Positions 1 through 41,077 of a stretch of DNA of 41,077 nt are shown here, one piece after another; the stretch's first letter is position 1; every line of letters begins with the position of its first letter. Both the position numbers and the translations under genes were made by a program. Under the pieces are notes generated by a model. It was not told where the DNA came from. It saw only the letters and a list, made by a program, of their open reading frames with translations, and ran no database searches. Origin of the DNA: Bacteroidota bacterium (GTDB lineage: Bacteria; Bacteroidota; Ignavibacteria; Kryptoniales; JAKASW01); contig JAKAGT010000034.1 of NCBI GenBank assembly GCA_021825585.1, positions 1-41,077 of the forward strand, given 5' to 3'.

Positions 1-560
1 CACCGCATCCGTCGCCTGGCATGCCTTGTAATTATATGGTCAGTTGGTAACGACAAGGGTAATGTAGCTCACTGCAGCCGAATATCCTGCTTGCGATGAA
101 GCTGACCCCTGATAGCTGATAGCTCATGGTAAACAACCAGAAGCCAGGAGTCAAAAGCAAGAAATGAAATATTAGTTCAAAGTTCCGAGTTCCGAACTGC
201 AGAGGCTCATCGCTCACAGCAGGGAATCAAAAGCGAGTCAAGAGTGAAAAGTGAGAAGTCAGACGCAAGATAGCTCATAGCTGATAGCAAGCAGCCAGAA
301 GCGAGAAGTAAGCAGAAAGAAGAAGCAAGACGCACGAAGTGAGAGACAAGATAACTCATGGCATATGGCCGATAGCTGATTGCTCATAGCTGATGGCAAT
401 TGGGAATTGGACATTAGGAATTAGTGTAATGTTCAAGGTTCAGGGTTTCGAAGCAGAGCGCATAGAGCATGGAGCCCCGTTAAGAACGGAGTAAACTCCG
501 GGCGGGAGGTTCAGGGCAGATAGAGAGTAAGCCGACAAGCTGGGAAGCTGATATGAGACA
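1..560. repeat. Word-like low-complexity repeat region, no gene
   Basis: I see no credible gene here. The stretch is made of short recurring words in varied order: variants of GATAGCTGATAGCTCAT (around 108-126, 270-290 and 370-396), GAAGCCAGAAG/GCGAGAAGT-like words (150-320), TTGGGAATTGG/GGACATTAGGAATT (398-423) and GTTCAAGGTTCAGGG (430-450). The copies are imperfect and show no terminal inverted repeats or coding frame. Comparable words recur at about 1130-1190, 2870-2890, 3500-3550 and 3895-3990. I read this as an intergenic satellite-like family of unknown origin. Confidence 0.6.
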
Positions 561-609
561 AGTTGTGTTATTCGTATAATCCATGTACCGACTCGCAACT
601 CATGTCTTT

Positions 610-813
610 TCATTGGCTCACATACTCAACCGGCAAGATCTTTTCCAGGTTCAGATTTTTCGAGGCATCTAAGAACTCAATCCCTATAATCCGATTGTTC
701 TCGCCAATATCCAGCACAATCTCATCCGACACCCGCTCATTGATCAATTCTTGTTTCCTGTCATCCAATCGAATATACAGCAGATCTGTTTTTGCATCAT
801 AACTTATCTTCAT
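610..813 (-). CDS. DUF2283 family small protein
   Basis: A 67-residue protein. The MKISYDAKTDLLYIRL opening and the IVLDIGENNRIIGIEFLDAS core match the DUF2283 pattern: a short beta-rich domain with a Y-D-x-x-x-D-x-L-Y-I start and a D-x-x-x-x-x-x-G-I-E-I/F-L-x-A-S end. The ATG at 813 is preferred over one seven codons upstream because GGGAGG sits at normal distance before it. The gene overlaps the end of the DUF4258 gene by 17 nt, so the two are translationally coupled. DUF2283/DUF4258 neighbours are commonly seen and often suspected to be toxin-antitoxin-like. That role is inference; no catalytic residue is evident. Confidence 0.8.
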   Translation of the reverse strand: MKISYDAKTDLLYIRLDDRKQELINERVSDEIVLDIGENNRIIGIEFLDASKNLNLEKILPVEYVSQ

Positions 814-1078
814 CTTTTTCCTCCCATTTCCCATAAAATACGTACACCGTGACCGTTATGTAAGCCTCTTTCTCAATAATATAGAAAACTTCAATTCTTT
901 TTTCCTCATAGAATCTTCCGTGACGGTATTCATGAAAATCAAATATCTTGGCTTTGCCGGTACGACCATATTTCGCGTCAATCGCAAATCCGGATTTGAT
1001 GACTTCTTCGATTTCCTTTTCACTTGCGCCGCGTTCTTCAGCTCTTTCAAGAGTGTGCGGATCAATTCGGATTATCAC
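797..1078 (-). CDS. DUF4258 domain protein, possible toxin-like partner
   Basis: A 93-residue protein starting at a GTG with a GAGGGGAG stretch just upstream. The order H-x-x-x-R-A-x-E-R-G (residues 8-17), E-V-I-x-x-G (25-30) and a C-terminal beta-strand set with the YITVTVYVFYGKW stretch fits DUF4258, a small domain found with DUF2283, HicB-like and other small partners. The E-R-G-x-x-x-x-E-I motif is the family hallmark. It comes first in a two-gene unit with the DUF2283 gene (17-nt overlap). A toxin-like role is suggested only by size and gene arrangement; RNase activity has not been shown from the sequence. Confidence 0.75.
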   Translation of the reverse strand: MIIRIDPHTLERAEERGASEKEIEEVIKSGFAIDAKYGRTGKAKIFDFHEYRHGRFYEEKRIEVFYIIEKEAYITVTVYVFYGKWEEKDEDKL

Positions 1079-1129
1079 GCTCCCCTCACTTCGGTTTGTC
1101 TAAGGTAGAACGATCCAAGCTCAGACTAA

Positions 1130-1187
1130 CAGACTGAGGCAAAACTCTCATCGCGCTTATCCTGCATCTTACATCCTGAATCCTGCA
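1130..1187. repeat. Short GATGCAGGAT-type word repeat
   Basis: Imperfect tandem words (ATCCTGCAT, ACATCCTGAATCCTGCATGC, TGTATC) lie immediately after the last recognisable codon of the broken epimerase gene. The repeat therefore appears to cap the truncation point. It resembles the words at 1-560 and 3500-3550 in style, though not in exact sequence. Confidence 0.5.
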
Positions 1188-1611
1188 TGCTGTATCTTCC
1201 GAGCACTTCGGGTTGTCAGGATCCTCCTGATTGTAGGCCGGGTACATGCAAGCTGAAGATGAATAGAATATCTTTTTTACTTTGACTCTGTTGGACGCCT
1301 CGGCCATGTTCAGGTTTATCATCGCAGAATTATGCTTGATGTCGGCATCGTTCTCTCCAGTGAAGACATAGCCTGCCCCCCATATCGGCTGCTAATTGGT
1401 ACACTTCATCAAACGCCCGATCAGTCACGTTTCGGCAAATCACCGGGTCTCTCAGATCTCCGATGACAAAATCGTCAGCTGCAGTCTTCGAAAACTCCGG
1501 ATACTTCAAATCAACGCCTCTCACTCAAAGGCCCTCGCCTTTAAGTCTCTTCACTAAATGGCTTCCGATAAACCCGCCTGCGCCGCAAACAAGCGCTGTC
1601 TTCTCGTGCAT
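1188..1611 (-). pseudogene. Broken GDP-mannose 3,5-epimerase-like NAD-dependent epimerase
   Basis: An N-terminal remnant of an extended short-chain dehydrogenase. It starts at the ATG at 1611 (GGGAGGGGA upstream) with the Rossmann motif GAGGFIGSHL. A TGA follows at KGEGL-stop-VRGVDLKYPEF, where the family has an aromatic residue. Reading continues through DEVYQLAADMGG, then a frame change in a G run near 1375 moves to the frame giving AGYVFTGENDADI and NLNMAEA. It ends at FYSSSACMYP and DPDNPKCSEDTA. The SSACMYP motif and DPDNPKCSED are typical of the GDP-mannose 3,5-epimerase-like family. The last two thirds, including the Tyr-x-x-x-Lys catalytic pair, are missing, and word repeats follow. 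It would have made nucleotide sugars for surface polysaccharide. Confidence 0.85.
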
Positions 1612-1803
1612 ATTCCCCTCCCGACTTTTTGCTCTAATGTTTATGTGGCTCGTCTTCTTTCCTTTGTCCAGAGATTCAACCACAAAGCGATAGACACCCG
1701 AGTATTCTTGCGATGTGCTGAATTCAGCTTCACCCACCTTCCGGGCTCTCATTCGCTTCAACTTAGTCTCGATGTCGTCTGCAGTTTCGCGCTTCTTAGG
1801 CAT
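1525..1803 (-). CDS. Small hypothetical ORF running into the epimerase start
   Basis: An ATG at 1803 has GAGGAG eight bases upstream and opens a 92-codon frame beginning MPKKRETADDIETKL. The first 64 residues are charged and unrecognised. From the ATG at 1611 the frame is the epimerase N-terminus, and it ends at the epimerase's in-frame TGA. The start overlaps the stop of another open stretch on the same strand (its TAA at 1796-1798), a coupling typical of real genes. The piece before 1611 may be a genuine small gene whose stop codon was lost, or a mosaic of fragments. No function is proposed. Confidence 0.35.
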   Translation of the reverse strand: MPKKRETADDIETKLKRMRARKVGEAEFSTSQEYSGVYRFVVESLDKGKKTSHINIRAKSREGNMHEKTALVCGAGGFIGSHLVKRLKGEGL

Positions 1804-1910
1804 TTTTAAACTCCTCAATAAAAACCTCATAAAGATCGAACCCTAAACTACTTATACACCTCTCGACGTTGTCCCACCATGTGAATTGTGATGCGTTCTC
1901 TGCTACAAAT

Positions 1911-2100
1911 TTACCACTTGAGGCCGAGCTTACGTGCAAACTCGGCGGCGGGCGTTCCTACTTCTGCCCGTCCCTTTGCTTCAAATGAAGCCTTAAACGG
2001 TTTCCTTCAATTCACGCTCAGCATCCGGATCACCAAGGAGTTCCGTGAGCTTCCCTTTGACAGGCTCCGAAACAAGGTTCTTCACTTCATCCGTAGTCAT
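1911..2100 (-). pseudogene. Frameshifted small ORF of unknown family
   Basis: An ATG at 2100, with GAGGAA at proper spacing, starts a frame beginning MTTDEVKNLVSEPVKGKL that stops after 35 codons at 1993-1995. A neighbouring frame continues almost seamlessly as KASFEAKGRAEVG and TPAAEFARKLGLKW to a TAA at 1911-1913. One single-base indel near 1995 would join them into a protein of about 61 residues. The composition resembles small antitoxin-like proteins found beside HEPN/MNT genes, but I do not recognise the family. Confidence 0.45.
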
Positions 2101-2158
2101 AGTATTTTCCTCAACTCCATGCCGGTAATCTCTAAGGTGACGGGATGCGGGATAAAGG

Positions 2159-2539
2159 TCATTCTCTTTCGAGCAGAGGCAGTATGGCCGCCCGACATTC
2201 CTTCATGATCTTGTAAGTTTTCTCCGCGTCTTCCTTCGTGGCAAATTCCCCCGGATATCTGATCGCGACCGCAAATACGGTCAGCCACTTCAATCCATTC
2301 ATCAGCATCTCCAAAGCCGGATAAGCTTGCAGAGCTAATCGCAGCAGAACTTCGAGATCATGGGTCTTGGAAAACTCAATCCCAGTTCTTTGCAAGAGGC
2401 CCTTCAAAAACTTCTCGGTCGACTGTTCACAATGAAAGCATACCGCATCCCAATTAGGATCGACTTCAACAGTGATTTCGCGGCTAGCCGTCCGATAATC
2501 GGCTTCAGCCTTCTGCATCCACTCTTTGACTAGTGCGTT
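2159..2539 (-). CDS. HEPN domain protein, partner of adjacent nucleotidyltransferase
   Basis: A 126-residue, mostly helical protein. The order W-x-x-K-A-E-x-D-Y (about 8-16), C-F-H-C-E-Q-S-x-E-K-x-L-K-G-L (about 34-48) and the K-T-H-D-L motif (about 58-62) is that of the HEPN fold. In these modules HEPN is the RNase-like or substrate-binding partner of a minimal nucleotidyltransferase. The start at 2539 is chosen because the domain begins there and GAAGG lies about 10 nt upstream. It overlaps the end of the nucleotidyltransferase gene by 35 nt. Known MNT/HEPN pairs act as toxin-antitoxin modules in which the MNT modifies HEPN; that role here is inferred. Confidence 0.85.
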   Translation of the reverse strand, partial: NALVKEWMQKAEADYRTASREITVEVDPNWDAVCFHCEQSTEKFLKGLLQRTGIEFSKTHDLEVLLRLALQAYPALEMLMNGLKWLTVFAVAIRYPGEFATKEDAEKTYKIMKECRAAILPLLERE

Positions 2540-2849
2540 CATACAGCACAATGCCTTCGCGGAGAATTTCACTCAAGAAGTAATCCCCTTCTTTGACTCT
2601 CTCACTTACTTCTTCAGGCCTTCTGACTACCAGGTCTAAAGGAAACGCAGGAGATACAATTTGCCTCATTCGATACGATTGCTCTACTCCCCTACCGTCA
2701 TAGTCCATGATTACGAGCAAATCCACATCGCTATCTTCCGTGGCACGCTTTCTTGCAAACGAGCCGAAGAGTATGATACGCTCAGGATTAAATTCTTCGG
2801 CTATTCTTGTGGAATAGGCTTTTATCTCATCGATGGACCACATGGTCAT
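2505..2849 (-). CDS. Minimal nucleotidyltransferase (MNT), MNT/HEPN pair
   Basis: A 114-residue protein of the polymerase-beta nucleotidyltransferase superfamily. It shows the signature GSFARKRATEDSDVDLLV (about residues 29-46) with the two metal-binding aspartates as D-x-D, and a third acidic site in FPLDLVVRR near 70. Length and architecture fit a stand-alone MNT antitoxin-type enzyme. It is upstream of, and overlaps, the HEPN gene on the same strand, so they are probably co-translated. No strong Shine-Dalgarno is visible before the ATG at 2849; the next ATG is two codons in. Of the three MNT loci in this region, this is the only one that still has an intact partner. Confidence 0.85.
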   Translation of the reverse strand: MTMWSIDEIKAYSTRIAEEFNPERIILFGSFARKRATEDSDVDLLVIMDYDGRGVEQSYRMRQIVSPAFPLDLVVRRPEEVSERVKEGDYFLSEILREGIVLYERTSQRVDAEG

Positions 2850-3417
2850 GGATAAGTTTAAAGAAGACGGAAACGAGATGCAAGATGCCGGAGATCAGAC
2901 GGCGTAATGCCTCACTGAAAGGGTTATTTCTCTCGCAAAGGCGCCAAGAACGCAAAGAAATGTTGACGAGCGGTTCGCCTTGCGAGCTTCGCGGCTTGGC
3001 GAGAAACCATAAGTGAGGGGTTACCAGACGGCTCGGACGCAGGCTCGGTCCCTTCAATGGTGAGAAACTCATGTAGCTCACGACAGTGTTCACGAAGAAA
3101 TCGTCTGCCGCCCTGGAATTTCTTACAAATATCTTTCGCCCGTGCTTGAGCACCTGCATACACAGCAAAGGGGATGCGGCATTTAAGACGACCAGGTCGA
3201 CCTCGCGGCGGAGCGAGTCTTCAAGCTTCGCTTTCAAGGTGAAGTAGCCCGGTTCAAATAAGTCTGCTGGATTCACGGAATAAAGAACCCCTATATCGAT
3301 GTCACTCCCGTCACTGAACCGTTCCGTCTCGAACGACCCAAAAACATAGGCGGCCGCAATTGCCGGATCAGCCTGCAGCACTTCTTTTGCGGCCAGCATC
3401 TTCTTTTTTTTCGTCAA
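2827..3417 (-). CDS. MNT nucleotidyltransferase with repeat-derived C-terminus, probably decayed
   Basis: Residues 1-120 form a nucleotidyltransferase of the MntA/MJ0435 type. The core is YVFGSFETERFSDGSDIDIGV, with D-x-D metal ligands, and a third acidic site lies in REVDLVVLN. It begins with TTG at 3417; ATG at 3399 is an alternative. After FFVNTVVSYMSF the frame enters a dispersed repeat element (2927-3006), so the last 75 or so residues are not native domain sequence. Intact homologues usually end in a helical arm that meets a HEPN partner. The frame then runs into the start of the next MNT gene. I read it as a C-terminally damaged MNT whose HEPN partner is gone. Confidence 0.6.
   Translation of the reverse strand: MTKKKKMLAAKEVLQADPAIAAAYVFGSFETERFSDGSDIDIGVLYSVNPADLFEPGYFTLKAKLEDSLRREVDLVVLNAASPLLCMQVLKHGRKIFVRNSRAADDFFVNTVVSYMSFSPLKGPSLRPSRLVTPHLWFLAKPRSSQGEPLVNISLRSWRLCERNNPFSEALRRLISGILHLVSVFFKLIHDHVVHR
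2927..3006. repeat. Dispersed GCAAAGGCGCCAAGAACGCAAAG-type inverted element
   Basis: Two related arms face each other: TTTCTCTCGCAAAGGCGCC onward (2927-2957) and the reverse-strand form TTTCTCGCCAAGCCGCGAAG (3006-2987). Between them is a short spacer with TGTTGACGAGCGG. This kind of element (GCGCAAAGACGCAAAG-like) is seen as intergenic clutter in many bacteria. Here it supplies a false coding tail to the MNT gene at 2827-3417. Confidence 0.6.
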
Positions 3418-3569
3418 CTGTTTCGTGGTTCACAATTCGTCCTCTTCCTGCTCAATTTACTCCGTAGAACGGGAACCGGCAGGATAACTCACGACCCCAA
3501 AGTGATTCAGAAACCATAAGCAAGACACTGGATAACGGATACGAGATGCCAAACGCGCGGAACCAAATG

Positions 3570-3830
3570 TTATGTATACGCCGTCATGTTTCTGTCTTCC
3601 AGCATTCTTAAGACGGTCTCCTCATCGTCTATAAGACCCATCCTGAATGCTTCCTTCAAACGCCCTCTTGGGCTCACGCAATCGATTGCAATGTCAATAT
3701 CGGATTCCCTGTTGTAATCCCCGCGGGCCCTCGAGCCATAGACCACAATCTTGTCAGGATCACAATGCCTCAATATGACTTCCACAATTTCCTTGCGCAA
3801 AACCGGCGATAATCCCAGACGAACATCCAT
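3570..3830 (-). pseudogene. MNT-HEPN fusion remnant made by internal deletion
   Basis: An open 86-codon frame whose two halves belong to two proteins. Residues 1-52 are an MNT domain with YGSRARGDYNRESDIDIAI and both D-x-D ligands. From about residue 53 the sequence changes to KEAFRMGLIDDEETVLRML and EDRNMTAYT, which matches the C-terminal part of HI0074-type HEPN substrate-binding proteins (family pattern EAF-x-x-G-L-I and RN-L-T-x-H-T-Y). The third MNT acidic site and most of HEPN are missing. The HEPN R-N-x-x-x-H motif reads R-N-M-T-A-Y, so the histidine is lost. A stop follows directly. An in-frame deletion between adjacent MNT and HEPN genes explains this best. Confidence 0.7.
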
Positions 3831-4129
3831 TGATCGAAAAGCTCCTTCTCATTGCTATGAAATTACCGGCTAACCACGGCTTGTGCAAATGCAATCTTCA
3901 CGCTCTCTTCCCCGTTTCTCCCGGTCTCACAGTCTCCCACTCTCCCTTTTCCATTTTTACCCTTTTGCCTTTAGCCTACCGCCTACCTGCCCTGACCTTG
4001 CATGGCTTCGCCGAGCCACTCCCACCGCATTTTGGTGACTAATCCGCCTCGTTACACCCGCGAAAGGATGGAACGTATTCTTCACTCAACCGGCGAGAGG
4101 GAAAAGAACCTCCCGCTGATCGTTATGTC
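3831..4129. repeat. Gene-free stretch with pyrimidine-rich word repeats
   Basis: No gene recognised. From 3905 to 3992 the sequence is built of words such as CCCGTTTCTCCC, GTCTCCCACTCTCCC and CCTTTTGCCTTTAGCC, the same style of imperfect repeat as at 1-560. The remainder (3993-4129) shows no coding signal and lies downstream of the antiterminator gene. Confidence 0.5.
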
Positions 4130-4696
4130 TTACGTGTGGATCGTGGGATCTTCCGAACCCGCAATGAATGGAAAATCAGCCACAGCCTCAACAATCGATA
4201 CCGGCACCCTGACCGCCAGTACTTTCTCGAGCCCGTCTATTCTTATGACAAACCAATGATTATTCAAGAGTTCGACAATCTCTCCCTTCATCCCGGCAAG
4301 CGGTCCAGCAGTTATCACTCCCTTCCTGCCGACGTAGCCCTTGCCCAGCGCATCGACCGCCTCGGGGTAAGAAGAGACCACTCTCCTCACGTACTCGATC
4401 TGCCATCCTGGAACAATGCTTGGTTTTCCGTTCATCGTTACGAATCTCACGAATCCATCGAGAAAATAAACTCTTCCCCTTTCCTGGGGCACGATGTTGA
4501 CGAAGACGTACGAGCTGAACAGCGGGACATCGATCCATTTCTTCCTGTCGCTCCACTGATGCAACTCTTTCTTGAGCGGCAGAAATACCTCTATTCCCCG
4601 CCTGCTCAAATCATCATACGCACGCTTTTCGTACCGCGTCTTCATGTATATCACATGCCATTTCTTTTCGTCGCCCTCGTCGGGAAAGCTATTCAT
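4130..4696 (-). CDS. NusG/RfaH-like (UpxY-type) transcription antiterminator
   Basis: A 188-residue protein. An NGN domain starts at KKWHVIYMKTRYEKR (about residues 11-25), contains the typical FLPL (39-42) and FSSYVFVNI (62-70) elements, and runs to about 110. A linker follows, then a KOW-type domain from GRKGVITAGPLAGMKGEI to VPVSIVEAV. NusG paralogues of this type load onto RNA polymerase and help transcription through long polysaccharide operons. It lies 194 nt downstream of the Wzc-type kinase on the same strand, and the leader between them holds a perfect 13-bp inverted repeat. No clear Shine-Dalgarno precedes the ATG. The polysaccharide genes such a factor would serve are not present downstream. 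Confidence 0.88.
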   Translation of the reverse strand: MNSFPDEGDEKKWHVIYMKTRYEKRAYDDLSRRGIEVFLPLKKELHQWSDRKKWIDVPLFSSYVFVNIVPQERGRVYFLDGFVRFVTMNGKPSIVPGWQIEYVRRVVSSYPEAVDALGKGYVGRKGVITAGPLAGMKGEIVELLNNHWFVIRIDGLEKVLAVRVPVSIVEAVADFPFIAGSEDPTIHT

Positions 4697-4742
4697 GCCG
4701 CGGCCCCGGTGGACTGAAGCTGCTCTTCCTTCGCCGTAAATT

Positions 4743-4854
4743 GATGCGGGGAGTGGCCATATCTGCGGAATCGTATGGTCACTTCATACCGGCCTCCTGA
4801 CCGGCTGACCGGAATGACGACGGCAAACGGTGCCTCCCTGACACTCCCCGCATC
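4743..4854 (-). promoter_or_regulatory. Long-range inverted repeat in the antiterminator leader
   Basis: GATGCGGGGAGTG (4743-4755) and CACTCCCCGCATC (4842-4854) are perfectly complementary 13-mers separated by 86 nt. The loop contains CCGGCC and GACCGG blocks that could form inner stems. It lies between the wzc-like gene and the NusG-like gene, so in RNA it would be a large structured leader or an intercistronic attenuator. The function is inferred. Confidence 0.5.
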
Positions 4855-4890
4855 GCCCGACCTTATTGCCTCCCTAAAAAGGTTTAGGTC

Positions 4891-7290
4891 CTACGCCTTG
4901 TCTTTCGCCTCTTCTTTGTGGCCATAGTAATGGTAATATCTGTAATACCTGTAGTATGAGCCGTAAGCCTTCGAAATATCGAATTCATTCAATACGAACC
5001 CTATCACTCCCGCCTTTACCTGCCTGAGCGTAGCATACGCCTTCTCGAGAACGTCCGCTTCGGTTTTATTCGCGAGCGTGACAAATAAGACTCCGTCGGC
5101 AAGCCTGGAAAGGATGACCGCATCCGTCACCGCGACAACCGGCGGGGAATCCATAATAATGAAGTCGAAACTCGTCTTGAAGATCTCCATCGAGTTCCTC
5201 ATCGCGTCCGAACCGAGGACCTCAGATGGATTCGGCGGAAGCGCCCCCGTGGGAAGGACAAAGAGGTTTTGGACAAACGTCTTTCGAACCGCACCATCCA
5301 GGTCGACTTCCCCTTTAAGGTACTCGACGAGACCAGGTTTCCTCTTGTAGCTGAACAGTTTATGCATTATTGGCCTGCGGAGATCAGCGTCCACCAGGAG
5401 AGTTCTCAATCCGGCCGTCGCGAAAGTCACTGCCAGATTAGCTACGGTAGTAGACTTGCCTTCCTTCGGTAGTGCACTCACGACTAACAGCGATTTCAAG
5501 GGACTGTCTATCTTTGAGTATTGAATCGCGGTCCTAAGTGAGCGGTAGGCTTCAGATATAGGATCTGTTGGTTTGTAGTAGGTTATGAGACGCATCGGAA
5601 CGGGCTGGCCATCTTTTATTACCATCCTTTCTTCCTCGCGTCCGTTGCCGCCCGGGCTTGTACCAACGATTAATGGGATTGAAGCGAGGACATTAAGCCC
5701 TCTCTTCTCCATATCCTCGGGCGACTTTATCGACCGGTCCAGATAATCCAGTACGAAGACCAGTCCTATACCCAGCGCCAGTCCGAGAAGTACACCCAGG
5801 GTCAGGTTCAATGGTATCTTGGGGCTCACCGGCTTCCGGGGCGGAACGGAGGGATCTATTATCTGGACGTACCCGAACTGTGATTGCTCCGCGATCTGTG
5901 CCTGCTGGAAATTGTCCTGGATAAGCAGGTACAGTTTCTCGCGGCTCTTTTCGGTCCTGTCCAGCTTCGCGAGACCGATGTACTGTTTGGGGATCCTGGA
6001 GAACTGAGAATCATACTGTGCCACCACCTTGTTCAATTCCTTCTCCTGGGCCTGCGTTGCGCTCAACTGCATTTCCTGCTCGAGCGCCTTCACTTTCAAT
6101 TCCTTGTAGTAACCTGTCGGATCATAGTTCGAAGAACTGCCCGACGCGCCCTGAGGCCTTCCTGTCGACATGATCTGTGTATTGAGGAATTCGGCGGTCT
6201 TGGCCCTTAGCTTTCTCTGCAAATCGGCAATCGCAGAGTCTCTCTGCGCAATCGCCTGGTGGTAGACGTCCTTACTCCCGACCATCGGCTTGTTGGCGAT
6301 CACAAGATCCCTTTCCACCTGCAAAGAAGCGATCTGCTGCTGGAGAAGGGTTATATACGGGTCTACTGACTCCGAAATACTCGACGACATGGAGGGTTCC
6401 AGCTTCGCGAGTTGATCCTGGTACGCCTGCAGAATCTGGCGTTGCGCCTTTTCCTGTATGATGACGTCGTCGCGCTGAGCCTGGAAACTGCTGATGACTT
6501 CAATAAGCTGCTTCGCCTCGTCGTCAAGCGATACTATTCCCTGAGTCTGCATGTAATCCTGGAGGCTGTTTTCCGCGTTTTCCAGATCCTTCTTCGTTTC
6601 GCCGAGTTGTTTCTGCAGAAATTCTCTTACATTGGTGGCCATGGTACGGCTGGAGCTCAGGTTCAAGTTGTAATACTCGCGGACGTATTCGTTCGCTATA
6701 TGCGAGGCTTCCTCTGGGGAATGACTTCGCACCGACATCGTAATTATGTCGGAGTTGCGCTCATTTGAGAACTTAATCGCACCCTTCAGACGCGCCGCAA
6801 TTTCATCGAGGGTCGCGAACGGGAGACGCCCTTCCTTTATCTCCTTTTTGGAGGCCAGCACTATCTCCATGGTGTCCTGTTTTCCATCGACGGCAATGAC
6901 CGGCTCACCCAGAAGGTTACTGGCTACCTGAGTCCTGAGGAGGTTTGTCTGGAGAATATCCATCTCATTCGTAATTCTTCTCTCGTCGGACTCGAACGGC
7001 TGCATTATGTTGCTCATTCCTTCAAGAATAGAGCCGCTTCCTGCTTTGTTCTTCTGAATGAGAACCTGTGTAGTTGCTTCATAAACAGGGCGCTGAAGGA
7101 ACGTATACAACAGGGTAACGGCAACAACAAAAGCGAAAAAGACGATCACTAGCGTTTTGCGCCTGTATATTCTCTCCAGTACATCCTGCAGAGATATCTC
7201 CTGTTCTCTGTTGTTGGAGAAAAGATTCACGGGACGGTAGAAACCTTTGTTCCCCGCGCTAGTGCCGTTTCCGTTCGAGCCTGTGTCCAT
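4891..7290 (-). CDS. Polysaccharide co-polymerase / tyrosine autokinase (Wzc-CapAB type)
   Basis: A 799-residue inner-membrane protein. It has a Wzz-type N-terminus with one membrane segment (about 43-63), a long periplasmic coiled-coil region (about 190-470), a proline-rich PPRKPVSPKIPLN stretch leading into a second membrane segment (about 508-530), then a cytoplasmic BY-kinase. The kinase shows Walker A SALPKEGKST (605-614), Walker A' LLVDADLRRP (about 632-641), Walker B IIMDSPPV (about 712-719) and a tail YGSYYRYYRYYHYYGH (about 777-792). These enzymes control polymer length and export by cycles of tail phosphorylation. The ATG at 7290 is preferred (AAGGGG upstream) over a GTG 29 codons earlier. 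The gene probably heads an exopolysaccharide locus together with the NusG-like gene. Confidence 0.93.
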   Translation of the reverse strand: MDTGSNGNGTSAGNKGFYRPVNLFSNNREQEISLQDVLERIYRRKTLVIVFFAFVVAVTLLYTFLQRPVYEATTQVLIQKNKAGSGSILEGMSNIMQPFESDERRITNEMDILQTNLLRTQVASNLLGEPVIAVDGKQDTMEIVLASKKEIKEGRLPFATLDEIAARLKGAIKFSNERNSDIITMSVRSHSPEEASHIANEYVREYYNLNLSSSRTMATNVREFLQKQLGETKKDLENAENSLQDYMQTQGIVSLDDEAKQLIEVISSFQAQRDDVIIQEKAQRQILQAYQDQLAKLEPSMSSSISESVDPYITLLQQQIASLQVERDLVIANKPMVGSKDVYHQAIAQRDSAIADLQRKLRAKTAEFLNTQIMSTGRPQGASGSSSNYDPTGYYKELKVKALEQEMQLSATQAQEKELNKVVAQYDSQFSRIPKQYIGLAKLDRTEKSREKLYLLIQDNFQQAQIAEQSQFGYVQIIDPSVPPRKPVSPKIPLNLTLGVLLGLALGIGLVFVLDYLDRSIKSPEDMEKRGLNVLASIPLIVGTSPGGNGREEERMVIKDGQPVPMRLITYYKPTDPISEAYRSLRTAIQYSKIDSPLKSLLVVSALPKEGKSTTVANLAVTFATAGLRTLLVDADLRRPIMHKLFSYKRKPGLVEYLKGEVDLDGAVRKTFVQNLFVLPTGALPPNPSEVLGSDAMRNSMEIFKTSFDFIIMDSPPVVAVTDAVILSRLADGVLFVTLANKTEADVLEKAYATLRQVKAGVIGFVLNEFDISKAYGSYYRYYRYYHYYGHKEEAKDKA

Positions 7291-7592
7291 ACCATCAAAT
7301 CCCCTTCCAGCATTCACGGAAGGTGTAATCCAAGGCTGTCCCGTTATTATTATGGCACAGCTCTCGATAAGTGCCACCGATCACCGCGGCGTCAAAACGT
7401 GACACCACACTCCCTGATTTTTGTATTTCCCGCCTCACCTCAAACAGCCGCCCTTCTCCCTGTTTGTCTTAGCCGATCTTACGCGTTCAAGATATTGCGC
7501 ATCTGCTGATGTCACAATAATCATCTCGACGAATTTGAGCTAGAACAATTTAAATGAACTCTATCGTACTAATTGCGATAGCGCCATGAATC
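7291..7592. other. Intergenic region upstream of the tyrosine kinase
   Basis: About 300 nt with no convincing gene. It must contain the promoter of the kinase/antiterminator unit, but no clear -10/-35 could be assigned. A small inverted repeat CTATCG-N9-CGATAG (7561-7581) lies just past the stop of the response regulator gene and could be a weak transcript end, although it has no T run. Confidence 0.4.
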
Positions 7593-8255
7593 TCACTTAA
7601 CCAGTTTCTCCACTGCCACATACCTGACGATCTGAGCAAGAGAGCAAAGCTCCATCTTACTCAATATCTTGTTCTTGTGCGTCGTTATCGTAGTGTAGCT
7701 CAGAGACAATTTGTCAGAGACCTCCTTCACGCTCATTCCTTGTCCCAGCATCAGCATCACTTCGAACTCGCGTGTCGTCAACCGCTCATGGGGAAGAGAT
7801 CTAGCTCCGCCTTCGAGATGGCTGGCAAGCTTCTGAGCAAGTTGATCAGAGATATATTTTCTCCCGGTCCGGATTTTCTCGACCGCATTTGTGAGTTCTT
7901 CCGGAGTACAGTCTTTAGTGAGATAGCCCGCCGCCCCTTCTTTCAACGCCCTCAACCCGTATATTCCCTCAGGAAGAGCGCTGATCACTAGTACGGGCAG
8001 ATGCGAATTCAGGTTCCTAAGCAGGCGAAGCATCTCGAAGCCATCGCCCTTCGGGACTTCCAGATCAATTATCGCGAAATTCACCAGACCATTCGTGACG
8101 GCGGATCGAATGCTCGCGACGTCGACTGTTTCGAGGACAATCTCGACATTCTCGTTTGAAGAGATTACAGACTTTATCCCTTCCCGCCAAACTGGAAACG
8201 CGTCGACGATCAGAACGTTCGTCGTTCGATTCTTCAACTCCTGAATGCTCTCCAT
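7593..8255 (-). CDS. LuxR/NarL-type response regulator
   Basis: A 220-residue protein with a receiver domain (about 12-130) and a LuxR-type helix-turn-helix (about 156-215, LTTREFEVMLMLGQGMSVKEV). Visible receiver residues are D18, phosphoacceptor D64 in IIDLEVP, S92 in place of the usual Thr, and K114 in YLTKD. The usual DD pair at the metal site reads D-A (VDAFP), so one acidic ligand is missing, which may alter Mg2+ binding or phosphorylation. The ATG at 8255 follows AGGGAA at good distance; upstream in-frame sequence looks non-coding. No cognate kinase is adjacent. Its position upstream of the polysaccharide kinase, on the same strand, suggests it may regulate that locus. Confidence 0.9.
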   Translation of the reverse strand: MESIQELKNRTTNVLIVDAFPVWREGIKSVISSNENVEIVLETVDVASIRSAVTNGLVNFAIIDLEVPKGDGFEMLRLLRNLNSHLPVLVISALPEGIYGLRALKEGAAGYLTKDCTPEELTNAVEKIRTGRKYISDQLAQKLASHLEGGARSLPHERLTTREFEVMLMLGQGMSVKEVSDKLSLSYTTITTHKNKILSKMELCSLAQIVRYVAVEKLVK

Positions 8256-9256
8256 ACGACATTCCCTGACGATTTCTTGGAAGAAACAGCCTGCAGGCAC
8301 CAGCTGGTATCCACCTGCGAAAACCACAACACGTCCGGCGGTATGGGACATGGCCCAAAAGCCCCGGGGAATGAATTCCCGGACAAGGTCTTCAAACGAC
8401 GCAACGCTCAGATGTCTTCGGAAATCCGCCACATTGATTTACCGAAAGTTCTGAGACCCCGTGCCGATTGATCGTTCACCCTGTTGCCAAAACGATCAGA
8501 CACCGCAACCGCATCGCCATTTCGCCCTCGGTGGGCGAGAAGATGGTTCTCAAATAGGAAGGTACTTCGATATTCCGCTCAACCGAACGTCCACCTGATA
8601 CATTGCTCTTCGCGCTCATCCAATCGTTCGTCGGCATTGAGATGAACCCTCAGATGCTCGCGAAAGCAAAACAGCCAATCTATCGCTACCGGGTCGCCGG
8701 AGATTCACATGCTCCTCGTTAGTCACGCAAGAGCTGGGACTCTCCTACGATGTGACTATAGCGATCCCTTACAGCTGCCATCCCAAAAACTTCCAGTACT
8801 CATCAAAAGTTACGCGTCCGGTCGATGACTCTTGGACTCGCTGGCCTACCTCCAGTTGATCCGTCTCTCGAGATTGGAAATTCATTTCGCATCACACGCA
8901 TTCAACAACCACCGGACTGAAGAATATACAGTCGGAAATAGCGTGAAGTCAATAGTCCGAAAAACGATATCGGACTCATAACCACGATGAGCCACAAAAG
9001 ATTGAATTACTAAGTCCGCTCATGCGATATTGGTCAAATCTTCCCTTAGATACTTCCATGGAAGTTAGTGATCCAAAACACGCTGTTACTCCAAGCGGGC
9101 GGATGTCAGAGGAAATGAGGATTATCTATAACCGTCCGTGCTGCCAAAATCATCTTTGAAAGGCGTTGCAGTTGGAGCCACTGAAATTTGAGTCACCGAT
9201 GAAAGGATGTCAATGTTCCCCAATACTTACACACCCCGGATGTTCTTTGCTTGATG
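8256..9256. other. One-kilobase region without recognisable genes
   Basis: I read both strands and found no frame with domain-like sequence, no long open frame, no mobile-element ends and no clear repeat. It is not built of the words seen at 1-560. The first part must hold the response regulator promoter. The rest could be decayed sequence or hold an unrecognised small RNA. Confidence 0.5.
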
Positions 9257-9328
9257 TGAGGCTGGTAGGGATCGAACCTACGACCCTCTGCTTAAAAGGC
9301 AGATGCTCTACCACTGAGCTACAGCCCC
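9257..9328 (-). tRNA. tRNA-Lys (anticodon TTT)
   Basis: A cloverleaf can be folded by eye. The acceptor GGGGCTG (9328-9322) pairs with CAGCCTC (9264-9258) with one G-T pair. The D-arm is GCTC-AGTGGTA-GAGC, the anticodon stem TCTGC/GCAGA has loop CTTTTAA and anticodon TTT at 9296-9294, and the T-arm GTAGG-TTCGATC-CCTAC is canonical. The discriminator is A and the 3' CCA is not encoded. Confidence 0.95.
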
Positions 9329-9431
9329 AAGTCTAAAAGAACGCTGTGAAATTTAAGACGATATTACTTCTCTTGCAAGCTGGCAGTGTGGAAAGGGTGT
9401 GCGACAAATTTGTAAAAAGCAATAGATTAAC

Positions 9432-9490
9432 CACATAGGCACATTAGAAAACATAGATTTATTCGTTAATGTGCCCTATGTGCCTATGTG
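9432..9490. repeat. CACATAGGCACA inverted word repeat
   Basis: CACATAGGCACA (9432-9443) and TGTGCCTATGTG (9479-9490) are exact reverse complements. An additional ATGTGCCCTATG copy overlaps the right arm, and the loop has AAACATAGATTT. Similar words are scattered between genes in related bacteria. As RNA it could form a stem of at least 12 bp. Confidence 0.55.
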
Positions 9491-9673
9491 TTTTATATTT
9501 TTGTCGCAGACCCCTCCTCCCACGTGCATCTTTACATTTATCTGACGATTGTTTAAAATCATGGGTGAATCCGGGAGGTTCTTGAATGGGATTAGACGGT
9601 CGGTGGGATCCGCCCAATTCTCGTCGAAGAGGTCATACCGAAACAGCGGAATGAATTCAAACAGAGAGACGAC

Positions 9674-9715
9674 GAGACACGGGGAAAATGAGAGAGGGAC
9701 TCTTCTCTGTGTCTC
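9674..9715. repeat. GAGACAC / GTGTCTC inverted word repeat
   Basis: GAGACAC (9674-9680) and GTGTCTC (9709-9715) flank purine-rich then pyrimidine-rich sequence (GAGAGAGGGACTCTTCTCT). It sits just ahead of the mlaE start and could affect its 5' leader. It is similar in style to the other word repeats of the window. Confidence 0.35.
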
Positions 9716-9736
9716 TTGTTGTTTTGTTAGTACACC

Positions 9737-10486
9737 ATGAAGCGATTCTTTGTACGCGTATATGATCTGACGGCTTTCTCGCTCCGGTTTTTCAAGGAGG
9801 CTCTTCTTCCTCCTTACGAATTCGGGGAGTTCGCACAACACCTGCAGAATTTCGGCTCGCGTTCGTTTCCTCTTGTGAGCGTTATCGGCTTGTTGATGGG
9901 ACTGATCCTTGCACTTCAAACGAAGCCGACACTCGAGAGATTCGGTGCCGAGTCCTTTCTCCCCGCTATGGTTGCCATATCTGTCATCCGCGAGTTGGGT
10001 CCCGTGATAACCGCGCTCGTCGTCGCGGGAAGAGTCTCCAGCGGAATCGGTGCCGAGATTGGGTCGATGAGAGTGACCGAGCAGATCGACGCACTCGAGG
10101 TGTCATCCGTAGACCCGTACCGTTTTCTCGTTGTTCCGCGCGTGCTTGCCGGCACCATCGCCTTGCCTCTTCTGACGGCGTACGCGGATCTGCTCGCAGT
10201 GCTTGGCGCATACGTCTTCATGTTCGTTTCAGGAGGGATGGGGTGGCAGCTTTTTGTGACCTCGACAATATCGTCGCTTTCCATCTCTGATGTCGTACCG
10301 GGAATTGGAAAAACTTTCTTCTTCGGTTACGTCATTTCAATAGTCGGCTCATATTTCGGCTTCAACGCGGCCGGCGGGACAGAAGGTGTCGGCAAGGCGG
10401 CGACGTCTGCCGTCGTCTTCGCCTCCTTCCTCATCCTGATTATGGATTTCGTACTCGTCAAGGTCGGAATCCTGTTGTTCGAGTAG
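9737..10486 (+). CDS. mlaE: MlaE-type ABC transporter permease
   Basis: A 249-residue integral membrane protein with the MlaE/YrbE pattern. An N-terminal amphipathic part is followed by FPLVSVIGLLMGLILALQ, the conserved E-L-G-P-V-I-T-A-L-V-V-A-G-R-V-x-S-G-I-G-A-E-I-G-x-M-R-V-T-E-Q-I-D-A-L segment (about 95-130), P-R-V-L-A-G near 145 and a G-F-N-A-A-G-G-T-E-G-V-G block near 210. It forms the channel part of an inner-membrane phospholipid transporter working with an MCE protein. It is first of three plus-strand genes, with mlaF starting 18 nt after its stop. No good Shine-Dalgarno precedes the ATG. Confidence 0.93.
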   Translation: MKRFFVRVYDLTAFSLRFFKEALLPPYEFGEFAQHLQNFGSRSFPLVSVIGLLMGLILALQTKPTLERFGAESFLPAMVAISVIRELGPVITALVVAGRVSSGIGAEIGSMRVTEQIDALEVSSVDPYRFLVVPRVLAGTIALPLLTAYADLLAVLGAYVFMFVSGGMGWQLFVTSTISSLSISDVVPGIGKTFFFGYVISIVGSYFGFNAAGGTEGVGKAATSAVVFASFLILIMDFVLVKVGILLFE

Positions 10487-10504
10487 GAACCTCACTTTTG
10501 AGAA

Positions 10505-11230
10505 ATGATCGAGATAACTAACCTATACAAGTCGTTCGGCGATCTCGTGGTCCTCTCCGGGCTGAGTCTTTCAGTTGCGAGAGGTGAAACCTTCTCAATA
10601 CTCGGGAAGAGCGGGACAGGCAAGAGCGTAACCCTGAAGTGTATTGTCGGACTCCTCGAGCCGGATGCCGGAGAAGTGCTGGTGGACTCGACGCGGGTAG
10701 ACATCTCCAACCGCAGGGGGCTTTCTGAAATCAGGAAGAAGACAGGATTCCTCTTCCAGGGCGGGGCACTTTACGATTCCATGAGTGTCCGGAAGAATCT
10801 CACGTTCAACTTGAGGCGGCATCACAAGGTCACGAACAACGAGGCAAACGAAAAAGCCGAACATTATCTGACGCTGGTCGGGTTGAAGGGCGCGATCGAC
10901 AAAATGCCTTCCGAGCTATCCGGCGGAATGAGGAAACGGGCGGCGCTCGCACGCGCGCTCGTCATCGAGCCTCAAATCCTCCTTTACGACGAACCGACGA
11001 CCGGGCTCGATCCGATAACCTCGGCGGAAATCAGTGAGCTGATCGGCGATATGCACAAACGCTTCGGGATGACCGCAATAGTCGTGACCCACGATATTCT
11101 CTGTGCCGGGATAGTGAGCGACAGGGCTGGTGTTTTGAAGGATGGCTTGTTAAAATATACGGGAAAGATGAATGAACTGGCGGGAATTGAGGATGAAGAG
11201 GTCAGAGGCTTCTTCCGTAATCCGCTTTGA
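10505..11230 (+). CDS. mlaF: MlaF-type ABC transporter ATPase
   Basis: A 241-residue ABC ATPase. Visible are Walker A GKSGTGKS (34-41), Q-loop FLFQGG (Q85), signature LSGGMRKR (138-145), Walker B ILLYDEP (158-164), the D-loop after TTGLDP and the switch histidine in VVTHD (H196). The LSGGM-R-K-R signature and gene context place it with lipid-transporting MlaF rather than with drug or peptide exporters. It energises lipid movement through the MlaE permease. The start ATG is the only one compatible with the fold; its ribosome site is weak. Confidence 0.93.
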   Translation: MIEITNLYKSFGDLVVLSGLSLSVARGETFSILGKSGTGKSVTLKCIVGLLEPDAGEVLVDSTRVDISNRRGLSEIRKKTGFLFQGGALYDSMSVRKNLTFNLRRHHKVTNNEANEKAEHYLTLVGLKGAIDKMPSELSGGMRKRAALARALVIEPQILLYDEPTTGLDPITSAEISELIGDMHKRFGMTAIVVTHDILCAGIVSDRAGVLKDGLLKYTGKMNELAGIEDEEVRGFFRNPL

Positions 11231-11276
11231 ATTACAAGGCATTTGAAGGTAATATCATGTACAGGGACATTTTACC

Positions 11277-12350
11277 TTGAAAAAAACTCACGTTGCGCTG
11301 CTCGGCCTTTTTATCACTGTCGGAGTGGTGATTCTTGTCCTCGGAATCTTCCTGGTCGGGGAACAGCAGGGTATCTTCACCAAATCGATAGACGTCTATG
11401 CCAGGTTCAATTCGGTCGAGGGCCTGAGGAATGGGGCGGCTGTGCGGCTGCTCGGAATCGATGTGGGAACTGTATCGGGTATCCGAATCTGGAACAATGT
11501 GGCTCTTGTCGAATTAAGAATATTCTCCGATTCGAGGAAGTTCATCAAGGACAATTCGCGCGCCATGCTTGAAACCGAGGGCCTGGTCGGCAACAAGTTC
11601 GTAATCCTTACTCCGGGCACGGAGGGCGCCCCGTCGATCCAGCCGCTGGACACGCTGAGCTCGATTGAAGAGCCGCAGCTGTCGCAAATCATCCTGGAAA
11701 CCCGCGAGACTATCGCCAGCGTGAAGAACATGGTGGACCAGTTTTCAGGAATCCTGAAGGACGTCCGCGAAGGAAAGGGCACAATCGGGAAGCTTGTGAC
11801 CGATGAGAGCGTCTACTTCGCGCTGAGGCGCGCCACCTACGAAGCCGATTCAAGCCTGAAGAAGGTTTCAGACAAGTTTACCGACATGGCGAACGTCGTC
11901 ACCGGTCTCAGCATATCGTTCAACCGCCTCGCCGACAAGACAGATTCGGTCCTGTCGAATGTGAACCTCGTGGTGAAGAACTTCGATACTACCGCATCGA
12001 ACATAAAACTGATGGTAAGCCAGGTGGATACCGGTCATGGTCTCGTCGCGTCGCTTCTGCACGACCGTTCGGTATACGACACGACCCTGCAGATCGTCTC
12101 TACCACTCTATCAGCTGTCAAGGAAGCTCAACTCGGTCTTCAGAAGTTCGCCGGAAATATGGAGGCCCTGCGGCACAACTGGCTGTTCAGCAGCTACTTT
12201 GCGGGACAGGCCCAGGACGAGTACACGAGGAAGGAACAGCAACTGAAGCAGATCGAGGTACAGATACAGGCGAGGAACGAGCAGCTGGACCATATGCAGA
12301 AACAGCTGAGAGAAATTCAGGAGAAGCTGAAGAAAGCGGGCGGGGGATGA
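11277..12350 (+). CDS. MlaD-like MCE domain protein
   Basis: A 357-residue protein, probably starting at TTG 11277 (AGGGA about 10 nt upstream). One N-terminal membrane anchor (about 6-27) is followed by an MCE domain (about 36-115) with FNSVEGLRNGAAVRLLGIDVG, ILTPGTEG and neighbouring blocks. A long helical region follows, with a coiled coil rich in Gln and Glu at the C-terminus (about 300-352). It is a periplasmic lipid shuttle anchored to the MlaE/MlaF complex. It is longer than E. coli MlaD (183 residues) and closer to the longer MCE proteins of Chlorobi and Bacteroidota, whose helices may bridge the periplasm. No MlaB or MlaC gene is present here. Confidence 0.88.
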   Translation: MKKTHVALLGLFITVGVVILVLGIFLVGEQQGIFTKSIDVYARFNSVEGLRNGAAVRLLGIDVGTVSGIRIWNNVALVELRIFSDSRKFIKDNSRAMLETEGLVGNKFVILTPGTEGAPSIQPLDTLSSIEEPQLSQIILETRETIASVKNMVDQFSGILKDVREGKGTIGKLVTDESVYFALRRATYEADSSLKKVSDKFTDMANVVTGLSISFNRLADKTDSVLSNVNLVVKNFDTTASNIKLMVSQVDTGHGLVASLLHDRSVYDTTLQIVSTTLSAVKEAQLGLQKFAGNMEALRHNWLFSSYFAGQAQDEYTRKEQQLKQIEVQIQARNEQLDHMQKQLREIQEKLKKAGGG

Positions 12351-12355
12351 ACAGA

Positions 12356-12403
12356 GACCTTGCGAATGTTCCCCGTCAATAGCCTGGATGCATTCGCAAG
12401 GTC
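12356..12403. terminator. Perfect 13-bp hairpin between convergent genes
   Basis: GACCTTGCGAATG (12356-12368) and CATTCGCAAGGTC (12391-12403) are exact reverse complements with a 22-nt loop. The hairpin starts 5 nt after the mlaD-like stop and ends 6 nt before the stop of the convergent membrane-protein gene. The position suggests a shared transcript end, though no T run follows on either strand. Confidence 0.6.
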
Positions 12404-12409
12404 GCCAGA

Positions 12410-12790
12410 CTAAGCTTCCGCGGCCCGGATCTTCCGGAACCTCAGGTTGATGGACACTCCTTTGGCGCCAAGAATAATCAAAGCTACCCCACCCGCCAGA
12501 AATGCGGCGGCAAAGTCGGTCTGCAGCGGAGCCATCCTGCTCCAGGCTTCCTTACCCGTAATCCCCATGGTGACCAGCAGCGTCAAAACGCTCGCCCCTC
12601 CGATCTCGAACAGTATCAGTCCCACGACAATGTTTGCTACAGACTCCAGCATCGGAAGCTTCGGCGGCGGCGCTGGTATCTTCCTCCCCAGTTTCTCGTA
12701 CTCGATTTGCAGTTCCAGCGCGTGACGTCTCTCCTGCTGGTCGAAAAACGCCGATATGATCACCGCCGCGATGAATATCGATGTAAACAT
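12410..12790 (-). CDS. Small membrane protein, DUF6249-like
   Basis: A 126-residue protein with one N-terminal hydrophobic segment (about 2-15), a charged stretch QQERRHALELQIEYEKLGRK (17-36), a Pro-rich turn PAPPPKLP, and two further membrane segments (about 51-75 and 92-109). The short membrane helix plus an R-H-A-L-E-L charged motif is reminiscent of the DUF6249-type proteins often found with ECF sigma genes in Bacteroidota; the assignment is tentative. It lies 3 nt after the next small membrane gene and is probably co-transcribed from an ECF-type promoter at 13167-13197. Confidence 0.6.
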   Translation of the reverse strand: MFTSIFIAAVIISAFFDQQERRHALELQIEYEKLGRKIPAPPPKLPMLESVANIVVGLILFEIGGASVLTLLVTMGITGKEAWSRMAPLQTDFAAAFLAGGVALIILGAKGVSINLRFRKIRAAEA

Positions 12791-12793
12791 GGT

Positions 12794-13144
12794 TCACCCT
12801 TTCTTCAATATCTTTATGTCCCTCGCTCCCATCATAAGAAGGAGGACTGCCACCAACATCAGTTCAGCCAGCAGGACAATGATCGGGCCGGCGTATTGCA
12901 GTCCTATCTTCGCGGTAAAGACGATTCCCCCTGCTGCCACGAGTATTAAAAGCCCCGCCATCGTGAGTGTCGTAGTCACTCTTCCCCAATTTTGAGGTCT
13001 GAACGGTTTCGGCTCGACATTGTTTATCAAATCCATGAGAGCCTTCTTATGCCTGATTTCCCGTTCACGGTATTCCCAGAATCCCCACGCCGCGATCAGG
13101 ACAATCATGATGACAATTTGAATTGCATTGCTTTCGTAGTTCAT
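12794..13144 (-). CDS. Small membrane protein paired with 12410 gene
   Basis: A 116-residue protein. A hydrophobic N-terminus (about 8-24) is followed by WEYREREIRHKKALMDLI (charged, 23-40), then two membrane helices (about 58-78 and 84-104). The layout resembles the neighbouring 126-residue protein, so they may be distant paralogues forming a membrane complex. A strong AGGAG precedes the ATG. A promoter-like TGAAAG-AAAA-N15-TCTAAT ends 22 nt upstream of the start codon, so the mRNA leader would be very short. It is divergent from the ECF sigma gene and probably belongs to its regulon. Confidence 0.65.
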   Translation of the reverse strand: MNYESNAIQIVIMIVLIAAWGFWEYREREIRHKKALMDLINNVEPKPFRPQNWGRVTTTLTMAGLLILVAAGGIVFTAKIGLQYAGPIIVLLAELMLVAVLLLMMGARDIKILKKG

Positions 13145-13166
13145 TTTCTTCTCCTTGCTTCAACCT

Positions 13167-13197
13167 ATTAGACCGATGCCGGCGATTTTTTCTTTCA
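13167..13197 (-). promoter_or_regulatory. ECF-type promoter for the two membrane proteins
   Basis: On the minus strand, TGAAAGAAAA (13197-13188), a 15-nt spacer and TCTAAT (13172-13167). TCTAAT/GTCTAA is a common ECF -10, and TGAAA-rich -35 elements are usual for ECF sigmas. An AGGAG ribosome site follows about 10 nt after the -10. The same half sites with identical spacing occur on the plus strand. Confidence 0.6.
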
Positions 13198-13208
13198 CTG
13201 AAAGAAAA
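13188..13208. promoter_or_regulatory. 21-nt palindrome shared by divergent promoters
   Basis: TTTTCTTTCA, a central C, and TGAAAGAAAA form a perfect 10-bp inverted repeat. Each arm serves as the upstream half of one divergent promoter-like element. It could be merely two facing -35 boxes or also an operator. Confidence 0.7.
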
Positions 13209-13229
13209 TTACCTTGCATGAAGTCTAAT
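13199..13229 (+). promoter_or_regulatory. ECF-type autoregulatory promoter for the sigma gene
   Basis: TGAAAGAAAA (13199-13208), 15 nt, TCTAAT (13224-13229). It is identical in both boxes and in spacing to the minus-strand element. Transcription from here would start near 13236, which excludes the ATG at 13218 as the sigma start codon. Confidence 0.6.
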
Positions 13230-13262
13230 GTTTTGTATGCGGTACGAACGGCATTGTAAGAT

Positions 13263-13811
13263 CTGAGCAGAAAGGGAACCACGAAACCGGCAGCTGGTGA
13301 CTCGTTCAAGGACATCGTTGGCCTGTATTCCGGGCGGGTGTTCAACCTTGCCCTTAAGATGCTCGGAAACCGGAACGACGCCGAGGAAGCCGTCCAGGAC
13401 GTTTTCATGAGAGTGTATTCATCTCTGAAGGACTTCCGCGGCGACTCCAGTCTGTCGACATGGATATGGCGAATCACGGCAAACGTCTGCCTTACGCGCA
13501 GGAAGAAGAGGGACCCTGCCGGGGTCAGCCTGGATGACTCCGGGATTGATCCCCCGGATGGAAGAGTCGAGGATTCTTCGAGACAAGAGAAATCGGTCTA
13601 TGCCAGCGAGAGGCGGAAAATTCTGGACGCCTGCATAGCGCTCCTCCCTCCCAACGAATCGGCGGTCGTGACGCTGTTTTACTTCGAAGAATTATCCTAC
13701 GAGGAAATATCGGACATCTTGAGACTTCCTGTCGGCACTGTATCCACCGCCCTTCACAGGGGAAGGCAGCGGCTGGCCGAAATGCTCAGAGAAAGAAAGG
13801 ACGAGCTATGA
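13263..13811 (+). CDS. ECF-type RNA polymerase sigma factor
   Basis: About 182 residues if begun at the in-frame CTG 13263. Region 2 is clear: SFKDIVGLYSGRVFNLALKM, then LGNRNDAEEAVQDVF and the DFRGDSSLSTWIWRITANV core. Region 4 is also clear: LLPPNESAVVTLFYFEELSY, then EEISDILRLPVGTVSTALHR as the helix-turn-helix. The start is uncertain. No ATG, GTG or TTG lies between the in-frame TAA at 13257 and the GTG at 13338, and starting at 13338 would remove the first helix of region 2. A non-standard start or a sequence error is possible. The stop overlaps the next gene, an anti-sigma factor, by 4 nt (ATGA). Confidence 0.88.
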   Translation: MSRKGTTKPAAGDSFKDIVGLYSGRVFNLALKMLGNRNDAEEAVQDVFMRVYSSLKDFRGDSSLSTWIWRITANVCLTRRKKRDPAGVSLDDSGIDPPDGRVEDSSRQEKSVYASERRKILDACIALLPPNESAVVTLFYFEELSYEEISDILRLPVGTVSTALHRGRQRLAEMLRERKDEL

Positions 13812-14236
13812 ATTGCGAAGAGTTCAAGAGGGCCATAAACGACCATATCGATGCGAGACAGGCGATAGCGAAGGACGGGCTTCCGGCGGATATTCGTTCT
13901 CATGCGCACGGCTGTCTCTCCTGCACCCTGTATCTCGAGTCGGTGAGCAAGGTCGACGAAGTGCTGAGAAACGCACGAAGTGCCGGAATCCCTGCGGAAC
14001 TGTACGATAAACTCATGGACATCGGCTCCGCACACCGCACCAGTCCCGCGCTCGCGTCGTTGGAACCGCTGGTTATCTATGTACTGAGAATATTACTCCC
14101 AGCCATTGTCGTGTGGACGGGCGCCCTGTTGCTTCCCGCCTTTCCGCACGTGATTGTAGAGATCACACTAATGATCTTTGCAATGGTACTGGTATTCGAG
14201 AAGCTCGGACGGAGGATAGTGACGGATAGGGTGTGA
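13808..14236 (+). CDS. Zinc-finger-type anti-sigma factor with membrane anchor
   Basis: A 142-residue protein. The N-terminal cytoplasmic domain has C3 and the H-A-H-G-C-L-S-C motif (about 32-39), the H-x3-C-x2-C pattern of the zf-HC2/ZAS anti-sigma fold. After a linker there are two membrane segments (about 83-105 and 110-128). It is coupled by a 4-nt overlap to the ECF sigma gene, the standard arrangement for a sigma factor and its membrane-bound inhibitor. The signal that releases the sigma factor is unknown, and the protein has no large periplasmic sensor domain. Confidence 0.85.
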   Translation: MNCEEFKRAINDHIDARQAIAKDGLPADIRSHAHGCLSCTLYLESVSKVDEVLRNARSAGIPAELYDKLMDIGSAHRTSPALASLEPLVIYVLRILLPAIVVWTGALLLPAFPHVIVEITLMIFAMVLVFEKLGRRIVTDRV

Positions 14237-14299
14237 AGTTGGAACGGTAGAATAACGGAAAGTTTCCTCTCTGTGGATCTTGCACCTCTTGTGGTATGA

Positions 14300-14324
14300 T
14301 TGCAGGCCCTTCCCTGCAAGTTTT
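14300..14324 (+). terminator. Hairpin after the sigma/anti-sigma genes
   Basis: TTGCAGG (14300-14306), a 6-nt loop, CCTGCAA (14313-14319), then GTTTT. It is short, with only four T residues, but well placed to end the sigma/anti-sigma transcript 64 nt after the stop. Confidence 0.5.
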
Positions 14325-14360
14325 GGATTTCGGAGCCCGGGAGACTATTTTCCCTAGGCG

Positions 14361-14873
14361 ATGCAGAAAGTCCTTTTATTAGTGGTGCTCTCCGTTTCCT
14401 TGCTCGGATGCACCCACGGCCTCGAGCCTATCAGTGTTCAGCCCGGATTCAGCGGCACGGTCCGGTTTATTTCTGCCTGGCCTCCTCCTGACAGCGTCCA
14501 CGACATCAGGGTCGTTGCCTTCTACCATTACCCTCCTCAGAACATCATCGGCGATGTACTGGGCGGCAATGCTAAAGTCTATCCTCCCATAGGCACGAGC
14601 GCCCCAGCCTTCTTTGTCGACACATTGTCCTATAATTTCACGCTCGACTCGGCTGCAGTCTTCCAGTATGTAGTTGTGGCGATGCAATACGGTCCGAACC
14701 TGCTTTCCGACTGGAAAGTCGTCGGCGCCTACGGGTATTCACATGGGGTCGGCTCGCCGAAGTCGGTCACCGTCAAGCCAAACAGTTTCATAAGCGGAAT
14801 CGATATCGATGTTGATTTCAAGAACACGCCTCCTACTCCCGGCGGCACTTCTGCTTCTACTGCTTCAAAGTGA
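14361..14873 (+). CDS. Lipoprotein upstream of a TonB-dependent receptor
   Basis: A 170-residue protein with a type II signal peptide (MQKVLLLVVLSVSLLGC, lipobox LLGC, Cys17). The mature part is beta-rich (PGFSGTVRFISAWPPPDSV, DIRVVAFYHYPPQ, then a long strand-rich region) and ends in a flexible Thr/Ser tail. I do not recognise a named family. Its last 65 nt overlap, in another frame, the signal-peptide codons of the TonB-dependent receptor gene. It is probably an outer-membrane or periplasmic-face lipoprotein working with that receptor, analogous in position (not in sequence) to SusD-like or other receptor partners. Confidence 0.75.
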   Translation: MQKVLLLVVLSVSLLGCTHGLEPISVQPGFSGTVRFISAWPPPDSVHDIRVVAFYHYPPQNIIGDVLGGNAKVYPPIGTSAPAFFVDTLSYNFTLDSAAVFQYVVVAMQYGPNLLSDWKVVGAYGYSHGVGSPKSVTVKPNSFISGIDIDVDFKNTPPTPGGTSASTASK

Positions 14874-17028
14874 AGGGGTCGCCCAGGCAAGACTGGACGG
14901 TGTCGTTCGGTCTGCAGAGGACTCCAGCGCGGTTGCAGGCGCAACCGTCCTGCTGCAGTCCCGGAACTTACAGAAGCCGCAGAAACTCGGTACGCTGACC
15001 GGAAAGAATGGAAACTTTTCCATCAAGAATCTCGACGGGGGAAACTACCTGGTCTCCGTTTCCATGATCGGGTTCAGGCCGTTCAGCGGGACCATTTCAC
15101 TGGCGGTGAATGAAGCGAGGCGAATAGAAATCTATCTGCAGCCTTCACCCTTCCAAACGCAACAGGTTGTCGTAACCGCAAGCAAGCGGAGGCAGCTGCT
15201 AACCGATGTACCTTTCAGTGTAAGTCTCGTCAGTTCGGCTTCCATCGAGAGAAGGAACATCATCTCTCTCGACGATGCCCTCCGCTATGTGCCGGGGGTG
15301 AACGTCGTTCAGGACCAGGTTAACATACGCGGCTCGAGCGGGTACGCCCGCGGAATCGGCAGCCGCGTGCTCCTACTCGTCGACGGGATACCGATGCTCA
15401 CCGGCGACACGGGCGAGGCCGTGTGGGAATCGATTCCGATGTCGGACGTCGAACGTGTTGAGGTTCTCAAGGAGGCGGGGTCCGCACTCTACGGCTCCAA
15501 TGCACTCGGCGGAGTGATCGATGTGATAACGAAAAACAATGTGGATGTCAACTCGACGGCCGTGAAGATGTACGGCGGCTTCTATGAACAGCCGAGATAT
15601 TCACAGTGGAGGTGGTCCGGCAGCACAAGGTTCTTCCAGGGTGCCTCCGTGACTCATTCCCAGCCGCTCGGACTCGGTGACTTCGGAGTCACAGCTTCCC
15701 TGAGCTTCAAGAAGGACGACGGGTACATCCAGAACGACTACTTCCGGAGATTCAATTTCTTCGCGAAGACCGCCGGGAGCGTCGGACAAAATCAAAACCT
15801 GAAAGTATTCGCGGACGTGTTCGACCAGCATTCCGGCAATTTTCTCTATTGGGAAGATCTCAACAATGCACTCCAGCCGGACCCGGGGACGCTTGGACAG
15901 TGGGTCAATTCAACCAGGGCCAACATCGCCGGGATATACACGCACGTGCTGAGCAGCGACTTCCTGTACATAGTCCGCGGCAGTTACTATTTCAATCACT
16001 GGTACGACAACTTCGGCCAGACCCCAACCGGAATCGGGGACTCATCGACCTCCAATCTCGGTTACCTTGAGTTTCAGGGCACATGGAATTACGACCCCGC
16101 CACCGTATTCACGTTCGGGATTGACGGCCAGGCGGACTTCATGAGCTCCAACGTGTTCACGAGAAGGCAGAGCAATTCCGGAGCGGCGTACCTGCAGGCC
16201 GAAAGAAGGTTCGACCGCCTTCATACCACCCTCGGAGCGCGCTACGATATTGAGGATATTCAGGGTAAAGCGGCCTTCGAGCAGTTGAGTCCGAAGCTGG
16301 GACTGGTTTACGACCTTGGCGGGGAAGCATCGCTGCGGGGTTCTATCGGGACCGGTTTCAGGGCCCCGAGCCTGGCCGAGACTTACGCGACCACTCAGAC
16401 CGGGGGAGTTGAGATAATCGCTAACCCGAATCTTTTGCCCGAAAAGAGCCTTTCGGAGGAGATCGGCGCCAGGGTGCCAATTTGGCCGTTCGCAATGATA
16501 GATGCCGCAGTCTTCCAGAACGACTTCTGGAACATGATAGAGCCGGAATTCACTCCGGCCGGGCAAATAGAGTTTCAGAACGTGACCCGCGCGCGGATAC
16601 AGGGATACGAGATCGACGCTTCGACCAACGCAGGCACTGATTTCCTCACCCTCAGAGCCAGCTACACCTATATTTACCCGCTCGATCTTACGACCCACGA
16701 GATTCTCAAGTACAGATCGAGGAAACTACTTTATATTTCCGCGGACTTCCAGAAATACATTTACACGGCTTCGGTCGATTTCAGGTACATCAGCGCTTTC
16801 GAAAATTACGACAGGCAATTAGTAGAACTGGGAATCGTGAAGAACGGCAACAACCGCGTCCCGGCATACGTAACCGACATCCGGGCCGGTGTCGACCTGA
16901 CTTCAATCGGATATCCGATCCAACTCAGCTTTATCGTCAACAATGCTCTCGAAGATTACTACGTCGAGATGATCGGCAACATGGCGCCGATAAGAAACTA
17001 TTCCCTGGTGCTCTCCACGAATTTCTAA
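14809..17028 (+). CDS. TonB-dependent outer-membrane receptor with CarboxypepD-reg domain
   Basis: A 739-residue protein. Signal peptide MLISRTRLLLPAALLLLLLQ is cleaved near AQA (about 26). A carboxypeptidase-regulatory-like beta-sandwich follows (27-113, ARLDGVVRSAEDSSAVAGAT), then a TonB-box-like stretch QQVVVTASKR, a plug domain (about 130-240, with DALRYVPGVNV, VNIRGSS, VLLLVDGIPM, VEVLKEAGSALYGSNALGGV) and a 22-strand barrel ending in NYSLVLSTNF with a terminal Phe. The family imports vitamin, metal or peptide-bound ligands. The substrate cannot be read from the sequence. The start lies inside the lipoprotein gene, which makes the two translationally linked. Confidence 0.93.
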   Translation: MLISRTRLLLPAALLLLLLQSEGVAQARLDGVVRSAEDSSAVAGATVLLQSRNLQKPQKLGTLTGKNGNFSIKNLDGGNYLVSVSMIGFRPFSGTISLAVNEARRIEIYLQPSPFQTQQVVVTASKRRQLLTDVPFSVSLVSSASIERRNIISLDDALRYVPGVNVVQDQVNIRGSSGYARGIGSRVLLLVDGIPMLTGDTGEAVWESIPMSDVERVEVLKEAGSALYGSNALGGVIDVITKNNVDVNSTAVKMYGGFYEQPRYSQWRWSGSTRFFQGASVTHSQPLGLGDFGVTASLSFKKDDGYIQNDYFRRFNFFAKTAGSVGQNQNLKVFADVFDQHSGNFLYWEDLNNALQPDPGTLGQWVNSTRANIAGIYTHVLSSDFLYIVRGSYYFNHWYDNFGQTPTGIGDSSTSNLGYLEFQGTWNYDPATVFTFGIDGQADFMSSNVFTRRQSNSGAAYLQAERRFDRLHTTLGARYDIEDIQGKAAFEQLSPKLGLVYDLGGEASLRGSIGTGFRAPSLAETYATTQTGGVEIIANPNLLPEKSLSEEIGARVPIWPFAMIDAAVFQNDFWNMIEPEFTPAGQIEFQNVTRARIQGYEIDASTNAGTDFLTLRASYTYIYPLDLTTHEILKYRSRKLLYISADFQKYIYTASVDFRYISAFENYDRQLVELGIVKNGNNRVPAYVTDIRAGVDLTSIGYPIQLSFIVNNALEDYYVEMIGNMAPIRNYSLVLSTNF

Positions 17029-17085
17029 GAGTTAGCTACCTAAGGTAATGCGGGGGAACCTTCGCAAGGCAGCTCAGGTTTCGGT

Positions 17086-18111
17086 TTATTTCTCTTCAAG
17101 AAATTTATTAATCACCTGATCGACCGTGTCTATTTCACAGCCCGGGCCGAGGTGACCGCAGTCGTTATTCAACTCGAAAGTCTCCGCGTGAATCAGCCTT
17201 GCAAATTCAATCGCGGGAAGCGGATTGACCATGTGATCCTGAAGGTTGACAATCGAAAGCACTTCGGCCTTGACTCTCGATGCCGCCGCTTTCATGTCGT
17301 CGTTATACGGCGCGGAGACATTATGAGCTATCATCGCCTTGAGCTGGCTTCGCCAGTCATAGACATTGAATTCACTCGAGAAACTGTCCTGATACTCCTT
17401 TATATCGCCGTAAAACTTCTCAGGCTCCATCTTAGTAGCATAGAATTCGGGAGTACGGATGTTCAGCTCTGTAATATCGGCTATCGCCTTCATTATGTCC
17501 ATTTCGGGAGCATGGCATTTCAGTCCGGTATCGATAATCTGCAGCTCCGTGTTCCAGAGCAGGAGGTCGTAGAAAGTAAGCTTCGGGGAGCCGACCCATG
17601 CGACAGCCTTATCCATGAAACCCGGGTACGACACGATCCATTGAAAAGTCTGCATGCCGCCCATCGATCCGCCGATTACACAGAACAGGTGCTTCAGCCC
17701 GAGTGACTTCGTGACAAATTCGTGCTGGCTGTTTACCATGTCACGGATATCGAATTGCGGGAAGTGTTCGTCCGGCTGGAGCTTGCTGTTCGAAGGCGAG
17801 GATGACACGCCGTCACCCAACGCGTCGACGCCGATTACGAAATACTTAGTGCTGTCGGCCATCCTGCCCGGCCCGATGAGTCCGGCGAGGCCTGCCGAGT
17901 TGCCGCCGAACCAGGTCGGAAACAACATCGCGTTGGATTTGTCGGCGTTCAACTTGCCGTAGGTCCTGTATCCTATCACGCAGTCCCTTACCACCTCCCC
18001 GTTTTCGAGTTTGAAGTCGCCGAGCTGCGCGAATTTTTGTGGCGACTGCGCCAGGAGAGTATTGAAGAGAATAAGGACAAAAACTACCGAGGCAGTAAAT
18101 CGTTTTAGCAT
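17086..18111 (-). CDS. Secreted MetX-like alpha/beta hydrolase
   Basis: A 341-residue protein with a signal peptide (1-21, FVLILFNTLLAQ). The alpha/beta-hydrolase fold belongs to the homoserine O-acetyltransferase-like family. The nucleophile elbow GGSMGGMQ places Ser149, the acid is in LQDHMVNP (Asp292) and His320 is in DCGHLGPGCE. Near the oxyanion site it reads PTWFGGNSAG rather than the HALTG-type segment of true MetX. The export signal also argues against a role in methionine synthesis. It likely acts as a periplasmic esterase, acyltransferase or hydrolase of unknown substrate. The ATG at 18111 has AAGGAAG upstream. It is 25 nt downstream of the Ntn-hydrolase gene and probably co-transcribed with it. 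Confidence 0.85.
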   Translation of the reverse strand: MLKRFTASVVFVLILFNTLLAQSPQKFAQLGDFKLENGEVVRDCVIGYRTYGKLNADKSNAMLFPTWFGGNSAGLAGLIGPGRMADSTKYFVIGVDALGDGVSSSPSNSKLQPDEHFPQFDIRDMVNSQHEFVTKSLGLKHLFCVIGGSMGGMQTFQWIVSYPGFMDKAVAWVGSPKLTFYDLLLWNTELQIIDTGLKCHAPEMDIMKAIADITELNIRTPEFYATKMEPEKFYGDIKEYQDSFSSEFNVYDWRSQLKAMIAHNVSAPYNDDMKAAASRVKAEVLSIVNLQDHMVNPLPAIEFARLIHAETFELNNDCGHLGPGCEIDTVDQVINKFLEEK

Positions 18112-18136
18112 ATCGAGACTTCCTTTCTTGTTCTCA

Positions 18137-19528
18137 CTATTTCTTTGCCGAGAAAAGCGTCCAGGGATATGCCAGCATATTATGCAGGTACCCTGACATC
18201 CATTTATATCTCGGGTGCGCCGCGAAGAACCTTGATGCAATAAAATTCTCACCGCACGGATGTCCCATGTGCGCCCAGAATTCGAGCTTGTTGGAGAGGT
18301 CGGTTGTCGTTACTTTCGCCTGAACCGATCCGCCGGGGAAGTAGGGCGCCCAGCCCCATTGAGGAATGCCGAGCGGGTCTTCGTCGTTGTGGCCGCAAAT
18401 TGACCGCGAACCCGGAAAATCCCTTCCCCTGATGACGTCATAGTGATCTGCCAGAAACGACTCCGCCAGCCTTGCGTCGATCTTCCCTTTATGTTCGTTC
18501 AGCAGCTCCTCCCACCTTTTTTTCCGCGCGTTCATCGAGCTGTAAGGGTAATCGGGTTTGAATGTAGTCTCTTCCCTGATTATTTGAGGATCGCTCGGGA
18601 AATTAGCTCCGGAGTAATACCCGTTCTTCGTCTTCCAGACCCGGTAGTGCTTCAGACCAAGTTCCAGACGCGCGATCTCGTTAGTCTTCGTATCGCCGAT
18701 CAGCCAGTCGTTTGCATATGCGCCGTTATTGTCGCGGGTCATGATTCTGACGAAATCATCGATGCTGTTCGCATACTGTGCCGCTTCCCTGGCCCGCATG
18801 AACTCGGGAGCGCCGTTCGGATTGAACCCTCTGAACTGCGCTATAGTGGTTTCCGTGATTAGAATACCTGCGCTGTTCTCGGCAAAGTCGTCGCCGCTGT
18901 CAATGAATCCCGGAAAGGCATCCATCATTATCTCATTCCCTTTTTCCGGGACGATATCTTCGATGATGTTCCACCTTTCTCCGACCAGATAGTTCACCCA
19001 GGTATTCTGTGCCATGACGATTTTGCCGTCGGCGGTATAGGTTCCGGTGGCGATAAATGCACTGCAGTGCCCCGGAGCCTTGTCGTCGCCCGCGCCGGAA
19101 ATTCTTCCCGACCTCAATGCGGGTAAATAATACTGAGCGAGCTCCATCCAGCCGTTCAGGGCCGTGACATCTATCGCGTCGTATTTCTTTCCGCGTGCGC
19201 GCAGTCCCTCCGCTATCCCCTCGATTTCGTCACGGTACTCCTTCGTGAGTTCAGGCCAGAACATCTCACTCGCCTTTTCACGATACCAGCTCCAGTCTTC
19301 CTTCGTCCCGACCCGCAAATAGAACTTCAACGCACGCAACGCGTTGTCGATTTCCGGCGCGAGGAGATACCCGTCCTGGAAACCTATCTCATTCGGTGTG
19401 CCCTGAAGGTGAACAAAGATCCAGCCGGCCCTGTCGACCCGATAGCCGTTCTCGAGTCTGGGATCCGTCTTTGCCTGCGCAGCGCATGGAACCAGCAGCA
19501 GAGCTAGCAAGACAAACTTGATTCTCAT
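18137..19528 (-). CDS. Secreted C45 / phospholipase B-like Ntn hydrolase
   Basis: A 463-residue protein with a signal peptide (1-19, LLLVPCAAQA). After FVHLQGTPNEIGFQDGYLLA (about 39-58) and an LNGWMELAQYY block, the sequence APGHCSAFIATG places a likely catalytic Cys155, which would become N-terminal after self-cleavage. A-Q-N-T-W follows about 20 residues later. This is the layout of the C45 acyltransferase/phospholipase B-like Ntn-hydrolase group. These enzymes self-process and act on amide or ester bonds of acyl compounds. The start at ATG 19528 is fixed by GAGGAG. The substrate is unknown. A link with the MetX-like hydrolase is inferred from the 25-nt spacing. Confidence 0.85.
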   Translation of the reverse strand: MRIKFVLLALLLVPCAAQAKTDPRLENGYRVDRAGWIFVHLQGTPNEIGFQDGYLLAPEIDNALRALKFYLRVGTKEDWSWYREKASEMFWPELTKEYRDEIEGIAEGLRARGKKYDAIDVTALNGWMELAQYYLPALRSGRISGAGDDKAPGHCSAFIATGTYTADGKIVMAQNTWVNYLVGERWNIIEDIVPEKGNEIMMDAFPGFIDSGDDFAENSAGILITETTIAQFRGFNPNGAPEFMRAREAAQYANSIDDFVRIMTRDNNGAYANDWLIGDTKTNEIARLELGLKHYRVWKTKNGYYSGANFPSDPQIIREETTFKPDYPYSSMNARKKRWEELLNEHKGKIDARLAESFLADHYDVIRGRDFPGSRSICGHNDEDPLGIPQWGWAPYFPGGSVQAKVTTTDLSNKLEFWAHMGHPCGENFIASRFFAAHPRYKWMSGYLHNMLAYPWTLFSAKK

Positions 19529-19705
19529 TTGTTCTCCTCGAAATGTTACCCTTCGGGGGTAAGAATTGTGAGAGTCAGGTGGCACATTTCAGAAGCCGGA
19601 GCCTTCCCCCGGTATCAGCAAATCCCCGCGGCAAGGTCGTCTCGATAGGGTGGCCTGTGGGCATAACGACGGCAGCATCGACCTGATCCGTAAGAGCCGC
19701 GGGAG

Positions 19706-20410
19706 TCAATTGTTATTTTTCTTCGCCGGGTTTCTGAAGATATTGTCCGGAACGGGCCAGGCATCGGGAAAACCGTGATCTACGATGTAGTTGACAGCAC
19801 GATTTGCCTCATACCTCGCGTGAAAATCCCCCACGCGGAGTTTGTAGTATGGAGAATCGTAAACGATGTAGACGTTGTAATCCTTCAGAAGCGAGTCGGC
19901 CTTCGCCTTAGCGCTGATTGCCTCCAGGAGATTCTGGGTGGACATAAGCTGCACCCGGAAACCCGGCAGGGTATTCAGGCCGGCTTCGCTTGTAATTATA
20001 TCCAGCGTATCCCTCTTCGCCGCAAGCGAGTCGGCCCTCACCGCCGAAGTATCCAGGACCAGGGTGTCAAGCTTGTTCGACAATGTGTCCCTTATTACAA
20101 GCGTGTCCGCCCCTATCCTCAAAGTGTCTCCCATTACCGCGAGGGTGTCGCTCATTTTGGACGACGTATCTCTCACTGCGGTCGAGGTGTCCTGCATTAT
20201 TTCCGAAACATTTCTCGATACTTCGATATTCTCCATCCCTTTAAGCAGCGTGTCCCTCGGCAGGGTCAACCGGACCCCGGCCAGGGCAGAATCCGGCTTC
20301 GGGAGCGGAAGCTCCCCTCTCATCTGCCCGACCACAGGATTAGCACACAGGATGAACGCGACAAAGACGTAGAGAATAGAGGCAATCCTCTTGCCACCGG
20401 ATAGAAACAT
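19706..20410 (-). CDS. Secreted SPOR-domain protein with Asp-Thr-rich repeats
   Basis: About 234 residues. It has a signal peptide (ASILYVFVAFILCANPVVGQ) and a low-complexity middle region (about 55-140) with recurrent D-T-(S/L) blocks spaced 7-10 residues apart (MQDTS, VRDTSSKMSDTLAVMGDTL, IRDTLSNKLDTLVLDTS). A SPOR-like domain follows (GFRVQLMSTQNLLEAISAKA to GDFHARYEANRAVNYIVDHG). SPOR domains bind denuded peptidoglycan glycan strands, so the protein probably lies in the periplasm or on an envelope structure. ATG 20410 is favoured because GGAG is placed about 9 nt before it; the upstream ATG at 20419 abuts that site. The repeats look like an extended spacer. Confidence 0.8.
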   Translation of the reverse strand: MFLSGGKRIASILYVFVAFILCANPVVGQMRGELPLPKPDSALAGVRLTLPRDTLLKGMENIEVSRNVSEIMQDTSTAVRDTSSKMSDTLAVMGDTLRIGADTLVIRDTLSNKLDTLVLDTSAVRADSLAAKRDTLDIITSEAGLNTLPGFRVQLMSTQNLLEAISAKAKADSLLKDYNVYIVYDSPYYKLRVGDFHARYEANRAVNYIVDHGFPDAWPVPDNIFRNPAKKNNN

Positions 20411-20556
20411 TACAGACATCTCCGAGATTGTGTTGAAATCATGTTTACCGTCCTTCCGCTCCCGAAAAATTTAAAGGCGTTTTGTCTTCGAAACAAGTGA
20501 GATGCGGGACGCCGGAATTTGTCAGAAGAACTCCGGTCACCTTGTACCGGAAGCAC

Positions 20557-20593
20557 AAAAAAAGAGGGCGGACGAATCTCTCCGCCCGCCCTC
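20557..20593 (-). terminator. Rho-independent terminator
   Basis: On the minus strand GAGGGCGG (20593-20586) pairs with CCGCCCTC (20571-20564), extended by a G-T pair, and is followed by TTTTTTT (20563-20557). It lies 27 nt after the stop of the large T9SS-type protein gene. It is one of the two clearest intrinsic terminators in the window. Confidence 0.9.
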
Positions 20594-20619
20594 CGTGTAG
20601 AAGGTCGATAGGGACGACC

Positions 20620-22950
20620 TTACTTCAAAAGAAGCATCTTCTTTACGGCCGTGAAGTGCGGCGTAGACAACTGGTAGAAGTAGACGCCCGTCGGCAGCAT
20701 TTCACCGCTCGAGTTGCGCGCGTTCCATGTGACCAGATGAGAGCCTGCGCTCAGGTTTCCGCTCAGAAGCGTGGCAACCCTCTCGCCCAGGATGTTGTAG
20801 ATTGCAATCGTTACATGCTCTTCCTGGGGAATACTGAAGGCAATCTGAGTCGTCGGGTTGAACGGATTAGGATAGTTCTGGTCCAGCGTGTAATTCGTCG
20901 GCTGGATCGGTTTCTGCTGGACAGCAGTCGGAGTCTCAGGAGATACCGTGAAATTCGATGTAGAGGGCTGAGCAGTTCCGGTCGTGCTGTAGGTCGGAGA
21001 ACTCGTGCTCGTGGAGCTGGAGGTAAAACCGACAGCTTCCGTGAACACATCATAGGTACCCGGCGCCAATCCTGCAATCGTGTAGTCACCGTTGCTGCCG
21101 CTCACTCCGTAACCGGCTACGTTACCGTTCGCGTCGGTCGCATACACAATGGCACCGCTAACTCCCGTCATGCCGCCTCCCGTTGTAGAGGAGGTCGAGA
21201 CACTACCGTTGATGGAAGTGTACCCTGCTGCTGCCGACGGCAGAGGCATGACATATATGTCAATCCCCGTCGTGGTGTTGCCGCTTATCGGGACGGCGGT
21301 CGCCTGGCTCCACCTTACCGTCGGGCCGGTGGTGCTGTAGAACGATGGCGCATAGGCACCGAGCGGTATCGCGAGGATCTTGTAGTATCCAGGAGGCAGG
21401 TTGTTCAGCGTATAGGCACCCGAGCTGTCGGCATCGGCGAAATACGCTCCGGCAACGTGCATATGCAGTGTGTCACGGTAGTTCCATACGTCTCTGAATG
21501 CGATTATCCTGGCCGCGACACCGGAACTCGTCGTCGAATCGAAGACCGATCCGGAAATCTGGCCAAGGACTACCTGGGGAAGCGGAGTCAATGTGAAGTT
21601 TACTCCGGTCGTATCGGAAACGAGCGAGAGAATGTCGGCAGAAAGAAAATCAGATTCGTTGTTGAAGAACACCCTGTGATATCCTGTAGCCTTCACGAAG
21701 GCGATATAAGCACCCTTCGGCAGCGTATCGCTGTAAACACCGTCGCTGTCCGTGTATGTCTTGAATACGTACGGAGAATTGCCGTCGAGTCTGAAGTCGT
21801 GATCCTCGTTGCTCTCCTGGTACATATTCTGGAACATATCACGATAATTGTCGCCGTTCTCCCACTGATCCTGATTGTCTCTGGCCATGTTGAAGGTGAA
21901 TTCCGCCCTCGCGAATACGACAAGAGCACCCTTTATGGCCACACCTGTAGTGTCGGTAACACTACCGGAAACCGTGTACTTCGGCAGCGCAAAGAACCGG
22001 TTCTGCAGAGTGAAATTGGCGACCTGAGTCGTGGTATCGGTAACGGAAATCGGAGTAGCATTCATCATGCTGAAAGCGTTGTCGTACCATTCAGGAAGGT
22101 AATTTGAATTCGTTGGAATAGCCCTGACGAGGTACTTGCCTGCGTCGACGCCGTGGATCGCGTAATAACCGTTGGAATCGGTCCTGGCGCTGTAATCGAA
22201 ATGCATGTCCATATCCCGCTGGTATAGTCTGACTATAACGTTGGGGATCGGAACGTTGTTACTATCGGTCACCGTTCCAGCGATCGTTCCCTGGAGGCCA
22301 GCGACGCGTATGGCATACTCCTGCACCGCACGACCGCCGCTGCTCGACTTGACGATTACTTCAACTTCGTACCAACCGCGCGTTTGCGGGATCCAATTGA
22401 CAAGGCCGGTGGAATCGATCGTCATCAACATTGGATGATCGTCGAGTCGATAAGTCAGCACAGCAGTTGAGTCGCTGGACACTGCTTTCACCTGATACTG
22501 GTATAGCGAATCGACCGTGGCGGTAAGCGGCGGCTGCGAAGTTATGGTAACTCTATCCCTGCCGAAATTCTGGAAACCGGCGTATACTCTTGACATTGAG
22601 CTCAGCCGAACCTGGCCCGAATCGTTGATTGCCTTAACCATGTAAACAAAAACATTTGCCACCGGAGGCGTGACCGTATCCACGTAAGTCGTCGCTGTGG
22701 TCGAATCGATTTGAGAAAAATTAAAGCTGAAATTTGAATCAAGACTGTTCACGCCAACTTGGGCGCGATAAACGAGGTAGTAGGCAGCCGTAAATTCTTC
22801 CGGCTGTTCCCACGAAAGGGCAACCCCGCCGCTGCTCAATTCGGCATGGAGGGAAAATCTCCCTCCCATCATTTGTGCGTTAGCAGACGTGAAGCATAGA
22901 AGCATAACCGCCAGGGCTCCAAGGGAAAACGAGTAAATTTTCTTGTTCAT
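20620..22950 (-). CDS. Large secreted protein with CarboxypepD-reg repeats and T9SS-like sorting domain
   Basis: A 776-residue surface or secreted protein. Signal peptide (1-25, FSLGALAVMLLCFTSANA), a fibronectin-like domain (about 30-125), a putative Ig/cadherin-type domain (ITSQPPLTATVDSLYQYQVKA, about 134-215), and four carboxypeptidase-regulatory-like sandwiches with starts such as GTIAGTVTDSNNVPIPNV, YTVSGSVTDTTGVAI, GQISGSVFDSTTSSG and INGSVSTSSTTGG. The C-terminal ~85 residues begin DQNYPNPFNPTTQIAFSIPQ and end AVKKMLLLK, the type IX/Por sorting-domain pattern. It is therefore probably exported through T9SS and attached to or shed from the cell surface. GAGGAG precedes the ATG. Binding specificity is unknown. 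A strong terminator follows. Confidence 0.88.
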   Translation of the reverse strand: MNKKIYSFSLGALAVMLLCFTSANAQMMGGRFSLHAELSSGGVALSWEQPEEFTAAYYLVYRAQVGVNSLDSNFSFNFSQIDSTTATTYVDTVTPPVANVFVYMVKAINDSGQVRLSSMSRVYAGFQNFGRDRVTITSQPPLTATVDSLYQYQVKAVSSDSTAVLTYRLDDHPMLMTIDSTGLVNWIPQTRGWYEVEVIVKSSSGGRAVQEYAIRVAGLQGTIAGTVTDSNNVPIPNVIVRLYQRDMDMHFDYSARTDSNGYYAIHGVDAGKYLVRAIPTNSNYLPEWYDNAFSMMNATPISVTDTTTQVANFTLQNRFFALPKYTVSGSVTDTTGVAIKGALVVFARAEFTFNMARDNQDQWENGDNYRDMFQNMYQESNEDHDFRLDGNSPYVFKTYTDSDGVYSDTLPKGAYIAFVKATGYHRVFFNNESDFLSADILSLVSDTTGVNFTLTPLPQVVLGQISGSVFDSTTSSGVAARIIAFRDVWNYRDTLHMHVAGAYFADADSSGAYTLNNLPPGYYKILAIPLGAYAPSFYSTTGPTVRWSQATAVPISGNTTTGIDIYVMPLPSAAAGYTSINGSVSTSSTTGGGMTGVSGAIVYATDANGNVAGYGVSGSNGDYTIAGLAPGTYDVFTEAVGFTSSSTSTSSPTYSTTGTAQPSTSNFTVSPETPTAVQQKPIQPTNYTLDQNYPNPFNPTTQIAFSIPQEEHVTIAIYNILGERVATLLSGNLSAGSHLVTWNARNSSGEMLPTGVYFYQLSTPHFTAVKKMLLLK

Positions 22951-23112
22951 TGACTCCTCGACTTTTTAACAGTAGTAAAAGCAACAGGTGTGCCGCAAAA
23001 ATCGGCCGGAAAGGGAGACAAAAAGGGGATATTGTGGGATGATCTGGAAATTTCGACATGCAAGGATTGCACTTTAACTGCAACCCATGCGGGAGGAAAT
23101 GAAGAAGGAGTG

Positions 23113-24090
23113 TTAGAAATTCATTCGAAAATCGAGACTCGCCGACATCTTCTCAGGAGAGTAATTCATACTGAAATGCGGGGGGAGTTTCAAAAAAGAA
23201 TCAAGTTCCGAATAAACGTATATCAACACGAATGCTGAGATCGAATAAAACTCGGTCTTGTAGTATGCGTTGTAAGTCTTGTATGTACTTGCAGCCAAAT
23301 CGGGGGTGGAGGCATCGAGATATTTAGTGCGCGCATCTCGACGCAGGAAATCGAAAGCAATGGATGACACGGCCGTCACCGCACCCGCGCCTAACAGGAT
23401 GTAGCCCTTTGTCTCTCTTCCGGCATACACCTGTTCCCATCCCGGAAAGAGAATAGCCCTGAAAGTAGTACCGCCCGATCCGGCCAAGTTGTTCGGGTTT
23501 CGCGGGATCGCTTTCTTCTCCGGCGCAGACGTTTCTTCCTTCCGATTCGAGCGGAATTCCTCCTTCGCTGCATTGAAGACCTGCAGAATTTTTGGTGAAG
23601 TCATCACGGGATCAAGAGTCATGGACGAGTCGATCATCAGCGCCTTTAGAAAATGCTCTATTGCCGGCTGATTCCTCCCCTCAGCAACCAGTGAAAAGGC
23701 GAGGTATTTCTCCAATTGCACCCTGGTGGAATCATTTACTGTTCTGTCCTCAAGCATTCGGCGTGCTTCAAGTTCGGCGGAGATGTAAGACCCATTGTCG
23801 AACAGCGATTTTATGGACTTGATTGCGGAGTCGGCTCTGGTCAGGGTCTGGGAATAGGTTATTGATGCAAATCCAAGAGACAGCGAGAAGAAAAGGGCGA
23901 GTCGTAACAGCCTAACGACGCTCTTTCCCGAAAAACGATGAGATGCCGGCTCAATTCCAAACCCGTTGAAAATCTCCCCCCGGCGTTCTGGATAGCCTGA
24001 CAGACGTACATGAGGTGAGACATTCACCCGATTGATTGTAATTGCCGCCGAACAAATTTCAAGCTTGTTTGCAAGCCACAAAGGATTCAC
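23113..24090 (-). CDS. DUF5683-like membrane protein with N-terminal TPR-like region
   Basis: Up to 325 residues. A hydrophobic export-type segment (about 59-80, LLRLALFFSLSLGFASITYS) begins late, so the first ~55 codons may be untranslated; no ATG, GTG or TTG sits just before it. After it come a helical region (about 83-190) with TPR-like spacing (FDNGSYISAELEARRMLEDR, YLAFSLVAEGRNQPAIEHFLKAL) and then FPGWEQVYAGRETKGYILLGAGAV with further hydrophobic segments, as in DUF5683 membrane proteins of Bacteroidota. It lies 34 nt after the Kelch gene on the same strand and may be co-transcribed with it. The function is unknown, possibly envelope assembly. Confidence 0.65.
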   Translation of the reverse strand: MNPLWLANKLEICSAAITINRVNVSPHVRLSGYPERRGEIFNGFGIEPASHRFSGKSVVRLLRLALFFSLSLGFASITYSQTLTRADSAIKSIKSLFDNGSYISAELEARRMLEDRTVNDSTRVQLEKYLAFSLVAEGRNQPAIEHFLKALMIDSSMTLDPVMTSPKILQVFNAAKEEFRSNRKEETSAPEKKAIPRNPNNLAGSGGTTFRAILFPGWEQVYAGRETKGYILLGAGAVTAVSSIAFDFLRRDARTKYLDASTPDLAASTYKTYNAYYKTEFYSISAFVLIYVYSELDSFLKLPPHFSMNYSPEKMSASLDFRMNF

Positions 24091-24124
24091 TTGAGTGATT
24101 TAATCGACCAGCGTTATTGACCTG

Positions 24125-25429
24125 TTATTTAATCAGGACCATTTTCCTGTAGATACTCCCGTTTGGGGTCTGTAACCTGTAAATATACGTCCCTGTCGCC
24201 ATATTCGCACCATTGAAAACTGCAGAATAACTCCCGGCACGAAGGAACCCGTCGACGAGGGTCACGGCTTTCTCACCGAGGATGTTGAAAACATCAAGTC
24301 GGACATTGCTTCCAGGCGATGGGACATCGAACTGTATTCTCGTAGTTGGATTAAAAGGGTTTGGATAGTTCTGGCTTAACTTGAACCCCGCAGGAATCGT
24401 GTTCGGAGTCTGTTCAACCGCGGTTACGTTGTAAAGTGTCGATACTGAAGCTACAGGGTACTGTCCGCTTTCGGGTGTGATTCCACCGAAAACGTATATT
24501 TGCCCGTTTCTTCCGGCGGCCGCTACACATCCTCGTCTCGGCTCTTCGAGTGAAACATCGGCACTTCGTTCCACCGCCGTACCCGAGTCCTTAAAATCGA
24601 GCACATCCACGTCGTTATAGTAGCCGTTTTGCATACCGGATTGCCCCCATCCGGATATCACGAAAACGGAATCGTTTCTCGTGACAGATCCGAAAAACGC
24701 CCTTGTATTCCGCCATGTGAAGTTAACCTGTGTTACACCGACGGATGGGACATATCTTTCAATGAATTGCAACGGCCCAACCATGACGCCGCTACCCAGT
24801 CCTCCGAAAATATAAATAGAATTGCCGACTCTGGTCACGTGGTGAAAGGCTCGCGCAAAAAGGGTCGGATGCGGCAGCACTTTCCAGATGCCCTGCATGG
24901 GAGAGTAACCCTCCACCTCGCTAAGGAGGTTGTTCATAGAATCTCCGCCTCCAAACACGAGCACATTGTCTCCGAATGTTGTGGCTGCCGCTCCCTTCCT
25001 GGCATATTTCATGCTCGAAGCGTAGTGCCATCTGTTGGCAGCCGGATCATATACTTCGACCGAATTCAATACTCTCCCCAGACTATCTACGCCTCCCATC
25101 ACATAGATGGAATCATTTAATGCGGCAGCACATGCGAAAACCCTTGGGGTCCCCAAAGGCGCGATATTAGTAATCCAGGTCCTCGTACCGAGATCAAAAG
25201 CTTGTACGGTCGAGGTCCCTCTCATACTTAAGAAGCTTCCTCCCACCTGCAGACTTTGCGCACCGCCGATGAGGTACAGAGTGTCGCCGATCGTGGCGGA
25301 GCACATCCCAACGCGGGGAAATGGCATGTTAGGAACGTCCGATTCCTGTGAAAACGCGACGTTTTGCAGCAAAGCCCATGAACAAGCCAACGCTAACAAA
25401 GCAAGCAGTCGATTTTTAGTCATAAGCAT
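24125..25429 (-). CDS. Kelch-repeat secreted protein with T9SS-like sorting domain
   Basis: About 434 residues. A signal peptide (LLALLALACSWALLQNVAFS) is followed by about six Kelch blades (about 45-330) with recurring I-Y-V-x-G-G and V-E-V-Y-D-P-A-x-N-x-W motifs, for example IYVMGGVDSLGRVLNSVEVY, VLVFGGGDS and IYIFGGLGSGV. The C-terminus QNYPNPFNPTTRIQFDVP to IYRKMVLIK is a type IX-like sorting domain. Kelch blades form a beta-propeller used for binding carbohydrates or proteins. The gene lies 41 nt after the Ser/Thr kinase gene and is probably in the same operon. The start is one of two close ATGs (25429 or 25423); neither has a strong ribosome site. Confidence 0.85.
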   Translation of the reverse strand: MLMTKNRLLALLALACSWALLQNVAFSQESDVPNMPFPRVGMCSATIGDTLYLIGGAQSLQVGGSFLSMRGTSTVQAFDLGTRTWITNIAPLGTPRVFACAAALNDSIYVMGGVDSLGRVLNSVEVYDPAANRWHYASSMKYARKGAAATTFGDNVLVFGGGDSMNNLLSEVEGYSPMQGIWKVLPHPTLFARAFHHVTRVGNSIYIFGGLGSGVMVGPLQFIERYVPSVGVTQVNFTWRNTRAFFGSVTRNDSVFVISGWGQSGMQNGYYNDVDVLDFKDSGTAVERSADVSLEEPRRGCVAAAGRNGQIYVFGGITPESGQYPVASVSTLYNVTAVEQTPNTIPAGFKLSQNYPNPFNPTTRIQFDVPSPGSNVRLDVFNILGEKAVTLVDGFLRAGSYSAVFNGANMATGTYIYRLQTPNGSIYRKMVLIK

Positions 25430-25470
25430 TACCAAGTCTGATCGATGGATATACTGCAACCGGTGTGCCG

Positions 25471-27084
25471 TCAGTTTTTATCTCCTTTCAGGAAGCTGAA
25501 GTTGAGCCGCAGCGTGTCGCCGGGCTTCACGTTAAGATCCCGCAGGATATCATGAAATGCCGGATTCTCAATTCTAAGATGGCGGGTACCGGCGGACACG
25601 ATAATCGGCTTGGTTGAGGGAGTTGTTTCGCGCAATTGATCATCAACATAGACATGCCCCCAAGGATCGACGTGCACGAAGATGTACCCTGCATCGCCAA
25701 GAAAGTCAGCATCGACATTGGCAAGCACTCTGGAACGCACACGAACCTCCTTGACGATAGGTACAAAGTCCGGATTGTTGAAGGTAACCGTGTGCGTACC
25801 TGCGGGCACTTTTATAGATCCAAAGATAGGAGTCATCCCGGCGTACTCATTGTCGATGAATATCTTCGCCCACGGAGTGCAGGCTATGGAAATAAAACCT
25901 GAGTCTGCCGTAACTCGTGAACTCAAAAAGTTGACACTGTCTTTCGTTTCATGGCTAACCGGGGGGACATTCCCGGCTTGTGAGGGAGGAACTCCCGCGA
26001 CTTCTTCCCTGCCGGCAGGACGTGCGTCGGTTCCTCCGGTATTAGACGGAGTCATCACGCGAATCTTCGACCTGTCTATGTTTCCGCCGGAGGCGGTGTC
26101 TGCCGCGACCGGGTTCGGTCGATTCCCCTCCGCCTCCTGGCCCGGATGTCTCAACAAGAAAGACAGGCTCAGCACAAGCACGAACACGATCGCGGCTCCG
26201 AGAATCAGAAGCTTGTTCTTTTTCGACCACAGGGTTTCTCTTCTTTCGGGTGGCAGGGGGTGTCCCGAATTACTCCCCGCAATTCCGGACACAAGGTCGG
26301 GTGACAAGAACTGCAGCGCTTCGTTCGCAGTTGAGAACCTTTCGTTCCTGTCGGGAGCGAGGAGACGCTTCAGAAACACCAGCACATGCGGAGAAACGCT
26401 CAGCGCATCGAGTGAGGATGTGTTGAAGGCCTGGATCTTGTGTATACATTCGGCGTAGGACCTGCCGGCAAGTATTCTTTCACCGGTGATTATCTCGACC
26501 AATGTCACACCGAGCGAAAAAAGATCTGTCCGCGAGTCGACCGGTTCGCCCCGAGACTGCTCAGGCGACATATACGCCGGGGTACCGATAAGTGTTCCGT
26601 CGATGGTCAGCGAAGGTGACCCGGATAACACCGCCAGTCCGAAATCTGTCACCTTTATCGATCCCGTATTGGAAATAAGTATGTTCCCCGGTTTGATATC
26701 CCTGTGGATCACGCCGCGCTCGTGAGCATAACCCAACGCGTTAAGAACAGATACGGCAACTCTCAAAAGCATCTCTTCGCAACGTGTATTATGATCGAGA
26801 AGAGCGTCGTCGAGTGATTGACCCTCGACATATTCCATCACAATTGCAAGCGCCCCGTCGACTTCCGTCAGATCATAGACCTGGACAATGTTCTCCGAAT
26901 GTAGAATTGCGCACGCCTTGGCTTCCCTCGAAAACCGTGCCACCAGTTCCTGGTCTTTGAGCAGGTGTTTGTGAAGGATCTTAAGAAGCACGGTCCTGTC
27001 CAGAACATTCTGGTGAGCCTTGTAAACGCTGGCGGTAGGGCTCTGACTAATGAGCTCCAGTATCGTAAAACTATCTTCCGCCAA
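25471..27084 (-). CDS. Membrane-anchored Ser/Thr protein kinase with PEGA domains
   Basis: A 537-residue protein. The Hanks-type kinase domain (about 6-260) has Lys35 (VLLKIL), Glu54 (FSREAK), H-R-D-I-K-P-G-N (127-134), DFG (147-149) and S-P-E (173-175). The glycine-rich loop is unusual: SQSPTASV instead of G-x-G-x-x-G-x-V. One membrane helix (about 290-312) leads to an extracytoplasmic linker and two PEGA-type domains (about 395-460, IFIDNEYAGMTP; about 465-530, VYVDDQLRETTP). PEGA sandwiches bind or sense envelope components. The gene overlaps the sigma54 activator by 14 nt, so kinase and activator are made together. The catalytic residues suggest it is active, but the loop change leaves some doubt. 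Confidence 0.9.
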   Translation of the reverse strand: MAEDSFTILELISQSPTASVYKAHQNVLDRTVLLKILHKHLLKDQELVARFSREAKACAILHSENIVQVYDLTEVDGALAIVMEYVEGQSLDDALLDHNTRCEEMLLRVAVSVLNALGYAHERGVIHRDIKPGNILISNTGSIKVTDFGLAVLSGSPSLTIDGTLIGTPAYMSPEQSRGEPVDSRTDLFSLGVTLVEIITGERILAGRSYAECIHKIQAFNTSSLDALSVSPHVLVFLKRLLAPDRNERFSTANEALQFLSPDLVSGIAGSNSGHPLPPERRETLWSKKNKLLILGAAIVFVLVLSLSFLLRHPGQEAEGNRPNPVAADTASGGNIDRSKIRVMTPSNTGGTDARPAGREEVAGVPPSQAGNVPPVSHETKDSVNFLSSRVTADSGFISIACTPWAKIFIDNEYAGMTPIFGSIKVPAGTHTVTFNNPDFVPIVKEVRVRSRVLANVDADFLGDAGYIFVHVDPWGHVYVDDQLRETTPSTKPIIVSAGTRHLRIENPAFHDILRDLNVKPGDTLRLNFSFLKGDKN

Positions 27085-28555
27085 TGCCCCATTCCTTCAG
27101 TCGATATTGGAGCCACCTGAGCGAGACGCCTAGTTTCTCAGCGGTCCTCGTTCGATTTCCTCCCGTCTCCGCGAGTGTCTTTTCGACGAGTTTGCGCTCG
27201 AATTCCTCGAGCGTGAGGCCGCTCCACAGGAGTTCCTCTTCGGAATATTGTTGCAGCCTCAGGTCCTCCTCCGTAAGTTCCTCATTCTTCGAGAGGACCA
27301 CGGCCCTTTCTATCACGTTCTGAAGCTCGCGGACGTTTCCGTACCACGGATGCTCGAGGAGCCTTGACATCACCGCAGGCTGTAACCCCCGCACTTTTCT
27401 CCCGTGAACCTCGCACGCTTTTTTCATGAAATGATTGATCAAGGGCGTTATGTCTTCAAGTCTGTCGCGCAGAGGCGGAATATGAATCTCCACGATGTTA
27501 AGCCTGAAATACAAGTCTTCCCGGAAATTTCCGCTCTTAATCTCATTTAGCAGGTTCTTGTTGGTCGCAGAGATTACCCTTACGTCGATCTTTCTCGTTT
27601 CGACGTCACCGAGCCTTCGTATCTCCCTTTCCTGCAGGACACGCAGGAGCTTCGCCTGAAGCGCCATCGCCAAATCGCCTGCCTCGTCAAGGAAGAGTGT
27701 CCCCCCTTCTGCGTACTCCAGCAGTCCCTTCTTGTCGGCATTGGCACCCGTGAAGGCGCCTCTCTTATATCCGAACAATTCGCTTTCGAGAAGCTGTTCT
27801 GGTATTGCGGAGCAGTTTATCGCCATGAAGGCCTTGTCCCTGCGCCTTCCCTGGCTGTGTATTGCGCGGGCGATCAACTCCTTTCCTGTGCCGCTTTCAC
27901 CCGTGATCAGCACCGAGACGTCGGTGTCGACGACTCGCTGCACGAGGTCAAGTACGGCCTTCCATCCTTTACTCTTTCCGACAATCCCGGGAAAAAGGTT
28001 GACACTTGTGACTTCGTTCTTGAGGCGATCGTTCTCCGTTCTGAGGTTATCATACCTTTTGGCATTTTCAACGGCGACCGCCGCAAGGTTGCCGAAGACC
28101 GCCAGGAACTTCGTGGTTTCGGCGTTGAACTTTCCGCGCGACCTCGTACTGTCCAGATAGATCGCTCCGGTTGTCCTATCCTGCAGGCGAAGCGGTACGC
28201 AAATTATAGACAGTAATTGCTGAGCAACGATGCTCCGTGAGGCTTCGAACCTTTCATCGCTCAGGGCATCGAAAGTCAATACGGGTTCGCCGGTTGTCAG
28301 GACCTTGTTTATCACCGAGGAAGAAGCGGCTGATTCCTCGGCGTCCTTCTCGCTTTTGAAATTCTTTGCGGCAACGACGCTGAAATTGTTCTCGGCCGAA
28401 TCGTCAAGCAGGACGATATATCCCCGTTCCGCATCGAGATGAGACATTGCAATCTCGATGATGCTGTTCAGAAGTTCCTGCCGGTCAAGAATTGAATTGA
28501 TCTTCTGCGCTATTTCATAAAGGACACTAAAATTGTCTTTGGCTTGTTCTGGCAT
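27071..28555 (-). CDS. GAF-domain sigma54-dependent transcriptional activator
   Basis: A 494-residue bacterial enhancer-binding protein. N-terminal GAF domain (about 12-165), then an AAA+ domain with Walker A GESGTGKE (219-226), the sigma54-contacting loop GAFTGA (266-271), Walker B TLFLDE (286-291), sensor ISATN (328-332) and arginine finger region REDLYFRLN (345-353). A Fis-type helix-turn-helix follows (about 460-490, NRTRTAEKLGVSLRWLQYRL). GAF may bind a small molecule. Good AAGGAGAGT lies ahead of the ATG, 10 nt after the upstream lipoprotein stop. The gene runs into the Ser/Thr kinase, a pairing that suggests phosphorylation-linked control, though direct phosphorylation is not shown. 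No RpoN gene is in the window. Confidence 0.94.
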   Translation of the reverse strand: MPEQAKDNFSVLYEIAQKINSILDRQELLNSIIEIAMSHLDAERGYIVLLDDSAENNFSVVAAKNFKSEKDAEESAASSSVINKVLTTGEPVLTFDALSDERFEASRSIVAQQLLSIICVPLRLQDRTTGAIYLDSTRSRGKFNAETTKFLAVFGNLAAVAVENAKRYDNLRTENDRLKNEVTSVNLFPGIVGKSKGWKAVLDLVQRVVDTDVSVLITGESGTGKELIARAIHSQGRRRDKAFMAINCSAIPEQLLESELFGYKRGAFTGANADKKGLLEYAEGGTLFLDEAGDLAMALQAKLLRVLQEREIRRLGDVETRKIDVRVISATNKNLLNEIKSGNFREDLYFRLNIVEIHIPPLRDRLEDITPLINHFMKKACEVHGRKVRGLQPAVMSRLLEHPWYGNVRELQNVIERAVVLSKNEELTEEDLRLQQYSEEELLWSGLTLEEFERKLVEKTLAETGGNRTRTAEKLGVSLRWLQYRLKEWGIGGR

Positions 28556-28565
28556 ACTCTCCTTC

Positions 28566-29549
28566 TCAAGGCACCACGAAGGATGCCTCCTTTGACCGTG
28601 AACTGTTGCCGAAATCGTCTACCACTGCCGCGGTCCAGAAATAACTGCCGCTGGGCAAAACTCCGGGATATGAGTACGAAACATCTGACGAGCTCAAGCC
28701 GGAGACAGACCATACAACCGTTTGAGTACCCCCGGCGAGGCTGACCACTTGCAGCTGATATGTATAATTGTATGAAACGCTCGGCGGATTCCAATCGAAG
28801 GTGGGAGTTCCCGTAGTAGTATCAAGACTCGCCGGATATGTCGGATTCGCCTCAGGTTCGATTATTCTCGAGACATAAAACCCAGCACTCTGTCCTACTC
28901 CGCCTGCTTTGTCGACTGCCGATACAACAAGCTCCCTTCCTATTAGCCATTGAAGGTCCTGGTTCGGAAGCTCGGCCGCGTCGATGGTAGCCTGAAAATT
29001 CTTATCGGTAATCGAGTAGTTCATCGGAAAAGTAAGCGAATCCACCCGGACATAAATGGAATCGAGATCTGCAATGCCATCCGGGTCTATGGCGCTTGCG
29101 GTGACCAGTGCGGAATATACGGGTCCCGGCCACCACTGATCTATCTTACTCGTGATAACCTCCGCGCTGCTCACCTGGGGTAAGGCGTCAATATGGATCT
29201 CTTCATTGTATGTCTTCCCGACTTGCAGATTGACGTTGAGCGTGTCGGCCAGGTATGAGGGTTTGGTCGCGACGATGGTCACATTCCCGGTCGGAGCGGT
29301 TGAGAAGCTGAAGCTTCCATCGGAGGAAGTGTACTGCGCGTCGCCGGTCTGCTCGATCGTGACCAGCACCCGGGAAATTCCGATGTATGGCGCGCTCAGC
29401 GACAACACTTTGCCCGTCAAGACACCCGTCGGACTATAATTCGGCGACATCGGGTCAAAAGGATTGCTGTGCGGAGCATCCGGCGAACATCCGGAAATAA
29501 ATAAGCCCAATATGACCAGCATCAAGAAGTGGCGCGTCGTTCTCCTCAT
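28566..29549 (-). CDS. Surface lipoprotein with beta-sandwich domains
   Basis: A 327-residue protein. Lipoprotein signal peptide MRRTTRHFLMLVILGLFISGC (lipobox ISGC, Cys21), then a carboxypeptidase-regulatory-like domain (about 43-115, TGVLTGKVLSLSAPYIGISR) and two further beta-rich parts, the last fibronectin-like (PTFDWNPPSVSYNYTYQLQV, about 240-327). The protein is probably an outer-membrane lipoprotein with Ig-like modules. It stands first in the tightly packed unit lipoprotein, sigma54 activator, Ser/Thr kinase, Kelch. The ATG abuts an AGGAG, which makes the ribosome site unusually close. The function is unknown; it might be a sensor or structural partner of the kinase's PEGA domains. 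Confidence 0.78.
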   Translation of the reverse strand: MRRTTRHFLMLVILGLFISGCSPDAPHSNPFDPMSPNYSPTGVLTGKVLSLSAPYIGISRVLVTIEQTGDAQYTSSDGSFSFSTAPTGNVTIVATKPSYLADTLNVNLQVGKTYNEEIHIDALPQVSSAEVITSKIDQWWPGPVYSALVTASAIDPDGIADLDSIYVRVDSLTFPMNYSITDKNFQATIDAAELPNQDLQWLIGRELVVSAVDKAGGVGQSAGFYVSRIIEPEANPTYPASLDTTTGTPTFDWNPPSVSYNYTYQLQVVSLAGGTQTVVWSVSGLSSSDVSYSYPGVLPSGSYFWTAAVVDDFGNSSRSKEASFVVP

Positions 29550-29872
29550 CTCCTTCTACTCTTCCAGGTTTAGTTTATCAACGAAGGCGCGGAAAATCAA
29601 GGTTACAGGTCGGATGTAAGGCACCGTATTATAATCACACATCGACCGGGAATGAAAGAGCCGCGCAGGCCGGCCCATGCTGCAGGTAAGGAATCACCGA
29701 GCACGGCAGCTCGCCTGTCCTCGACCATTTGGAAGTTGAAGGGTCATGAACAACGCGGCTGGAGGCCACTTTTGCCCGGAACAACCCAGACTTAGAGGGT
29801 GTCATTGGAACGCCTGGGCTTAGGAAAGGACTTCTTGATTGCCAGGAAGAACGAACGGGACCGGCGTCAAAA
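29550..29872. other. Gene-free region upstream of the lipoprotein operon
   Basis: No coding sequence recognised. It should contain the promoter of the lipoprotein-activator-kinase unit; I found neither a convincing -24/-12 sigma54 site nor a -10/-35. The right edge meets the terminator of the flagellar cluster. Confidence 0.45.
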
Positions 29873-29903
29873 CAAAAAAAAGCCGGGGTTGATGTCCCGG
29901 CTT
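29873..29903 (-). terminator. Rho-independent terminator after flgM
   Basis: On the minus strand AGCCGGG (29902-29896) pairs with CCCGGCT (29887-29881) around an 8-nt loop, and a run of eight T follows. It ends the flagellar filament transcript about 60 nt after the flgM stop. Confidence 0.9.
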
Positions 29904-29963
29904 GAAACTCACTTCATCCTCCTCTTGAGGATTAGCTCGTCAGGTGAACTCCAAAAGATGGAG

Positions 29964-30227
29964 TTACTTAGACTGAATCACCTTCACGAGCGAATTGGCT
30001 ACCGAATTAAGAACTTCATCGGAGTTATAGAACCCACTCTCGACCTTTCCACGTATGTCGGAAAGTCTGTTCTGCATTTGGACTTCATGTAGCTTCTTCG
30101 CCTCGGGTGAAAGCTCCACCTTGTCGCTGACATTCTGAGCCGTATTTTCTTCCGATGAGTTCACTTTTTTCTTGACTTCCTTCGCATTACCCAGATTGGG
30201 CATCGGATCAATTGGATTAATAGCCAT
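29964..30227 (-). CDS. flgM: Anti-sigma28 factor FlgM
   Basis: An 87-residue protein of FlgM size. The second half has the sigma28-binding pattern: DKVELSPEAKKLHEV (about 36-50), then helices with R-x-x-D-I-R-G-K-V-E-S-G-F-Y (about 55-68) and S-V-A-N-S-L-V-K-V-I (about 75-84). FlgM holds sigma28 inactive until it is exported through the completed hook. AGGAGG stands before the ATG. It is last in the filament cluster, 17 nt after the FlgN-like gene, and a strong terminator follows. Together with the sigma28-type promoter upstream of flagellin this points to the usual late-flagellar checkpoint. Confidence 0.88.
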   Translation of the reverse strand: MAINPIDPMPNLGNAKEVKKKVNSSEENTAQNVSDKVELSPEAKKLHEVQMQNRLSDIRGKVESGFYNSDEVLNSVANSLVKVIQSK

Positions 30228-30244
30228 AGCGCCCTCCTTGTATC

Positions 30245-30625
30245 TTATCGCTCATCAACCGCTGAAATACGATATGCGGGATGCCGCGTAGCGGCATAGG
30301 CGGCAATCTCCTTAGCACCTCTTATCTTCGCCAGTTCACTCAACAGCGACGATAATCTGGCGCTAATTCCGCCTATTGCTTCAAATGTGTCGTTTTCAAT
30401 ATTCTTCATTACAAGATTCATCTCGTCCTTTATATCGGAACCTGCCAGTGAAACTTTAGCTTCCCCGATCTCCCTCAGGGCCTCTATCAGCGCGACACGT
30501 TCACCGGTGAGTTTGACCGACTCTCCGAGATTGTTTGCTGCAATGCCCGCCTTAATTTTGCCGGCATTGGCGGATAATTTCCGGAGAATGTCCATCACCT
30601 GCTTTTCCACATGCTTGTCATTCAT
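30245..30625 (-). CDS. FlgN-like flagellar chaperone
   Basis: A 126-residue, almost entirely helical protein (coiled-coil-like from about 5 to 105) with no membrane segment. Sequence identity to FlgN is not obvious by eye, but the size, the helix pattern (VMDILRKLSANAGKIKAGI, ALIEALREIGEAK) and the place between fliD and flgM are those of FlgN, the export chaperone for hook-filament junction proteins. A FliT-like chaperone for FliD is an alternative. The gene starts 39 nt after the fliD stop. Confidence 0.6.
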   Translation of the reverse strand: MNDKHVEKQVMDILRKLSANAGKIKAGIAANNLGESVKLTGERVALIEALREIGEAKVSLAGSDIKDEMNLVMKNIENDTFEAIGGISARLSSLLSELAKIRGAKEIAAYAATRHPAYRISAVDER

Positions 30626-30664
30626 TTGTCAACCGATACAATAAGGGCATTTTCACTTGAAATT

Positions 30665-32155
30665 TCAAACCACCATTCCACTGGACTGCATTCCGCTCCA
30701 GATACTGTTCAGATTAGACTGGGTTTGGTTTAGTTGTATAAGCATCGATTCGTAGGCGGAATACTGCAGCCTCATCGCGTTCGCCTGAATATTGATGTTA
30801 GCCTGCATGGACTGGATCTGGTTGCTCATCGCCGACACCTGGTCCTGCGCGCCGTTTATTTTCTGGTCCATTACTCCGCCAGGCTGGGTAAACTGGGTCA
30901 ACAGATTATCAAGCTGAACCGCAACTCCGTCGGAAGAGTTGAACAGATCGATCACCGCTTTTGGATTACTATTCAGCGCGTCGGTGAATTTAGTCTGATC
31001 GCTTATCGAAAGTGTGCCGTCATTGGCCAGAGTTATGCCGATTGCGCTCAGGGTATTCGGATTGCCGCTCTGTGCCGAGGAAACCTGTCCCATCACAATA
31101 TTCTGGAGCGACAGCTGGAGATTCATAAACGATACGTCGCCGGCGAGGGGGGCGCGCTGGACACTAGTACTCCCGTTCGAAGCGGTGGTCGTCGTGTCAT
31201 TGATATTCTGATTCAGGGCATTTATGGCAGAGTTGTAAGCGCTAATGAAGCTGTTGACTGTCGATTGGATTGAACTGGTATCGGCGCCTATCGTCAGAGT
31301 AACCGGGTTGTCAGTGGGCTGCTGTATGGCAGCAAGGCTGAGCGTCACGCCGGTCAGAACGTCACTGACGGTGTTAGAGCTTCTTACGATCTGAATTCCG
31401 TCGAGAGTAAAATTGGCATCGAGGGAACTGACTGCGCTGTTGACATAACCGGCCGTGGTAGAAGTCTCAGCCGTCCTCGAACTAATAACACTGCTGGTCC
31501 AACCCACGCTTGAGGCCAGGGTGCCGGTCACATCCGAAACGCTTATAGCATTCGCTGATCCGGTGTTGGTGCTCTGAAATACCAGCCTTGCCGTTGTGCT
31601 GGTATCGTTAACCACCGAGGCGTTCACGCCGATTCCGGCTGCGTTGACGGCAGAAGCTATGTTCGCAAACACGGTCGAGTTCGTGTCGCCCGCGTTGACG
31701 GTCACATTCACATTTGTGGTGGTGCCGTTAACAGTCACTCCGAAGGTGAAGGTACCCGCCCCTGTAGCGGTTGAGATGTCGGTGCCGCTCTGCGTAAGCT
31801 GATTCGAAATGAGCGTGTCGTTCTTTGCGAGCTGGGTCACGAGTATGGAATGCGTCCCCGGCGTCGCGGTGGCCTGGGCGGTTGCGGTAAGAACCGACGT
31901 ATTGGAAGAAGTTGCAGCCTTTGCTGCAAGGGGGGTGAGCGTGCCCACAGAGCCCAGACTCTGAGCCTGGGTCTGAAGAGTCGAGAAATTCTTCTTCAGG
32001 CTCTGATAAAGGCTGATCTGTGAGTTTATCTGCGACTGCTGAGACTGCAGCGTGTTAATCGGACCGCTTACCGATTGCACGTACATTGCAACGAGCTGGT
32101 CGACGGCGCTCGCGGTATTCGAATTCGTACTCAGTGACGGAATAGATGAGGACAT
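30665..32155 (-). CDS. fliD: Flagellar hook-associated protein 2 (filament cap) FliD
   Basis: A 496-residue protein. The N-terminal FliD_N domain (about 5-100) includes the short helical repeat QSQQSQINSQISLYQSLKK. A Thr/Ser/Val-rich central domain follows (100-260), then FliD_C (about 260-480) ending in a coiled coil (MSNQIQSMQANINIQANAMR, YESMLIQLNQTQSNLNSI). FliD caps the growing filament and promotes flagellin assembly. The start is uncertain: AGGAG lies about 3 nt before a TTG at 32164 and about 12 nt before the ATG at 32155, and I chose the ATG. It follows fliS by fewer than 20 nt. Confidence 0.9.
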   Translation of the reverse strand: MSSSIPSLSTNSNTASAVDQLVAMYVQSVSGPINTLQSQQSQINSQISLYQSLKKNFSTLQTQAQSLGSVGTLTPLAAKAATSSNTSVLTATAQATATPGTHSILVTQLAKNDTLISNQLTQSGTDISTATGAGTFTFGVTVNGTTTNVNVTVNAGDTNSTVFANIASAVNAAGIGVNASVVNDTSTTARLVFQSTNTGSANAISVSDVTGTLASSVGWTSSVISSRTAETSTTAGYVNSAVSSLDANFTLDGIQIVRSSNTVSDVLTGVTLSLAAIQQPTDNPVTLTIGADTSSIQSTVNSFISAYNSAINALNQNINDTTTTASNGSTSVQRAPLAGDVSFMNLQLSLQNIVMGQVSSAQSGNPNTLSAIGITLANDGTLSISDQTKFTDALNSNPKAVIDLFNSSDGVAVQLDNLLTQFTQPGGVMDQKINGAQDQVSAMSNQIQSMQANINIQANAMRLQYSAYESMLIQLNQTQSNLNSIWSGMQSSGMVV

Positions 32156-32170
32156 ATTCTTCAATCGCTC

Positions 32171-32494
32171 CTATGCCAACTTGAATGCTTTAGCCCACGC
32201 TGACCGGAGTTCGCCGATATGTTTCTCGATCTCTTCGTAGTTCCCCTTCTTCGATTCAGCCTGACAATATCTGTATATGCGGAAAAAACCGAGAGAGACT
32301 TCTTTGTAGTCAAAATTCAGTGAGGCAATAAGCTGGGTCAGGCCTGCGTTGACCTTCTCGTAATCATGCTTCTTGCTATTGACGATAACATAGTCGTACA
32401 CCTTGAGAATCAATTGAACAGGCGTGAGACCCATTATCTCGTTTGTCTTATATCCCGCAAAGGCATTTTTCGGTCTGTATGTCATGGTCTCCAT
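32171..32494 (-). CDS. fliS: Flagellin export chaperone FliS
   Basis: A 107-residue helical protein with the FliS pattern: YRPKNAFAGYKTNEIMGLTP, VQLILKVYDYVIVNSKK, and a final helix with LRSAWAKAF. FliS binds the C-terminal helices of flagellin in the cytoplasm and keeps it unpolymerised until export. It lies 97 nt after the flagellin stop, beyond a hairpin, and just ahead of fliD. AGGGTGA precedes the ATG. Confidence 0.9.
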   Translation of the reverse strand: METMTYRPKNAFAGYKTNEIMGLTPVQLILKVYDYVIVNSKKHDYEKVNAGLTQLIASLNFDYKEVSLGFFRIYRYCQAESKKGNYEEIEKHIGELRSAWAKAFKLA

Positions 32495-32549
32495 GAATTC
32501 ACCCTAAGTAACGACTTGAATAATGATGACGCTCAAGAATCAGAGAGGT

Positions 32550-32580
32550 GAAGCACCCCCCTTTTTGGGGGGAGTGCTTC
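32550..32580 (-). terminator. G-C hairpin between flagellin and fliS
   Basis: GAAGCACTCCCCCC, loop AAAAA, GGGGGGTGCTTC on the minus strand, with one unpaired T. It is a very stable stem starting 11 nt after the flagellin stop, without a T run. It likely stabilises or attenuates the flagellin mRNA so that flagellin is made in excess over fliS-fliD. Confidence 0.65.
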
Positions 32581-32591
32581 CCTCAGACGGT

Positions 32592-33419
32592 TTACGAGAA
32601 TAGCTTCAGGATCCCGCTTGGTTGGGCGTTCGCCTGTGCCAACTGCACAGTGGCCGTTTGCTCCAGAATCTGGAGTTTGGTTGCCGTCACCTGCGCCTGG
32701 GCAATGTCAGCGTTCATTATCTGGCTGTATGCAGCCTGCGTATTTGTGATCGAAGTCTGCAATACCTGCTGCTTGAAGCTCAGACGAGATTCAAGAGAAC
32801 CGACATACTGCAACGCAGAAGAGACAGTGTTGATAGCGCCATCTACGCTCGAAAGCGCAGACGCTATGTTAGTCGTGTTCAGCCCTGTCAGACCCAGAGA
32901 GGACGAATCGACGGCGGTTTGAAGCGATACCGAGAGAGTATCTCCGCTGTCGGCACCTACCTGGAAGCTCTTTCCTGTGAAGGATGCATTCAGTAACGCC
33001 TGACCATTGAACTTGGTCTCACTGATCGTTTGGCCAACCTCATTCAGGTAGTCGTTAACCTGAGTAACAATCGCCCCGAGTTCGTCGGAGCCTAGTCCGG
33101 CGTTACCCGCCTCCGTTACCAACGTCTTGATGTTAACGAGGATGTTGTTGATCGCCTGGAGACCGCCTTCAGCCGTGGAAAGAACGCTCTGAGCAGCCCC
33201 AACGTTCGTTAGAGCCTGCGTTAGACCTGCCGCACGCGCGTTGAGCTTCGTGCCGATAGTGTATCCGGCAGGATCGTCTCCCACGCTGTTGATACGATTA
33301 CCGGTGGCAAGTTGTAACTGGGTTGTTTGGAGCTGTTGGTTGATGTTGTTCAGCGCATTGTAAGCATTCATCGCGCCGATGTTGGTCGCGATGCGGAACC
33401 CATACTGATAATCCGCCAT
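32592..33419 (-). CDS. fliC: Flagellin
   Basis: A 275-residue flagellin with the conserved D0/D1 ends. The N-terminal part includes NINQQLQTTQLQLATGNRIN and DDPAGYTIGTKL. The C-terminal part includes LSFKQQVLQTSITNTQAAYS and ends KLQILEQTATVQLAQANAQP with SGILKLFS. The surface-exposed D2/D3 region is nearly absent (about 130-190 only), so the filament is built from a compact flagellin. AGGAGG-like sequence (CGGAGG) precedes the ATG and a sigma28-type promoter lies about 100 nt upstream. A GT2 glycosyltransferase is encoded immediately upstream, and the FliS chaperone and FliD cap downstream. Confidence 0.96.
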   Translation of the reverse strand: MADYQYGFRIATNIGAMNAYNALNNINQQLQTTQLQLATGNRINSVGDDPAGYTIGTKLNARAAGLTQALTNVGAAQSVLSTAEGGLQAINNILVNIKTLVTEAGNAGLGSDELGAIVTQVNDYLNEVGQTISETKFNGQALLNASFTGKSFQVGADSGDTLSVSLQTAVDSSSLGLTGLNTTNIASALSSVDGAINTVSSALQYVGSLESRLSFKQQVLQTSITNTQAAYSQIMNADIAQAQVTATKLQILEQTATVQLAQANAQPSGILKLFS

Positions 33420-33524
33420 GGTGTGTTACCTCCGTGTTGTTTTTTTCGCGGCGTCCATGCCGCAAGAGGAGACTCGAGAGCCGGCTTCCGACGGTGCTCC
33501 TCTCACCATCGTGCCTTAGCTATA

Positions 33525-33551
33525 GTATCGGCATTGCATTTCTGAACTTTA
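33525..33551 (-). promoter_or_regulatory. Sigma28 (FliA)-type promoter for flagellin
   Basis: On the minus strand, TAAAGTTC (33551-33544), 11 nt, GCCGATAC (33532-33525). This is nearly the consensus TAAAGTTT-N11-GCCGATAA. It gives a leader of about 100 nt before the flagellin ATG and fits FlgM control. Confidence 0.9.
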
Positions 33552-33566
33552 GCGCAGGAGCCCCCC

Positions 33567-33597
33567 TGAAAAGGGTCTCAAATACGCCCCTTTTTCA
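33567..33597 (-). terminator. Weak hairpin after the glycosyltransferase
   Basis: TGAAAAAGGG (33597-33588) and CCCTTTTCA (33575-33567) pair with one bulge around a 12-nt loop, 7 nt past the glycosyltransferase stop and just before the sigma28 promoter. There is no T run, so its strength is doubtful. Confidence 0.4.
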
Positions 33598-33603
33598 CTT
33601 GTA

Positions 33604-34596
33604 TCAGGCCTTTAGGACCTTCTCGCATGCGTCGATAAGCTCCTCGAGTTGCCTGCCTATCCGCGGGCTTCCCCCTCCTATCGCACGTATCCTCAGAAGA
33701 TACTCATACCCGTCGGCTATCCGGTTCATCGAGAGATACCCGACAGCCGCAACGTACATGGATATCGAGTTTTCCGGATTTATCCGCAGACTGCTGTCGG
33801 CATTTTGTATGGCAGAGACGAAATCGTTCTTTTCGAGCGCGAGCTGGGATATCTTCATGTAGAGTTTGTCGAGTATCGCCCCGCCCATTTTCCGGTAATC
33901 CAGATCGAGCACGCTTTTCAACTCGACCAGGGCTTCGCTGCGCTTTCCGGTGCTCATCAGGACTGAGCCGAGCTGATAATGAAAATACGGCTCCGCCGGC
34001 GATTTCAAGATTGCCTCATGCAGCATCTTAAGATTTCTGTCGGCGCGGTTCTCCTTTCCCTGAACAACCATGCTCGCGTACCCGTGATGAATTATTACCA
34101 GGTCGGAACTGAATATCTTCCCGCCGTTCTTCTCAATCGACGGCCTGATCTGCTCGTGGATCGGCATAATGTACCGGTATTCTTTTCTATTGCGGAACAA
34201 CCGGACTATCCTTGAATCGTCATAACTTGCTGCGTCCCCTGCCGGCAGCTCGCTCCTTACGGTCAGTTCGAGGCCGTCCGCCTGCGCAGCCTCGACAGTC
34301 TCCGGAATCCTGCGCCCGGTGGACTCAGGAAGCTCTTCATCCGCATCGAGCACGAGTATCCAGTCTCCGGTGGCGTGGTCGAGCGAGACATTCCTCGCGT
34401 CCGAAAAATCTTCATGCCACTCGTGAGAAACGACTTTGGCGCCGAATGTTCCCGCAACCTCCGAAGTCGAGTCGGACGAGCCAGTGTCTACGACGATAAT
34501 TTCATCGGCTACTCCGCTAACGCTGCGAAGACAGTTCGCAAGAGTCCCTTCTTCGTTCTTCACAATCATACATAGAGAAATACGGGGATGTCTCAT
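33604..34596 (-). CDS. GT2 glycosyltransferase with TPR-like tail, candidate flagellin glycosyltransferase
   Basis: A 330-residue protein. The GT2 domain (about 5-190) begins RISLCMIVKNEEGTLANCL and has VVDTGSSDST and the D-x-D site in LVLDADEELPE. The remainder (about 190-325) has TPR-like helices (YFHYQLGSVLMSTGKRSEAL, FVSAIQNADSSLRINPENS). This two-part form is common among enzymes that modify proteins or surface polymers. Because it lies directly upstream of flagellin, flagellin glycosylation is a good guess; the target and the sugar are not determined. GGAG lies 3 nt before the ATG. It is 36 nt after the 1419-residue gene. Confidence 0.85.
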   Translation of the reverse strand: MRHPRISLCMIVKNEEGTLANCLRSVSGVADEIIVVDTGSSDSTSEVAGTFGAKVVSHEWHEDFSDARNVSLDHATGDWILVLDADEELPESTGRRIPETVEAAQADGLELTVRSELPAGDAASYDDSRIVRLFRNRKEYRYIMPIHEQIRPSIEKNGGKIFSSDLVIIHHGYASMVVQGKENRADRNLKMLHEAILKSPAEPYFHYQLGSVLMSTGKRSEALVELKSVLDLDYRKMGGAILDKLYMKISQLALEKNDFVSAIQNADSSLRINPENSISMYVAAVGYLSMNRIADGYEYLLRIRAIGGGSPRIGRQLEELIDACEKVLKA

Positions 34597-34632
34597 GCTC
34601 TCCGACGGATTTGGTTGAAAGTGATCACCCCT

Positions 34633-37600
34633 TCAGGTGGACTTCGCCGTGATATAGTTCCTGACGGCCTCCTGGCTGATAGGCCGAAGCATAATGTGAT
34701 CGACGCCTTCCGATTTATCCTCGTCTTCACGATTGGTAAGGAGGACGGTGACGCATTCCGGCTGCGCTTTCTTTATTTGCCGGCAGAGCTCTCTCCCGTT
34801 AATTGACGGCAGACTCAGGTCGACAAGCGCGAGGCCAAAAGTCTCCGACTCGATGATGCCGGTGGCTTCGACGGCATCGGAGGCGACTTTCACGCGCGGA
34901 AACACCTGCAACAGGCTCTGGGTCTCTTCCTCCGCCAGATGCCTGTCGTCCTCGACCAGTATTGCGCCCAGATGCCGGCGCTCAACCGTTTCAACCGGCT
35001 TCATTTCACAAATATCCATCGTCCTTTCAATCTCGCCCGCCGACAGCCTAACCAGGTATCCCAGCTTCTCAAGTTTCTCAACAAGAGGCCGGGTGCTACC
35101 CGCTCCCCCGGCACCATCATCACCGACGGAGCGCCCGCCCCTACCGGCGAGTGTAATGCTGATGTGTTTCCCTTTTCCCTCGGCGGCCTCACTGAAGCTC
35201 GGCTGCATCGTTTTCATGAGTACTTCGCAATCCGGGACACCGGACGTCGTGATGAAATTGACGAAAAGGTCCTTAATGAGATCAAATGTCGCGGGATCAA
35301 CTCTGAATTCAGCAAGGATCGAGACGTCGAAATTCTTGATTCGGGAAGACGCGCCTTCCTGTTCCATCGCAGCAGCCCTGACAACCTGGAAGAGTTCATC
35401 CTGATTTCTGAGTGAACGATCCAGATCGACCGATATTTCTTTCGCGGCGGATGCGAGATGAAGCCGGATTTCCTGTACAAGCTTTTCGTCCCCCTGGACC
35501 AGAGAGAGGCGCGAAAGGGCGTTGTCCAGTTCGATTCGGGCATTCCTGAGCGAGGATGGGATTTTCTCCACCGATTCCCTCAGACTGGAGAAATTGTCCT
35601 TCGCTTCCAATAACCTGGCGCGCAAATCGGTCGCTTCGTCCTGGAGCTCGGGCACACGCACAGCGAGAAAGCTTTTCAACCTGTCAACAGCGAGTTCGAC
35701 CATAGATCGCGAGATGGCATCTGCCGAACATTTTACCTTCGCAATCCCGATGCCCAGACTCAGGAGATTCGCTTCGTAACCCGAACCGCCTTCCTTCTCA
35801 ATTATTCCCGGCGGCTGCCGTAGTGCAACGGTGTCGCGTTCGCTCGATACGGTGACTGCCGCATCCTTCTGCATGCGCGACAGGGAATCTCCGAGTACCC
35901 TTGTAACTTCTCCGGAATCAGCTGATTTCGCCAGGTTCTGCATAAACTCGTTGATAATCTGAGAATCGTGGCTGAGCTTCGCAGCTGCCGCGGAGTCTTT
36001 CCCGGATTGCCTCCTCGTCTCGAGGATTTCCAGCGCCGCCGCCAAAATTGCCCTCAATTCCGAAGTGGCCGGGAGGGCACCGACAAACCTGGTAATAAAA
36101 GCGAGTTTTCCTGACCCCGATTTCACGCTGAGGTAGGAGCCCTTTCCGGACTTCGTCTGCATATGAGATTCGAACTGGGCAGCCGGAATAAACACATCAT
36201 ACTTCACCACGGCAAGGGGGACCGTATCTGGTAATTCCCCGTTGAGCACCAGCGATTTAAGGCTCGAGCCTTCGATCGAGTAAATTCCTGCAGTGTCGCT
36301 CCCAAATGTAGCCTTCATCAGGTCGATCGCCTTATGCGATGCATCCTCGAAGTCGCCTTCTCCTATTCCCGACAGGCCGACGAGTGCGCGAATGACTTTT
36401 CCCGTCTCCTCGAACTTACGCTCAGCGGATATTCTTGCGTGTATCCCGACGGCGGAAGAAGATGCAGCTTTCAAAACTTTCGCCAACTCCTCGACGATCT
36501 GAGATGAGATGCCGGAGTCGCGCAGCGCTACGGCGGCAAAACCGCGCGTATCGCCCAATGTTGTGCTCTCCATGATAAGAGCCGGCTCCCCGGCAGAGAT
36601 GACATTCGAAAAAGTCGTGTTCAACATGGCATCCCTGGAGAAGAAACCGCCCCTCTCGGCAGCCAGGACATCACCCGAGGACAAACTCAGAGATAATGAC
36701 GGCTCCATTTTCCCGGAGGCGACATTGAACAGGTAAACCTCCGCCGTGTCTTTCGAACCGAGCATGATGCCCACGCTCACCAATCTGGCGGACTCTATTC
36801 CGTCCGTCCTGATAATCTCGCTGATTACATCCAGTATCCCCTCGTAGCGCTCCGATATCGAGAGTCCCCTGAGGATTTCCTGCTTTCTCCTCAGCCGGTT
36901 TATCTCTGCTTGCTGTGCGATCATCTCGTTCACGAGTCTGAGACGATAGACGTTCAAGCTCCCGAGTGACGCGGTTTCAAGCCTGTAGAACTGCTCTTTC
37001 AGTTTGAACGGCAGATCCTCGCCGGCGGATCCGATTTTCTTCATGAAGACTTCGAAGATGAACGCCTCGTCCAGCTTGATGCCGAGTTTGTTCCTTGCCG
37101 CCAGATTTGCACTCGACACGAAGTTGTTCTCGACGATGAAGATCGGCTCTTCCGAGAAAGATTCAAGTGCGCTCGTCAGCAGACTCTGCACATTGCGTAA
37201 CTGCTGTTTCGCATTTTCCTGCTCCGTAAAATCTTCGGCAAAGATGAAAGCGGCTTCCTGTGCGTTCACAATGCTGACGTTCAGGGACCTGCGGTCCGCT
37301 GTCCGGCAGGTCCTTCTTATTAGGTTATTGTACTCAAGTTCCGACTTGCATACTTCCGGAGATTCACCGAGATAAAGGAGGAAGCCGTCGAGAGACTTTT
37401 CCCTCTTCGAATCATCGCCGCCGGCGGAAAGAAAATCGGCGAACAGCTCCCCGAAAGCTTCATTCCACTTTGTCAGCCTGCCCTCCCTGACAAGCGCGGT
37501 CGGGAGCAGGCTGTTAAACACCTTATCCAATTGGAGGTCCGACTTACCGAGCCGCTCTTCAGCCAGCCTTAACGGAGTAACATCGCTGAAGAGATGGAAC

Positions 37601-38892
37601 CGATACTCTCCGGAGCTCCACGAAGTAACGGCAAGTGTCTTTCCGTCAGGCGTGGTAACCTCAGAATCGGATTCCTTTCCCGATAAGCCCGGAAGCGAGT
37701 TCTGTACAGTGAAGTCATCGAAGCTCTGACCAGGGCTCAATTCGAATATCCGCCTTGCATCTTCGCTCACAAACGCTATTGTCCCGCGGGAGACTGCCAC
37801 GATTGCTGCGCCGGCATTATTGATAATTCCTTCGGTAACCTTCTTTTCCTCGACGAGCCGCTTTCCCGCAGCTCCATTCTCCGCGCGGAGTGCATCTATG
37901 GTGCGCCCGAGCTCCCGCTCCAGGTTAATCTCCGAAGTATGATCGAGAAGATACACGACGAAGCCCGCACGCTCCCCAGCGTCGTTCTTAAGCGACACGA
38001 TCTGGGCCTTGAAGTGTTTCCCGAGCGTCTGAAGTGCGGTTTCGGCCGTTTCCCCCGGAGGGATGCTGACGAGAAATTCGATAAAACTCCGTCTGTCGTC
38101 TTCCCGCACTATTGAAGAGAGCGGCTGTCCGATAGTCTTCCCTTCATCTGCGAACAGAAGTCTCATTCCGCTGTTAGCCTCGGTTATAACGCCGCGCTCA
38201 TCCAGGAGCGCTGCGGCGATGGGCATCTCGTCAAACAACACGAGGTGAGCGCCTTCCTTCTGCGCCAGTTCGCGCCTCGATTGCACAACCTGCTCGTCAA
38301 AACGTTCCTCGAGGCCCCGAAGCTTCTTCTTTAATGCTGCGACATAAGTGGCGTACTTGATGAGGAGTGCAAATTGGGCCAGTTCCTTCCTTACGTCAGG
38401 AACCTTATCAGGCAGGAGGATCATGATTGCATACGCGCCATCGTCCGTTTCGACGGACGAGAATGCAATCTTGCTGAACCCGAGTTCGCGCTGAATTTTC
38501 TTGCATGCGGCAGAAGTAGTCAGGTCCCCAATCAGGGGGAATGGGTTATCAAATTCGGCGTATGCAGCGTCGAAAATTTTCTCGCGAGCACCTGAGAGTC
38601 CTATCTTGTAAATGTCAATTTTGAGCCCTGCCTTAAGAAGAAGCGTTGACAGCCGCTCGACATTCGCATTGGAATACGCAACCAGCTCTCCCTTCTTCTC
38701 TTTCCTCCTGAAAACGAAAGCGTCGGAATCAAAGGCACGCCTTACCCCGGACGCGATGTAGAAGTTCGACTGCTCAAGTTCGTCTGAGAAGATCACTTCC
38801 GAAAGCGTCTTAAGGAAACTCCCCCTGAATTTCTCAAGTTGAGCCTCATGTGCCTCGATTTTAGAAGCCGTTTTCCGTCCGAATTTCGCCAT
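34633..38892 (-). CDS. Giant PAS/GAF signalling protein with degenerate kinase and receiver domain
   Basis: A 1419-residue cytoplasmic protein with no obvious membrane segment. After an N-terminal GAF-like region (about 25-170) come about four PAS-like regions (about 205-325, 350-450, 455-560, 565-650) and three GAF-like regions (about 680-825, 830-960, 985-1080). A helical section (1085-1180) stands where a dimerisation domain would be, but no H-box is seen. The segment 1190-1295 looks like a decayed HATPase (N-box-like LIKDLFVNFITTSG; no G1 motif). The receiver domain (1308-1419) has E1314/D1315, phosphoacceptor D1358 in LVDLSLP and T1386, but Arg1403 replaces the usual Lys (MLRP). It likely receives phosphate from another kinase, perhaps the histidine kinase 71 nt upstream. 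Confidence 0.8.
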   Translation of the reverse strand: MAKFGRKTASKIEAHEAQLEKFRGSFLKTLSEVIFSDELEQSNFYIASGVRRAFDSDAFVFRRKEKKGELVAYSNANVERLSTLLLKAGLKIDIYKIGLSGAREKIFDAAYAEFDNPFPLIGDLTTSAACKKIQRELGFSKIAFSSVETDDGAYAIMILLPDKVPDVRKELAQFALLIKYATYVAALKKKLRGLEERFDEQVVQSRRELAQKEGAHLVLFDEMPIAAALLDERGVITEANSGMRLLFADEGKTIGQPLSSIVREDDRRSFIEFLVSIPPGETAETALQTLGKHFKAQIVSLKNDAGERAGFVVYLLDHTSEINLERELGRTIDALRAENGAAGKRLVEEKKVTEGIINNAGAAIVAVSRGTIAFVSEDARRIFELSPGQSFDDFTVQNSLPGLSGKESDSEVTTPDGKTLAVTSWSSGEYRFHLFSDVTPLRLAEERLGKSDLQLDKVFNSLLPTALVREGRLTKWNEAFGELFADFLSAGGDDSKREKSLDGFLLYLGESPEVCKSELEYNNLIRRTCRTADRRSLNVSIVNAQEAAFIFAEDFTEQENAKQQLRNVQSLLTSALESFSEEPIFIVENNFVSSANLAARNKLGIKLDEAFIFEVFMKKIGSAGEDLPFKLKEQFYRLETASLGSLNVYRLRLVNEMIAQQAEINRLRRKQEILRGLSISERYEGILDVISEIIRTDGIESARLVSVGIMLGSKDTAEVYLFNVASGKMEPSLSLSLSSGDVLAAERGGFFSRDAMLNTTFSNVISAGEPALIMESTTLGDTRGFAAVALRDSGISSQIVEELAKVLKAASSSAVGIHARISAERKFEETGKVIRALVGLSGIGEGDFEDASHKAIDLMKATFGSDTAGIYSIEGSSLKSLVLNGELPDTVPLAVVKYDVFIPAAQFESHMQTKSGKGSYLSVKSGSGKLAFITRFVGALPATSELRAILAAALEILETRRQSGKDSAAAAKLSHDSQIINEFMQNLAKSADSGEVTRVLGDSLSRMQKDAAVTVSSERDTVALRQPPGIIEKEGGSGYEANLLSLGIGIAKVKCSADAISRSMVELAVDRLKSFLAVRVPELQDEATDLRARLLEAKDNFSSLRESVEKIPSSLRNARIELDNALSRLSLVQGDEKLVQEIRLHLASAAKEISVDLDRSLRNQDELFQVVRAAAMEQEGASSRIKNFDVSILAEFRVDPATFDLIKDLFVNFITTSGVPDCEVLMKTMQPSFSEAAEGKGKHISITLAGRGGRSVGDDGAGGAGSTRPLVEKLEKLGYLVRLSAGEIERTMDICEMKPVETVERRHLGAILVEDDRHLAEEETQSLLQVFPRVKVASDAVEATGIIESETFGLALVDLSLPSINGRELCRQIKKAQPECVTVLLTNREDEDKSEGVDHIMLRPISQEAVRNYITAKST

Positions 38893-38963
38893 TTACCTTA
38901 TGCTGAAATAATATCGACTTTTTGAACGTAAAATCGGGAGAAAAACGAAACCGGTCAGTTTGT

Positions 38964-40601
38964 TCATTGCCTGGGAAGGGTAAAGAGAAACGTCGTCCCT
39001 TTTCCTTTACCGGCAGACTCCACCCACACGGTTCCGCCGCTCAGCTCGACAATCTTTTTCACGAACGCAAGGCCCAGTCCGCTTCCTTCGACTTTCTCCG
39101 TATCGGAAGTCTTGACCCTCTGGAAAATCGCAAAGATCCTTTCATGAAACTCTTTAGGTATCCCTATCCCGTTATCGCGGATGAAAAACAGGAAGTGATC
39201 GTCCTTGTCCTGCGCCCCGATGACCAGCTGAGGGTTCTCCTGATCGCCCATGTACTTGATCGCGTTGTCGATCAGATTGGTGAACACTCTCTCCAGGTAA
39301 CGTGCCACGACAAAAAGTCTCGGGAACGTGCCTTCAAGGGAAACCTTGATGCGCCGCTCGGAAAGCCTGATCGACAATTCCGCCAACACTCTCTTTACCA
39401 CTTCGCCAAGGTCGACCTCTTCCAGAACGGCCTCCACGCTTCCCACGCGGGCAAGATCAAGCAGGTCGTTTACAAGCGAGTGAAGCCGATTTGACGAGGC
39501 AAGTATCGCATCGACCAGAACTTCCTGCTCGGTCTCGAGGTGTCCGCCTCGCCTAAGCTCGCGGGCAAACCCCTCGATGACTAAAACGGGAGATTTCAGG
39601 TCATGCGTGATCGCGTAGGTAAATTGCTGCAGTTCGTGGTTCTTGCTCTCGAGGAGTCGCGTTTTCTGTATGGTCTCCTCATGGAGCCTTGAGTTCTCTA
39701 TGGCCGCCCCGATGACGGTTCCGATGCCTTCTATGATTTCACGCTGTGTATCCTCGAGAACCCTTTCGGCGTCGCTGAACATCGCCCCGACTCCGACCGC
39801 CTTGCCTTTGGCCTTCAGCGGGAAAACGACCACCGAGGCAAACGGAGACTTCTTTAACGAACGAGGCACGCCATTGAAATTCTCGCCGCGGACAATCGAT
39901 TCGACATTTCCGGTCTGCAGAACCCTGCCGAAGACCGTGGCGCCAGTCTCCGAACCATGAACCTCAGAAAGGAAGTCCTCTGCCAGACTTGCGCTGGCCG
40001 CCACGAAGATTTTTCGCCCGCTCTTGTCGGGCAGGAAGATAGCGCCGGCATCGCCGGAAAATATGTCCATCGTCTGCCGGACGGAATATTCAAGCACTTC
40101 CCTGAAATCGATCGTCCGGTTCAGAAGGGTAGCGATGCGGTTGATGGCGCTCAGCTGAAGATTCCTCTGTGTTAGAGCCTCTTCCAGCTGTCTGCGGTTC
40201 GTGACATCGATCACGATACCAAGCGTCCCTACCAGGAGGTTTTCATCACCAAAGATGGGAGCGGCGGAAATCTCCACAAATGACTCTTTGCCGTCCTGCT
40301 TCTTCAGCAAGAGCTCCACCGAGTCAATCGGCCGTCCGGTCTCAATCACTTTATTGAAGGGAAGGTTCGGAGAAGAGAGCGGCATCCTCGTCCGCGCGTC
40401 GCTAAGTCCTCGCAACAACACAGCCGAGTTTTTGTGAATATTGACTTCCTTGCTGACCCCAAAAATCAGTTCGGATGCCTTATTCATCCCCACGATCTCG
40501 CCGAACCGATTTGTAACGATAAGTCCGTCTCCAATCCCTTCGAAGAGACGCATCAAATCTTCGGAAATGATGAGAGCGCTATTTCTCAAATCAACACTCA
40601 T
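38964..40601 (-). CDS. PAS-GAF sensor histidine kinase
   Basis: A 545-residue soluble kinase. PAS domain (about 12-135, FEGIGDGLIVTNRFGEIVGMN), GAF domain (about 150-305), a HisKA domain with the phospho-acceptor in FTYAITHDLKSPV (His333) and a full HATPase with N-box FTNLIDNAIKYMG, G1 DNGIGIP, F-box and G2 GSGLGLAFVKKI. All catalytic motifs look intact. No membrane segment is present, so the signal is probably internal (small molecule, redox or light, depending on ligand). Its likely partner is the 1419-residue receiver protein. The start has no obvious ribosome site. It begins the run of minus-strand genes leading to the flagellar filament cluster. Confidence 0.92.
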   Translation of the reverse strand: MSVDLRNSALIISEDLMRLFEGIGDGLIVTNRFGEIVGMNKASELIFGVSKEVNIHKNSAVLLRGLSDARTRMPLSSPNLPFNKVIETGRPIDSVELLLKKQDGKESFVEISAAPIFGDENLLVGTLGIVIDVTNRRQLEEALTQRNLQLSAINRIATLLNRTIDFREVLEYSVRQTMDIFSGDAGAIFLPDKSGRKIFVAASASLAEDFLSEVHGSETGATVFGRVLQTGNVESIVRGENFNGVPRSLKKSPFASVVVFPLKAKGKAVGVGAMFSDAERVLEDTQREIIEGIGTVIGAAIENSRLHEETIQKTRLLESKNHELQQFTYAITHDLKSPVLVIEGFARELRRGGHLETEQEVLVDAILASSNRLHSLVNDLLDLARVGSVEAVLEEVDLGEVVKRVLAELSIRLSERRIKVSLEGTFPRLFVVARYLERVFTNLIDNAIKYMGDQENPQLVIGAQDKDDHFLFFIRDNGIGIPKEFHERIFAIFQRVKTSDTEKVEGSGLGLAFVKKIVELSGGTVWVESAGKGKGTTFLFTLPRQ

Positions 40602-40699
40602 TATTCAGGGGTATCTTCCTGATTATCAAGTTAAAAACGGGCGCCTTCAGTTACAAACCGAATGCTGGACGAGTGAGACACATTATCTGCGCTCGTCCC

Positions 40700-40730
40700 T
40701 TGCGGATAATAGACGTAAATTTATTATATT
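40700..40730 (+). promoter_or_regulatory. Possible tRNA-Ala promoter
   Basis: TTGCGG (40700-40705), 16 nt, TATTAT (40722-40727), or TATATT three bases later (spacing 19). A -10 here would place the start about 30 nt before the tRNA. It is A/T-rich just upstream of a stable RNA gene, which supports it, but the group's promoter consensus is not certain. Confidence 0.4.
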
Positions 40731-40765
40731 ATGTCGGTTCGAACGAAGCGAATTCTTTGAAAATT

Positions 40766-40838
40766 GGGGCTGTAGCTCAGCTGGGAGAGCGCGTGAATGG
40801 CATTCACGAGGTCGAGGGTTCGATCCCCTTCAGCTCCA
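40766..40838 (+). tRNA. tRNA-Ala (anticodon GGC)
   Basis: Acceptor GGGGCTG (40766-40772) pairs with CAGCTCC (40831-40837) with one G-T pair. D-arm GCTC-AGCTGGGA-GAGC, anticodon stem CGTGA/TCACG with loop ATGGCAT and anticodon GGC at 40799-40801, T-arm with GGTTCGATCC, and discriminator A. The 3' CCA is not encoded (ACT follows). An alanine tRNA with GGC anticodon reads GCC/GCU codons. Confidence 0.95.
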
Positions 40839-41077
40839 CTACCCGCACTACCAACCGGTATTACATCCGGAATATCCCAAAGCGTTTCATATATCTGTAA
40901 TCTGCACGACGATGCACTCAAGTAACTCTACGATATCATCCTTATTCATGAACATGCTTATCGGGTTTGCTCATTTTAGGTGGTCCTTTTATATTGCGGT
41001 ATGATCTTTTTCCCGTTTGTCATCGGGCAAAGTCGTACACCCGATATGAAGCCAACGGAGCAGCGGCTTGATAAGCT
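40839..41077. other. Right-end region without a gene
   Basis: No gene is supported downstream of tRNA-Ala. The short open frames have no family resemblance, and no hairpin with a T run stands out. Anything beginning beyond 41077 is not visible. Confidence 0.4.

Follow-up and report, generated by a model that had tools for sequence, protein, structure and literature searches.

A putative divergent ECF promoter pair with back-to-back -35 elements beside a sigma factor gene of a Bacteroidota bacterium

Among described systems, the closest to the locus reported here are the autoregulated operons of SigW/RsiW in B. subtilis and RpoE in E. coli, which, like this locus, consist of a sigma gene followed by an overlapping gene for a zinc-motif membrane anti-sigma factor, with their own promoter upstream. 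The -35 consensus of SigW is GAAACCT (PMC6713349), and the -35 element described below begins with TGAAA, as in SigW. The bidirectional promoters of E. coli use one common -10 region, with divergent starts that lie 10-23 bp apart (PMC12825309; PMC10268837).

The window analyzed here is a stretch of 41,077 nt from a Bacteroidota bacterium (contig JAKAGT010000034.1 of assembly GCA_021825585.1). We read one of its intergenic segments as a divergent promoter pair whose -35 elements stand back to back, 1 bp apart, and would both be recognized by the adjoining ECF sigma factor, with the sigma and anti-sigma genes transcribed rightward and two membrane-protein genes leftward. From the comparisons below, we give this reading a probability of about 0.9.

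The twin boxes and the genes around them

Both strands of a stretch of about 62 bases (13167-13229) carry TGAAAGAAAA-N15-TCTAAT. As had been proposed, string and spacing are the same in the two copies: an identical 10-mer, exactly 15 nt, then an identical TCTAAT. The features of the locus are as follows; the two copies and the ribosome-binding site were read directly from the sequence.

12410..12790, minus strand: m2, a 126-aa membrane protein encoded second in the divergent unit, with three hydrophobic stretches and a QERRHALELQIEYEKLGRK loop
12794..13144, minus strand: m1, a 116-aa membrane protein with three hydrophobic stretches and a basic YREREIRHKKAL loop; orthologue at the same place in 9/9 congeners
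13151..13156, minus strand: ribosome-binding site AAGGAG of the first membrane protein (m1)
13168..13173, minus strand: -10 element GTCTAA of the membrane-protein promoter; 9/10 genus genomes
13197-13167, minus strand: left copy, TGAAAGAAAAAATCGCCGGCATCGGTCTAAT
13192..13197, minus strand: -35 element TGAAAG of the membrane-protein promoter, its A-tract running on to 13186; 10/10 genus genomes
13188..13208, both strands: inverted repeat TTTTCTTTCA-C-TGAAAGAAAA, the back-to-back -35 elements with 1 bp between them
13199-13229, plus strand: right copy, TGAAAGAAAATTACCTTGCATGAAGTCTAAT
13199..13204, plus strand: -35 element TGAAAG of the sigma/anti-sigma promoter, its A-tract running on to 13208; exact in 9/10 genus genomes
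13223..13228, plus strand: -10 element GTCTAA of the sigma/anti-sigma promoter; 10/10 genus genomes
13263..13811, plus strand: ECF sigma factor; Pfam Sigma70_r2 and r4_2, NCBIfam sigma70-ECF over cut-off
13743..13745, plus strand: codon of Ser162 (= SigW Lys170), from alignment to the SigW structure
13808..14236, plus strand: anti-sigma factor with HxxxCxxC (HAHGCLSC) zinc motif and a hydrophobic hairpin at the C-terminus; overlaps the sigma gene by ATGA

The segment 13188-13208 had been described as a perfect 21-nt palindrome; its arms are perfect over 10 bp each, but the central base is unpaired. In shuffled sequences 0 such repeats were expected, with up to 3 mismatches allowed. TCTAAT, proposed as the second box, is present in both copies, but the conserved -10 unit is GTCTAA; since it begins one base before TCTAAT, the conserved boxes are better written TGAAAG-N18-GTCTAA. 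The gene positions agree with the outward orientation given in the original prediction, the plus box facing the ECF gene and the minus box facing 12794-13144 and 12410-12790. The ribosome site of the membrane proteins does follow almost at once, the minus-strand AAGGAG lying 11 nt past the -10 and 6 nt ahead of the ATG. Transcription is predicted to start near 13234-13236 for the sigma/anti-sigma unit and near 13160-13162 for the membrane proteins. The predicted starts are about 75 bp apart, the -35 centres 7 bp and the two -10s 49 bp edge to edge (13173 and 13223). One sigma-70-type promoter was found in 12300-14400, against 1.2 expected, and none in the intergenic stretch.

The sigma gene matches the NCBIfam sigma70-ECF profile with 105.6 bits (cut-off 42.9). 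Its frame of 183 codons (about 180-200 aa being expected) contains regions 2 and 4, region 3 being absent, and a two-box promoter with fixed spacing, kept in orthologues, stands ahead of its own operon. The closest solved chain is SigW, and the cut-offs of the SigW family (NF007223/TIGR02948) are missed, with 133.7 vs 209 and 119.7 vs 243.1, respectively. The likeliest start appears to be CTG 13263, which aligns with TTG in locus L006; where relatives have their ATG, the window reads AAG (13272), and no in-frame ATG, GTG or TTG was found between the stop at 13257 and GTG 13338. A short frame at 13237-13266 (MRYERHCKI), considered as a leader peptide, was dropped, not being kept in L004. At L012 (G004, 1255-1905), region 2 of the ECF gene contains about 48 extra residues in a frame free of stops; these may be a real in-frame insertion or an assembly fault.

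The anti-sigma protein shows the marks of a ZAS, the N-terminal HxxxCxxC and the ATGA overlap with the sigma gene being present in 15/15 TGAAAG loci. Among curated anti-sigma families, the protein encoded by 13808..14236 has no Pfam match, and the RsrA model is reached only at E 0.058. Further downstream, a lipoprotein and a TonB-dependent receptor (14361-17028) are encoded in the direction of the sigma unit, both in the window and in L004/L033. These were rejected as part of the unit, as in 8/9 congeners the receptor gene is on the opposite strand and converges with that of the anti-sigma factor; the strand switch in these eight is a local inversion.

Conservation in the genus and across the class

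Twelve congeneric genomes were searched for the ECF orthologue, the window genome bringing the total to 13. The orthologue was found in 9/12 (57-76% identity), each time (9/9) with the same neighbour genes as in the window, and all 10 genus genomes with this gene order, the window's included, keep both boxes, the N18 spacing and the 1-nt gap. The only departures in the boxes are CGAAAG in the sigma-side -35 of L012 and GTCCAA in the membrane-protein-side -10 of L011; on the sigma side, N18 separates the -35 from GTCTAA in all 10. Most spacer positions vary across the genus while the boxes stay, and in the three congeners without an ECF orthologue the box pair was searched for and is absent. 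Because both boxes, spacing and gap are kept wherever congeners bear the ECF gene while spacers drift, and are absent without the gene, the twin boxes are not due to chance. The original prediction had likewise held identical boxes and spacing on both strands unlikely to arise by chance, and both are kept in all nine ECF-bearing congeners. Its proposed comparison of relatives with the same gene order came out in its favour, both boxes and spacing being kept in 10/10 genus genomes and at 6 further TGAAAG and 13 TGAAAC loci of the class. Within the sigma-side spacer, TTAnnTT (13209-13215) is nearly unchanged in 10/10 genus genomes, although spacers otherwise drift.

In the genome scan that had been suggested, exact matches to TGAAAGAAAA-N15-TCTAAT in the 4.97-Mb genome, with N13-17 allowed, were the two window copies only. 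Exact TGAAAG-N18-GTCTAA occurs in the 13 genus genomes at 18 pair sites and 4 others, against 9 for the reversed-pattern control, and TGAAAGAAA-N15-GTCTAA with 2 mismatches gave 11 matches in the own genome against 13 in the control. Beyond the pair, no further target exceeded the control among exact and near matches in the 13 genomes, a point against the main reading in that many ECF factors have more targets. At this stringency, the regulon looks private, comprising the sigma and anti-sigma genes and the two membrane-protein genes.

The class set comprises 29 loci (16 TGAAAG and 13 TGAAAC), from which L129, L140 and several single-sided motif matches, without an ECF gene nearby, were left out. 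Outward TGAAA[G/C]-N18-GTC was found on both strands at 29/29 loci (CGAAAG on one side of L012), a count that is biased for the 10 loci found by motif, whose search pattern already required one full promoter and the other -35. The remaining 19, the genus included, were chosen by ECF protein similarity and not by motif, which supports the main reading. The sixth base of the -35 is identical on both sides in 29/29 (G/G in 16, C/C in 13). The gap between the -35s runs from 24-219 nt in the TGTAAC loci measured, through 0-31 nt in TGAAAC loci, to 1-3 nt in the window clade (1 nt in 10/10 genus genomes, 2-3 nt in other TGAAAG loci). Since this gap varies while N18 to GTC is kept, the double element is best read as two promoters and not one rigid operator, and the palindrome as a by-product of two -35 elements set back to back, not as a conserved functional unit in itself.

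Alternatively, a separate dimeric protein, repressor or activator, might use the inverted repeat as its operator, with the promoters being something else; the near-perfect 21-nt symmetry and the gap of constantly 1 nt in the genus are typical of a homodimer's operator. A dimer operator, however, would hold the gap and not the distance to GTC, whereas beyond the genus the half-sites lie 0-31 nt apart (24-219 in the TGTAAC loci measured), yet N18 to GTC is kept. The half-site also changes along with the recognition helix of the sigma factor, and no other regulator gene is conserved beside the repeat, so that we regard a separate operator as very improbable.

Many bacterial promoters fire divergently without evident need (PMC12825309). 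Only the sigma-side promoter might accordingly be in use, the mirror copy being a relic or a side effect of promoter symmetry, with spurious divergent transcription of the type described for bidirectional promoters of E. coli. Against this, the left side is conserved no less than the right, and it comprises a separate -10 at exactly N18, a ribosome-binding site and a two-gene unit that is kept in all congeners; moreover, the symmetry lies at the -35 and not at the -10, which is not the E. coli kind. One-sided use thus seems extremely unlikely, and two outward promoters, both in use, are the reading that we carry forward.

Recognition helix, membrane proteins and proposed mechanism

In the crystal structure of SigW sigma-4 with the -35 element, K170 hydrogen-bonds G'-31, the guanine opposite the sixth base of TGAAAC, while T171 and T168 contact A-34 and R175 contacts G-35 (PMC6713349). 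The aligned helix reads GTVSTALHRGR in the window and GTVKTRIHRGR in SigW. The window sigma keeps the residues for TGAAA and has Ser in place of K170, just where the promoter has G, not C; Ser162 is expected to read this sixth base. Across 49 loci compared, TGAAAC loci have K at 170 in 15/15, with V171 absent, TGTAAC loci have K at 170 and V at 171 in 19/19, and TGAAAG loci have S, A or G at 170 in 15/15. On the tree, the TGAAAG loci form one fully supported branch, and the split between TGAAAC and TGTAAC is weakly supported. Three dialects require a minimum of two changes overall, each dialect change amounting to roughly one event, and the covariation of helix and box would represent about two independent events, not 49; it carries weight because the changed residues match known base contacts. 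The -35 sequence and the recognition helix thus appear to have changed together at least twice (TGTAAC, TGAAAC, TGAAAG) while the layout was kept. The proposal that the boxes are the recognition sequence of the adjoining sigma factor is well supported by this covariation at structure-defined contacts.

Could another sigma factor of the cell read the boxes? ECF factors overlap in specificity, and 13 further matches to this one are present in the genome. Congeners that lack this ECF gene, however, also lack the boxes, the boxes covary with the helix of the adjoining factor, and at the position facing the changed base none of the alignable paralogues shows a small residue (among the 9 alignable ECF paralogues of the genome, position 170 is K/R in 6, E in 2 and L in 1; small residues 0/9). 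Recognition by another sigma factor is therefore hard to credit, and the adjoining sigma factor is preferred. Because no alignable paralogue has a small residue at 170, the TGAAAG dialect may even insulate the window sigma from the other ECF factors.

Orthologues of m2 were found in 9/9 congeners and at L035, L036, L121, L122, L123 and L126. Neither m1 nor m2 has a match in Pfam, the gathering score of DUF6249 (PF19762) included. Profile comparison gave probabilities of 69.5% for m1 vs DUF6249, 61% for m1 vs m2 and 8.5% for m2 vs DUF6249, which is only suggestive of a relationship between m1 and DUF6249. In TGAAAC loci, the left neighbour belongs to the small membrane protein family DUF6249 (52-79 bits, over the Pfam gathering score), and in the window clade m1 and m2 occupy its place. 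When PF19762 was searched in 148 genomes of the phylum, 42 exceeded the cut-off and 30 loci were fetched (L154-L183); an ECF gene adjoins DUF6249 in 29/30, 27 of them divergent. Outward TGNAAC-N17..19-GTC boxes, most of which read TGTAAC and often TGTAAC-N18-GTC, stand on both sides in 17/29 and on at least one side in 24/29; their absence from 5/29 weighs against the main reading. L166 has TGTAAC repeats but only about 11-13 nt to GTC on both sides, a spacing unlike all others. Literature searches on TGTAAC in Bacteroidetes and on a link of sigma factors to DUF6249 found nothing relevant. Within a Bacteroidota-wide ECF/DUF6249 module, the window unit would be a derived member, and co-regulation of the two membrane proteins by the sigma factor is strongly implied by their promoter.

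In the mechanism that we propose, the zinc-type membrane anti-sigma factor would hold the sigma factor until an envelope signal and then release it. On either strand, the freed sigma, with RNA polymerase, would read TGAAAG (plus the A-tract) together with GTCTAA, the two spaced by 18 nt. The rightward output would be sigma and anti-sigma, that is, positive autoregulation with a co-made inhibitor, and the leftward output the two small membrane proteins. Because the starts are about 75 bp and the -35 centres only 7 bp apart, two polymerases at the adjoining -35s should compete, alternate or just abut. A further idea, which we offer tentatively and think somewhat less probable than its negation, is that loss of Lys/Arg at the helix position, together with the move of both promoters to TGAAAG, created a private third dialect. 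The sigma factor would then be insulated and serve one compact symmetric double promoter, where two holoenzymes with the same sigma exclude each other and one polymerase site is shared between inhibitor-coupled sigma synthesis and membrane-protein synthesis.

Comparison with known systems

The analysis gives a predicted recognition sequence for an otherwise uncharacterized sigma factor and names its likely output, two small membrane proteins. It also ties DUF6249, unstudied in the literature searched, to ECF regulation across the phylum. Three dialects of one promoter pair with matching residue changes are a natural experiment on a sigma factor rewiring its own promoter with the target kept, and from the matches it can be predicted which single substitutions should switch specificity. 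With only 1 bp between its back-to-back -35s, the locus would be a clean test bed for polymerase competition.

DUF6249 loci resemble the window in promoter grammar and in where the gene lies and how it is oriented with respect to the ECF gene; their proteins share with the window proteins a three-helix layout in which a basic RHKERM-like loop follows the first helix. The window clade differs in having, instead of the DUF6249 gene, two proteins that lack a Pfam match. The bidirectional promoters of E. coli resemble the window in using pseudo-symmetric DNA for two opposite starts, with possible polymerase competition. The shared -10 and starts about 10-23 bp apart of that type are not seen here, however, the -10s lying 49 bp apart: in the window it is the -35s that adjoin, each with a separate -10, the predicted starts are about 75 bp apart, and a dedicated ECF sigma would be used. 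Unlike autoregulated operons with a TGAAAC/GGAAC-type -35, such as those of SigW/RsiW and RpoE, the locus has a -35 of TGAAAG plus an A-tract, a helix residue Ser, not Lys/Arg, and a spacer of 18 to GTC, and its only detected targets are the two back-to-back promoters. It thus belongs to the familiar class of autoregulated ECF sigma modules, and what is new is its own -35 dialect together with an unusually compact, symmetric double promoter.
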